This document shows, piece by piece, positions 1 through 49,161 of a stretch of DNA of 49,161 nt. Where the stretch lies: positions 1 through 49,161 of the forward strand of contig NZ_JHVL01000017.1 of the NCBI RefSeq assembly GCF_000620125.1. The letters are read 5' to 3'. The notes below the pieces were generated by a model. The model did no database searches. It saw only the letters and a program-made list of their open reading frames with translations, and was not told the origin of the DNA. The translations under genes were made by a program, and so were the position numbers. This stretch comes from Clostridiisalibacter paucivorans DSM 22131. Lineage in GTDB: Bacteria; Bacillota; Clostridia; Tissierellales; Clostridiisalibacteraceae. Position 1 is the first letter of the stretch. Each line of letters opens with the position of its first letter.

Positions 1-150
1 GAAGTAAATAGAAAGCCTAAAAAGAGTAAAATATATAAGCATAAAACAGCCTCTATTCCATTTAGGAAATGCGCTGTAACCAATGGAAGAAGGGCAATAC
101 AGAAAATGCTAGGTGATAGATGTGCAAGTAACCTAAAGCTAAGCTTTTAA
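1..150 (+). CDS. Unidentified C-terminal ORF fragment
   Basis: Frame 1 is open from the first base of the window to a TAA at 148-150 and encodes about 49 basic residues (many Lys and Arg) ending in NLKLSF. The other two forward frames are closed almost at once. I do not recognise the sequence. It could be the tail of a gene that begins outside the window, or chance openness in a short AT-rich stretch; a mobile-element remnant at a contig edge is also possible. Confidence 0.3.
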   Translation, partial: EVNRKPKKSKIYKHKTASIPFRKCAVTNGRRAIQKMLGDRCASNLKLSF

Positions 151-342
151 AGATATCGTTTCTAATAATATTAAATACAGGATATCTATGCCCTAACGGT
201 CAGTAATGAGGATATAAAATTGAAATATAACAATGTCTAAAATAATTTCGCCCTAACGGGTGTTAAATACATAAATTTAAAACCTAAAAATCAATAGTTA
301 TTGGATGATTAAATCTAAAGAAAAATAATTGCCAACTATTAC

Positions 343-371
343 TTGACAGTAACCTTATTTTTCCTTATATT
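343..371 (+). promoter_or_regulatory. Sigma-A promoter of oppA-1 (distal)
   Basis: TTGACA at 343-348, a 17-bp spacer and TATATT at 366-371 make a near-consensus vegetative promoter. Transcription would start near 378 and leave an untranslated leader of about 200 nt before the ATG at 575. Confidence 0.65.
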
Positions 372-398
372 GAAATATTACAGATTATTTGCTATACT
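370..398 (+). promoter_or_regulatory. Sigma-A promoter of oppA-1 (proximal)
   Basis: TTGAAA at 370-375, a 17-bp spacer and TATACT at 393-398. It overlaps the -10 element of the distal promoter, so the two cannot be occupied at once. Either or both could drive the gene. Confidence 0.55.
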
Positions 399-574
399 TA
401 ACAGATATTAAAAAATATTTAAATAATAGTGTGAAGATTTAAAAATATTAAGAGGATTTATCAAATGATTGTAGAATTATATAAGTTATGGAGTGGGTCT
501 AATAAAATCAATTTATGAATATGATTTTATTAGATGCATTAAATAAAAAAGAAAACTTAGGAGGGGATTACAAG

Positions 575-2257
575 ATGTATAAAAAAAGCTTGATTTTGCT
601 TCTTGTGCTAGTATTAGTAGTCGGTGCATTTGCAGGCTGCTCGTCAGACTCTACAAATGAGCCAGCAGAAGAACAGCAAAATGGCGAAGACCAAGGTGAT
701 GTGTCAGAAGGTGGAGAGAAGGTTATAAGATGGAATCTGAACTCAGATCCTAAGACTATTGACCCACAGCTTAATAGTGCTGCTGATGGTGGTCACATAG
801 TTAACAATATTTTTGAGGGATTAATGAGAGAGGTAAATGGTAAACTTGAGCCTGCTATGGCAGAGACTTATGATGTATCTGATGATGGGCTTAAATACAC
901 TTTCCATTTGAGAGATGCAAAATGGTCTGATGGAAAACCTGTAACAGCTCAAGACTTTGAATATGCATGGAAGAGAGCATTAAACCCTGAAGTTGCTTCT
1001 GAATATGCATTCCAACTTTTCTATGTTAAAGGTGGTCAAGACTACTTTGAAAACAATGGAAAAATTGAAGATGTAGCAGTTAAGGCTGTTGATGAAAAGA
1101 CATTAGAGGTTGAATTGACAGGACCTACTCCATATTTCTTAGATTTAACAACATTCTATACTCTTATGCCTGTAAGGAAAGATATGGTAGAACAAGATCC
1201 AGAGGGATGGGCTAAGGATCCTGAATTGGCCGTTACTAATGGACCATTTAAATTAGAAGAGTATTCAACAGGAGATAAAATAGTACTTACTAAAAATGAG
1301 CATTATTGGCAAGCAGATAAGGTTAAAGTTGATAAGATTATAGCAAGTATGATAGTAGAGGCATCTACTGCTCTTACTGCATATCAAAATGATGAATTAG
1401 ATGCAATGGATGAATTTCCAGTACAAGAGATACCAAGATTAGTAGTAGAAGATCCAACATTTGAAATTAGACCTCTTGTAGGTACTTATTACTATATATT
1501 CAATGTAACTAAAGAGCCTACTGATGATTTAAGAGTAAGAAAGGCGTTGACTTATGCAATAGATAGAAAAGCTATAGTTGACACTGTTACTAAGGGTGGA
1601 GAGACACCAGCTACTGGTTATGTGCCACCAAGTTTAACAGATTCTCAAGGCAGAAATTTCAGAGAAGTTAATGGAGACTTTAATATAGAAGCTAAACCTA
1701 AATTGGAAGAAGCTAAAGCATTATTAGCTGAAGCAGGATATCCAGAAGGCGAAGGATTCCCTAAAATAACTTTAATTTATAATACAAACGAAAAACATAA
1801 GGCAGTAGCAGAGGCTATTCAAGAGATGTGGAGAAAGAACCTTGGTATAGAAGTAGAACTTACTAACCAAGAGTGGGCAGTATTCCAAGATACAAGACAT
1901 GAAGGTAACTTTGAAATAGCCAGAGCAGGTTGGTTAGGGGACTATGCTGACCCAATGACATTCCTAGATATGTGGACATCATATTCAGGAAACAACGATG
2001 CTCAGTGGAGAACTACAGACACATTTGATTGCCCTGCTAATGATAGGTTTACAGAAGTAATAGAGCAATCTAAGGTTGTTAGTGGAGAAGAAAGAGATAA
2101 CTTATTATATGAAGCAGAGAAGTTGATGATGGATGACTTGATAGTAATGCCTATTTACTATTACACAGATCCAACAGCTGTTAAAGAACGTGTACAAGGA
2201 TGGGAAAAGACAAAACTAGGTCACTGGTGGTTTGGTTTTGCTGATATAGTAGAATAA
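575..2257 (+). CDS. oppA: Oligopeptide ABC transporter substrate-binding lipoprotein
   Basis: Extracellular solute-binding protein of family 5 (OppA/DppA type), 560 residues from the ATG at 575. That start has a strong site, GGAGGGG, about 8 bases upstream; a longer frame from 515 has none. The N-terminus is a lipoprotein signal, MYKKSLILLLVLVLVV, followed by the lipobox AFAGC, then an acidic linker and the family motif DPKTIDPQ near residue 70. It should capture short peptides outside the membrane and hand them to an OppBCDF-type importer. None of those importer genes lies nearby, so it must share a permease encoded elsewhere, or act as a sensor (inference). A close paralog follows directly. 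The gene has its own promoters and terminator, so it can be made alone. Confidence 0.93.
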   Translation: MYKKSLILLLVLVLVVGAFAGCSSDSTNEPAEEQQNGEDQGDVSEGGEKVIRWNLNSDPKTIDPQLNSAADGGHIVNNIFEGLMREVNGKLEPAMAETYDVSDDGLKYTFHLRDAKWSDGKPVTAQDFEYAWKRALNPEVASEYAFQLFYVKGGQDYFENNGKIEDVAVKAVDEKTLEVELTGPTPYFLDLTTFYTLMPVRKDMVEQDPEGWAKDPELAVTNGPFKLEEYSTGDKIVLTKNEHYWQADKVKVDKIIASMIVEASTALTAYQNDELDAMDEFPVQEIPRLVVEDPTFEIRPLVGTYYYIFNVTKEPTDDLRVRKALTYAIDRKAIVDTVTKGGETPATGYVPPSLTDSQGRNFREVNGDFNIEAKPKLEEAKALLAEAGYPEGEGFPKITLIYNTNEKHKAVAEAIQEMWRKNLGIEVELTNQEWAVFQDTRHEGNFEIARAGWLGDYADPMTFLDMWTSYSGNNDAQWRTTDTFDCPANDRFTEVIEQSKVVSGEERDNLLYEAEKLMMDDLIVMPIYYYTDPTAVKERVQGWEKTKLGHWWFGFADIVE

Positions 2258-2262
2258 TAAAT

Positions 2263-2296
2263 AAAAAAAGTAGCAGCTTGTCTGCTACTTTTTTTA
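2263..2296 (+). terminator. Intrinsic terminator after oppA-1
   Basis: The inverted repeat AAAAAGTAGCAG / CTGCTACTTTTT encloses a short loop and continues into a T run. It lies directly after the stop codon at 2255-2257. Confidence 0.85.
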
Positions 2297-2558
2297 TTTA
2301 TTATTCTACTATTAACTTTTGTTATAAAGATATTTTGTCAATGATTTGAGTTATAACTTGACTGATATTTTTTAAAATGTTGCAATTATATACGTATATA
2401 AAACTGTTTTTAGGGCAAACAACATATTTATTGCAAGTAGAAATTATTTTTAATTATATTTTTGAAAATTCAGAAGGAGTTTAATTAAATATGTAGAATA
2501 ATATAGTCTATGGAGTAGAAAAGAAAAGTATAATTAATAATAGAAGAGGGGGAATAAA
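2297..2558. other. Intergenic region between the two oppA genes
   Basis: This stretch holds no ORF. A possible promoter is TTGCAA at 2431-2436, 17 bp, then TTATAT at 2454-2459. The segment near 2491-2518 resembles the leader of the first oppA. I see no known riboswitch. Confidence 0.4.
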
Positions 2559-4253
2559 ATGTATAAAAAGAGTTTGATTTTATTGTTGGTGCTTGTATTG
2601 GTGGCGGGTGCATTTGCAGGGTGTAGCTCTGAATCTACGACTACTGATGAAACTGCTGAAAACCAAGAAGAGGGTACTAATAGTGCACAAGATACAGAAG
2701 GTAAAGATGAAAATATAATTAGAGTTAATATTAATTCCGATCCGAAAACTATAGATCCTCAATTAAATTCTGCTATTGATGGTGGGAATATAATTATGCA
2801 TATGTATGAAGGATTGATGAGAGAAATAGATGGTAAGATGGAACCTGCTATAGCAGAGACTTATGATGTATCTGATGATGGACTTAAATATACTTTTAAT
2901 TTAAGAGACGCCAAGTGGTCAGATGGAGAACCAGTTACAGCCCATGACTTTGAATTTGCATGGAAGAGGGCATTAGATCCCAATACTGGTTCTGAATATG
3001 CAACACAATTATTTTATATTAAAGGTGGCCAAGAGTTTTATGAAGGTAAAGGCTCTAGAGAAGATGTAGCTGTAAAGGCCGTAGATGAAAAGACATTAGA
3101 AGTTGAACTTACAGGACCTACTCCATACTTTTTAGATTTAACTGCATTTTTTACCTATATGCCTGTTAGAGAGGATATAATAGCAAAGGATTCCGATGGA
3201 TGGTCAAGGAATCCCGATGTAGTAGTAGCAAATGGGCCATTTAAGTTAGAAGAATATGTTACTGGAGACAAGTTTGTGCTAACTAAAAACGAAAACTATT
3301 GGAATGTAGAAAACATTAAAATTGATAAGCTAGTTGCCAGTATGATAGTGGAGTCATCTACCATACTTACTGCTTATGAAAATGGAGAGTTGGATGCTAT
3401 AGATAATGTGCCAAAACAGGAAATACCGAAACTGTTAGTGGAAGATCCTACATTTGAAATTAGACCAATATTAGCAACATATTTCTATATATTTAATGTT
3501 ACTGAGCCACCAGTAGATGATATCAATGTAAGAAAGGCATTGACCTATGCAATAGATAGAAAGGCCATAGTTGAGACCGTAACTAAAGGTGGAGAAATGC
3601 CAGCCGCTGGGCTAGTACCTCCAGGACTTACTGATTCAAAGGGAAATAATTTTAGAGATGTCAATGGGAATTTTGGAATAGATCCACAAAAGGCTCAAAT
3701 AGAAAAGGCTAAAGAGTATTTGGCAAAGGCGGGATACCCAGATGGTAAAGGATTCCCTAAGACTACAATGTTATATAATACTAGTGAAAGTCATAAGGCA
3801 GTAGCAGAGGCTATACAAGAGATGTGGAGAAAGAATCTTGGTATAGATATAGAGCTTGCTAATCAAGAGTGGGCAGTATTCCAAGATACAAGGGCTCAAG
3901 GAAACTTTGTAATAGCTAGAAGGGGATGGTTTGCAGATTATGCTGATCCTATGACATTCTTAGATCTATGGACATCATATTCTGGAAACAATGATGCTCA
4001 GTGGAAGACCACAGATGAACATAAATTCCCTAATAATGAGAAATATACAGAATTAGTAGAAAAGTCTAAAGTTGCCACAGGAGAAGAAAGGGATGAATTA
4101 TTATATGAGGCAGAAAAACTGATAATGGAAGATATGGTTGTTATGCCTGTGTATTATTATACAGACCCAACAGCAGTTAAGGACCATATTAAGGATTGGT
4201 ATAAGACTAAATTGGGATATTGGTATTTTGGAAATGCTGAAATAGTAAAGTAA
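2559..4253 (+). CDS. oppA: Oligopeptide ABC transporter substrate-binding lipoprotein (paralog)
   Basis: A second family-5 solute-binding lipoprotein, 564 residues, very close to the upstream copy along its whole length. It shares the same signal peptide and AFAGC lipobox, DPKTIDPQLNS near residue 60, and blocks such as EAIQEMWRKNLGI and WTSYSGNNDAQW. The ATG at 2559 follows the site AGAGGGGG. The region after the lipobox differs and is rich in Thr and Glu. The pair looks like a tandem duplication. Differences in the ligand-binding lobes could give the two copies different peptide preferences, which the sequence alone cannot show. No transporter membrane or ATPase genes follow. Confidence 0.93.
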   Translation: MYKKSLILLLVLVLVAGAFAGCSSESTTTDETAENQEEGTNSAQDTEGKDENIIRVNINSDPKTIDPQLNSAIDGGNIIMHMYEGLMREIDGKMEPAIAETYDVSDDGLKYTFNLRDAKWSDGEPVTAHDFEFAWKRALDPNTGSEYATQLFYIKGGQEFYEGKGSREDVAVKAVDEKTLEVELTGPTPYFLDLTAFFTYMPVREDIIAKDSDGWSRNPDVVVANGPFKLEEYVTGDKFVLTKNENYWNVENIKIDKLVASMIVESSTILTAYENGELDAIDNVPKQEIPKLLVEDPTFEIRPILATYFYIFNVTEPPVDDINVRKALTYAIDRKAIVETVTKGGEMPAAGLVPPGLTDSKGNNFRDVNGNFGIDPQKAQIEKAKEYLAKAGYPDGKGFPKTTMLYNTSESHKAVAEAIQEMWRKNLGIDIELANQEWAVFQDTRAQGNFVIARRGWFADYADPMTFLDLWTSYSGNNDAQWKTTDEHKFPNNEKYTELVEKSKVATGEERDELLYEAEKLIMEDMVVMPVYYYTDPTAVKDHIKDWYKTKLGYWYFGNAEIVK

Positions 4254-4290
4254 TGTACAATTAGAGGTATATAAAAATAATAAAATTATA

Positions 4291-4328
4291 AAGACAAGTC
4301 GGGTATGTTTCCAGGCTTGTCTTTTATT
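4291..4328 (+). terminator. Probable terminator after oppA-2
   Basis: AAGACAAG and CTTGTCTT form an 8-bp inverted repeat around a loop of about 19 nt, followed by TTTATTTT. The loop is large and the stem short, so it is weaker than the one after oppA-1. Confidence 0.6.
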
Positions 4329-4418
4329 TTGAAAAAAATTTAATATACATAAAAAATTAAGAAGGAAAAGCACTGAAATTAGTAGAATATTTAACTAATA
4401 ATAATTAAGGTGTGGTGA

Positions 4419-5084
4419 TTGGAAATGGATGTAAAAGAAATAGAAAACTTTATAAAAAAGATACAATCAGTAATGACATGCAAGGCTATTAGTAATGAAA
4501 GCGATGAAATAATTGAAATGCATATATTGGCAGATATAAATAGAAGCGCCAAACAGCTGTCACGAGATGTACAGACAGGACTTGTTTCGAAATTTGGTAT
4601 AAAGATTGACCATAGAAAAATCAGTATAGCTCAAATAGATCAGAAGACCATAAGAGATATGCATTTTAGGCTGAGAGTACATTCCATATCATTAACCACT
4701 ACTGCTACTAAGGCTGTGGCTAGGGTAATATTGGCAAGAGGCGAAGATATTTTTGAAGGCCAGGCTGTAGGACCCAATACAGAGTTTAATGTAAAAAAAC
4801 TTTTTGCTACTGCTACATTGAGGGCAGTGGAAAGATTTCTTAATATAGAGGAAAAATTTATATTGGAGGATATAAAGACTGTAGCTTTAGCAGGAAAAGA
4901 TGTAATAGTAACGGCTATAGCATTTTTGTCTCCTATGGATGAGGAGGCTTTCTGTGGATGTGCATTTGTAGGTAAAGATTTTAGAGAGTCCATAGTAAAA
5001 TCAACCCTTGACGGTATAAATAGAAGAATTATAAAATTATATAATCTAAGAGAGGAAGACAGTTTTATTGGGCAATTATCTTAA
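4419..5084 (+). CDS. Conserved protein of unknown function with an internal duplication
   Basis: A 221-residue soluble protein with no signal peptide or membrane segment. The start is uncertain: a TTG at 4419 lies 5 bases after AAGGTG, and an ATG at 4425 is the alternative. Residues about 95-145 (ATKAVARVILARGEDIFEGQ, then a block containing ATLRAVERFL) and about 150-215 (KDVIVTAIAFLSPMDEEAF, then a block containing KSTLDGINRRI) look like two copies of one beta-strand plus helix unit. In each, strands are followed by a G-x-A or C-A-F turn and a helix that ends in a basic patch. I do not recognise a named family. No neighbour gives a clear role; it stands alone between oppA-2 and the inverted-repeat segment. 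Confidence 0.85.
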   Translation: MEMDVKEIENFIKKIQSVMTCKAISNESDEIIEMHILADINRSAKQLSRDVQTGLVSKFGIKIDHRKISIAQIDQKTIRDMHFRLRVHSISLTTTATKAVARVILARGEDIFEGQAVGPNTEFNVKKLFATATLRAVERFLNIEEKFILEDIKTVALAGKDVIVTAIAFLSPMDEEAFCGCAFVGKDFRESIVKSTLDGINRRIIKLYNLREEDSFIGQLS

Positions 5085-5137
5085 ATAGATTATAAATAAG
5101 TTAAAAAGGCCAGCTAATATATAAATTTTAGCGTAGC

Positions 5138-5193
5138 GAATATAGCCTGCTGCTATAGCGTACCAGCAGAGAATAGAAAAGGGGGCTATATTC
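5138..5193 (+). promoter_or_regulatory. Structured leader of the 25-codon ORF
   Basis: GAATATAGCC at 5138-5147 pairs perfectly with GGCTATATTC at 5184-5193, which ends one base before the ATG at 5195. Inside is a smaller hairpin, CTGCTG / CAGCAG. The purine run AAAAGGGGG that would bind the ribosome sits partly in the loop and partly in the stem, so folding could limit translation (inference). Confidence 0.6.
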
Positions 5194-5194
5194 A

Positions 5195-5272
5195 ATGAGA
5201 AGAGTTATGATGACTTTATTAAGCTTATTAGCTTTATTGTTAGCAAGTGGAGCTCATTATTCATGGTATTAA
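5195..5272 (+). CDS. 25-residue hydrophobic peptide
   Basis: ATG at 5195 opens a 25-codon frame ending in TAA at 5270-5272. The product starts MRRVMM, continues with one hydrophobic segment rich in Leu and Ala, and ends in an aromatic tail, HYSWY. The site AAAAGGGGG lies about 9 bases upstream. Length and composition fit a single membrane-spanning peptide or a short secreted peptide. It has no Cys, so it does not match AgrD-type cyclic autoinducers. A type I toxin, a membrane regulator of the neighbouring HD-GYP gene, or a cargo ORF of a tiny repeat element are all possible. I cannot choose between them. Confidence 0.5.
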   Translation: MRRVMMTLLSLLALLLASGAHYSWY

Positions 5273-5316
5273 TTTAATTATAGCTGGCCTTTTATATATA
5301 CTTAAAGGAGGGAACT

Positions 5317-6600
5317 ATGGAAAAATTACCTCAAAAAGCAATCATATATATAATTTTAATATTTTTTTTAGCATCTGCATTATTAATATATTTATTTCAT
5401 AATTATGACATAAATGACTATAAAGTATTGGTGCATTTTACAATACTTGCTATAATAGCAGAAAGTTTTTTTATAACTATATCTAGTACTATGGCAGTTT
5501 CGGTGGGATTTGCCATAGGATTGGCATCAATAATAGTTGCAGGACCATTGACATCTGCATTGGTTTCTGGAATGGGATTTATGCTTAGAATTCCTAAGAT
5601 ACCTGAAAGGGGTTATGTACATTTATTTAATACCCCTATTTATAAAACACTATTTAATGTATCCCAAAGTATAATAATAACGGGATTATCAGGACTTGCA
5701 TATATTAAGTTTGGAGGAGTTGTGGGGAAAGAGAGTTTCAAATTTTCCATAGTTGCCGTACTGATGGCTCTATTGGTAGATGCTGCATTGAATACTATAA
5801 TTATGACTAGACTCATGTCATTTCTTATGGGAAAGAGCTTTATAAAGATGTGGTTGGAAAGTATAAGGGGAACATTGGCTAGTTCCCTAGCAGTGGGTAT
5901 ATTGGGAATAATAATAGCATTGGCCTATATAAGCTATGGAATAATTGCGGTAGTATTGTTTTTTGGGCCTTTACTTTTGGCTCGATACTCTTTCAGATTA
6001 TATATAGATATGAAAAATATATATATGGATACTATACATGTACTAGCTAATACAATGGAGGCAAAGGATAAATATACCAGTGGACATTCTTCTAGGGTAG
6101 GAGAATATGCAGTAATGCTTGCTAAAAAATTAGAATTGCCAGATAAAAAGATAGAAGACATAAGAATAGCAGCTATTTTGCATGATATAGGTAAGATAGG
6201 CATAGATGATAATATATTAAAAAAGCCAGGCAAACTAACTAATTATGAATATGAGATTATACAAAAGCATCCATTGATAGGTGCAGAAATACTTAGCGAT
6301 GTGAAATTTTTAAAGCAAATAACAGATATTATAAAATCCCATCACGAAAGATATGATGGTAAAGGATATCCGTCTAAAATAAAGGGCAAGGAAATACCTT
6401 TGGAGGCCTGTATATTGTCCATAGCAGATGTATATGATGCAATGACTTCTGATAGGCCCTATAGGAAGGCACTATCTAAGAGGATAGCATTACAGGAAAT
6501 AGAGAGAAATGCAGGTACCCAATTTGATCCTGAATTAGCCCATCTATTTGTGGATATGATGAAAAATGAAGATACAGAGGGAGATGTACTGATATGTTGA
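5317..6600 (+). CDS. Membrane-bound HD-GYP cyclic-di-GMP phosphodiesterase
   Basis: 427 residues starting after the site AAAGGAGGG. Residues 1-225 hold about seven hydrophobic segments resembling a MASE-type sensor region. Residues about 235-415 are an HD-GYP domain: HSSRVGEYA, ILHDIGKIGI (the HD pair), HP, HHERYDGKGYP (the GYP motif) and ADVYDAMTSDRPYR. All expected metal ligands are visible, so it should hydrolyse cyclic-di-GMP at the inner face of the membrane in response to a signal at the membrane region (family knowledge). The next gene overlaps it by 7 bases, so the two are translationally coupled. A PilZ-containing synthase at 37870-39690 is a possible downstream target of the c-di-GMP pool. 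Confidence 0.92.
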   Translation: MEKLPQKAIIYIILIFFLASALLIYLFHNYDINDYKVLVHFTILAIIAESFFITISSTMAVSVGFAIGLASIIVAGPLTSALVSGMGFMLRIPKIPERGYVHLFNTPIYKTLFNVSQSIIITGLSGLAYIKFGGVVGKESFKFSIVAVLMALLVDAALNTIIMTRLMSFLMGKSFIKMWLESIRGTLASSLAVGILGIIIALAYISYGIIAVVLFFGPLLLARYSFRLYIDMKNIYMDTIHVLANTMEAKDKYTSGHSSRVGEYAVMLAKKLELPDKKIEDIRIAAILHDIGKIGIDDNILKKPGKLTNYEYEIIQKHPLIGAEILSDVKFLKQITDIIKSHHERYDGKGYPSKIKGKEIPLEACILSIADVYDAMTSDRPYRKALSKRIALQEIERNAGTQFDPELAHLFVDMMKNEDTEGDVLIC

Positions 6601-7154
6601 TGGAATCTATGGTAACATCTATAGCTGTAGGCAAGGTAAGGGGAGGGAAGATTAAACGTATAGGAGAGCAATATATAAAGGGATGGTATTTATTTATAAT
6701 AGGATTTGGTATGGAGTTTTTGTCTGTATATATTAGATTAAAAGATATATCGGGGATATCCTCGATATTAGATAGATATTTTGTATATATACATATATTG
6801 TCATATATATTAATATTTATAGGTATATATTTAAACGTTGAGAAGCTGTCAATGAAAATAATATTTGTAGGTGCATTGTTCAATTTTATAGTTATAGTTG
6901 TAAATGGAGGACAAATGCCTGTATCTGAAGAAGGTCTATTGAAATTAGGGCTTATGGACAATCTAGCGATGCTAAAAAATAATATGGTTTTAACTCATGC
7001 ATTGATAAATAAGTCAACAAAATTGGCCTTTTTAGGAGATATAATACCGTTACTCAAACCTTATCCATTACCTAAAATGATTAGCATAGGAGATGTATTT
7101 TTGGGTATAGGAATATTTGCATATATACAAAATCTTATGATTAATAGGAAATAA
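6594..7154 (+). CDS. DUF5317-like integral membrane protein
   Basis: 186 residues with four or five hydrophobic segments. The ATG at 6594 overlaps the stop of the phosphodiesterase gene (ATGTTGA), which is why I accept this start despite no clear ribosome site. The motif NGGQMPVSEEGL in the middle and LGDIIPLLKPYPLPKMISIGD near the C-terminus (a loop before the last helix) resemble the DUF5317 family, whose function is unknown. Coupling with the HD-GYP gene suggests that the two are made together and may act together in the membrane. Confidence 0.8.
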   Translation: MLMESMVTSIAVGKVRGGKIKRIGEQYIKGWYLFIIGFGMEFLSVYIRLKDISGISSILDRYFVYIHILSYILIFIGIYLNVEKLSMKIIFVGALFNFIVIVVNGGQMPVSEEGLLKLGLMDNLAMLKNNMVLTHALINKSTKLAFLGDIIPLLKPYPLPKMISIGDVFLGIGIFAYIQNLMINRK

Positions 7155-7242
7155 AAGGGCATGGATTTTAGTTGATTTTATAGTATTTTAATGTTATATA
7201 TAATATTAGTGGCAAATACATTTTTAGAGGAGATAATAACAG

Positions 7243-8487
7243 ATGAGAAGAAGAAAGACAGGATTTTCCGTAGCACTATTCATAGTTATGTTGATCGCAG
7301 TATTGGGGATATATTTCTTTAATGAAATTTCCAATGGGCCTATAATAGAGCCTAATATTTTAAAGAAGGCAGAAAGTGATACACAAAAAGAAGAAACTAA
7401 AGAACCTGTTGAAGAGGTGACTAATATAGAGGCTACATTAGTTGCCACTGGAGATATAATGTTTCATTCTACTCAGATAAAGGGTGCTTATAATGAAGAA
7501 CAGGACAAGTATGTATTTGATAATGTATTTAAAAGTGTAAAAAAATATATAGAATCTGCAGATTTAGCATTGGGCAATTTTGAGACTGTAACTGCTGGAC
7601 CAGAGCATGGCTATAGGGGTTTTCCCACATTTAATAGCCCAGAGTCGACATTGGAAGCCCTTGGAAATACGGGGTTTGATATATTGACTACAGCAAATAA
7701 TCATTCATTAGATGGTGGAAAAGAGGGTATTATAGAAACTATCGACAATATAAATAAATATGGCATGGAAAATGTAGGTACTTATAAAGAAAAGACAGAT
7801 GATATATTGATAAAAGATATAAATGGGATAAAAATAGCTATATTATCTTACACATATGGTTGTAATGGATTAGAAGCAAGATTGACCAAAGACGAATTAG
7901 ATGCTATGGTAAATAGAATAGATGAAGATAGAATAATGAATGATATAAATAAAGCTAATGAACAAGATGTAGATTCAACAGTGGTATTTATTCATTGGGG
8001 AAATGAGTATCAGAGGACTCCATCTCAGTATCAAACTGATTTAGCTCAGAAGATGTTTGATTGGGGAGCAGATATAATATTGGGTAGTCACCCCCATGTT
8101 ATACAGAAATCTGAAAAAATAGATCATAATGGAGAAGATAAGTTTGTCATATATTCCATGGGTAATTTTGTATCTAACCAACGTAGGGAAACTTTAACTA
8201 ATAGCAGTAAAGTATATACAGAAGATGGAGTAATAGTTCAAATAACTTTGGATAAAGACTTAAAAGCAGGAAAAACTAAAATCAAAGAAGTTTCCTATGT
8301 GCCCACATGGGTTCACAGATATAGAGCTGAGGGTAAATACAAATATGAGATATTACCTGTAGAAGAATATATAAATTCAGAGGAAACTACATTGGCCAAG
8401 GAAGTAATAAATAAAATGGAAGGGTCATATAAAAATACTATATCTCTTATGGACACAGAAAAGAAAGAAGAAGATGACCAAGAATAA
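7243..8487 (+). CDS. CapA-family phosphoesterase-like protein
   Basis: 414 residues. One N-terminal membrane segment (residues about 6-25) is followed by a Glu-rich linker, then a CapA / PGA_cap domain of the metallophosphatase fold: ATGDIMFHS, ALGNFETVTAG, TANNHSLDGG, FIHWGNEY, GSHPHVIQ and YSMGNFVSNQ. The Asp, Asn and His ligands expected of this fold are present. Members are linked to poly-gamma-glutamate export or anchoring, but no capBC genes are here, so a more general extracytoplasmic role in cell-surface polymer chemistry is equally likely. The site AGAGGAG precedes the ATG. Confidence 0.9.
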   Translation: MRRRKTGFSVALFIVMLIAVLGIYFFNEISNGPIIEPNILKKAESDTQKEETKEPVEEVTNIEATLVATGDIMFHSTQIKGAYNEEQDKYVFDNVFKSVKKYIESADLALGNFETVTAGPEHGYRGFPTFNSPESTLEALGNTGFDILTTANNHSLDGGKEGIIETIDNINKYGMENVGTYKEKTDDILIKDINGIKIAILSYTYGCNGLEARLTKDELDAMVNRIDEDRIMNDINKANEQDVDSTVVFIHWGNEYQRTPSQYQTDLAQKMFDWGADIILGSHPHVIQKSEKIDHNGEDKFVIYSMGNFVSNQRRETLTNSSKVYTEDGVIVQITLDKDLKAGKTKIKEVSYVPTWVHRYRAEGKYKYEILPVEEYINSEETTLAKEVINKMEGSYKNTISLMDTEKKEEDDQE

Positions 8488-8750
8488 GGATACTTATTTT
8501 TGGTTTTTTTTCACAAAAAATAAAAATAGTTAAATTATATGTTTTAAATATTCAATAAAAATTATATAATTTTTATATAGGTGTTAATAAAATGGCTAGA
8601 AAGACAAATATTTTCATAAAGAGTAAGATATTAGAAGTTTAACGAAAAATATATTTCGGGATTTATTCCCGGGAAATAGTTTAAGGATATATATATAAAT
8701 AAAATATGTATTATGACAATAATACTTGATGACTAATGAGGTGTTATAAA

Positions 8751-9584
8751 TTGGAATATATAAAGGATATATTTTTAAATATTGGAATAAGGGATATCAT
8801 AGATATATTTATAGTGGCCTTTGCTTTTTATAAGATATATACATTGATTAAAGAGACTAGGGCAGAGCAGTTGATAAAAGGTATAGTAGTGTTGTTGATA
8901 GCTACCAAGGCCAGTGAACTTCTAAAACTCTTTACAACCAATTGGATATTAGAAAAGACTATGACTGTAGGGGTAATAGCTTTGCTGATAGTCTTTCAAC
9001 CTGAACTCAGAAGAGGGCTAGAATATATAGGTAGAACTAAATTTCTTTCTAAATCCTTTATAGAAATAGAGAAAGAAGATATAAATCAAGTTATCGAAGA
9101 AATAACTGATGCTATGGCATCTCTGTCTAGACAAAAAATTGGAGCATTGGTGGTATTGGAAAGGGAGACGGGATTAAACGAAATCGTTGAAACAGGAACT
9201 AGTATAAATGGGCTTGTATCTAGTGGACTATTGATAAATATATTTATTCCTAATACTCCATTGCATGATGGGGCAGTAGTAATAAAAGAGGATAGGGTGA
9301 AGGCAGCGTCTTGTTTGCTCCCATTATCAGAAAACATGAATATAAATAAAGAATTGGGTACTAGACATAGGGCAGCATTGGGAGTAACAGAGAAATCAGA
9401 TTGCTTGGCTATAGTGGTTTCTGAAGAGACAGGTGCCATATCGGTAGCGGAAAATGGGTCCCTCTCTAGATATGTGGATATCCAGACATTAAGAGAGATA
9501 TTGAACAAGATATATGAAAAAGAGAAAAAGAAACAGGGACTGTTGTTAAAATGGAGGAATAAAGATGAAAATCATCAAGGATAA
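8751..9584 (+). CDS. cdaA: Diadenylate cyclase CdaA
   Basis: Makes cyclic-di-AMP from two ATP at the membrane. I place the start at the TTG at 8751, 7 bases after GAGGTG, giving 277 residues, the usual CdaA length. An upstream in-frame ATG at 8736 would overlap the ribosome site. Three hydrophobic segments (residues about 10-90) precede the DAC catalytic domain, which keeps the DGA motif (HDGAVVI, about residue 172) and RHR (GTRHRAALG, about residue 205). The gene overlaps cdaR by 20 bases, as expected of a coupled pair. The usual third partner, glmM, is not next but about 9 kb downstream. Confidence 0.95.
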   Translation: MEYIKDIFLNIGIRDIIDIFIVAFAFYKIYTLIKETRAEQLIKGIVVLLIATKASELLKLFTTNWILEKTMTVGVIALLIVFQPELRRGLEYIGRTKFLSKSFIEIEKEDINQVIEEITDAMASLSRQKIGALVVLERETGLNEIVETGTSINGLVSSGLLINIFIPNTPLHDGAVVIKEDRVKAASCLLPLSENMNINKELGTRHRAALGVTEKSDCLAIVVSEETGAISVAENGSLSRYVDIQTLREILNKIYEKEKKKQGLLLKWRNKDENHQG

Positions 9585-10809
9585 AAATTTTACTATGAAA
9601 GTAGTAGCTGCTTTTTTTGCCATTATATTATGGACATATGTAATGACAGATATAAATCCCATAATAGATAAAGAGATCCCAAATGTAAATGTGGAGTTAT
9701 TAAATGTAGATAAGGTAAGACGGTCTAATCTTAAATTGATGAGTCCTGAAAGTGTAAGTATAACTGTAAAAATATCGGGAAGAAGGAATGAAATATATAA
9801 TATAGACAGAGATGATATAGTTGCACAAGCGGATTTAACAGGTTATCAAGAAGGGGTACATAAAGTGCCGATAGAGATTGCAAATACTATAAATTCAGAT
9901 AAGGTAGAGGATTATTACCCAAAGTCAGTACTTTTTGAATTTGATAAAATAATAGAGAAACAATTACCTGTAAATGTAAATATATCAGGAAATATAGGCA
10001 AAGGTCATACAGTTGAAAAGGGTACAGCTAAACCTAATAATGTAATAATAAGGGGACCTAGATCATGGATTAATTCTATAAAAAAAGTAGTAGCTACAGT
10101 AAATGTAACTGGGGCTTCTAAGGATATAAATACTACGGTACCCTTTAAGGTATTAGACGATAAGGGGAATGAATTGGTAGGTGTGGAAAAGGAGCCAGAA
10201 ATAGTAGAGGTATATTTACCTGTAAAGAAGGTAAAGGATGTACCTATTAACCCAATATTAAAGGGAGAAGTATTGAATGGATATAAGGTAAGTAATGTAA
10301 TATCAAATCCTCCGTTGGTAAGGATTAAAGGATATGATAAATATATTTCAGAAGTATCGGAGATAAACACAGTACCTGTAGATATAAACTTTGCCAAGGG
10401 AGATATAATAGCAGAAACAGCTCTGGAGATACCAGAAGGGGTCCAGCTAATGACCGATATAGATAAACCAGTAGTAACCGTAACTGTTGAAGAGATAAAG
10501 GAAAAAGAATTTCAATATGGATTTGAAGATATAGATTTAAGAAATTTGTCTTCTGATCTAAAGATTGAAACCTTAGATGAAGATAAAGATATAACAGTAA
10601 CTGTTAAGGCTGTAGAAAAGGTAATTGAAAATATAGATAAACAAGATTTAGTTCCATATATAGACTTTAATCAGCTTGGAGAGGGGGAACATAGGGTAGA
10701 TTTAGCTATAGATAAGCCTCAAATGATTGAATTTATAAATATTACACCTAAATCTATAAAAATAGAATTAAAAGATGAAAAAACTAATGAATTAAAGGAA
10801 GAAGAATAG
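9565..10809 (+). CDS. cdaR: CdaA regulator CdaR (YbbR domains)
   Basis: 414 residues with one N-terminal membrane segment (VVAAFFAIILWTYVMT) and about four YbbR repeats outside the membrane. The repeats can be followed by recurrent segments such as LPVNVNISGNIGKGH, VPINPILKGEVLNGY and the phrase VxVxGP/KGY. CdaR binds and modulates CdaA (family knowledge). The ATG at 9565 lies inside the end of cdaA with GGAGGAAT-like purines upstream. The C-terminus is acidic. The next gene begins 12 bases after the stop, so cdaA, cdaR and the sigma-54 activator are probably one transcript. Confidence 0.93.
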   Translation: MKIIKDKNFTMKVVAAFFAIILWTYVMTDINPIIDKEIPNVNVELLNVDKVRRSNLKLMSPESVSITVKISGRRNEIYNIDRDDIVAQADLTGYQEGVHKVPIEIANTINSDKVEDYYPKSVLFEFDKIIEKQLPVNVNISGNIGKGHTVEKGTAKPNNVIIRGPRSWINSIKKVVATVNVTGASKDINTTVPFKVLDDKGNELVGVEKEPEIVEVYLPVKKVKDVPINPILKGEVLNGYKVSNVISNPPLVRIKGYDKYISEVSEINTVPVDINFAKGDIIAETALEIPEGVQLMTDIDKPVVTVTVEEIKEKEFQYGFEDIDLRNLSSDLKIETLDEDKDITVTVKAVEKVIENIDKQDLVPYIDFNQLGEGEHRVDLAIDKPQMIEFINITPKSIKIELKDEKTNELKEEE

Positions 10810-10821
10810 GAGGCGTATGCC

Positions 10822-12549
10822 TTGAAAAGGGAGTTAGAAGTAATATTAAATTCTACTAATGATGCCATAATAGCTATAGATAAAGATGAGACAATAACTT
10901 TATTTAATAAATTGGCTGAGCATCTTACAGGAATAAATAGTCAATATGCATTGGGTAAGCCAGTAAAAAAGGTCATACTAAATACTAGATTACCCAATGT
11001 ATTGGAAAACGAAGAACCTGAATTAAATAGAGATCAAGATTTAGGCAACTTAAAGATTATAACTAGCAGAATACTAATAAGGGATGGTATGGGTAAGATC
11101 ATAGGTGCAGCTGCTATATTTAGAGATATAACTGGAACAGTTAGACTTAATTCTAAAATTGCTAGACTTAAAGAGATACAAAGTATGTTAGAAGCAGTGT
11201 TACATGCAGCTCAAGATGCCATATCGGTGGTAGATCAAAATGGTATAAATGTGATAATCAATCCAGCCTATACTAGACTAACAGGGCTAGGAGAAAGTGA
11301 TATTATAGGAAAGATAGCCACAGCCGATATAGCTGAAGGAGAAAGTATACATTTAAAGGTGTTAGAGACTAAGAAATCAGTGAGAAACGCCAGATTAAAA
11401 TTAGGGCCTAAAAAAAAGGAAGTGTTGGCAACGGCTTCTCCAATAATAGTAGATGAAGAATTGAGGGGGAGTGTGGCAGTATTACATGATGTGACTGAGA
11501 TAATGAATTTGACCAATGAGTTAAAAGTAGCAAAACAGATAATAAGGAAATTAGAAGGAAAATATACCTTTGACGATATAGTTGGTGAGAATTCATTAAT
11601 AGTTGAAGCGGTTGAAAAGGCTAAAAAGGCAGCAAAGGTACCTGCAAATGTAGTGCTTAGAGGAGAAAGTGGTACAGGTAAGGAGTTGTTTGCCCATGCT
11701 ATACATAATGCCAGTGATAGGAAATTTAATCAATTTATAAGGGTTAATTGTGCTGCATTAAATGAAAACTTATTGGAAAGTGAACTCTTTGGATATGAAG
11801 AAGGAGCATTTACAGGGGCTAAAAAAGGCGGAAAAAAGGGATTCTTTGAACAGGCATGTGGAGGAACTTTATTTTTAGATGAAATAGGAGAGATTAATCA
11901 AAACACTCAAGTTAAATTATTGAGGGTATTGCAAGAAAAAGAAATAGTTAGAGTTGGGGGAACAGATGCTATAGATGTAGATGTGAGACTTATAGCTGCC
12001 ACTAATATGGACCTGGAAAAGGCTATGGAACAAGGTACTTTTAGAGAAGATCTATATTATAGATTGAATGTAATGCCTATAGAAATACCTCCACTTAGAT
12101 ATAGGATAGATGACATATATGTACTTGCATTGAATTGCATAAAGAAGCTAAATGTAGAATATGGAAGAAATATAGAGGATATATCATTTGATGCAGTGGA
12201 GGCATTGAAGGAACATGATTGGCCAGGAAATGTAAGAGAGTTAGAAAATGTAATAGGTAGGGCAATTATAAATATGAGGGTGCAAGAAAAGATTATATTG
12301 TATAGACACTTGCCCACCATGGGAGATACTGATATAATAAAAGATAGAACTAAGGAGTTTAGCACAGATAAATCAAAGGATTTTGAAGATACTACATCAC
12401 TACAAAATGTGGTAGAGGATACGGAAAAGGAACATATACTTAGAGTACTGGATAAATATAATCACAATAAAACGGAAACTGCCAAAGCATTGGATATATC
12501 CATAAGAAGTCTATATTATAAAATGGAAAAATATAAAATCAAAAAATAG
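10822..12549 (+). CDS. Sigma-54-dependent PAS-domain transcription activator
   Basis: 575 residues from a TTG at 10822, 8 bases after AGGAGG; the nearby ATG in another frame stops at once. Order: two PAS domains (about 3-115 and 119-232), AAA+ domain (about 250-480) with Walker A GESGTGKE near 281, the sigma-54 contact loop GAFTGA near 330 and Walker B LFLDEIGE near 350, then a Fis-type helix-turn-helix (NKTETAKALDISIRSLYYKM). It should remodel RNA polymerase with sigma-54 in response to a small ligand sensed by PAS. The obvious target is the sigma-54 promoter at 12717-12733 in front of ptb, with candidate activator sites just after its own stop codon. Confidence 0.95.
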   Translation: MKRELEVILNSTNDAIIAIDKDETITLFNKLAEHLTGINSQYALGKPVKKVILNTRLPNVLENEEPELNRDQDLGNLKIITSRILIRDGMGKIIGAAAIFRDITGTVRLNSKIARLKEIQSMLEAVLHAAQDAISVVDQNGINVIINPAYTRLTGLGESDIIGKIATADIAEGESIHLKVLETKKSVRNARLKLGPKKKEVLATASPIIVDEELRGSVAVLHDVTEIMNLTNELKVAKQIIRKLEGKYTFDDIVGENSLIVEAVEKAKKAAKVPANVVLRGESGTGKELFAHAIHNASDRKFNQFIRVNCAALNENLLESELFGYEEGAFTGAKKGGKKGFFEQACGGTLFLDEIGEINQNTQVKLLRVLQEKEIVRVGGTDAIDVDVRLIAATNMDLEKAMEQGTFREDLYYRLNVMPIEIPPLRYRIDDIYVLALNCIKKLNVEYGRNIEDISFDAVEALKEHDWPGNVRELENVIGRAIINMRVQEKIILYRHLPTMGDTDIIKDRTKEFSTDKSKDFEDTTSLQNVVEDTEKEHILRVLDKYNHNKTETAKALDISIRSLYYKMEKYKIKK

Positions 12550-12576
12550 TATGCAACAATTTGCATACTATTTTTA
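12544..12576 (+). terminator. Terminator after the activator gene
   Basis: AAATAGTATGCAA and TTGCATACTATTT make a near-perfect stem around a 4-nt loop, followed by TTTT. The same bases form the first candidate activator site, so the element may serve both purposes. Confidence 0.65.
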
Positions 12577-12595
12577 AATACGCAAATAATTGCAT
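12551..12595 (+). promoter_or_regulatory. Candidate upstream activator sites for the PAS/sigma-54 regulator
   Basis: Two related palindromes, ATGCAACAATTTGCAT (12551-12566) and ACGCAAATAATTGCAT (12580-12595), share the pattern GCAA-N4-TTGC and agree at 12 of 16 positions. Their centres are 29 bp apart and lie about 130-170 bp upstream of the -24/-12 promoter, the typical place for enhancer-binding protein sites. That this protein binds them is inference. Confidence 0.6.
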
Positions 12596-12716
12596 GCAAC
12601 TGATTTCAAAATCCAAAATAAATTGTAGACTTTAAAAAATATTTTATTTAAAATATAAAAGTCAATGTAAGTAAAATACAGATGTTAAGATATGTCAATT
12701 TCGAATTATGAGAAAA

Positions 12717-12733
12717 TTGGCATATCTATTGCA
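12717..12733 (+). promoter_or_regulatory. Sigma-54 (-24/-12) promoter of the ptb operon
   Basis: TTGGCATATCTATTGCA matches the consensus TGGCAYRNNNNTTGCW at every fixed position, with GG at 12719-12720 and GC at 12731-12732. It lies about 75 bp before the ptb start and downstream of a sigma-54 activator gene. Confidence 0.88.
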
Positions 12734-12805
12734 ACTATTAATATAATAGATATGAAAATATAGAAAAGATATGAAAATATAGAAATGTATTTATGGGGTG
12801 ATTTG

Positions 12806-13717
12806 GTGATAAAGAGATTTGAAGATGTAATAAATATGGCTAGAAAGAAAGGGCCAAAGACTATAGCTGTTGCAGTTGCCCATGATAAAGAGGTGTTGCT
12901 GGCTATTAAAAGGGCTTTAGATTTTAAAATAGCCAATAGTATATTGGTTGGAGACAGGGAAAAGATTGTACAAATAGCAGAACAAATAAAATTAAATATA
13001 GAAGATGTAAAGATTATAGATGAAAAAGACATTACTAAAGCATCCTTGAAGGCAGTGGAATTAGTTAGCACAGGGAAGGCTCATATGGTAATGAAGGGAT
13101 TAGTTGATACATCTATAGTATTAAAGGCAGTGCTTAACAATGAAGTTGGATTGAAGACTGGTAAGGTTCTAAGTCATGTGGCAGTATTTGATTTGGAAAA
13201 ATACGACAAGCTTTTATTTATAACTGATGCAGCTATGAATATAGCTCCAGGACTTAAAGAGAAAAAAGAGATATTGGAGAATGGTGTATATGTAGCTCAT
13301 TCTTTAGATATAGAAAGACCTAAAGTGGCGGTTTTATGTGCCAAGGAAAAGGTTAACCCTAAAATGCCAGACACATTAGATGCTCAAAGTCTTGTGTCTA
13401 TGTGTGAAAAAAATGAAATACAGCAGTGTATTGTTGGGGGACCCTTTGCATTGGACAATGCCATATCTATGGAGGCAGCTAAACATAAGGGGATAACCCA
13501 TGAAGTTGCAGGAGATACAGATATTTTATTAGTTCCAGATATAGAAGCAGGAAATATTCTGTATAAGGCACTGGTATTCTTGACAGAGGCTGAGAATGCA
13601 GGAGTAATAGTAGGGGCTAAGGCACCGGTAATACTTACATCTAGAGCAGATAGTGATAAAGCAAAACTGAATTCCATAGCATTGGGAGTTTTGATGGCAT
13701 CAAATAATAAAAAATAA
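12806..13717 (+). CDS. ptb: Phosphate butyryltransferase (phosphate acyltransferase)
   Basis: Converts butyryl-CoA or branched acyl-CoA plus phosphate to acyl phosphate and CoA. I choose the GTG at 12806 (protein MIKRFEDVI, 303 residues) because it follows GGGGTG by 5 bases and matches the known N-terminus of clostridial Ptb; the ATG at 12785 precedes the ribosome site. Family blocks are clear: TGKAHMVMKGLVDTS, TGKVLSHVAVF, NPKMPDTLDA, GPFALDNAIS and ILTSRADS. It is 24 bases from buk, its usual partner. The sigma-54 promoter upstream suggests induction when the substrate 2-oxo or amino acids are plentiful (inference). Confidence 0.94.
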   Translation: MIKRFEDVINMARKKGPKTIAVAVAHDKEVLLAIKRALDFKIANSILVGDREKIVQIAEQIKLNIEDVKIIDEKDITKASLKAVELVSTGKAHMVMKGLVDTSIVLKAVLNNEVGLKTGKVLSHVAVFDLEKYDKLLFITDAAMNIAPGLKEKKEILENGVYVAHSLDIERPKVAVLCAKEKVNPKMPDTLDAQSLVSMCEKNEIQQCIVGGPFALDNAISMEAAKHKGITHEVAGDTDILLVPDIEAGNILYKALVFLTEAENAGVIVGAKAPVILTSRADSDKAKLNSIALGVLMASNNKK

Positions 13718-13741
13718 AGAGGTTAATTAGGAGGAATCAAT

Positions 13742-14818
13742 ATGGGAGAATCATATAGACTATTGGTGATAAATCCAGGTTCTACATCGACTAAGATAGC
13801 TATATTTGATAATGAAAGGAATGTATTTGAGAAGACATTGAGACATTCTTCGGAGGAGCTTTCTAAATATGATAAGGTATATGATCAGTATGAATTTAGA
13901 AAGGATATCATTTTGGAGACATTAAATGAACAGGGTATAAATGTAACTAAACTCAGTGCAGTAGTAGGAAGAGGAGGACTTTTAAAGCCTATAGATGGTG
14001 GTACTTATGAAGTAAATAAGAGAATGATTGAAGACTTAAAGATAGGTATAATGGGAGAACATGCATCTAATCTTGGAGGAATAATAGCCCATGAGATAGC
14101 ATCTCAACTCAATATTCCCTCATTTATAGTGGATCCTGTAGTAGTAGACGAGATGGATGATGTAGCAAGGGTATCAGGGATTCCGGAGTTGGAGAGAAAG
14201 AGCATATTCCATGCATTGAATCAAAAGGCGGTTGCTAGAAGGGTAGCAGTAGAATTGGAAAAGGGATATGAAGATATAAATGTAATAGTGGCTCATTTAG
14301 GTGGAGGTGTGTCTGTAGGGGCACATAAAAAGGGAAGAGTAATAGATGTAAACAATGCCCTTGATGGAGAAGGACCTTTTTCACCTGAAAGAGCTGGGGG
14401 ATTACCAGCAGGAGATTTGGCTAAGATGTGTTTTTCTGGCAAGTATACCCATGAGGATATTAAGAAGAGATTAAAGGGTAATGGTGGTCTAGTTGCATAT
14501 CTAGATACAAATGATGCAAGAGAAGTAGGTAAAATGATAGATGAAGGCAATAAAAAAGCAGAACTAATATATAGGTCTATGGCATATCAAGTAGCCAAAA
14601 ATATAGGTAGTTGTGCAGTAGTATTAGATGGTAAGGTAGATGCTATAGTACTTACAGGTGGTATAGCCTATGATGAAAGATTTACTAATTGGGTTAAAGA
14701 AAAGGTAAGTTTCATAGGTCCAGTATATATATATTCAGGAGAAGATGAATTGGGTGCTTTGGCCCAAGGAGGACTTAGAATATTGAAGGGTGAAGAAAGG
14801 GCTAAAATATACGAGTAG
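13742..14818 (+). CDS. buk: Butyrate (branched-chain fatty acid) kinase
   Basis: Transfers phosphate from acyl phosphate to ADP, giving the free acid and ATP. The 358 residues have the acetate kinase (ASKHA) fold: N-terminal [29 protein letters not shown] in the centre, [12 protein letters not shown], and the C-terminal nucleotide-binding segment [13 protein letters not shown]. The ATG follows AGGAGG. With Ptb upstream and a 2-oxoacid oxidoreductase downstream it completes substrate-level phosphorylation. Preference for straight or branched acids cannot be read from the sequence; the neighbours favour branched. Confidence 0.95.
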
Positions 14819-14833
14819 GATGTGATTATTAGA

Positions 14834-15508
14834 ATGAATGATAAAAGGATCAGGATAATAACGGGGCATTATGGCAGTGGAAAAACAGAATTTGCTGTGA
14901 ATTATGCTGTCAAATTGGCACAGTCTGGAAAAAAAGTAGTCATATCAGATTTAGATGTTGTAAACCCTTATTTTAGAAGTCGTGAAAAAACTGAACAATT
15001 AGCTAAATATGGTGTAAAAGTTATAGGTAGTTCAGTCCGTGCATCAGCAGTAGATATTCCCGCTATATCATCAGAAGTGGCAGCCCCTCTTCAAAATGAA
15101 CAATATGAAGCGGTACTTGATGTAGGAGGAGACCCTATAGGTGCTAGGGCTTTGGGTAGATATGTAGATTATTTTGAAAAAGGTAAGTATGATATGTTTT
15201 TTGTACTAAATGCCAACAGAAAGGAAACTTCTACTGTGGAAGGTGCAATACATTATCTTAAAAATATAGAAGTAGTTGCGAGGGCCAATGTCACTGGCAT
15301 AATAAACAATACACATCTCCTCAAAAGTACAACAGTAGAAGATGTGTTAAAGGGACAAAAATTGGCTAAAGAATTATCTGAAAGGCTAAATATACCCATA
15401 AGATACACATCTGTTATTGAAAAAGTAGCTAAAGACTTAAATCCCGATGAGATTGAAGGAGAAATATTCCCTATAAAGATGTATATGAGGGAAGAATGGA
15501 TGAGTTAA
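14834..15508 (+). CDS. MinD/CobQ-like P-loop ATPase in the acid-production operon
   Basis: About 224 residues from the ATG at 14834; a GTG at 14822 is also possible, and neither has a strong ribosome site. The Walker A motif GHYGSGKTEFA lies at the N-terminus, followed by KVVISDLDVVNPYFRSRE, which fits a deviant SIMIBI-class ATPase of the CobQ/CobB/MinD/ParA superfamily. No membrane segments. It begins just after buk and ends before a terminator, so it belongs to the ptb-buk transcript. Its job is unknown. A role in maturing or handling metal clusters for the oxidoreductase next door is a guess from neighbourhood and fold only. Confidence 0.85.
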   Translation: MNDKRIRIITGHYGSGKTEFAVNYAVKLAQSGKKVVISDLDVVNPYFRSREKTEQLAKYGVKVIGSSVRASAVDIPAISSEVAAPLQNEQYEAVLDVGGDPIGARALGRYVDYFEKGKYDMFFVLNANRKETSTVEGAIHYLKNIEVVARANVTGIINNTHLLKSTTVEDVLKGQKLAKELSERLNIPIRYTSVIEKVAKDLNPDEIEGEIFPIKMYMREEWMS

Positions 15509-15514
15509 AGTTAA

Positions 15515-15540
15515 TAAAAAACTCATATGAGTTTTTTTAT
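15515..15540 (+). terminator. Terminator splitting the ptb-buk and oxidoreductase units
   Basis: AAAAACTCATATGAGTTTTT is a perfect palindrome with T residues following. It is short and may leak, so the genes below could be partly co-transcribed with ptb-buk. Confidence 0.7.
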
Positions 15541-15596
15541 ATAATTTAACATTCAATATTTGTCAATTAAATTGTATTAATAAGGGAGGGTTGAAA

Positions 15597-15824
15597 ATGG
15601 CAAAGGCAAAAGGAAAGGTGACTTTTAGTGAAGACAGATGTAAGGGCTGTGGGCTATGTACTACCGTATGTCCAGTGAAAATAATTACATTGGATACAGA
15701 GAGAATAAACGTAAAGGGATATCACCCAGCAGTAGTTACAGATATGGATAAATGCATAGGTTGCGCAAATTGTGCTACTATGTGTCCAGATGTAGTTATA
15801 AAGGTAGAGAGAATAACCGAATAA
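15597..15824 (+). CDS. Ferredoxin-like (delta) subunit of 2-oxoacid:ferredoxin oxidoreductase
   Basis: 75 residues from the ATG at 15597, 8 bases after GGGAGG; a TTG at 15591 would be too close to it. Two [4Fe-4S] binding motifs are complete: CKGCGLCTTVCP and CIGCANCATMCP. The small size and basic start (MAKAKGKVTF) are typical of the delta subunit that passes electrons from the thiamine-bound intermediate to free ferredoxin. It lies 25 bases before the alpha subunit. Confidence 0.93.
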   Translation: MAKAKGKVTFSEDRCKGCGLCTTVCPVKIITLDTERINVKGYHPAVVTDMDKCIGCANCATMCPDVVIKVERITE

Positions 15825-15849
15825 ATAAATTTAAAGGAGGTAAAAATCA

Positions 15850-16911
15850 ATGGCTAAAGTTTTAATGAAGGGTAATGAAGCCATAGGTGCAGCGGCTATA
15901 CAAGCAGGATGCAAATATTTCTTTGGTTACCCTATAACACCTCAAAGTGAATGTCCAGAGTATATGGCTAGAGAGTTGCCTAAAATAGGAGGAATATTTT
16001 TACAAGCAGAAAGTGAAATAGCTGCTATAAATATGGTATATGGAGCATCAGGTGCAGGTGCAAGGGTTATGACATCTTCATCAAGCCCTGGAATTTCTTT
16101 GAAGCAAGAAGGTATTTCATATATAGCAGGTGCAGAGTTACCATGTGTTATAGTAAATGTAATGAGAGGTGGACCAGGACTAGGTAGTATACAACCTTCC
16201 CAAACAGACTATTTCCAATCTACCAGAGGTGGAGGAAATGGAGATTATAGATTAGTAGTATTGGCGCCATCCAATGTTCAAGAATTAGTTGACCTTATAA
16301 TAGAAGGATTTGACATAGCAGACCAGTATAGAAATCCTGTAATGGTTGTAGGAGACGGTATGATAGGACAAATGATGGAACCAGTTGAATTTAAAGAGCC
16401 TAAGAAAAGAGCTCTTCCACAAAAAGATTGGGCAACAACAGGAACAGAAGGAAAAAGAAAACCTAATATAATAAATTCTCTATATCTACAACCAGAAGAT
16501 TTAGAAGAGCATAATATTCATCTTCAAAAGAAATATGATGAAATAAAGCATAATGAAGTTAAGGTTGAAACCTATAATATAGAAGATGCTGAAGTAGTTA
16601 TAGCAGCATATGGAACTACAGCTAGAATAGCTAAAACTGCCATAGATAAGCTTGAAGAAGAAGGAATAAAAGTAGGACTTATAAGACCAATAACATTATG
16701 GCCATATCCTTATGATGCATTTGAAAAAATAAATGATAAGTGTAAAGGTATATTAGTAACAGAAATGAATACAGGACAGATGGTAGACGATGTTAAGATT
16801 GCAGTTAAAGGTAAATATCCTGTACATTTCCATGGAAGATACGGTGGTATGGTACCAACTCCAAATGAAATGATTGACAAAGTAAAAGCTATAATTGGAG
16901 GTGAAAAGTAA
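15850..16911 (+). CDS. 2-oxoacid:ferredoxin oxidoreductase alpha subunit (Vor/Kor type)
   Basis: 353 residues, pyrimidine-binding half of a thiamine-diphosphate oxidoreductase. N-terminal GNEAIGAAAIQAGCKYFFGY and YPITPQSE are hallmarks of alpha subunits, followed by QAESEIAAINMVYGASGAG and the domain II block EVVIAAYGTTARIAKTA. The complex decarboxylates a 2-oxo acid, attaches CoA and reduces ferredoxin. Best relatives by general appearance are the branched-chain (3-methyl-2-oxobutanoate) enzymes, and the adjacent Ptb/Buk supports that, but 2-oxoglutarate cannot be excluded. The site AAAGGAGGT precedes the ATG, and the last base of its stop codon is the first base of the next start. Confidence 0.93.
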   Translation: MAKVLMKGNEAIGAAAIQAGCKYFFGYPITPQSECPEYMARELPKIGGIFLQAESEIAAINMVYGASGAGARVMTSSSSPGISLKQEGISYIAGAELPCVIVNVMRGGPGLGSIQPSQTDYFQSTRGGGNGDYRLVVLAPSNVQELVDLIIEGFDIADQYRNPVMVVGDGMIGQMMEPVEFKEPKKRALPQKDWATTGTEGKRKPNIINSLYLQPEDLEEHNIHLQKKYDEIKHNEVKVETYNIEDAEVVIAAYGTTARIAKTAIDKLEEEGIKVGLIRPITLWPYPYDAFEKINDKCKGILVTEMNTGQMVDDVKIAVKGKYPVHFHGRYGGMVPTPNEMIDKVKAIIGGEK

Positions 16912-17657
16912 TGGCAGTAGTATTTGATAAAACTAAGGGATTGACAGATACTCAGTTTCACTATTGTCCAGGATGTACCCATGGTATAGTCCATAGACTT
17001 GTAGGAGAAGTATTAGAAGAATTGGGAGTGTTAGAAAAAGCTGTTGGCGTTGCACCTGTTGGATGTTCAGTACTTGCGTATAAATATTTTAATGTAGATA
17101 TGCATGAAGCTGCCCATGGTAGAGCACCTGCTGTGGCTACTGGAATAAAAAGAGTGCTTCCTGAAAATGTAGTATTTACTTATCAAGGAGATGGAGATTT
17201 GGCTTCAATAGGTGCAGCAGAGATAGTTCATGCTGCCCATAGAGGAGAAAAGATAACTACTATATTTATAAACAATGCCATATATGGTATGACTGGTGGT
17301 CAGATGGCACCTACAACTCTAGTAGGACAAAAGGCTACTACAGCACCATATGGTAGGGATGAAGCCCATTGTGGTAAACCTTTAAGAATAGCAGAAATGC
17401 TTGCTACAATAGATGGAGCAAAGTTTGTTGAGAGGGTTGCAGTAAATACCCCTGGTAATGTAAGAAAGGCTAAAAAGGCCATTAAAAAGGCATTTGAAAT
17501 ACAATTAGAAGGTAAAGGTTTTGCAATAGTAGAAGTATTATCTACATGTCCAACAAACTGGGGATTAACTCCTGTAGAGGCATTGAAATGGTTAGAAGAT
17601 AATATGATTCCATATTATCCATTGGGAAATTTCCGTACCCCTGAGGAGGTGGAGTAA
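16911..17657 (+). CDS. 2-oxoacid:ferredoxin oxidoreductase beta subunit (TPP-binding)
   Basis: 248 residues. The thiamine-diphosphate and Mg-binding motif is intact: GDGDLASIGAAE about 27 residues before NNAIYGMTGGQMAPTT. The N-terminal CPGCTHGIVHRL and GCSVLAY motifs match beta subunits of this family. Its start overlaps the alpha stop by one base (TAATG), and gamma starts directly after its stop, so the three are translated together. It is the catalytic core of the complex. Confidence 0.94.
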   Translation: MAVVFDKTKGLTDTQFHYCPGCTHGIVHRLVGEVLEELGVLEKAVGVAPVGCSVLAYKYFNVDMHEAAHGRAPAVATGIKRVLPENVVFTYQGDGDLASIGAAEIVHAAHRGEKITTIFINNAIYGMTGGQMAPTTLVGQKATTAPYGRDEAHCGKPLRIAEMLATIDGAKFVERVAVNTPGNVRKAKKAIKKAFEIQLEGKGFAIVEVLSTCPTNWGLTPVEALKWLEDNMIPYYPLGNFRTPEEVE

Positions 17658-18194
17658 ATGGATGAGAGAATTATAATAGCTGGATTCGGTGGTCAAGGTG
17701 TAATGGCTATGGGACAGCTTTTGACTTATTCTGGAATGATTGAAGATAAAAATGTTGCTTGGTTACCATCCTATGGTCCAGAAATGCGTGGAGGTACTGC
17801 CAACTGTAATGTATTAATCTCTGATGAACCCATAGGAGCACCAGTGGTTACAGAGGCTACGGCAGCAGTAGTTATGAATTTACCTTCATTGGATAAGTTT
17901 GAAAAAGATGTTGTGCCAGGAGGCAAATTATTTATAAATAGTTCATTAATAGATAAAAAATGTTCTAGAGATGATATAGATGTTTACTATGTACCTGTGA
18001 ATGATTTGGCAAATGACTTAGGAAATGCTAAAGTTGCCAATATGGTAATGCTGGGAGCATTTTTAGAATTAACTAATGCAGTAAAAGTTGATTCAATATT
18101 AGAGGCATTTAAGAAAGTGTTCGGAGAAAACAAGTCCCATCTTTTACCAATAAATGAGAAGGCCCTTGAAAAAGGCGCATCAGTAGTTAAATAA
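17658..18194 (+). CDS. 2-oxoacid:ferredoxin oxidoreductase gamma subunit
   Basis: 178 residues with the gamma signature IIIAGFGGQGVMAMGQLL at the N-terminus and SYGPEMRGGTANCNV, which contributes to CoA binding and subunit contact. The gene starts at the base after the beta stop, with GGAGGTGGAG inside the end of beta as ribosome site. It is the last gene of the unit, before a strong terminator. Order delta, alpha, beta, gamma fits a four-subunit Vor/Kor enzyme. Confidence 0.94.
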   Translation: MDERIIIAGFGGQGVMAMGQLLTYSGMIEDKNVAWLPSYGPEMRGGTANCNVLISDEPIGAPVVTEATAAVVMNLPSLDKFEKDVVPGGKLFINSSLIDKKCSRDDIDVYYVPVNDLANDLGNAKVANMVMLGAFLELTNAVKVDSILEAFKKVFGENKSHLLPINEKALEKGASVVK

Positions 18195-18200
18195 AACATT

Positions 18201-18238
18201 AAAAATCATCGGATAATATTATCCGATGATTTTTTTAA
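18201..18238 (+). terminator. Strong terminator after the oxidoreductase operon
   Basis: AAAAATCATCGGATAA and its exact reverse complement TTATCCGATGATTTTT overlap around a TAT centre, and the T run continues. It is close to a perfect hairpin and leaves little doubt. Confidence 0.9.
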
Positions 18239-18574
18239 AGAAATTATATTTAAACTATTGCAGTTTTAAAAAAAATAGTATTCATAGAAATGGTATATCT
18301 GTACTATATATCAATGAATATTAGAGAAAAAAGATACTAAAAAATATGCAACTTGCAAAAAAAACACCTTTGGTAGGAAAACAGAGTACTAACCACTAAG
18401 CCCTTGATTTGAATAGTAAAATCTCAAATATTGAGTACAGTATCTATAGATTAGCGTAATCGGTTGTTTTTCGATATTGATATGAAAAATAGTCCTTAGT
18501 ATAATGTGCTTGAAAATAATAATATAATTAATTAAAAAAAAGGGGATTTTCCCCGAAAGAAGAGAGGGTTTATT
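18239..18574. other. Intergenic region upstream of the YitT-family gene
   Basis: Apart from the promoter at 18477-18505 I see no gene. On the minus strand, around 18360-18410, a stretch looks a little like the D and anticodon arms of a tRNA but has no acceptor or T arm. A GGGGA / TCCCC hairpin lies at 18542-18554, just before the ribosome site. Confidence 0.5.
18477..18505 (+). promoter_or_regulatory. Sigma-A promoter of the YitT-family gene
   Basis: TTGATA at 18477-18482, a 17-bp spacer and a perfect TATAAT at 18500-18505. The start codon is about 70 bases downstream. Confidence 0.8.
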
Positions 18575-19465
18575 GTGGAATTAGTTAAGAGGGTTAATAA
18601 GACAGATCTAAATACAATTGACTTAGCGGAACCCTTAACCAAATTATTTGCGATTGTTTTAGGAAATCTTTTATGTGCCTTAGCATTTAATGGTTTCTTA
18701 ATACCTAATAAATTATTGAGTGGAGGAGTAGGTGGAACAGCTATAATGGTACATTATTTGACTGATATGCCCACAGGGTGGCTAGTCTTTATTATGAATG
18801 TACCTATATTTATAATAGGAGCTAAAATGATAGATAAGAAGTTTGCAATATATAGCTTCATATCTATGTTAGTACTTTCACTATTATTGAGTTTTACAGA
18901 AGGCATATATCAATATATAAATGTGAATGATTTATTGTTGAGTACGATATTTGGTGGATTGTTAAATGGATTAGGAATGGGTATAATGTTTAGGAATAAG
19001 GTCTCCCAAGGGGGATTAGATATAATAGCAGCTATATTTAAAAGAAAGCTTAATATGAATATAGGGACTGCATTGATGGGAGTAAATGGCATAATAATAA
19101 GTCTATCATCAATATTATTTGGGCTTCAACCAGCTATGTATACTATAATAGGGTTATATATAGCGTATCAAATAGTAGATAAGGTGCAGCAGGGAATAGA
19201 TACTAGTAAAAGCGTGATAATTATTTCTGATAAACCTCTAGATATAGCAAATTCTATAATGGAGAATCTAAATAGAGGTGCTACATTTTTAAATGGAGAA
19301 GGTGCATACAGTAAAAGCGATAAAAAGATTATATACTGTATGGTGACATCGACTCAAATAGTAAAACTCAAAGAAATAGTAGAAAAAGTAGATGAGAAGG
19401 CATTTATAACTATAAATGATACAGAAGAAGTTAAAGGCCGAGGATTTAAGAGCATAGGGATATAG
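18575..19465 (+). CDS. YitT-family membrane protein
   Basis: 296 residues from a GTG at 18575 that follows AGAGAGGG. Five or six membrane segments (residues about 22-190) include the family block LLSGGVGGTAIMVHY and the loop MFRNKVSQGGLDIIAA. A C-terminal soluble domain of about 80 residues (SVIIISDKPLDIANSIM, then GEGAYSKSDKKIIYCMV) is DUF2179, a ligand-binding-like alpha/beta fold. Substrate or signal is not known for most members; transport is often proposed. It has its own promoter and terminator, so it stands alone between the fermentation operon and glmM. Confidence 0.92.
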   Translation: MELVKRVNKTDLNTIDLAEPLTKLFAIVLGNLLCALAFNGFLIPNKLLSGGVGGTAIMVHYLTDMPTGWLVFIMNVPIFIIGAKMIDKKFAIYSFISMLVLSLLLSFTEGIYQYINVNDLLLSTIFGGLLNGLGMGIMFRNKVSQGGLDIIAAIFKRKLNMNIGTALMGVNGIIISLSSILFGLQPAMYTIIGLYIAYQIVDKVQQGIDTSKSVIIISDKPLDIANSIMENLNRGATFLNGEGAYSKSDKKIIYCMVTSTQIVKLKEIVEKVDEKAFITINDTEEVKGRGFKSIGI

Positions 19466-19471
19466 GTTGAG

Positions 19472-19502
19472 AGAGGATAGTCATTGACTATCCTCAGTTT
19501 AA
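19472..19502 (+). terminator. Hairpin after the YitT-family gene
   Basis: GAGGATAGTC and GACTATCCTC make a 10-bp stem with a 3-nt loop. The T run after it is poor (AGTTTAATT), so termination may be partial. Confidence 0.65.
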
Positions 19503-19577
19503 TTATAAAGATGTATAATAAGTTAGTAGGTATTATTCTACACCTTTGTCATAACTATATGTCTGTTTAAAATTTGT

Positions 19578-19606
19578 GGGCGGTTATTTTGATCGCCTTT
19601 TTTGTG
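19578..19606 (+). terminator. Terminator upstream of glmM
   Basis: GGCGGTT pairs with GATCGCC (one G-T pair) around a 5-nt AT loop and is followed by TTTTTT. It should stop read-through before glmM, whose own promoter lies just after it. Confidence 0.7.
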
Positions 19607-19621
19607 TTTTTTGTAATAATC

Positions 19622-19650
19622 TTGTGGACATGCACAGTATATGGTATTAT
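19622..19650 (+). promoter_or_regulatory. Probable glmM promoter
   Basis: TTGTGG at 19622-19627, a 17-bp spacer and TATTAT at 19645-19650. It is close to consensus in the -10 box. The ribosome site AGGAGG follows at about 19669. Confidence 0.55.
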
Positions 19651-19680
19651 AAAGTAGTATATATATCAGGAGGTGCAAAA

Positions 19681-21027
19681 ATGGGAACACTGTTTGGTAC
19701 CGATGGAGTTCGTGGAATAGCAAATGAGGAATTAACATCGGAATTAGCATATAAATTAGGACGAATAGGATCATATATATTGACTAATGGAAAAAAACAA
19801 CCCAAGATAGTAGTTGGGATGGATACAAGGATATCAGGAGATATGTTAGAATCAGCTCTAATAGCTGGTATATGTTCAGTAGGAGTAGATGTGTTGTCAG
19901 TAGGAGTTGTACCTACTCCAGCGGTAGCCTATCTAACTAGGGCACATAATGCTGATGCAGGGATAGTAATATCAGCATCTCATAATCCAGTAGAATATAA
20001 TGGAATAAAGTTTTTTAATTCCAATGGATATAAACTGAAAGATGAAGTAGAAGAAAGGATAGAGAATATAATATTAGAAAATGCAGATGTGGATATTCGA
20101 CCTACAGGAAAAGAAGTAGGCAGAAAAATGATTGTAAAAAATGCCATAGAAGAATATACTCAGTATTTAAAGACTACTATAAATGTAAACTTTGAAGGAC
20201 TAAAAATAGCAATAGACTGTGGGAATGGGGCATCTTATGAAGCAGCTCCTATATTATTAAAAGAATTAGGAGCAGAAGTTGAAGTAATACATAATACACC
20301 CAATGGAGTGAATATAAATGTGAATTGTGGATCTACTAATCCTGAGATGGTACAAGAATTAGTGCTTGAAACAGGGGCAGATATAGGAGTATCATTTGAT
20401 GGAGATGCCGATAGGCTTATTGCTGTAGATGAAACAGGAAATATAGTAGATGGAGACCATATCATGGCTATTTGTGGTATTCATTTAGCTAATAAAGGAA
20501 AATTAGGAACAAAGACAGTGGTAGGCACAGTCATGAGTAATATGGGACTGGACATGTGTCTAAATAAAAATAATATAAATATAGTTAAGACTAAAGTAGG
20601 AGATAGATATGTATTAGAAGAGATGGTATCAGGTGGCCATTCTCTAGGTGGAGAACAATCGGGGCATATTATATTCCTAGATTACAACACAACAGGAGAT
20701 GGGTTACTTACAGCCCTACAACTTATATCTGTAATAAAGGAGACTGGTAAATCTTTATCTCAATTGGCAACAGTAATGACTCAACTACCTCAAGTATTAG
20801 TAAATGCCAAAGTAAAAAATGGTAATAAAAATACATTTATGAAAGATGAAGTAGTGAAAGCTGAGGTGGAAAAACTAGAAAAGTCCTTTGAAGGAAAAGG
20901 AAGGGTATTGATAAGACCATCAGGTACAGAACCCCTAGTAAGGGTTATGATAGAAGGACAGGATGAAGGAGAAATAAGAAAATTAGCGGAAGAATTAGCA
21001 GGGATTATAGAAAATAGATTGGGTTAG
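19681..21027 (+). CDS. glmM: Phosphoglucosamine mutase
   Basis: Converts glucosamine-6-phosphate to glucosamine-1-phosphate, a precursor of UDP-GlcNAc. I start at the ATG at 19681 ([12 protein letters not shown]), preceded by AGGAGG, which gives 448 residues, the family length; a longer frame from 19576 has no support. Visible motifs: the active-site serine loop [16 protein letters not shown], the metal loop DGDADRL near residue 240, the sugar-binding [10 protein letters not shown] and the phosphate loop [12 protein letters not shown]. In many Bacillota it follows cdaA-cdaR directly. Here it is separated from them but sits just before glmS. Confidence 0.96.
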
Positions 21028-21052
21028 AAAGAATAACCCTTAGAAGATATGG

Positions 21053-21080
21053 TGGCGGCCATTGGCCGTCATTATTTTCT
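21053..21080 (+). terminator. GC-rich hairpin after glmM
   Basis: TGGCGGCC and GGCCGTCA (one G-T pair) enclose a 3-nt loop, with TTATTTTCT following. It may separate glmM from the ribozyme leader. Confidence 0.6.
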
Positions 21081-21145
21081 AGGAACTAAATATATATTAG
21101 TGAAAGGGGTGAGGCCTATGGAAAAGTGAAAAAATCAAATAGAAA

Positions 21146-21290
21146 AGCGCCAGAACATGATGCACATCATGTTGACGAGGTCAGGGTTTATCGAAGTTTT
21201 CGGCGGATGCCCTGGGGTATAAGCCACTACCCTTAAAGATTAACAAAACCTATAAGTAATTATAGGGACAAAATAATCAGGTGGATTAAA
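21146..21290 (+). ncRNA. glmS self-cleaving ribozyme
   Basis: The leader of glmS contains the invariant core AGCGCCAGAAC, then TTGACGAGG, TTTATCGAAG and TTTTCGGCGGATGCC, in the correct order and spacing. Cleavage is expected between A21146 and G21147. Glucosamine-6-phosphate, the product of GlmS, acts as cofactor, so cleavage lowers the mRNA when product is abundant (known for this class). The 3' boundary near 21290 is approximate. Between it and the gene is a further 10-bp inverted repeat, GTTATTAGTT / AACTAATAAC (21333-21342 and 21376-21385), just before the ribosome site GAGGAGG. Confidence 0.95.
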
Positions 21291-21408
21291 CTCACTAGTA
21301 GTGGGTCTATTTTTGATGAAAAATAGTTAGTGGTTATTAGTTTGCGGAAAAAATTCTAGAGATTTTTATCATAGGAACTAATAACTAATAAAAGAGGAGG
21401 AAATTTAA

Positions 21409-23238
21409 ATGTGTGGAATAGTTGGATATATTGGCGATAAAAAGGCCACTGATATATTGATAGATGGATTATCAAGACTTGAATATAGAGGTTATGATTC
21501 GGCAGGAATAGCAGTATTTAATGACGGAGATATATGTGTAGAGAAGTATAAGGGTAGATTAGCCGTATTAGAAGAAAAAATTAAGGATAAGGATATTTCT
21601 GGTACTGTGGGTATAGGACATACAAGATGGGCTACCCATGGGGAGCCATCAGATACCAATGCACATCCCCATACCAATTACTCACAAAATATAGCAGTAA
21701 TACACAATGGGATAATAGAAAACTATATAAAATTAAAAGAATGGTTGATGAAGGAAAAGGGACATAGTTTCAAATCTGAGACAGATACAGAGGTAATAGC
21801 ACATCTAATAGACTATTATTATGAAGGGGATTTATTAGATGCAGTATATAAGGCAATAGATAAGATGGAAGGTGCCTATGCCATAGGAGTTGTAGCTAAA
21901 GATGAACCAGATAAGATAGTGGCAGTAAGAAAAGACAGTCCCCTTATAGTGGGAATAGGAGAAGATGAAAACTTCATAGCATCGGATATACCTGCATTGT
22001 TGAAATACACAAGGGATATGTACCTAATAGAAAATGGAGAAGTCGTATTACTTACTAAAGATGATGTGAAGATATTTAATGAATTTGGGCAAGAACAGAA
22101 GAGGGATATTTTTAAAGTAACTTGGGATGTGGAATCAGCAGAAAAAGAAGGATATGAACATTTTATGATAAAAGAAATATATGAACAACCCAAGGGAGTT
22201 AGTCAGACATTAAATAGAAGATTAGAAGATGACAAGATTATTAATCTGGATGGAATAAAGATAACTAAAGAAGATTTAGAAAGGATAGATAAAATATATA
22301 TAGTAGCATGTGGTACGGCATACCATGCAGGATTAGTAGGGAAAAACGCCATAGAAAAATATGCAAAGGTGCCAGTAATAGTAGATGTAGCTTCAGAGTT
22401 TAGATATAGAGATCCTTTTGTAGATGATAAGACACTTTTTATAGCCATAAGTCAATCGGGAGAAACCCTTGACACATTAGCAGCTCTAAGAGAGGCTAAG
22501 AGAAAGGGTGCTAGGATATTATCAGTAGTAAATGTTGTAGGTAGTTCAGTAGCTAGAGAGTCTGATGATGTATTCTATACATGGGCAGGACCAGAGATAG
22601 CAGTAGCATCTACGAAGGCATATACAACACAGCTTGTTGCAATGTATATGATAGCACTTAATATGGGAATTACTAAGGGTACACTGTCTACAGAGAGGTA
22701 TAATGAAATAATAGAGGAACTTAAAAATATGCCAGAAAAGATACAGAATATATTAGATAAATATGAAACAACTCAACATCTAGCAAGTAGCCAGTTTAAT
22801 AATGAAAGTGTATTTTTCATGGGTAGAGGATTAGATGTGGAGGTTTCATTGGAAGGATCCCTAAAGTTAAAGGAAATATCTTATATAAATTCCTTTGCCA
22901 TAGCAGCAGGAGAACTTAAGCATGGAACTATAGCGTTGATAGAAAAGGGGACTTTAGTAATAGCATTGGCAACCCAAGATAAATTATATGATAAGATGCT
23001 TTCTAATATAAAAGAAGTGAAGGCAAGGGGAGCATATGTTGTAGCAATAGCAAAAGAAGGCAATACAGAAATAGAAAAATCAGCAGATACAGTAATATAT
23101 ATACCAGATACCTTTGATGAACTCACACCAATATTAGCAGTAATACCATTGCAGCTTTTTGCATATTATGTTTCAGTAGCAAGAGGAAATGATGTAGATA
23201 AACCAAGAAATCTAGCAAAGTCAGTTACCGTAGAATAA
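21409..23238 (+). CDS. glmS: Glutamine--fructose-6-phosphate aminotransferase
   Basis: Makes glucosamine-6-phosphate from fructose-6-phosphate and glutamine, the entry step to amino sugars. 609 residues, the usual length. The N-terminal Cys nucleophile is exposed after Met removal (MCGIVGYIG), followed by glutaminase motifs GHTRWATHGEP and HNGIIENY. Two SIS domains follow, with SQSGETLDTLAALREAK and the C-terminal end PRNLAKSVTVE. The ribozyme upstream gives feedback at the mRNA level. It works with glmM immediately upstream, and the product could also feed the polysaccharide synthase at 37870. Confidence 0.97.
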   Translation: MCGIVGYIGDKKATDILIDGLSRLEYRGYDSAGIAVFNDGDICVEKYKGRLAVLEEKIKDKDISGTVGIGHTRWATHGEPSDTNAHPHTNYSQNIAVIHNGIIENYIKLKEWLMKEKGHSFKSETDTEVIAHLIDYYYEGDLLDAVYKAIDKMEGAYAIGVVAKDEPDKIVAVRKDSPLIVGIGEDENFIASDIPALLKYTRDMYLIENGEVVLLTKDDVKIFNEFGQEQKRDIFKVTWDVESAEKEGYEHFMIKEIYEQPKGVSQTLNRRLEDDKIINLDGIKITKEDLERIDKIYIVACGTAYHAGLVGKNAIEKYAKVPVIVDVASEFRYRDPFVDDKTLFIAISQSGETLDTLAALREAKRKGARILSVVNVVGSSVARESDDVFYTWAGPEIAVASTKAYTTQLVAMYMIALNMGITKGTLSTERYNEIIEELKNMPEKIQNILDKYETTQHLASSQFNNESVFFMGRGLDVEVSLEGSLKLKEISYINSFAIAAGELKHGTIALIEKGTLVIALATQDKLYDKMLSNIKEVKARGAYVVAIAKEGNTEIEKSADTVIYIPDTFDELTPILAVIPLQLFAYYVSVARGNDVDKPRNLAKSVTVE

Positions 23239-23307
23239 TGTAATATTTCCTGGGAAATGATATTGTAAAACAATAAAAATGCGACTGAATAATAAAAAAG
23301 TCGTCCT

Positions 23308-23360
23308 AGAAAATCATGATTCAGTGCCTTTTCAGGCTGTATGAATCATGATTTTTTTGT
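23308..23360 (+). terminator. Strong terminator after glmS
   Basis: AAAATCATGATTCA pairs with TGAATCATGATTTT across an 18-nt loop that itself can pair (GCCTTTTCAGGC). A T run follows. Confidence 0.88.
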
Positions 23361-23389
23361 GATTGTACACTGAACTATACAGTATATTT

Positions 23390-23398
23390 TGATATAAT
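23390..23398 (+). promoter_or_regulatory. Extended -10 promoter of the two-component operon
   Basis: TGATATAAT at 23390-23398 is an extended -10 element. No good -35 box lies 17 bp upstream (CTGAAC), so an activator may be needed. The start codon is at 23457. Confidence 0.5.
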
Positions 23399-23456
23399 AT
23401 AAATAAATATTTTTAAAGACAAAGTTATTTTTAGCATATAAAAAGGAGTGGAAATT

Positions 23457-24398
23457 ATGCTTGATGCCATATTAATTGATGATGAATATTATGCTTTGGA
23501 AGGTCTTAAAATGGAATTAGAAGATATAGGAGGAGTAAGAGTAATTGCTATGTATGAAGAGGGGCAAAAGGCAATTGAAAATATAAAGAGATTGAGGCCA
23601 GATGTAGTTTTTTTAGATATTGATATGCCAGAAATGGACGGACTTGAATTGTTTAGTAAATTATTAGAACTTTCACCTGAAACCGAAATTGTTTTTGTTA
23701 CGGCATATAATGAATATGCGGTTGAGGCATTTGAACTCAATGCAAAGGATTATATCGTAAAACCTGTACGTAAAGAAAGATTAGAAAAAACTACAAATCG
23801 TTTGCAAAAGATGTATACTCCATCTATATCAAATAGGTCAATTTCTATAAATTGCTTTGGACATTTATCTATAAATATTGATGAGAAGGAATTGGACATA
23901 GTATGGAGAACAAAAAAAGTAGAAGAGTTATTGGCATATTTAGCATGTGGAGAAGGGAACTTTGTTTTAAAAAATAAGATAGCAGAAGCATTATGGCCAG
24001 ATTTAGATATGAAGAAGAGCAAATCTAATTTTTACTTGGCATATCATTATCTAAAAAAACAATCGAAAGAATTGGGGTTTGAAATTCCATTAGAATCAGT
24101 TAGAGGTAAAATACGATTAAAAATAGAAGAAGTAGATGTGGATATTATAAAGTTTAAAGAAGAAATTAAAAAACTGGAAAAGATTACAGATGAAAATATA
24201 GACTGTGCTGAAAAAGTAGTTAAGCGATATAAAGGTATGTTACTAGATGAACATTGTTATGATTGGAGTATAGAACAAGGTCAATATTATGAGATTATAT
24301 ATATTAAGCTTTTAAAAAAAATGGTGAAATATTTTAAAGCAAAAAAAGACATAGATAAAGAGAATTACTATATGAATAAGTTACATAATAAACTTTGA
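23457..24398 (+). CDS. Response regulator with SARP/OmpR-like output domain
   Basis: 313 residues from the ATG at 23457 (MLDAILIDDEYY), 9 bases after AAAGGAG; a GTG at 23448 is too close to that site. The receiver domain (1-120) has the acidic pair D8/D9, the phosphoacceptor D54 in VVFLDIDMPEMDG, T/A switch residues in FVTAYNEYA, and the Lys of the KPV motif. Residues about 130-220 are a winged-helix DNA-binding unit (ELLAYLACGEGNFVLKNKIA, then ALWPDLD), and the rest is helical like the BTAD part of SARP regulators. The partner is most likely the histidine kinase 105 bases downstream. Tandem 11-bp repeats at 26435 are a plausible target. Confidence 0.9.
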   Translation: MLDAILIDDEYYALEGLKMELEDIGGVRVIAMYEEGQKAIENIKRLRPDVVFLDIDMPEMDGLELFSKLLELSPETEIVFVTAYNEYAVEAFELNAKDYIVKPVRKERLEKTTNRLQKMYTPSISNRSISINCFGHLSINIDEKELDIVWRTKKVEELLAYLACGEGNFVLKNKIAEALWPDLDMKKSKSNFYLAYHYLKKQSKELGFEIPLESVRGKIRLKIEEVDVDIIKFKEEIKKLEKITDENIDCAEKVVKRYKGMLLDEHCYDWSIEQGQYYEIIYIKLLKKMVKYFKAKKDIDKENYYMNKLHNKL

Positions 24399-24503
24399 TA
24401 CATAGATAAATTTCTTCAAAAGCAATCCCCATATATCTGTAATTCCTAAATTAAGTAATTGTTGCTAATAGTTTGACTCATATAAATGAATAGAGGTTAG
24501 AAA

Positions 24504-26351
24504 ATGGCAAATATAAATTTGAAAAAAGTATTTTTAATTTTAATGATAGTATTAGTAAGCTTTTTAAAAATAAAAGAAATAGAAAAAAAATCTAGTTATT
24601 TATATAATGTTGAGTTTGAGTATTATGAGGATACTAGTGGGAATATGGATTTTGAAGAAGTGCGGGAGAAGTTTAAGTTAGACAAAGCAATTACAAATAA
24701 AGGGAATCTATTTTCGTTTGGGAAAAGTGCTTCTACATATTGGATACGAATACCTCTAGACAAAATAGACTCTAGTATATATAAAGAATATATTTCCATA
24801 TATAATCCTACTGTAACAGAAGTAAGATTATATATGCCTGTTTTAAAAGAGAATGTTTCTGAATATAGAGAATTTTCTTCAGGGTGGTATTTTGGAGAAA
24901 ATAGAGAGGATGAGGATTTTTTTTATCCAGTATTTAAGTTAGATGGAAATATAGATTTTGATAGAGATATTTATATTAAGGTATATTCTGATTTCACACA
25001 AAATTATAAAATAACTTTTTTGTCAGAAGATGAATTTAATCAAGCTGAAAAAAATAATCTTATGATCCATGGCATTCTTTTCGGCATTCTTTTAGCAGTA
25101 GCTATTCAAAATATTATTATTTATATGGAGCTAAGGGATAGATCTAGTCTTTATTTTGGAATATATATTATATTTATGTTTTTATATCAGGGCAACTTAT
25201 TAGGTGTTTATAATTTCTTTTTTCCCAAATATACTAGGTGGATTATGGCAAATACTATTACAATTTCTCTAATGGCAATGATTGCGATGGTTTTATTTTT
25301 TAGAGAATTTTTTCGGATAAAAAATTTTTTCCCTATATATAATAAAATGTTAAAAGTATTATTTTTACTCATTTTATTAGGATTTATTTTTTTAATAGGA
25401 AATCAGACTGTTTTAGCAAATTTATATGCACATAGTATTTCCAATATAGGATCTATATTTATGATGTTTGTAGCTTTTAAGGCTTATAACAAAGGCTTTA
25501 GACAAGCCAAACTGTTCATACTTGGATGGCTTTTTATATTGATAAGTTTAGGAATCAGTTTTCTAAGGCATTATGGAGTTATTCCCAATAATGTTATGAC
25601 AATTAATATAACTTTTATAGCAGTTGCAATTCAAGCTGTTTTATTATCTACAGCTTTAGTACAGATGGTAAAAAGTTTAACTAAAGAAAAAGAAAATGCC
25701 TTATTATTGTATAAAGATGCAGAAAAAGAAGCTGAATCAAATGAAATGGCATTTTTACATGCTCAAATTAAGCCTCATTTTTTGTATAATGCTCTTAATG
25801 TAATTGTTATTTTATGCAGGATTGACCCTGAAAAAGCAAGAGAATTATTATTAGATTTATCAGGATTCTTGCGACATACATTTGATTTTAAGAAAGAATG
25901 TAATTTAGTATATTTAAAAGATGAACTTGAATATGTACAGACATATGTTAATATTGAACAGGCTAGATTTAGAGACAAGCTTAATGTGATATATGAATTA
26001 GATGAAATTATTGATTTGAAAATTCCTCCACTTATTTTACAACCCCTAGTAGAGAATGCAATAATTCATGGGATTAGAAAACGAAACGGTGTTGGTAAAA
26101 TTATTTTAAGAGTAAAAAAAGAAGATGATAATTTTAGGATAGAAGTGGAAGATGATGGTTTAGGAATGACAGAGGAAGAAATAGATAAAGTTATTCATGA
26201 TGATATAGACAAAGGTAAAGGTGTAGGTCTTACAAATATAAATAAAAGGCTTCATAGATTCTATGGGGAAGGACTTACAATAAAAAGCAGCCCTAATAAA
26301 GGAACGAAGATTTCTATGATTATACGGAGAAAGAGTAAAAATTATAATTAA
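24504..26351 (+). CDS. 7TMR-DISM sensor histidine kinase
   Basis: 615 residues. An N-terminal membrane segment (about 7-24) leads to an extracellular beta-sandwich domain (about 30-170, 7TMR-DISMED2-like) with ASTYWIRIPL and the phrase IYIKVYSDF. Seven membrane helices follow (about 185-395), then a short coiled linker, a LytS/YesM-type kinase core with the phosphoacceptor His near residue 422 in AQIKPHFLYNALN, and an ATPase domain with PPLILQPLVENAIIHGI, EDDGLGM and KGVGLTNINKRL. DISM extracellular domains often bind carbohydrates, so a cell-surface or environmental sugar signal is plausible. It is flanked by two closely related receivers, which suggests one kinase feeding two regulators. 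Confidence 0.93.
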   Translation: MANINLKKVFLILMIVLVSFLKIKEIEKKSSYLYNVEFEYYEDTSGNMDFEEVREKFKLDKAITNKGNLFSFGKSASTYWIRIPLDKIDSSIYKEYISIYNPTVTEVRLYMPVLKENVSEYREFSSGWYFGENREDEDFFYPVFKLDGNIDFDRDIYIKVYSDFTQNYKITFLSEDEFNQAEKNNLMIHGILFGILLAVAIQNIIIYMELRDRSSLYFGIYIIFMFLYQGNLLGVYNFFFPKYTRWIMANTITISLMAMIAMVLFFREFFRIKNFFPIYNKMLKVLFLLILLGFIFLIGNQTVLANLYAHSISNIGSIFMMFVAFKAYNKGFRQAKLFILGWLFILISLGISFLRHYGVIPNNVMTINITFIAVAIQAVLLSTALVQMVKSLTKEKENALLLYKDAEKEAESNEMAFLHAQIKPHFLYNALNVIVILCRIDPEKARELLLDLSGFLRHTFDFKKECNLVYLKDELEYVQTYVNIEQARFRDKLNVIYELDEIIDLKIPPLILQPLVENAIIHGIRKRNGVGKIILRVKKEDDNFRIEVEDDGLGMTEEEIDKVIHDDIDKGKGVGLTNINKRLHRFYGEGLTIKSSPNKGTKISMIIRRKSKNYN

Positions 26352-26383
26352 ATATTTTCATATAAAATTTTAAGTAGATATTC

Positions 26384-26413
26384 AAAAACAGCTATTTTTA
26401 GCTGTTTTTTTAA
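26384..26413 (+). terminator. Terminator after the histidine kinase
   Basis: AAAAACAGCT / AGCTGTTTTT with a 5-nt loop and a continuing T run. Confidence 0.85.
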
Positions 26414-26434
26414 TGAAAATTATCAAATCAAGTC

Positions 26435-26473
26435 GTTTTGTAAAGGTTTTGTAAAGGTTTAGTTTTGTATAAT
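26435..26473 (+). promoter_or_regulatory. Tandem 11-bp repeats abutting a -10 box
   Basis: GTTTTGTAAAG occurs twice without a gap (26435-26445 and 26446-26456). A degenerate third unit, GTTTAGTTTTG, fills 26457-26467 and ends exactly at TATAAT (26468-26473). No recognisable -35 box is present; the repeats lie where it should be. One-turn direct repeats replacing the -35 are typical of sites for SARP/OmpR-type activators, and such a regulator is encoded at 23457. Binding is inference. Confidence 0.65.
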
Positions 26474-26596
26474 AAAAAATAAGTCAAAAGTAGTTTGTAA
26501 TTGGCAGATAATAGCCAGTAATAATTAAGCAGAAAGTTATTATTGTATAGGAGCAATTAAGTTTTCCAACAAATAGTAAAAAGGGGGGAGAGAAAA

Positions 26597-26953
26597 TTGC
26601 TTACAGCTGTATTAATAGATGATGAATACTGTGCTTTAGAAGTACTTAAGATGGAATTAGAAGTGTTTTCAGAACTAAAAGTGATGGGAACATATACATA
26701 CGGAAGAGATGCACTTAAAAAAATTTCAGCTATGAAGCCAGATGTGGTTTTTTTGGATATAGAAATGGAAGAAATGGATGGATTAGAATTATTTAATAAG
26801 ATAGTAGTTCAAAGTCCAAACACTAAGATTGTATTTGTAACAGCCTATCATCAGTATGCAGAGAAGGCTTTTGAATTAGGGGCATTGGATTATATTATAA
26901 AGCCTGTGAAAAAAGAAAGATTAGCAAAAACTTTAAAAAGACTAAAATTTTAA
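26597..26953 (+). CDS. Receiver-only response regulator
   Basis: 118 residues from a TTG at 26597, after GGGGGGAG. It is a single receiver domain closely similar to the first 115 residues of the regulator at 23457 (IDDEY, ALE-LKMELE, VVFLDIEMEEMDGLELF with D54, FVTAYHQYAEKAFELGALDY and KPVKKERL). It has no output domain. The stop is clean, with no trace of a wing-helix downstream, so it is a stable stand-alone receiver, not a recent frameshift. Such proteins usually serve as phosphate sinks, competitors or protein-protein effectors. It lies 28 bases before the large surface-protein gene and shares its promoter. Confidence 0.9.
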   Translation: MLTAVLIDDEYCALEVLKMELEVFSELKVMGTYTYGRDALKKISAMKPDVVFLDIEMEEMDGLELFNKIVVQSPNTKIVFVTAYHQYAEKAFELGALDYIIKPVKKERLAKTLKRLKF

Positions 26954-26981
26954 ATCAATTTATAGAAGGAGGAATTATATA

Positions 26982-29900
26982 ATGAATAATTTACTAAACT
27001 TAAAAAGGCACATGCTTTGGATTTTTATGATGGCAATAATTTTTACAATCATATCATCAATACCAGCAAATGCAGAAACAACAGGTAATTGGAAAGATTA
27101 TGCAACGACAAGTTTTAGTGAAGGCTCGGGAACAGCAGATGAACCATATCAAATAAGTAGTGCAGAAGAGCTAGCCTATCTAACGAAACAAGTCAATGAA
27201 GGTACAGATACAACAGATAAGTACTACGAACTAACAGCAGATATAGACTTATCAGGCCATTATTGGGCACCGATAGGGATTGATTATAATAAGACTTTCA
27301 AAGGACATTTTGATGGAAAAGGACATGAGATAAATAATGTATATATAGGAACAGAATCAAGCCCTAATGATAGTTATAAATATGTCGGACTATTTGGTTA
27401 TTCAAAAGGAACAATAGAAAATATAGGAGTAAGTGTAAGTATATATTCTTCAAAAGAGTCTGGATATGTAGGAGGCCTAATAGGATACAACAAAAACGGT
27501 CCAATAAACAACAGCTATGCCACAGGGAATGTAATAGGAGGAGACGAAGCAAAAGTAGGAGGACTACTAGGATATAATTATGGATATTCTGGAACAATAA
27601 ATAACAGCTACGCCACAGGGGATGTGACAGGAGGAAATAGTGGAAACGCATACCCAGTATACGTAGGAGGCCTAGTAGGATATAATTATTATGGAAAAAT
27701 AAACAACAGCTATGCCACAGGGGATGTGACAGGAGGAGATGACGCAAAAGTAGGAGGACTACTAGGATATGATTTATATGGAACAGTAAAAAATGGATAT
27801 TATAATGCTAGTGCAAAACAGGAGGTTGCTAATTCGCCACAAGAATCCAAAGGTGTTGGATATGGTACTGACAATGCAAAAGGAAAGACATCAACATACA
27901 TGCAATCTCAAGAATTCGTAAGCATCCTAAATACAAACTTACAAGATGGCTGGAAACCATGGACAATCATAGAAGGCAAAAACGACGGATACCCAAAATT
28001 CGTACCATTAGCAGAAGAATTACCAGTAAACGTATTACCAGGTACAGTTTTAGGTTCAATAAAAGTAGAAATTACAAAGGATGCAACCTCAAAATTTGTA
28101 GTAAATATCACAGAAAGTCCAGTTACTGTACCAAGCATAGTAGAAGAAGGACCAGCTAGTGGAGATAATCTTGTTGATAGTTACATATCTGAAAATAACA
28201 TAATAACAGGGGTAGAAGAAGGAAAGTATCTGCAGGTATATGATATAGATACAAAGGGAAAAGTAGCAGGATTTTATCAAAAACAGTTAGAGACAACTGA
28301 TATACTACAATTGGATAGAGATGGAGAAATAACCACAGCCATAGGAGTAACCGAACCAGTAGCCATATCAACGACAATTAACTCAGAAGAACAAGCAATA
28401 GATATATTTGACTTTACAATCACTGATAAAGGAACAAGTGATAATAGTCCATTAAAGATATCAGAAATAAAACTGAGCGTTAGTGGAACCATGGGAGATA
28501 CGCAGCGTAGTCAATTAACCTATAGACTAAATGGAAATGATGAATCTAACGTAATTGGAACCTATGATGCCGATACGGACACCATAAGTTTTAAAGGATT
28601 AAACATATCCATAGCCCATGGAGAGAGTGAAGTCTACACAATAAACGCATATTATAATGATAATACTAACTTAACAGATGGAAAAACAATAATACTATCA
28701 ATAGATGGGGATACAGATGTTACAGTATCAAAAATAGGTACGCAAATGAGAACAACATCACCAGTGACCAATGAAACAGGCAGCACCATAGATGTAAAGG
28801 CAACAAAACTTGAGTTTTCTACACAGCCATCTGATTCAGTAAGTGGTGTTTCTATGATTCAGCCTATAGTAAGAACTACAGATGAAGCTGGAAATATAGA
28901 TACTGACTTTAATAAAGCAATTACCCTAACAGAAAATAGTGAGGGGGCATTAAGTGGAGATATAGATGTTATAGCATCAAATGGCATAGCTACATTTACA
29001 GATATTGTCTATATCGCAACAAATGATGGAGAAAACTTTGCCCTAACAGCTAGAAGTGAAGGGTTAACAAGCGTTACATCTGATGCGATCTCATCTGATG
29101 TACAAGCAACCAAATTAATTTTAAAAGCCGAGCCGTTACCAGCTATAGTCAATAATGGAAAAGCAACAAGCTTTACAACTGTACCAATAGTTCAAGCAGT
29201 AGATAAACATAATTTGGTCGACACAGATTATACAAAAAATATAACTCTTTCAAAAATAAATGGAGCAGGCAGTGCTACATTATCCTGCACAGGGGACAAA
29301 GATGATAAATCTGATACTGTAACCCTCACACCAACATCAGGAGTAGCAGAATTTAAAGGATTACAAATTAAATATATGTTAGTAGAAGATAGGAATGAAA
29401 TTTTTAATCTACAAGTAGCATCAACAGGGCTAACAAGTGGCGAAAGTCATGAGATGACAGCCAGTGCAAATACAGCCTCAATCGTAACAAACATAAATAA
29501 AAATGGGGCGGAAGATAACATAGTAACCTTTATAGAAGCAGACTTCACAAATCATTACAATGATGTAGATGGAGATGCGTTAACCAAGATACAAATTACA
29601 ACACTACCAGCAAATGGGATATTGAAAAAAAACAGTACACCTATAAACAAAAATGATGAAATAATACTAGCAGAATTATCCAGCATAATATTTGAACCAG
29701 ATGCAAACTGGAATGGCAGTACATCCTTTACATGGAAAGGATACGACGGAATAGAATATTCATCAAACATAGCAAAGGTAAGTATAACCATTAACTTTGT
29801 AGATAACATAGCACCTACAAAACCAAGAATCATAAGAAATCCAGACAAGGATATGCATAATGATGACTATACAATAGAGCTAATATCAGGAACAGATGGA

Positions 29901-31715
29901 GACTCAGGAGTAAAAGAAACAGTAAGCAGGACAGTATACGGAGAAGTATACTCATCGTGGGAAACATACACAAAACCCTTTACAATAACAAGGGAAGGAA
30001 CAACAAAGATACAAGCCAAGACAATAGATAATACAGGAAATGAAAGTAAAATAGCAACGGAAACAATAACAATAAACAAAGACATAGATATATCTTTAAC
30101 CATAAAGACAGACCCAGACACAAAATATAGCTACGAAGATTATACAGTAACTTTAGTTACAGACCACAAAGATAAAACAGTAGAAGACAGTGTATATTCA
30201 AATGTAAAATACAAACTAAATGATGGAGACTTCAAAGTATACAAAGAACCATTTACTATAACCCAAAAAGGAGAAACAAAAATAGTAGCCAAAGTAATAG
30301 ATGAATTTGGAAATAGCCTAATAGAAGAAAAAACAGTATATATATATGAAGACAAAGACGATGACAAATCAAATAATAAATCTAGTAGATCAAGAAATAA
30401 GACTAAAAAAGAAAAAGGAATATATATAATAGTAAACGGAGAAAAGCAAACGGCAGGAAAAGAAACAGTAGAGAAAGAAAAGGGTAAAACAATAGTAAAA
30501 TTAGAGGTAGAATCAAAGGCAGTAGATAAAAAGATAGACGAAGTACTTAAGGAAAAAGAAAACCTTACAAAAGAAGAACAGGAAAAAGCTGAAAACATTG
30601 TAGAAATACCAGTAGCACAAAAAGATTACGATAAAGTTAAGACAAGCTTAACAGGAGACATTGTCAAAAAAATGGATGAGAATAAATTTAATCTAGCTGT
30701 TGAAACAAAAGGAATTGACTATATAATACCAGCAAAAGAAATTGGCATTGAAAAAGTAGCAAAAGTATTAGAAGTAGACAAAAGAGATTTAGAAGAAATA
30801 GAAGTAGAAATCAATATTAACAAAACATACGAAAAAATAGCTAGACAAATAGAAAAAAATGCAAAAGAAAATAAATATGAAGTAGTATTTCCACCAGTTG
30901 ATTTTGAAGTGGTAGCAAAAACAAAATCAACAAAGGGAGAAAAAAGAGAAGTAAAGATAGGTAAATTCAAACAATACGTAAAGAGAGTATTAGAAATACC
31001 TAAAGGAGTAGACCCAGATAATATTACAACAGGTATAGTTTACAACAAAGATGGTGCATTTTCCCATATACCAACGGAGGTATTCAGAAAAGATGGAGCA
31101 TATTATGCAAAACTAAACTCCCTTACAAACTCAAGCTACTCAGTAATTTGGAACCCAATTACAGTAGCATCAGTAGAAAACCATTGGTCAAAGGAATATG
31201 TAAATGATATGGCATCAAGGCTAGTAATAAAAAATCCAGACATATTTAACCCAGATGAATCTATAACAAGAGCAGAATTTGCAGAATACATTACCAAGGC
31301 TGTTGGAGTATATAGAACCGAAGTAGCTAAAGAAAGACAATTTACAGACATACCTGTAACAGATGAATATGCAGATGCCATAACAATAGCAGTAGAATAC
31401 GGCATAATCAAAGGATACCAAGACGGAAGATTCAAACCTAATGCAAAGATAACAAGGGAAGAAACTATGGTTATGTATGCAAGGGCAATGGATATTGTAA
31501 AGCTAGAAGAAATAGACAACAGTAGAATTGAAAACTACAAAGACAAAGGAAATGTACCAGACTGGGCATATGAAGACGTAAAGAAAACTATAGGAGCAGG
31601 AGTATTTAATGGAAGAACCAAAGATACAATAGCACCTAAAGGAACCTTTACCTATGCAGAAGCAGCAACAGCAATAAGAAATTTACTTGTTGGATCAAAG
31701 TTAATTAATAAATAA
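26982..31715 (+). CDS. Large modular GLUG/SLH surface protein
   Basis: 1577 residues. A signal peptide (about 1-34, ending ANA) is followed by a beta-helix-like region with GLUG repeats (about 110-270, each near VGGLxGYN and NNSYATGxVxGG). Then come Ig-like or filamin-like blocks, two starting ATKLEFSTQPS and ATKLILKAEPLPA; a cadherin-like or tandem-95-type unit near 830-930; an OmpL47-like unit with two TKPFTITREGTTKIQAK-type segments; a highly charged Lys/Glu region; and three S-layer-homology domains (about 1395-1575) that anchor it to cell-wall polymer. It is probably an adhesin or surface-layer-associated protein. Asn, Tyr and Asp codons end in C more often than in neighbours, a possible sign of transfer. 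The ATG follows GAAGGAGG. Confidence 0.93.
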   Translation: MNNLLNLKRHMLWIFMMAIIFTIISSIPANAETTGNWKDYATTSFSEGSGTADEPYQISSAEELAYLTKQVNEGTDTTDKYYELTADIDLSGHYWAPIGIDYNKTFKGHFDGKGHEINNVYIGTESSPNDSYKYVGLFGYSKGTIENIGVSVSIYSSKESGYVGGLIGYNKNGPINNSYATGNVIGGDEAKVGGLLGYNYGYSGTINNSYATGDVTGGNSGNAYPVYVGGLVGYNYYGKINNSYATGDVTGGDDAKVGGLLGYDLYGTVKNGYYNASAKQEVANSPQESKGVGYGTDNAKGKTSTYMQSQEFVSILNTNLQDGWKPWTIIEGKNDGYPKFVPLAEELPVNVLPGTVLGSIKVEITKDATSKFVVNITESPVTVPSIVEEGPASGDNLVDSYISENNIITGVEEGKYLQVYDIDTKGKVAGFYQKQLETTDILQLDRDGEITTAIGVTEPVAISTTINSEEQAIDIFDFTITDKGTSDNSPLKISEIKLSVSGTMGDTQRSQLTYRLNGNDESNVIGTYDADTDTISFKGLNISIAHGESEVYTINAYYNDNTNLTDGKTIILSIDGDTDVTVSKIGTQMRTTSPVTNETGSTIDVKATKLEFSTQPSDSVSGVSMIQPIVRTTDEAGNIDTDFNKAITLTENSEGALSGDIDVIASNGIATFTDIVYIATNDGENFALTARSEGLTSVTSDAISSDVQATKLILKAEPLPAIVNNGKATSFTTVPIVQAVDKHNLVDTDYTKNITLSKINGAGSATLSCTGDKDDKSDTVTLTPTSGVAEFKGLQIKYMLVEDRNEIFNLQVASTGLTSGESHEMTASANTASIVTNINKNGAEDNIVTFIEADFTNHYNDVDGDALTKIQITTLPANGILKKNSTPINKNDEIILAELSSIIFEPDANWNGSTSFTWKGYDGIEYSSNIAKVSITINFVDNIAPTKPRIIRNPDKDMHNDDYTIELISGTDGDSGVKETVSRTVYGEVYSSWETYTKPFTITREGTTKIQAKTIDNTGNESKIATETITINKDIDISLTIKTDPDTKYSYEDYTVTLVTDHKDKTVEDSVYSNVKYKLNDGDFKVYKEPFTITQKGETKIVAKVIDEFGNSLIEEKTVYIYEDKDDDKSNNKSSRSRNKTKKEKGIYIIVNGEKQTAGKETVEKEKGKTIVKLEVESKAVDKKIDEVLKEKENLTKEEQEKAENIVEIPVAQKDYDKVKTSLTGDIVKKMDENKFNLAVETKGIDYIIPAKEIGIEKVAKVLEVDKRDLEEIEVEININKTYEKIARQIEKNAKENKYEVVFPPVDFEVVAKTKSTKGEKREVKIGKFKQYVKRVLEIPKGVDPDNITTGIVYNKDGAFSHIPTEVFRKDGAYYAKLNSLTNSSYSVIWNPITVASVENHWSKEYVNDMASRLVIKNPDIFNPDESITRAEFAEYITKAVGVYRTEVAKERQFTDIPVTDEYADAITIAVEYGIIKGYQDGRFKPNAKITREETMVMYARAMDIVKLEEIDNSRIENYKDKGNVPDWAYEDVKKTIGAGVFNGRTKDTIAPKGTFTYAEAATAIRNLLVGSKLINK
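27504..27785 (+). repeat. Three imperfect DNA repeats encoding GLUG units
   Basis: Copies start at about 27504, 27597 and 27699. Each begins ATAAACAACAGCTATGCCAC or a close variant and ends in a GTAGGAGG...CTAGTAGGATAT block. The unit is 80-100 bp. Copies 1 and 3 are almost the same over GACGCAAAAGTAGGAGGAC, suggesting recent duplication or gene conversion inside the reading frame. Confidence 0.75.
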
Positions 31716-31728
31716 AATCCTTAACGAG

Positions 31729-31770
31729 AAAACCCAATACATTGGTATGTATTGGGTTTTAGCTTTTTAA
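31729..31770 (+). terminator. Terminator after the surface-protein gene
   Basis: AAAACCCAATAC / GTATTGGGTTTT is a perfect 12-bp stem around an 8-nt loop, followed after a few bases by TTTTTT. Confidence 0.88.
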
Positions 31771-31911
31771 GAAGTTTAATTCTGAAAATTATTAATCTTA
31801 TCAAAGGAAATGCTTGAAATTAGATTACTATAGAGATATCATATTGATGGAATTGATTTCACAATAAAATATTAAAAATTGTTATAGAATTTAAAGATAG
31901 AGGTGAATGCT

Positions 31912-32094
31912 ATGATGAAAGAGGAAAAAGGGCAAGGAAAAATTTGGCTTATAATATCTTCCACCCTTTCGTTAATGGTGAGTATATTGAATGTAAGATC
32001 TAGCCACTATTTCAATGGGGCTATAATGTTTATAGTTTTTGTGATGATTTGTATTGAAGTATTTAGGAAATTTAAGAGTGGATATATTAATTGA
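31912..32094 (+). CDS. Small membrane protein with two helices
   Basis: 60 residues from the ATG at 31912 (an upstream GTG at 31903 lies inside the ribosome site GAGGTGA). A charged start, MMKEEKGQGK, is followed by two hydrophobic segments (about 10-25 and 33-50) and a basic end. I recognise no family. It has neither an obvious promoter nor a partner; the following deformylase gene lies about 200 bases away. Confidence 0.6.
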   Translation: MMKEEKGQGKIWLIISSTLSLMVSILNVRSSHYFNGAIMFIVFVMICIEVFRKFKSGYIN

Positions 32095-32297
32095 TAAAAT
32101 AGATTTTAACTAAGGTCTATAGTAAATTTATATTTGATGATTAGATTCATAATTTGAGTGAAAGAGTATGAATAAGAGATAGAATGAAAATGGAGATAAA
32201 CAATTGGATATTAGAATATGATAAGATTAATAAGTTATTTAATTAAATTGATAGAGGAATTTAATTTAGAGCATAGAAAAGTAGGGGTGTATTTAAA

Positions 32298-32750
32298 ATG
32301 GCATTGAGACAAATTAGATTTTCTGATGATTCTATACTGAGAAAGAAAAGTAAAGAAGTTGAAGTGGTAGATGATAAAACAAGACAAATATTAGATGATA
32401 TGGTAGATACAATGTATAATACAGGAAATGGTGGAGGATTAGCAGCACCGCAAGTGGGTATATTAAAACGATTAGTTGTAATAGATATGGGGAAAGGACT
32501 TATGAAATTAGTTAATCCAAAAATAATTAGTCAGGAAGGAAAGCAACAGGTTATAGAGGGGTGTCTAAGTATTCCTAATATATGGGGAAAGCTAGAAAGA
32601 CCTGCTAAAGTTATAGTAAAAGCATTGGATGAAAATGGTAAAGAGATTATATTGACAGGTAAAGGAGATTTAGCAAAATGTTTTTGTCATGAAATAGATC
32701 ACTTAGATGGTATTCTTTTTACTGATTTGGTTACTGAATATATTAAGTAA
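32298..32750 (+). CDS. def: Peptide deformylase
   Basis: 150 residues. Removes the formyl group from the N-terminal Met of new proteins. All three motifs are present: GGGLAAPQVG (GxGxAAxQ), EGCLSIP (EGCLS) and CHEIDHLDG (HExDH), so the Cys and two His metal ligands are intact. Slightly short but complete. The ATG follows AGGGGTG. It is not beside fmt or priA, the common neighbours, and may be an extra copy. Confidence 0.95.
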   Translation: MALRQIRFSDDSILRKKSKEVEVVDDKTRQILDDMVDTMYNTGNGGGLAAPQVGILKRLVVIDMGKGLMKLVNPKIISQEGKQQVIEGCLSIPNIWGKLERPAKVIVKALDENGKEIILTGKGDLAKCFCHEIDHLDGILFTDLVTEYIK

Positions 32751-32816
32751 TAATATTATTTACGAGAATTTGGTTAATCTACTATATAATTTGATAATAG
32801 GAATGGGAGTGATAAT

Positions 32817-33317
32817 TTGTCAAATAGAGATGAAGAAAAGGTATATGATATCTTAAATAAGTTGAAAATTCAGTATAACATATATAGACATGAACCAATA
32901 TATACTATTGATGAAGCCAACCAGTTAGACATAAATATTCCAGGACAGCATTGCAAAAATCTTTTTCTTCGCAATAAAAAGGGCGATGTACACTACCTTG
33001 TGATAGTAGATGAATTAAAGCAGTTAGATTTAAAATCACTATCTGAGAAAATAGGATGTAGTCGTCTATCTTTTGCTTCAACAAAAAGATTATACAAATA
33101 TCTAGGTGTTACACCAGGCTCTGTTAGTCCTTTTGGATTGATAAATGATACTGATAATGCTGTCCAAGTTTTGATAGATAAGGATCTAATAGGTGCTAAT
33201 GAAATCAATTTTTCTCCAAATGTAAATACAGCAACTATTAGTATTTCATATGCAGATTTTGAGAAATTCATAAAATGGTGTGGCAATAAGGCTACCTATA
33301 TTTCTATAAATAATTAA
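32817..33317 (+). CDS. YbaK/ProX-type aminoacyl-tRNA deacylase
   Basis: 166 residues from a TTG at 32817, about 6 bases after GGGAGTGA. The fold is that of the editing domain of prolyl-tRNA synthetase: KIQYNIYRHEPIYTIDEA, NLFLRNKKGDVHYLVIVD, and GVTPGSVSPFGLIND near residue 100, the usual signature. It would hydrolyse mischarged tRNA such as Ala-tRNA(Pro). No membrane segment. It follows def with a 66-base gap and could share its transcript. Confidence 0.92.
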   Translation: MSNRDEEKVYDILNKLKIQYNIYRHEPIYTIDEANQLDINIPGQHCKNLFLRNKKGDVHYLVIVDELKQLDLKSLSEKIGCSRLSFASTKRLYKYLGVTPGSVSPFGLINDTDNAVQVLIDKDLIGANEINFSPNVNTATISISYADFEKFIKWCGNKATYISINN

Positions 33318-33359
33318 TAATAAAAGCATTTTAATTATTATAATGGGGAAGTGAATAAT

Positions 33360-34664
33360 TTGAAAAAAAGATATTTTATAATTCTATTTATGTCTACTGT
33401 ACTTTTTTTAGTAGGTTGTAGAACTATAGAAAAAAATCAAGCTTCTTCGCAGCAAGAGAATCTAAATTATGATATTCAATACCATATGTATAAAACTCCA
33501 GACGAATTTAAAGATATTATAAAGATTGAATTTATGCTTGTGGATGGTGGACCTCATATGGCAAATAATATCTTAGTTACACAAGATAAAAAGATATATG
33601 ATATCATGTCAATGATAGAAGAAAGCGAACCATTGACAGATGAATCTAAAATAAATGACAAAATGAGTGGAATGGCTAGGGAAAACAATAAGATGATTAT
33701 TACTAAAGTAGATGGAAGTAAAAATGAGATGGCTTTTTCCTATGATACTTTGTATGAAGTAGGTTATATAGACATAGATGGAGAAAAAATCAAGCCCGAT
33801 TATAGTTTTTTTAGATATGTTTATGAACTAGAAGAATATACAAATTCTGATACAAAGATTGAACAGCGTATAGTTGAGCTGTTTGACAAGTATAATTGGA
33901 CTGTAGATTATAAAATAAATACATCGACATGGAAATTACCTGAAAATCTCAAACATAAAGCAGGAGAATATCCAATAAAAATATATTGGGCGTATAATAA
34001 TGAGCTTTCTAAAAAAATACAATTTGATTTTACTGGATATCTTGGGAGAGATGTGGTTGTGGAGATTTATAGGTTAAGGGAACAATTGCCAGAATTTATG
34101 AAACCAAGAAGAGATGCTAGAGGGATTGTGCTGAAATATGATAATAAAATTATTGGAGCATATATAGATGCTGGTAGACATTACTCTTTTGCTTGTTCTC
34201 TTGATAGAAAAGGTTTAAAAGAGATTACGGGGAAACAATGGGATAGATGGGTTATAGACTACATAGATTATAATGATGATTTGGAAATTGAATTATCTAA
34301 TATGGGGCCAGAAGATATTATTAAAGAATATTTTAATGCATTAGATAAAAATGATACTAAAAAGATGTTGGCATGTTTGACTAGGAAAAACTTGGTTCAG
34401 TATTTATCAACTAATTTAAATAATCATAATTTATTTAATGATGACAAAATAGATAATAATATTAAAAGTGCAAAGTTGTTAGATATAGAAGAATTTACAG
34501 GGATGGACAATGGATCAGATATATTGGAATATAAAGTAGAAGTAGATTTTGATTTCAAAAAATCTATAACATCAGAAGATGGAATAGCGTCTAGATTTGT
34601 TATAATGAAAAAAGAATCTGAAAAGAGTGGCTGGAGAATTGATGGTATCGGTACAGGTCCTTGA
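33360..34664 (+). CDS. Lipoprotein with DUF4830-like domain
   Basis: About 434 residues from a TTG at 33360, 10 bases after GGGGAA; a GTG at 33351 is the alternative but lies too near. The signal peptide ends in the lipobox FLVGC near residue 20. The middle (about 160-310) has the pattern ELFDKYNWTVDY and ARGIVLKYDNKIIGAYID, which resembles DUF4830. The last 110 residues (IIKEYFNALDKNDTKKMLAC) look like an NTF2-like or DUF4878 fold. Function unknown. It is followed by the riboswitch of the NUDIX gene, not by a partner. Confidence 0.75.
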   Translation: MKKRYFIILFMSTVLFLVGCRTIEKNQASSQQENLNYDIQYHMYKTPDEFKDIIKIEFMLVDGGPHMANNILVTQDKKIYDIMSMIEESEPLTDESKINDKMSGMARENNKMIITKVDGSKNEMAFSYDTLYEVGYIDIDGEKIKPDYSFFRYVYELEEYTNSDTKIEQRIVELFDKYNWTVDYKINTSTWKLPENLKHKAGEYPIKIYWAYNNELSKKIQFDFTGYLGRDVVVEIYRLREQLPEFMKPRRDARGIVLKYDNKIIGAYIDAGRHYSFACSLDRKGLKEITGKQWDRWVIDYIDYNDDLEIELSNMGPEDIIKEYFNALDKNDTKKMLACLTRKNLVQYLSTNLNNHNLFNDDKIDNNIKSAKLLDIEEFTGMDNGSDILEYKVEVDFDFKKSITSEDGIASRFVIMKKESEKSGWRIDGIGTGP

Positions 34665-34719
34665 CAAATAGAATATTTGGTTATAGACTGTAAAAAAATC
34701 ATATAATTATTACTGAACT

Positions 34720-34826
34720 GGGATTAGGTAGCTAGGGTTCCACCTTAAACTACTAAGGGATTGTGACCGAGCGCTACATCTCTTGTTTTACAAGAGGCAC
34801 CTACTGGAATAAAATGCCCGAGGGGG
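34720..34826 (+). ncRNA. ykkC-class riboswitch, probably the nucleoside-diphosphate subtype
   Basis: The RNA has GCTAGGGTTCCAC, then a CCTTA/TAAGG hairpin, then GTGACCGAGCGC, a CTCTTG/CAAGAG hairpin, TAGGT/ACCTA closing helix and GGAATAAAATGCCCGAGG. This is the ykkC architecture. The last block departs from the guanidine-I sequence, as in subtype 2. Subtype 2c, which binds ADP/CDP-type diphosphates, is known to sit before NUDIX hydrolases, and a NUDIX gene follows here. Ligand is inferred from that context. Confidence 0.7.
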
Positions 34827-34876
34827 AAGGTTCAGCGTGTTTTTATGCGCTGAATTTTCACCCCTCGGTTTTTTAT
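34818..34876 (+). terminator. Regulated terminator of the riboswitch
   Basis: CCGAGGGG (34818-34825) pairs perfectly with CCCCTCGG (34861-34868) around an inner TTCAGCG / CGCTGAA hairpin, and a T run follows. The left arm is also the conserved 3' end of the aptamer, so ligand binding should block the terminator and switch the gene on (inference). Confidence 0.82.
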
Positions 34877-34901
34877 ATTTTAAAATAAAGGAGGACGTAT
34901 T

Positions 34902-35339
34902 ATGCAACAGATAAAAGATATTTGTCCAGGTATAGCAGTTATAATTTTTAATGATAAAAAGGATATTTTATTACAAAAAAGAGCAGATGTGGGGTTTTGG
35001 GGTATACCCTCAGGACATGTGGAGATAGGAGAAACAATAACTAATGCTGCAATAAGGGAAGTTTTTGAAGAGACAGGTCTACATATTGAAATTTTAAGAT
35101 TAGTTGGAGTGTATTCGGATCCAAAGTCTCAAGTCTTTAAATATCCTGATGGTAGAATTACTCACTTTATAACTTGTTGTTTTGAGGCTAAGATAGTAGG
35201 TGGAAAGATTTCCTGTGATTCTCCAGAGACTCTTGAAGTAAAATTTTTTCCTATAGATGCCTTACCTTCAAATATAATAAAAATGCATCCCAATTGGCTA
35301 AAAGACGCATTATCTAATAATGGACCTCATATAAGATAA
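34902..35339 (+). CDS. NUDIX hydrolase
   Basis: 145 residues. The Nudix box is complete, GHVEIGETITNAAIREVFEE with TGL following, at about residues 43-65, providing the Glu ligands for Mg. Other blocks: AVIIFNDKKDILLQKRA and WGIPSGH. It would cleave a nucleoside diphosphate linked to another group; substrate cannot be read from sequence, but the riboswitch suggests a nucleotide. The ATG follows AAAGGAGGA. The gene stands alone between two terminators. Confidence 0.93.
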   Translation: MQQIKDICPGIAVIIFNDKKDILLQKRADVGFWGIPSGHVEIGETITNAAIREVFEETGLHIEILRLVGVYSDPKSQVFKYPDGRITHFITCCFEAKIVGGKISCDSPETLEVKFFPIDALPSNIIKMHPNWLKDALSNNGPHIR

Positions 35340-35367
35340 ATTACCGATGATAAGAACTTTATTAAAT

Positions 35368-35411
35368 GGATGGAAGTTTAACAGTACTTAAATTTCCATC
35401 CTCTATTTTTT
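35368..35411 (+). terminator. Terminator after the NUDIX gene
   Basis: GGATGGAA pairs with TTCCATCC across an 18-nt loop, followed by TCTATTTTTT. Confidence 0.75.
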
Positions 35412-35511
35412 ACTTATGATAAAGTTGAATTATAAAAAAGAATGTGAAAAATGTAAAAAAAATAATATATCATATGAAAAATGACAGAAAATAATTGGAT
35501 ATGGTATAATT

Positions 35512-35520
35512 AGGGATAAT
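35512..35520 (+). promoter_or_regulatory. Extended -10 promoter of the polysaccharide locus
   Basis: TGGTATAAT is an extended -10 element about 95 bp before the first gene. No convincing -35 box is visible. Confidence 0.5.
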
Positions 35521-35615
35521 ATTGTCGGTTTTATATATGATTATATAATTTGGAAATAAAAAATAGGGTATATATAAAAAAATTATAATAATGGTCTAGA
35601 GGGTGAGGGTATTTT

Positions 35616-37856
35616 ATGAATAGATTCACAAAAAATATGAGATATATGTTTATTCTTTTTTATTGTATTAGTATTTTATTTACTATATCCTGCTCAAAAA
35701 GTGGGGTTAATGAAGAAGAAACTTTTGCTGAGAGAGAGTCTGTATATGATGCAAAGAATGAGATAGAGGAGAGTTTAAAAAGATTAAAAGAAGATAAAAA
35801 GGCATATTTGATTAAGGATATTAATACAGTAGAGAATATTATATCAATAACATTTGAAGGATTATCAGATAGAAAAACTACAGATAAACTTTTAGATGTG
35901 CTTGATAAGCATGGGATTCAGTCTATTTTTTTTGTTTCAGGCATTAAAAGTGCAGAAGATCCGGAAAATATAAAAAACATCGTAAATAGAGGACAAAAAA
36001 TTGGAAATTTCACATTGAATGCCAATAAGGAGATGCATAGGTATAGTAATACAGAGCTAGTGGAGGATTTTTCTCGTACCAATGTTATTTTAAGTCAAAT
36101 ATCAGGAGAAATTCCAAAGTATTTAAAGTGCAATGTTACAAAATATAATGATGAAATATTAAAATCTGCCAGTGCATCTGGACTGGAGGCCATAATAGAT
36201 AATAAACGTTTTTTAAATTATCAAAGTTTTTCTTCTAAGGAAGATGCTAAGCATTATGTGAAAGGGATCGAAAAGGGTGCTATTATATCCATCAAAGTTG
36301 ACAGTGTATTGGATCAATCGGAATATGGCATTAACAAACCACAAGAGGAAAAGTTAGATGATAAAGAAGTAGTTAAAGATTTTCAGCAAGAAATAGAAAA
36401 AAAAGATGTGAAATCCATTAGTAAAGAGGAAATATTGATAAAAAATGTAGATATGTTGCTAAGTGAATTAAAAGAAGAGGATTATAAAATAATTCCCATA
36501 GATCAGTTTATGTCCCATGAAGATGCAGATTTTAATATTGATTTCAATAAAATACGACAATCTAATAATGGTGTATTAGCACCTGTTATAACTAATATAA
36601 ATACAACTCAGAAGGATTTGGCATTGACATTTAGGTATATTAATGATGAAGAGATGGTATCTAAGGTATTAGATACTTTAGATAAAAAGGGCACTAACGC
36701 AACTTTTATTGTTACAGGGAATGAAATAATAGAATATGAAAAAAGAATACAACGAATTTTAAAACGTGGACATGCTGTCGCCAATGGTGGAATGAACAAT
36801 GATGTGATGACAGAAAAATCGTTTAACCAAATTGCCTTTGATATATATAAATGTGATAAACTTCTCAAGGATAAATTTGGTGTAAAGAATAATTTATTCA
36901 TGCCAGCTTACGGTCAAGTAAATGATACAGTGTTAGAAGCAGCTTCAGCTCTTAACCATATAGTAGTTACGTATAATAAAAATCCCATAACTAATGAGAA
37001 CATGTCTATTAAAGAAATATTAAAATATTTTGAGAACAAATTTCGAAGAGGTGATATTTTATATTTTCGATTAGATTTATATCAAAATTTAGACAAGGTA
37101 TTGGAAAAGATTATAAATAGGGTGGAAAAATCTAATTATGGTTTTGAATCAGTAGAGAATTTGTATAGTAATAGATTTGAAACACGTCCTTTAAAGAATA
37201 TACCTGGATGGGATGCTGTAAAAATGACTAAAGATTATGATTCAGATTTGGATGCTAGTGAAAAGGTTATAAACACTATACCAGTAGAGACAAAAACAGT
37301 CTTTATAACCTTTGATGATTGGGGAATGGACCCAACAATTACTAATATACTTGATACACTGAATAAATATGAGGTCAAAGCTAGCTTTTTCTTAAGGGTA
37401 GATGGAGTCGATTTAAACCCCAATCTAGCAAGGGCAATATCTGAAGCTGGACATGATATAGGCAATCATACTTATTCCCATGAGGAAATACCTGATATGA
37501 GTCCAGAAGATCTACTGAAGGATATTGTGAAGGGTCATCAAAGTCTCACAAAGGCCATAAATAGACAACCAGAACTGCTCTTTAGACCACCTAGATTAAT
37601 TACAGATAATACATCTTTAAATGCCATATTGGCATCGGGATTTGAATACATCGTGATAGGAGATATAAATACCCATGACTATAAATTACCAGCAAATGAA
37701 GTTGTAGAAAATGTTCTAAACAACGTACAGCCAGGAAGTATAATTGTAATGCATCTAAATGATACTGCCAGTGCTTCAGAGGCATTACCTATTATTATTG
37801 AAAAATTGAGGAAACAGGGCTATAACTTTGGCAAATTGAGTCAGTATTTGAATTAA
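35616..37856 (+). CDS. Triple NodB-fold lipoprotein, polysaccharide deacetylase
   Basis: 746 residues. A lipoprotein-like signal (ISILFTISC, Cys near 27) puts it outside the membrane. Three tandem polysaccharide-deacetylase domains follow. The third (about 555-745) has every catalytic motif: TFDDWG (general base and metal Asp), NHTYSHEE (H-x3-H), FRPPR and IIVMHLND. The first (about 70-165) has TFEGLS and NFTLNANK in those places, and the second (about 330-490) TFRYIND and NGGMNND, so both lack the metal ligands and should be inactive. They may bind substrate. The gene is 13 bases before the synthase, so one deacetylase acts on the polymer made next door (inference). Confidence 0.9.
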   Translation: MNRFTKNMRYMFILFYCISILFTISCSKSGVNEEETFAERESVYDAKNEIEESLKRLKEDKKAYLIKDINTVENIISITFEGLSDRKTTDKLLDVLDKHGIQSIFFVSGIKSAEDPENIKNIVNRGQKIGNFTLNANKEMHRYSNTELVEDFSRTNVILSQISGEIPKYLKCNVTKYNDEILKSASASGLEAIIDNKRFLNYQSFSSKEDAKHYVKGIEKGAIISIKVDSVLDQSEYGINKPQEEKLDDKEVVKDFQQEIEKKDVKSISKEEILIKNVDMLLSELKEEDYKIIPIDQFMSHEDADFNIDFNKIRQSNNGVLAPVITNINTTQKDLALTFRYINDEEMVSKVLDTLDKKGTNATFIVTGNEIIEYEKRIQRILKRGHAVANGGMNNDVMTEKSFNQIAFDIYKCDKLLKDKFGVKNNLFMPAYGQVNDTVLEAASALNHIVVTYNKNPITNENMSIKEILKYFENKFRRGDILYFRLDLYQNLDKVLEKIINRVEKSNYGFESVENLYSNRFETRPLKNIPGWDAVKMTKDYDSDLDASEKVINTIPVETKTVFITFDDWGMDPTITNILDTLNKYEVKASFFLRVDGVDLNPNLARAISEAGHDIGNHTYSHEEIPDMSPEDLLKDIVKGHQSLTKAINRQPELLFRPPRLITDNTSLNAILASGFEYIVIGDINTHDYKLPANEVVENVLNNVQPGSIIVMHLNDTASASEALPIIIEKLRKQGYNFGKLSQYLN

Positions 37857-37869
37857 GAGGAGATTTTAT

Positions 37870-39690
37870 ATGAAGATTAAAGACGTTTTTTTAAAACCTA
37901 AACCAGATAGAAGAATTTTGCCCAATGTACCAGATGCAGAAAAAATAAGAAATAATATAGATAGAAGGGGCTCGAGGAAAGAAAATTCCAGTGTTGAAAA
38001 TGCAAAAAAAATAAATGAAATGGGTACTCGATATTTAAATACTTATAAAGTACAAGGAACTTTTATTGCTAAAGATAAATCAATAGTAAATTATACATTT
38101 AATAGTGTGGATATTTCTGGCACAGGTATTCTTTTAGAGATAGATAGTGAGAAACAGCTTGAAACTATAAAGTCAGCAGAGAAGATAAAGTTGAAATTTG
38201 AAATTATACCAGGGACTATGCCAGAAGGATATGAGACAAAGATTGATATTTCATCTAGATTTATTCGTACTGTTAAGTCAGATGATGGGAAGATATATTG
38301 TGGATTTGAATTTTCTGAGACCCTCGCAGAATATATAAATAGAAAAAAAGATCGATATACCCTTTTCATGTCTAGTCTATTATTATTGTTTATTTCTTTA
38401 GTTATAGTGTTGATGCGTACTGAAAGTATAATATATTTTAAATTTAATAAATATCTTTACTTGTACAGTATTATTGCAGCAGTATTTTTATTGAGTAGAT
38501 ATTTTATTGGTACCCTATATCGATCTATGAAAATAAATCCAGAATTTACACCTGGTGTTACTATTGTTATACCTTGCTTTAATGAAGAAAAATGGATAGA
38601 AAATACCATAAGAAGTTGTATGAATCAAGATTATCCCATAGATAAGTTAGAGGTTATAGTTGTTGATGATAGTTCCAATGACAATTCATTGGAAAGGATT
38701 CGCAATATAGTTGAAAGGATTCATAATGAAGCAGATAGATTTAAGACAAAGGAGAGGTTGAAGTATATTGCACAGGAAAAAAATATGGGCAAAAGAGAGG
38801 CATTATCTCAAGGAATAAGGATGTCCAAGCATGAATTACTTGTTTTTGTAGATTCTGATAGTTTTTTAGATCCCTTTGCAATTAGGAATTTAGTTCAACC
38901 TTTTCAAGATCCTAAAATGGGAGGGGTATCTGGAAGGACTGATGTTGCAAATACCTATACCAATGTTTTAACGAAGATGCAATCAGTTAGATATTATATT
39001 GCATTTAGAATTATGAAGGCAGCAGAGGCATATTTTGATACAGTAACTTGTCTTTCAGGTCCATTGTCTTGCTATAGGAAAGATATTATTGAAGAAAATA
39101 TGGACGACTGGTTAAATCAAAAGTTTTTAGGCCAACGGGCTACTTTTGGAGATGATAGAAGTCTAACAAATTTTGTATTGAAAAATCATAGAACCAGTTA
39201 CCAAGATACAGCTGTATGTTCAACCATTGTTCCAAACACATATAAGATGTTTTTAAAGCAACAAATGCGTTGGAAGCGTTCGTGGTTGAGAGAGTCTATT
39301 ATAGCAGCTAAATATATGTGGAAAAAAGAGCCCTTTGCATCTTTATTTTTCTATATGGGACTTATAGTACCCATAGCTGCACCTATTATTGTATTATATA
39401 ATTTAATATATGTTCCAATTGTATATCGCTTCATTCCATCAACTTTTTTAATGGGACTCTTAATGATGTCTTTATTGATGAGTTTTACCCAGTTGTTGTT
39501 TAGAAAAAGCACAACATGGGTTTTTGGTATGTTCTTTTGTCTTTACTATGAAGCAGTATTATTATGGCAGATGCCCATAGCATGGGTGACATTTTGGAAG
39601 TCCACATGGGGAACTCGTATGACTCCAGAAGATATAAAAGAAAGAGAAAAGAAGGAAAAGAAAAGAAAGAAAAAAGAGAGGGCAATATAA
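37870..39690 (+). CDS. PilZ-GT2 membrane polysaccharide synthase
   Basis: 606 residues, an IcaA/BcsA-like processive glycosyltransferase. A PilZ domain (about 50-160) has DISGTG (DxSxxG at 81-86). The usual Arg pair is unclear: R54 is in place but the second Arg seems replaced by Thr58, unless RRGSR at 32-36 serves. Two membrane helices (about 160-215) lead to the catalytic domain with VTIVIPCFNEEKW, VVDDSS, FVDSDSF (metal Asp pair), and QQMRWKRSW (QxxRW). About four helices follow. The domain would polymerise a sugar nucleotide at the membrane and push the chain out, under c-di-GMP control. A PNAG-like product is suggested by the deacetylase and GH18-like neighbours. Confidence 0.92.
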   Translation: MKIKDVFLKPKPDRRILPNVPDAEKIRNNIDRRGSRKENSSVENAKKINEMGTRYLNTYKVQGTFIAKDKSIVNYTFNSVDISGTGILLEIDSEKQLETIKSAEKIKLKFEIIPGTMPEGYETKIDISSRFIRTVKSDDGKIYCGFEFSETLAEYINRKKDRYTLFMSSLLLLFISLVIVLMRTESIIYFKFNKYLYLYSIIAAVFLLSRYFIGTLYRSMKINPEFTPGVTIVIPCFNEEKWIENTIRSCMNQDYPIDKLEVIVVDDSSNDNSLERIRNIVERIHNEADRFKTKERLKYIAQEKNMGKREALSQGIRMSKHELLVFVDSDSFLDPFAIRNLVQPFQDPKMGGVSGRTDVANTYTNVLTKMQSVRYYIAFRIMKAAEAYFDTVTCLSGPLSCYRKDIIEENMDDWLNQKFLGQRATFGDDRSLTNFVLKNHRTSYQDTAVCSTIVPNTYKMFLKQQMRWKRSWLRESIIAAKYMWKKEPFASLFFYMGLIVPIAAPIIVLYNLIYVPIVYRFIPSTFLMGLLMMSLLMSFTQLLFRKSTTWVFGMFFCLYYEAVLLWQMPIAWVTFWKSTWGTRMTPEDIKEREKKEKKRKKKERAI

Positions 39691-39693
39691 TAT

Positions 39694-41565
39694 ATGAAAA
39701 GACATGAATTCTCTCCAAGAAAGAAAGATCTAAAAAAAGTAATTCGAAGTATTATTCAGGGCATTATATTAATAGGGCTAATATGGTTGATTGTAGTGAC
39801 ATTATATCCAGCAAAGGGGTATGAGCATATTGATAAAGAGAAATATGTACAGACTAAAGATGGTTTTATTGCATTGTCATATTTTGGAGTAGATCGTACA
39901 GGTTCAGAGACTCTAATAAGTACTAATCGTCTTGAAAAGCATCTAAATGCATTAAAGGATTCTGGATATGTTACCATTACTCAACAAGATATTTTAAATT
40001 ATTATAATAATGATGAAAAGTTGCCGTCAAAAGGACTTTTTTTAATGTTTGAGGATGGAAGAAGAGACACTGCAATCTTCTCACAAAAGATATTAGAAAA
40101 ATTGAATTATAAATCCACTATATTGACATATGCACAGAATTTGGAGAAAAAAGACCCCAAATTTTTAGATGGTGATGATTTATTAGATATGGATAAAGGT
40201 GATTTTTGGGAATTTGGAACAAATGGTTATCGTCTAGAATTTATAAATGTATTTGATAGATATGGAAAATTTTTAAATAGGTTAAATAATAAAGAATTTC
40301 AGAGGATTTCACCCTATTTAGATCGAAGATATAATCATTATCTTATGGATTATATAAGGGATGAATATGGAGTACCAATGGAAGACTTTAAACAAATGCA
40401 ACAGAGAATAGCCTATGATTATGGACAGATAGATGAAGTTTATACAGAAATTATGGGAAGGGTTCCAATATTGTATACACTTATGCATGCTAATACAGGA
40501 CAATTTGGAACTAATGATAAAGTAAGTAATGAAAATGAAAAATGGATATACGATCTATTTAAAATAAATTTTAATAGGGAAGGAAATGCATTAAATACCA
40601 ACAAAGCATCCATTTATAATTTAAATAGACTTCAAGTTCAACCCTATTGGTATACCAATCATTTATTAATGAAAATATGGGATGATACAAAACAGGATGT
40701 GGCATTTATATCTGGAGATATGGAAAGGAAGTCATATTGGGATACTCTACTGGGACAATCAGAATTTATAAAAGATACAATTATCTTGACTTCTCTACCT
40801 AAAGATAGAGGTTTAATGTTTTTAAAGAATAGTAATAACTACAAAGATGTGAACCTTTCAGTGGAATTGAAAGGAAATAAAGTGGGTACCCAAACAATTT
40901 ATTTAAGAGCAGATGAAGGCTTGAAGAGTTATATATCTGTTCAGTTGAGAGATAATATTGTTTATATATGTGAAAAGATACAAGGAGAGAAACAAAGGAC
41001 ATTGTTTTCTGTAGATTTAAATGTACATGATGGGATAGATTTTCAATCTAAAGATGAAAATAGATTAGAGGCGGAAATTCAAGAATTAAATACAGAGATT
41101 AAGTATGCAGAGGATGCAGAAGAGGCTAAAGAGAAGGGAATATTGTTGAAAGAAAAGATGAAAGAAAAAGCCCAATCCATAGAAGATGGAAATACGGCTT
41201 ATATACCTGAAATAGAAATTTCTGAACCTGGAGATAGATTGTTTGATATTAATTTAATGGGAAATAAGATTAATATATATGTGGATGAAAAATTATTAGT
41301 TGAAAATTTACAAGTAGATATTTTGGGCAAAGGTGCTGTTTATTTAGAGTCTTCCTTTAGTGGGTATGGCTATAGTCAGAGAAATTTATCTGATGATGTC
41401 TATGATGGCGTTTTTAAGAACCTTGTGATAAAAAAGGCCGAGAGTCAATTGTCTAAAGATGGAGATGTGCTTTATGACAATAGATTGTCGGGTATGGTTA
41501 AGATAAAGTATAGTATAAAATCAAAGTGGGAATCTGTGCTTAATTGGTTTATAGAGACTTTGTAG
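39694..41565 (+). CDS. Degenerate deacetylase-like protein with beta-sandwich tail
   Basis: 623 residues beginning 3 bases after the synthase stop. One N-terminal membrane helix (about 20-38). Residues about 50-200 have the layout of IcaB/PgaB-type deacetylases, starting with FIALSYFGVDRTG, and GLFLMFEDGRRDT in place of the TFDDG motif (first Asp is Glu). Where H-x3-H is expected there is FGTNGYRLEF, so the metal-binding His pair is gone and activity is doubtful. The C-terminal half (about 370-600) is predicted beta-sandwich (LSVELKGNKVGTQTIYL), like LamG or family-1080 carbohydrate-binding modules. A role in holding or guiding the polymer is a reasonable guess. Confidence 0.75.
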   Translation: MKRHEFSPRKKDLKKVIRSIIQGIILIGLIWLIVVTLYPAKGYEHIDKEKYVQTKDGFIALSYFGVDRTGSETLISTNRLEKHLNALKDSGYVTITQQDILNYYNNDEKLPSKGLFLMFEDGRRDTAIFSQKILEKLNYKSTILTYAQNLEKKDPKFLDGDDLLDMDKGDFWEFGTNGYRLEFINVFDRYGKFLNRLNNKEFQRISPYLDRRYNHYLMDYIRDEYGVPMEDFKQMQQRIAYDYGQIDEVYTEIMGRVPILYTLMHANTGQFGTNDKVSNENEKWIYDLFKINFNREGNALNTNKASIYNLNRLQVQPYWYTNHLLMKIWDDTKQDVAFISGDMERKSYWDTLLGQSEFIKDTIILTSLPKDRGLMFLKNSNNYKDVNLSVELKGNKVGTQTIYLRADEGLKSYISVQLRDNIVYICEKIQGEKQRTLFSVDLNVHDGIDFQSKDENRLEAEIQELNTEIKYAEDAEEAKEKGILLKEKMKEKAQSIEDGNTAYIPEIEISEPGDRLFDINLMGNKINIYVDEKLLVENLQVDILGKGAVYLESSFSGYGYSQRNLSDDVYDGVFKNLVIKKAESQLSKDGDVLYDNRLSGMVKIKYSIKSKWESVLNWFIETL

Positions 41566-41597
41566 TCTCTACAATATGAGTATCTATGGGGGAAATA

Positions 41598-42647
41598 ATG
41601 AAAAAATCAATTATGTTTTTTTTAGCTATATGCATGATAGCTGTTATAATTATATGGTATACAGAAAATAGTAATGAAGATAAAGAAGACTTATATTTAT
41701 CGGTATGGAATGTGTATTGGGATACTGAAAATGTTGACTATGAGATAGAACTGTTACGAGATGCTGCAAAAGAGATATCTTATTTTGCAGCATACTTTGA
41801 TAGTAATAACAATATTTTTATTCCAGAGAAAACAGAAAAGACATTTGAATATACAAGTACTAATTTTAGTGGAAAAGATTATGATCATTACCTTACTATT
41901 GTGAATGACAAAATAAATATAGATGGTTCGTCGTCATTAAAGGATACAAAATTATTGTATGAATTATTTTTAAATGAAAAAACAATGGAAGAACATATTG
42001 AAGAGATTTTGAAATTGGTTATGGAAGAGGGATATGATGGAGTAGAGATAGATTACGAAAATATCAAAAAGGACATGGATTTATGGGATTTATTTGCTGA
42101 TTTTTGTAATAAGCTCTATTTTAGATTAGCAGAAAATAATATAAAGATGCGCATTGTATTGGGACCTACAGCACCTTTACAAGATATTAGACTTCCAGTT
42201 GGTCCTGATTATGTTATGATGTGTTATAATTTATATGGTAAACATAGTGGTCCTGGACCTAAAGCCGATGAGGGATTTATACTAGATTTAGTAGATAGGA
42301 TGGATTATATAGAAGGTAAAAAATATTTTGCATTTGCAACTGGAGGTTTTGACTGGGATAATCAAGGTGAAATATGGGCTATTACGGAAAAGGAAGCCAA
42401 GGATATACTAAAGAAGTATAATATAACGCCTAAAAGAGATGAAAAAAGTAAGAGTATTACGTTTAATTATATAGATGAAAATAATGTGGAGCATGAAGTA
42501 TGGTTTGCAGATGGAAAGACATTGACATTTTGGATGGATATTGTAAGAAAAAGAGGAAATAATAATTTTTCTCTTTGGAGACTCAATGGAAATACTGAAG
42601 AATCTTTATATAAGATTGATAAATATATAAAGACAGTTGAAATATGA
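41598..42647 (+). CDS. GH18-like membrane-anchored glycosidase
   Basis: 349 residues from the ATG at 41598, which has GGGGGA 6 bases upstream; the ATG at 41586 precedes that site. One N-terminal hydrophobic anchor. The family 18 active-site strand is present as YDGVEIDYENI (DxxExDxE with the acid Glu last), followed by MRIVLGPTAP, YVMMCYNLYG (Tyr after the strand) and the end FSLWRLNG. It resembles the YaaH-like branch of GH18. In the locus it would trim or modify a GlcNAc-containing polymer outside the cell, in the position of the hydrolase half of PgaB. Last gene before a terminator. Confidence 0.85.
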   Translation: MKKSIMFFLAICMIAVIIIWYTENSNEDKEDLYLSVWNVYWDTENVDYEIELLRDAAKEISYFAAYFDSNNNIFIPEKTEKTFEYTSTNFSGKDYDHYLTIVNDKINIDGSSSLKDTKLLYELFLNEKTMEEHIEEILKLVMEEGYDGVEIDYENIKKDMDLWDLFADFCNKLYFRLAENNIKMRIVLGPTAPLQDIRLPVGPDYVMMCYNLYGKHSGPGPKADEGFILDLVDRMDYIEGKKYFAFATGGFDWDNQGEIWAITEKEAKDILKKYNITPKRDEKSKSITFNYIDENNVEHEVWFADGKTLTFWMDIVRKRGNNNFSLWRLNGNTEESLYKIDKYIKTVEI

Positions 42648-42654
42648 AAACAAG

Positions 42655-42690
42655 ACAAAATAGTCAATTGAATATTGACTATTTTTTATT
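42655..42690 (+). terminator. Terminator after the polysaccharide locus
   Basis: AAAATAGTCAAT / ATTGACTATTTT, 12 bp, with a 5-nt loop and T run, beginning 9 bases after the GH18-like stop. Confidence 0.88.
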
Positions 42691-42747
42691 ATGTAAATGA
42701 AAAATGGGTAGAAATATAACTAAGTATTATATGAAAGGATGATATCT

Positions 42748-44196
42748 ATGTATGATATTGGTATAATAGGGGCAGGAGTTGTAGGAGCAGCTATTGCTAG
42801 AGAACTATCTAAATATGATTTGAAAGTCTGTTTAATCGAAAAGGATGAAGACGTTTCTATAGGGGCTTCAAAGGCAAATAGTGGTATTGTTCATGGTGGT
42901 TATGTTGGAAAATATGGCACTGAAAAAGGAGAACTCTGTATAAAGGGAAATAGTATGTTTGAAAGATTAGATAGAGAATTAAATTTTGGCTTTAAAAGAA
43001 CTGGAGCTATTGTTATAGGATTTGATAAAGATGATGAAGAAAAAATCCATGAACTTTATGAAAATGCTATAAAAGTAGGTCATAAAAAAGATGATATTGG
43101 AATAATATATAGTGACAAAATAAAAGAAATAGAGCCTCATATAAATGATGAAGTAAAAGTGGCATTCTATTGTAAAAGTGTAGGAGTGACATCACCCTAT
43201 GAAATGACCATAGCCCTTGTGGAGAATGCAATACAAAATGGCATAGATCTAAAACTCGAAACAGAAGTTTTAAATATAGGTCAAAAATCAGAGGGTTTTG
43301 TTATAGAAACCAATAGAGGTAATATAGCTACTAAATATATTATAAATGCTGCAGGTATTTATAGTGATAAAATAGCTAATATGGTAGGAATCGATAAATT
43401 TAAAATATTGCCAAGAAGAGGTCAGTATGTATTATTTGGAAAGGATCAGGGAGATCTTGTTAATACTGTAGTGTTTCAAACTCCAACAAAAAAGGGAAAG
43501 GGTATTTTAGTTACGACTACATACCATGGTAATTTCATGTTGGGACCTGATGCAGAAGATATAAATGAGAGAGAGGACATAGATACAACTATAGATGTCC
43601 TTGAGTATGTTGTTGAAACAGCAAGAAAATCTATACCTGATTTTAATATTAAGAGGGCACTTACTACTTTTTCTGGTATTAGAGCTAGAAGTAGTACTGG
43701 AGATTTTATAATAGAAGAAAGTGATGTTAGAGGATTTATAAATGTGGCAGGTATAGATTCACCAGGATTGACATCTTCACCAGCCATAGCAGAAAAGGTT
43801 ATAGGTATTTTAAAAGATGTTGGTGTGGAAATGGAAAAGAAAGATAAATTTGACAGCTATCGGACACCTATTATAGTAAAGAAAGATGGATTCAAAGGGA
43901 AAATAGATCATCATGACCCTGAAAAAAACATAATATGCAGATGTGAGAAAGTTACTGAGGCAGAAATAGTGGATGCTATGCATAGGGGTATACCTATTAA
44001 GTCTACAGATGCTATAAAAAGGAGAACTAGAGCTGGAATGGGTAATTGTCAAGGGGCTTTTTGTAGATCTAGAGTCAAAAAATTGATATCAAGGGAAGAG
44101 GGAATTGATATAGATAAAGTGACTGTAAGAGGTGCAAAGGCTTCACCTATTCCTCAAAGGGTAGATATTAAAGCTATAAGGAAAATCAACAAGTGA
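42748..44196 (+). CDS. FAD-dependent oxidoreductase with [2Fe-2S] BFD domain (GlpA-like), copy 1
   Basis: 482 residues from the ATG at 42748, preceded by AAGGATGAT; an earlier in-frame ATG at 42739 is less likely. A Rossmann FAD-binding start, IGIIGAGVVGAAIARELS, is followed by a DAO/GlpA-type domain with ANSGIVHGG and PRRGQYV, FSGIRARSSTGDFIIEES, and a C-terminal BFD-like domain with four Cys in CRCEKVTEAEI and GNCQGAFC. It probably oxidises glycerol-3-phosphate or a related 2-hydroxy acid and passes electrons via Fe-S. It lacks a GlpP-type leader of its own and precedes the glpP promoter. Confidence 0.88.
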   Translation: MYDIGIIGAGVVGAAIARELSKYDLKVCLIEKDEDVSIGASKANSGIVHGGYVGKYGTEKGELCIKGNSMFERLDRELNFGFKRTGAIVIGFDKDDEEKIHELYENAIKVGHKKDDIGIIYSDKIKEIEPHINDEVKVAFYCKSVGVTSPYEMTIALVENAIQNGIDLKLETEVLNIGQKSEGFVIETNRGNIATKYIINAAGIYSDKIANMVGIDKFKILPRRGQYVLFGKDQGDLVNTVVFQTPTKKGKGILVTTTYHGNFMLGPDAEDINEREDIDTTIDVLEYVVETARKSIPDFNIKRALTTFSGIRARSSTGDFIIEESDVRGFINVAGIDSPGLTSSPAIAEKVIGILKDVGVEMEKKDKFDSYRTPIIVKKDGFKGKIDHHDPEKNIICRCEKVTEAEIVDAMHRGIPIKSTDAIKRRTRAGMGNCQGAFCRSRVKKLISREEGIDIDKVTVRGAKASPIPQRVDIKAIRKINK

Positions 44197-44273
44197 TGGG
44201 CTATTATATAAAGTAAGATGAACATTGTACAGACTTTGTTAAAATAAAAACTTAATAAAAAACGCTACTTTTA

Positions 44274-44302
44274 TTTACAATCATACGATAAAATGTTATA
44301 AT
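44274..44302 (+). promoter_or_regulatory. Promoter of glpP-glpF
   Basis: TTTACA at 44274-44279, a 17-bp spacer and perfect TATAAT at 44297-44302. Transcripts would start near 44309 and include the terminator leader before glpP. Confidence 0.82.
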
Positions 44303-44340
44303 GTAATTGACGAAAAATTAAGAAAATATAATATTATGTA

Positions 44341-44402
44341 GAGACAAAGAGAGCGTGTAGAAAACCTATGGAATGATAGGCTTTTTTAGCACGCTTTTTT
44401 CT
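44341..44402 (+). promoter_or_regulatory. GlpP-type antitermination leader before glpP
   Basis: AGCGTG (44352-44357) pairs with CACGCT (44390-44395), with an inner CCTAT / ATAGG hairpin, then TTTTTT. It shares GAGACAAAGAGA and CCTATGGAATGATAGG with the leader at 47506-47572. GlpP with glycerol-3-phosphate is known to relieve such terminators, so this would be autoregulation (inference). Confidence 0.75.
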
Positions 44403-44479
44403 ATGTTTCTTGTTGACTATAAATGACATAATATCATAAAATTAGTATACATATACAAATATGATATAGGAGGTTAAAT

Positions 44480-45046
44480 ATGGCTACTAAATTTTTTACT
44501 AATATACATGAAAATCCTATAATAGCGGCAATAAATGACTTATCAACTTTAAATGAAGCATTGGATTGTCCTGTGGAAAATATATTTTTGCTTACAGGCA
44601 ATATATTAAACCTCAAGGAGATAGTATACAGATGTAAAGCAAAGGATAAGGGAGTTTTTGTACATATAGATTTAATGGAAGGATTCTCCAAAGATAAATG
44701 GAGTTTGGAATATATAGCTAATAATGTAGAGCCAGATGGAATAATTACAACAAAAAGTAATTTGGCAAGGGCATCTAAAGAGTTGAATATGTTTACTATC
44801 CAAAGGCTTTTTATATTGGATTCATTATCTTTAGATTCAGGGATAAAATTAATACAATCAGCAAGACCAGATGCAGTGGAAATTCTACCGGGCATAATGC
44901 CTAAGATAGTAAAAACAATACATGAAGAAACTAGAATACCAATAATAACAGGTGGACTGATAAAGGATAAGGAAGATGTGATTGGAAGTCTTAATGCAGG
45001 AGCAGTAGGCATATCTACAAGCAATAAGAAGGTATGGTATATGTAA
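44480..45046 (+). CDS. glpP: Glycerol-3-phosphate-responsive antiterminator GlpP
   Basis: 188 residues, the usual family length. A TIM-barrel-like protein: NPIIAAINDLSTLNEAL at the N-terminus, HIDLMEGFSKD, PDGIITTKSNL, PDAVEILPGIMPKIVK and the phosphate-loop-like end IPIITGGLIKDKEDV. In Bacillota it binds glycerol-3-phosphate and prevents termination in glp mRNA leaders. The ATG follows AGGAGG. The two matching leaders in this window are the obvious targets, one before glpP itself and one before the second oxidoreductase. Confidence 0.95.
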   Translation: MATKFFTNIHENPIIAAINDLSTLNEALDCPVENIFLLTGNILNLKEIVYRCKAKDKGVFVHIDLMEGFSKDKWSLEYIANNVEPDGIITTKSNLARASKELNMFTIQRLFILDSLSLDSGIKLIQSARPDAVEILPGIMPKIVKTIHEETRIPIITGGLIKDKEDVIGSLNAGAVGISTSNKKVWYM

Positions 45047-45150
45047 GAGCGAAGGGAGGTGGAAATAACAATATTGCATCATAATTGTATCATAGACTTA
45101 ATAAGTAGCTGTGGGTAAGTTAAAAATTAAAAAAAGGGGAGGAAGATTTT

Positions 45151-45879
45151 ATGTCGAATATGGCTATGTATTTAGCAGAGTTTTTTGGCACAATGATACT
45201 TATTCTGTTAGGAGACGGAGTTGTAGCAAACGTTTCCTTGAAGAAATCTAAAGGTGAAGGTGGAGGATGGATTGTTGTCACCACTGCTTGGGGTCTTGCT
45301 GTTGCTATGGCAGCCTATATTACTGGATGGGTGAGTGGGGCCCATATAAATCCTGCTGTAACTGTTGCAAACGCTTTTATAGGTAATATATCATGGTCAT
45401 TAGTTCCTGGATATGTAATATCTCAGGTTCTTGGAGGTATAGCAGGCGGAATTTTAGTATATGTATCATTTAGGGATCATTTTGCTGCTACAGATGATGC
45501 AGATACAAAACTAGGAGTATTTTGTACAGCACCAGCCATAAGAAATATAAAGTGGAATTTTATAACAGAGGTTATAGGTACTGCGATGTTAGTTATAGGT
45601 TTATTAGGTATTGCTCACTCAAATAATGGAGTAGGACCATTGGGAGCACTATTGGCAGGTTTCTTGGTATGGAGTATAGGATTGAGTTTAGGAGGACCTA
45701 CTGGTTATGCAATAAATCCAGCTAGGGATTTAGGACCTAGAATTGCCCATGCAATACTACCTATACCAGGCAAAAGAGATGCAGACTGGTCATATTCTAT
45801 GGTGCCTGTTATTGGACCTATTGTGGGTGGAGTGATTGGAGCATTTATATATCAATTTGTACTTAATATGTGGGTATAG
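45151..45879 (+). CDS. glpF: Glycerol uptake facilitator
   Basis: 242 residues, six membrane helices with two half-helices carrying the NPA motifs HINPAVT and INPARDLGPR. The Asp after the second NPA is typical of aquaglyceroporins, not water-only aquaporins. It allows diffusion of glycerol, which GlpK then traps. The site AAGGGGAGG precedes the ATG. It lies about 100 bases after glpP without an obvious terminator between, so one transcript is likely. Confidence 0.95.
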   Translation: MSNMAMYLAEFFGTMILILLGDGVVANVSLKKSKGEGGGWIVVTTAWGLAVAMAAYITGWVSGAHINPAVTVANAFIGNISWSLVPGYVISQVLGGIAGGILVYVSFRDHFAATDDADTKLGVFCTAPAIRNIKWNFITEVIGTAMLVIGLLGIAHSNNGVGPLGALLAGFLVWSIGLSLGGPTGYAINPARDLGPRIAHAILPIPGKRDADWSYSMVPVIGPIVGGVIGAFIYQFVLNMWV

Positions 45880-45892
45880 CAATATTTGATAA

Positions 45893-47473
<1,581 letters not shown>

Positions 47474-47505
47474 AATATAAACATACAAAAGAATAATACA
47501 GGTTT

Positions 47506-47572
47506 GAGATAAAGAGAACCACACTGGATTATCCTATGGAGAGATAGGTATAGTTTAGTGTGGTTTTTTTAA
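47506..47572 (+). promoter_or_regulatory. GlpP-type antitermination leader before the second oxidoreductase
   Basis: AACCACACT (47517-47525) pairs with AGTGTGGTT (47557-47565), with inner CCTAT / ATAGG, then a T run. The common boxes GAGATAAAGAGA and CCTATGGAGAGATAGG match the glpP leader, though the outer stems differ, so pairing is kept while sequence is not. Confidence 0.78.
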
Positions 47573-47598
47573 TATGAAAATAGAAGGAGGCAGTCTGT

Positions 47599-49038
47599 AT
47601 GTATGATGTAGCAATAATAGGGGCTGGTGTAATAGGAAACTCTATAGCAAGAGAACTATCTAGATATAATTTAGATATAGTTATTATAGAAAAGGATAAT
47701 GATGTATCAAATGGTACTACAAAGGCCAATAGTGCCATAGTCCATGGTGGGTATGATGCTAAACCTGGAACTAATATGGCGAAGTTTAATGCAAAGGGCA
47801 ATCCTATGTTTGACAGACTCTGTGATGAGCTAGATGTTCCATTTAAGAGGATAGGGTCATTGGTATTGGCTTTCAATGATAAAGACATGGACACACTAAA
47901 AGAATTATATGATAGAGGAATAAAAAATGGCATACCAAATGTTGAGATAATAGATGGTGAAAAGATTAAAGAAATGGAGCCAAATATAAATGAAGATGTA
48001 ATAGGAGCCTTATATTCACCAACAGCAGGTATAGTGGGTTCATATGAATTGGCTATAGCCCTTGCAGAAAATGCTGTAGATAATGGAGTGGAACTTATGC
48101 TCAATAACGAAGTGAAGGATATACAGAAGATACATGGTGGATATAGAATTTCAGCTACTACAGGAAATATAGATTCAAAGTATGTTATAAATTGTGCTGG
48201 GGTATATGCAGATAAAATAAATAATATGGTCAATAAAGAAAGCTTTAAGATAAAACCACGAAGGGGACAATATTATATATTAGATAAAAGTGCTTCTCAT
48301 ATAGCAAAACATGTAATATTCCAATGCCCCAATGAATTAGGCAAAGGTGTTTTAATAGCGCCAACAGTTCATGGCAATATTATAGTTGGTCCAGATAGTC
48401 AAGACTTAAATGACAATCAACGGGATGAATTACAGACAACATCTAATAGACTTGACTATGTTAAGAATACAGCTAAAAGAAGTATAAAAAATATACCGTT
48501 TAATAAAGCAATAACTAATTTTGCAGGTATGAGGGCGGAACCAAGTACTGGAGATTTTATAATAGAAGAAGCAGAAGACGCAAAGGGATTCATAAATGTT
48601 GCTGGTATTAAATCACCGGGTCTATCTTCGGCACCTGCTATAGCAGAATATGTGGTTGAATTTATTAAGAAAATTGCTAATGGATTAGATAAAAAAGGAG
48701 ATTTTAATCCTTATAGAAAAATGGTTGTATTTGATGAATTAAGTAGTGAAGAAAAGACTGAAATGATAAAGAAAGATCCTAGATATGGAAGGATAATATG
48801 CAGATGTGAAAATATAACTGAAGGTGAAATTGTGGACTGTATCAAAAGAAATGTGGGAGCTACTACAGTAGATGGAGTTAAGAGGAGAGTAAGACCTGGA
48901 ACAGGTAGATGTCAAGGTGGATTTTGTGGACCAAGGGTTATGGAGATACTTGCTAGGGAATTGGAAAAGGAACCAAAGGATATAGTGAAAGATGGAAAAG
49001 AGTCCTATATATTGACGGGAGAGACTAAGGATAGTTAG
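47599..49038 (+). CDS. glpA: FAD-dependent glycerol-3-phosphate dehydrogenase-like oxidoreductase, copy 2
   Basis: 479 residues, clearly paralogous to the gene at 42748 over the whole length. FAD motif VAIIGAGVIGNSIARELS, ANSAIVHGGYDAKPGT, KPRRGQYYILD, NFAGMRAEPSTGDFIIEEA and the C-terminal [2Fe-2S] unit with CRCENITEGEI and GRCQGGFCGPRV. The site AGAAGGAGG precedes the ATG. Position after glpK and the GlpP-type leader make it the likely anaerobic glycerol-3-phosphate dehydrogenase. In related clostridia a second FAD protein and a small Cys-rich protein follow; the window ends before any such genes. Confidence 0.92.
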   Translation: MYDVAIIGAGVIGNSIARELSRYNLDIVIIEKDNDVSNGTTKANSAIVHGGYDAKPGTNMAKFNAKGNPMFDRLCDELDVPFKRIGSLVLAFNDKDMDTLKELYDRGIKNGIPNVEIIDGEKIKEMEPNINEDVIGALYSPTAGIVGSYELAIALAENAVDNGVELMLNNEVKDIQKIHGGYRISATTGNIDSKYVINCAGVYADKINNMVNKESFKIKPRRGQYYILDKSASHIAKHVIFQCPNELGKGVLIAPTVHGNIIVGPDSQDLNDNQRDELQTTSNRLDYVKNTAKRSIKNIPFNKAITNFAGMRAEPSTGDFIIEEAEDAKGFINVAGIKSPGLSSAPAIAEYVVEFIKKIANGLDKKGDFNPYRKMVVFDELSSEEKTEMIKKDPRYGRIICRCENITEGEIVDCIKRNVGATTVDGVKRRVRPGTGRCQGGFCGPRVMEILARELEKEPKDIVKDGKESYILTGETKDS

Positions 49039-49044
49039 TAAAGT

Positions 49045-49161
49045 AGTTCCTAGTTCTCAGTTCTTGGTTCTTAGGAAAGAAGGGGGCGCTAGCGCCCCCT
49101 AAGAGCTAAGAGCTAAGAGCTAAGAGCTAAGAGCTAAGAGCTAAGAGCTAAGAGCTAAGAG
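49045..49161. repeat. 7-bp tandem repeats flanking a 20-bp GC palindrome
   Basis: The left array (49045-49072) has four 7-mers of the form AGTTCTT. A palindrome, AGGGGGCGCTAGCGCCCCCT, occupies 49081-49100, the most GC-rich spot in the window. The right array, TAAGAGC repeated about nine times, runs from 49100 to the window end. The left unit is the reverse complement of the right with one C-to-T change, which still pairs as G-U in RNA, so the whole could fold as one long hairpin. The end of the window inside the array suggests an assembly break. Confidence 0.85.

Follow-up and report, generated by a model that had tools for sequence, protein, structure and literature searches.

A probable ykkC subtype 2c riboswitch upstream of a NUDIX hydrolase gene in Clostridiisalibacter paucivorans

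The NUDIX gene unit and its leader RNA

The window analysed here (the whole stretch of 49,161 nucleotides from Clostridiisalibacter paucivorans DSM 22131, contig NZ_JHVL01000017.1) carries on its forward strand a gene for a 145-amino-acid protein (34902..35339) that matches the NUDIX hydrolases (PF00293, E 4.6e-24), in agreement with a preliminary description of this DNA that had named a NUDIX hydrolase as the controlled gene. A ribosome binding site is recognizable from its sequence (GGAGG, 34890..34894, +), and a consensus scan placed a terminator-like hairpin with a U-rich tail after the gene (35368..35411, +), so the unit is probably monocistronic. Further upstream lies a promoter-like site (TTGACA-17-TAGACT, 34661..34689, +) with 10 of 12 consensus matches; as 11 such sites were found in the region against 5.8 expected, it is weak evidence. 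Between this site and the gene stand an aptamer of ykkC subtype 2c type (34711..34838, +), identified through its bit scores with covariance model R2 and with a leave-one-out profile, and an intrinsic terminator that forms the expression platform (34818..34874, +), with its stem at 34818-34868 and a run of six U at 34869-34874.

The RNA had been placed at 34720-34876, and it is indeed present there, but the aptamer starts earlier, with the 5' strand of helix P0 (UGAACU, 34714..34719, +), which in the predicted fold pairs with 34829-34834, shows two-sided changes and may be lengthened by C34713 as a possible seventh pair. The P0/P1 junction (GGGAUUAG, 34720..34727, +), drawn by eye from the alignment, appears by eye to exceed that of the ppGpp and PRPP types by about 6 bases. 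It leads into P1 (GUAGC/GCUAC, 34728..34777, +; Rfam match and covariation), which encloses P1a/P1b and the conserved blocks CUAGGGUUCC and ACCGAG. The P2 hairpin (34780..34796, +; predicted fold and covariation), lengthened in the fold by a U.G pair (34779/34797), is followed by the GCACC block (34797..34801, +), with a G where the ppGpp and PRPP types carry A, and by P3 (34806..34818, +; from the alignment), whose loop is AUAAAAU. The third pair of P3 is nonstandard in 3 of the 26 aligned family members; in the window an A.G replaces the family's usual C-G, and the same was seen by eye in L113 and L135. The P0 3' strand (GGUUCA, 34829..34834, +) is also part of the left arm of the terminator.

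Taken by itself the aptamer is unremarkable in stability (z -1.04, with 28 of 200 shuffles equally stable), so the evidence for it is sequence and covariation; aptamer and terminator together fold at -64.4 kcal/mol (z -4.97), matched by 0 of 200 shuffles. The terminator stem (-38.2 kcal/mol), long and with a one-base bulge, was missed at 34818-34868 by the simple consensus terminator scan, which listed 35368-35401 only. This stem re-uses the P0 3' strand, and in predicted folds the aptamer fragment alone forms P0, while the terminator wins once the downstream sequence is added. The arrangement recurs in the family: when the 85 bases from the P3 3' strand onward were folded, the terminator took at least 4 of the 6 P0 3' bases, with U-rich sequence after it, in 25 of 26 members, the exception being L119 (3 of 6). 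The earlier reading of the terminator's left arm as the 3' segment of the aptamer, and of a clear platform from which an ON switch can be drawn, is thereby upheld.

Covariation, Rfam matches and subtype

Our alignment (A5) holds 26 RNAs from 25 genomes, that of the window and 25 RNAs in 24 other genomes, its weakest member being L136 (73.5 bits). Across it 97.1% of 749 cells pair, two-sided changes occur in 15 of 29 pairs and covariation scores 0.358, compared with 0.180 after shuffling; none of 500 shuffles equalled any of these three values. Because the sequences were aligned by fitting them to the model, these pairing statistics lean in the model's favour. With partners shifted by 1-3 bases pairing was at most 50.3%, and the number of further pair types was less telling, since 31 of 500 shuffles matched it. 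In P0, which joins both tails, two-sided changes affect 4 of the 6 pairs. By Rfam match and covariation the window RNA has the ykkC core fold, together with nucleotides conserved before P1 and after P3, where P0 and the tails are both conserved and covarying; the assignment to the ykkC class, proposed from the conserved blocks and the order of helices, holds.

The preliminary description had suggested a covariance search as a check. Run with all 4227 families of Rfam 15 against 34600-35000 (401 bases), it returned as top family RF00442, Guanidine-I, at 34721-34825 with 36.9 bits, below the curated gathering cut-off of 63 (E 3.3e-5 for the 401 bases and 6.4e-5 in a whole-genome search). The remaining three matches listed for this region had E of at least 0.33, and a model of subtype 2c's own was absent among the Rfam 15 matches for this region and for the window. 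The sole match at Rfam cut-offs across the whole window is a glmS ribozyme (21135-21289, +; 107.7 bits).

Scored against subtype profiles, the window RNA gave 110.8 bits with its own NUDIX-associated family (window left out), 38.4 bits with the ppGpp type (2a) and 21.3 bits with the PRPP type (2b), which puts it in a NUDIX-associated family clearly apart from those types. The profiles were built from 24 members in leave-one-out fashion (the decayed copies L136 and L137 omitted), 13 ilv/glt-associated RNAs and 42 purine/NCS2-associated RNAs; all 24 members score highest with their own family, the lowest being L135 (78.9 bits). Directly before CACC/CACU stands G in all 24 members but A in all 59 other-type RNAs (13 ilv/glt, 4 natA and 42 purine or NCS2), whose 2a and 2b labels derive from short self-chosen protein motifs, that for purL being loose; these 59 were the ones used from 78 comparison segments, which also included 13 of 2c type, 3 GNAT-associated and 3 unlabelled. 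By our own mapping this position would correspond to A74 in the PRPP aptamer, a residue that forms a pair with a G in contact with the ligand, according to the available part of PMC6031431.

Two other members of the class have to be weighed against subtype 2c. As the only Rfam family with a small E-value carries the name Guanidine-I, the window might hold a guanidine-I riboswitch of unusual sequence, and the RF00442 alignment does contain the ykkC blocks CUAGGGUUCC, CCGAG and AUAAAA. Its score is under the cut-off, however, and its 3' block is mismatched, just where a departure from guanidine-I had been noted earlier; the window also has a covarying P0, a helix described as missing in the guanidine aptamer (PMC6031431, available part). 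Moreover, an RNA of the same genome (L001, 1501-1689, -) clears the cut-off with 74.7 bits despite a PRPP-type tail, so the RF00442 model seems not to separate ykkC subtypes, and we regard the guanidine-I reading as extremely improbable. The ppGpp type is the closest-scoring of the others, and the P1a bulge and P3 block of the window resemble it: a UGNG-like P1a bulge was seen by eye in 25 of 26 members (not L117) and also in ilv/glt-associated 2a RNAs. That the window RNA is a 2a riboswitch is nevertheless very unlikely, with a score 72 bits under that of its own family, G rather than A before CACC, a different P0, a longer P0/P1 junction and a NUDIX gene in place of ilv, glt or natA; the same base and the 21.3 bits likewise separate it from 2b.

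In L001 a purine aptamer is directly followed by the ykkC aptamer, and the tandem precedes an NCS2-type permease (gene name by eye, type by sequence motif). We rejected this RNA as a guanidine switch on account of its PRPP-type tail behind a purine aptamer and before such a permease.

The window RNA was thus set apart from 2a and 2b using our own sets of those types, and assigned to 2c by published description, in which RNAs of this subtype control genes for NUDIX and HAD-like hydrolases and have as ligands ADP and CDP, each in ribose and deoxyribose form (PMC7266159; subtype also described in PMC5912903; available text of both).

Relatives, plasmid copies and associated genes

Relatives were sought with two covariance models. 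R1, built from the window and L073 and used for discovery only, matched at E 0.01 in 22 of 391 genomes of the class, with three new strong matches (85-102 bits); the scores then drop to 58 bits, the level at which ppGpp-type RNAs upstream of ilv genes set in. R2, trained on the window and those three new matches, L076, L077 and L078 (the window scoring 142.9 bits as one of these training members), was run on partly overlapping sets of 30, 33, 67, 398, 113 and 289 genomes, with E limits of 1e-8 for the first three sets and 1e-15 for the others and, in the four largest, with filters that lose weak matches; strong matches (at least 96 bits) were found in 1, 2, 1, 6, 4 and 13 genomes, respectively. 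Strong matches were thus limited to 4 genomes out of 391 from the class (R1, the window's included), 6 of 398 of the phylum and 13 of 289 of another class, which agrees with the rarity attributed to the subtype beforehand. Among 50 chosen sources that included other ykkC types, R2 picked out 10 members that scored at least 124 bits, its own four training sequences among them, and the next source reached 66.9 bits. Exact DNA patterns were too narrow for finding relatives: one, scanned over genome contigs, matched L073 alone, and a looser one over the 391 genomes matched the window alone. A phage collection gave no match to the family.

L073 (502-632, -) is a ykkC variant before an EamA gene on an Anaerolineae contig and has the same P3 loop as the window. 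It was not counted as a member, as it scores 56.1 bits with R2, in the 2a range, and by eye has C in place of G before CACC; its profile scores (45.3 bits with 2c, 31.2 with 2a and 37.2 with 2b) are best for 2c and count against this exclusion. It may be a candidate for subtype 2d, which the review associates with EamA. Three further ykkC variants (L059, L061, L064) have an odd P3, of the GGGUAUAAAAGACUC type in L059, and precede GNAT acetyltransferase-like genes, a label tested with Pfam for L059 only; they score 3-8 bits with the 2c profile, 32-38 with 2a and 36-43 with 2b.

Members of the family also occur on plasmids. blastn with the window RNA hit 11 plasmid records, all from Staphylococcus, while L124 hit 17 (11 Staphylococcus, 6 Enterococcus) and L076 hit 16. 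In three Staphylococcus plasmids (L144, L145, L146) a NUDIX gene directly follows the RNA, an IS6-family transposase is encoded no more than a few kb away, and the RNAs score 129.8 bits with R2, among whose training sequences they are not. In two of these three records (L145, L146) bioB is located upstream of the RNA-NUDIX unit.

A tblastn search of 1.4 kb past each RNA found a NUDIX gene in 22 of 26 members, counting the window, the 21 other proteins being 57.5-65.9% identical to that of the window (L137 over 98 amino acids only). The association with NUDIX or HAD genes thus extends from the window's NUDIX gene to 22 of 26 members with NUDIX and 1 of 26 with HAD. Genome G1302 holds two RNA-NUDIX units, L133 and L137, the latter apparently decaying, its CUAGGG block altered and its NUDIX frame truncated. 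The four non-NUDIX members are L128, before a short HAD frame (PF13344); L135, before a Ham1 (XTP/dITP-type) pyrophosphatase and then an EamA transporter; L136, a decayed copy with no recognized gene after it; and L077 of genome G292 (L077 / L098, 4199-4460), an intact 2c RNA directly before thiC (TIGR00190, 601.6 bits). In 12 picked genomes the RNA was found in 4 of 4 with a NUDIX match, 7 without a NUDIX match showed no RNA match in R2 searches with an E limit of 1e-8, and G292 had the RNA without NUDIX, giving no match to the window's NUDIX protein at E 1e-10. A promoter scan of 401 bases around the thiC-linked RNA returned no site, upstream of the RNA or elsewhere.

In the available text of two papers thiC is tied to TPP riboswitches and not to ykkC RNAs (12 of 13 places in PMC2211319; 7 of 7 in PMC3766115). 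A literature search for ykkC RNAs with RdgB and EamA returned the review PMC7266159 alone, itself without the term 'RdgB'. The literature searched left out most subscription papers, and the thiC and Ham1/EamA links cannot be called unpublished. What is new is minor: the intact thiC-linked copy, whose genome yielded no close NUDIX homologue, and the plasmid RNA-NUDIX units.

Proposed control and comparison with known riboswitches

Taken together, our data indicate that the window RNA very probably belongs to ykkC subtype 2c, the nucleoside diphosphate riboswitches, and governs a single NUDIX gene by transcription termination. We infer a response to nucleoside diphosphates from the class (PMC7266159, available text), for which the same review terms the precise 2c ligand 'somewhat unclear'. 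The ligand-bound aptamer and the terminator are mutually exclusive, so an ON switch is predicted from the structure. In the absence of ligand, the aptamer's 3' end (34818-34838) would pair downstream as the terminator and the transcript would end before the gene. With ligand bound, presumably ADP or CDP in ribose or deoxy form, P0 and P3 would be held and the left arm of the terminator would be unavailable, and the NUDIX hydrolase would be made and would trim the nucleotide pool, from which its substrate would presumably be drawn.

A different natural ligand is conceivable, namely a related amine-bearing diphosphate such as the thiamin precursor HMP-PP or its antimetabolite in place of the ADP/CDP pool. 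One intact copy lies before thiC, with no TPP riboswitch at the Rfam cut-off in the 7.6 kb around it. Both ligand bases carry an exocyclic amine, as does HMP-PP, and the HAD enzyme Cof acts on HMP-PP. In addition, the published 2c ligands are diphosphates of two bases (PMC7266159), and the NUDIX enzyme NudJ degrades HMP-PP analogues (PMC5158307; available text of both). Against this, thiC follows only 1 of 26 RNAs, and the Ham1 pyrophosphatase after L135, like a nucleoside hydrolase downstream of another member's NUDIX gene, points to nucleotides. Furthermore, it is hard to see why the diphosphate of thiC's own product should switch the gene ON, except if an antivitamin were the signal. As the thiC copy is a single case, we keep this reading as a rival only and consider it unlikely. 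Equally doubtful is its extension to the entire 2c regulon (NUDIX, HAD, Ham1 with EamA, and thiC), which would then answer a specific amine-bearing pyrimidine or purine diphosphate, with (d)ADP and (d)CDP as mere look-alikes. Were it true, HMP-PP or a toxic analogue would be the signal, the thiC copy would be the clue, and the response would be to raise production of the genuine vitamin precursor or to have a false one destroyed or exported. For the nucleoside diphosphate riboswitch that we prefer, the locus offers a clean natural 2c example whose expression platform is evident, together with an alignment of 26 members, in a class that gave no Rfam 15 match of its own, and the copies before thiC and Ham1/EamA offer a way into the question of what the class senses in the cell.

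With Guanidine-I (RF00442) the window shares P1, P1a, P1b, P2, P3 and most conserved blocks, but its 3' block differs and P0 is extra. The core, a P0 and a terminator platform are common to the window and to both the ppGpp (2a) and PRPP (2b) riboswitches, the P1a bulge also occurring in ilv/glt-associated 2a RNAs. The 2a riboswitch differs in the A before CACC/CACU, a shorter P0/P1 junction and its amino-acid and natA genes, whereas the 2b riboswitch differs in the A before CACC, the lack of a P1a bulge in those seen, and its purine genes and NCS2-type permeases.

The subtype 2c NDP riboswitch was reportedly described by Sherlock, Sadeeshkumar and Breaker in 2019. Compared by description rather than residue by residue, no difference between it and the window RNA was found in the available text of PMC7266159 and PMC5912903, where thiC and Ham1 are not named among its targets. 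The two have in common NUDIX/HAD genes, the ykkC core, tails conserved outside P1 and P3 and a predicted ON switch, and the RNA reported here is a sound new member of this already described riboswitch class.
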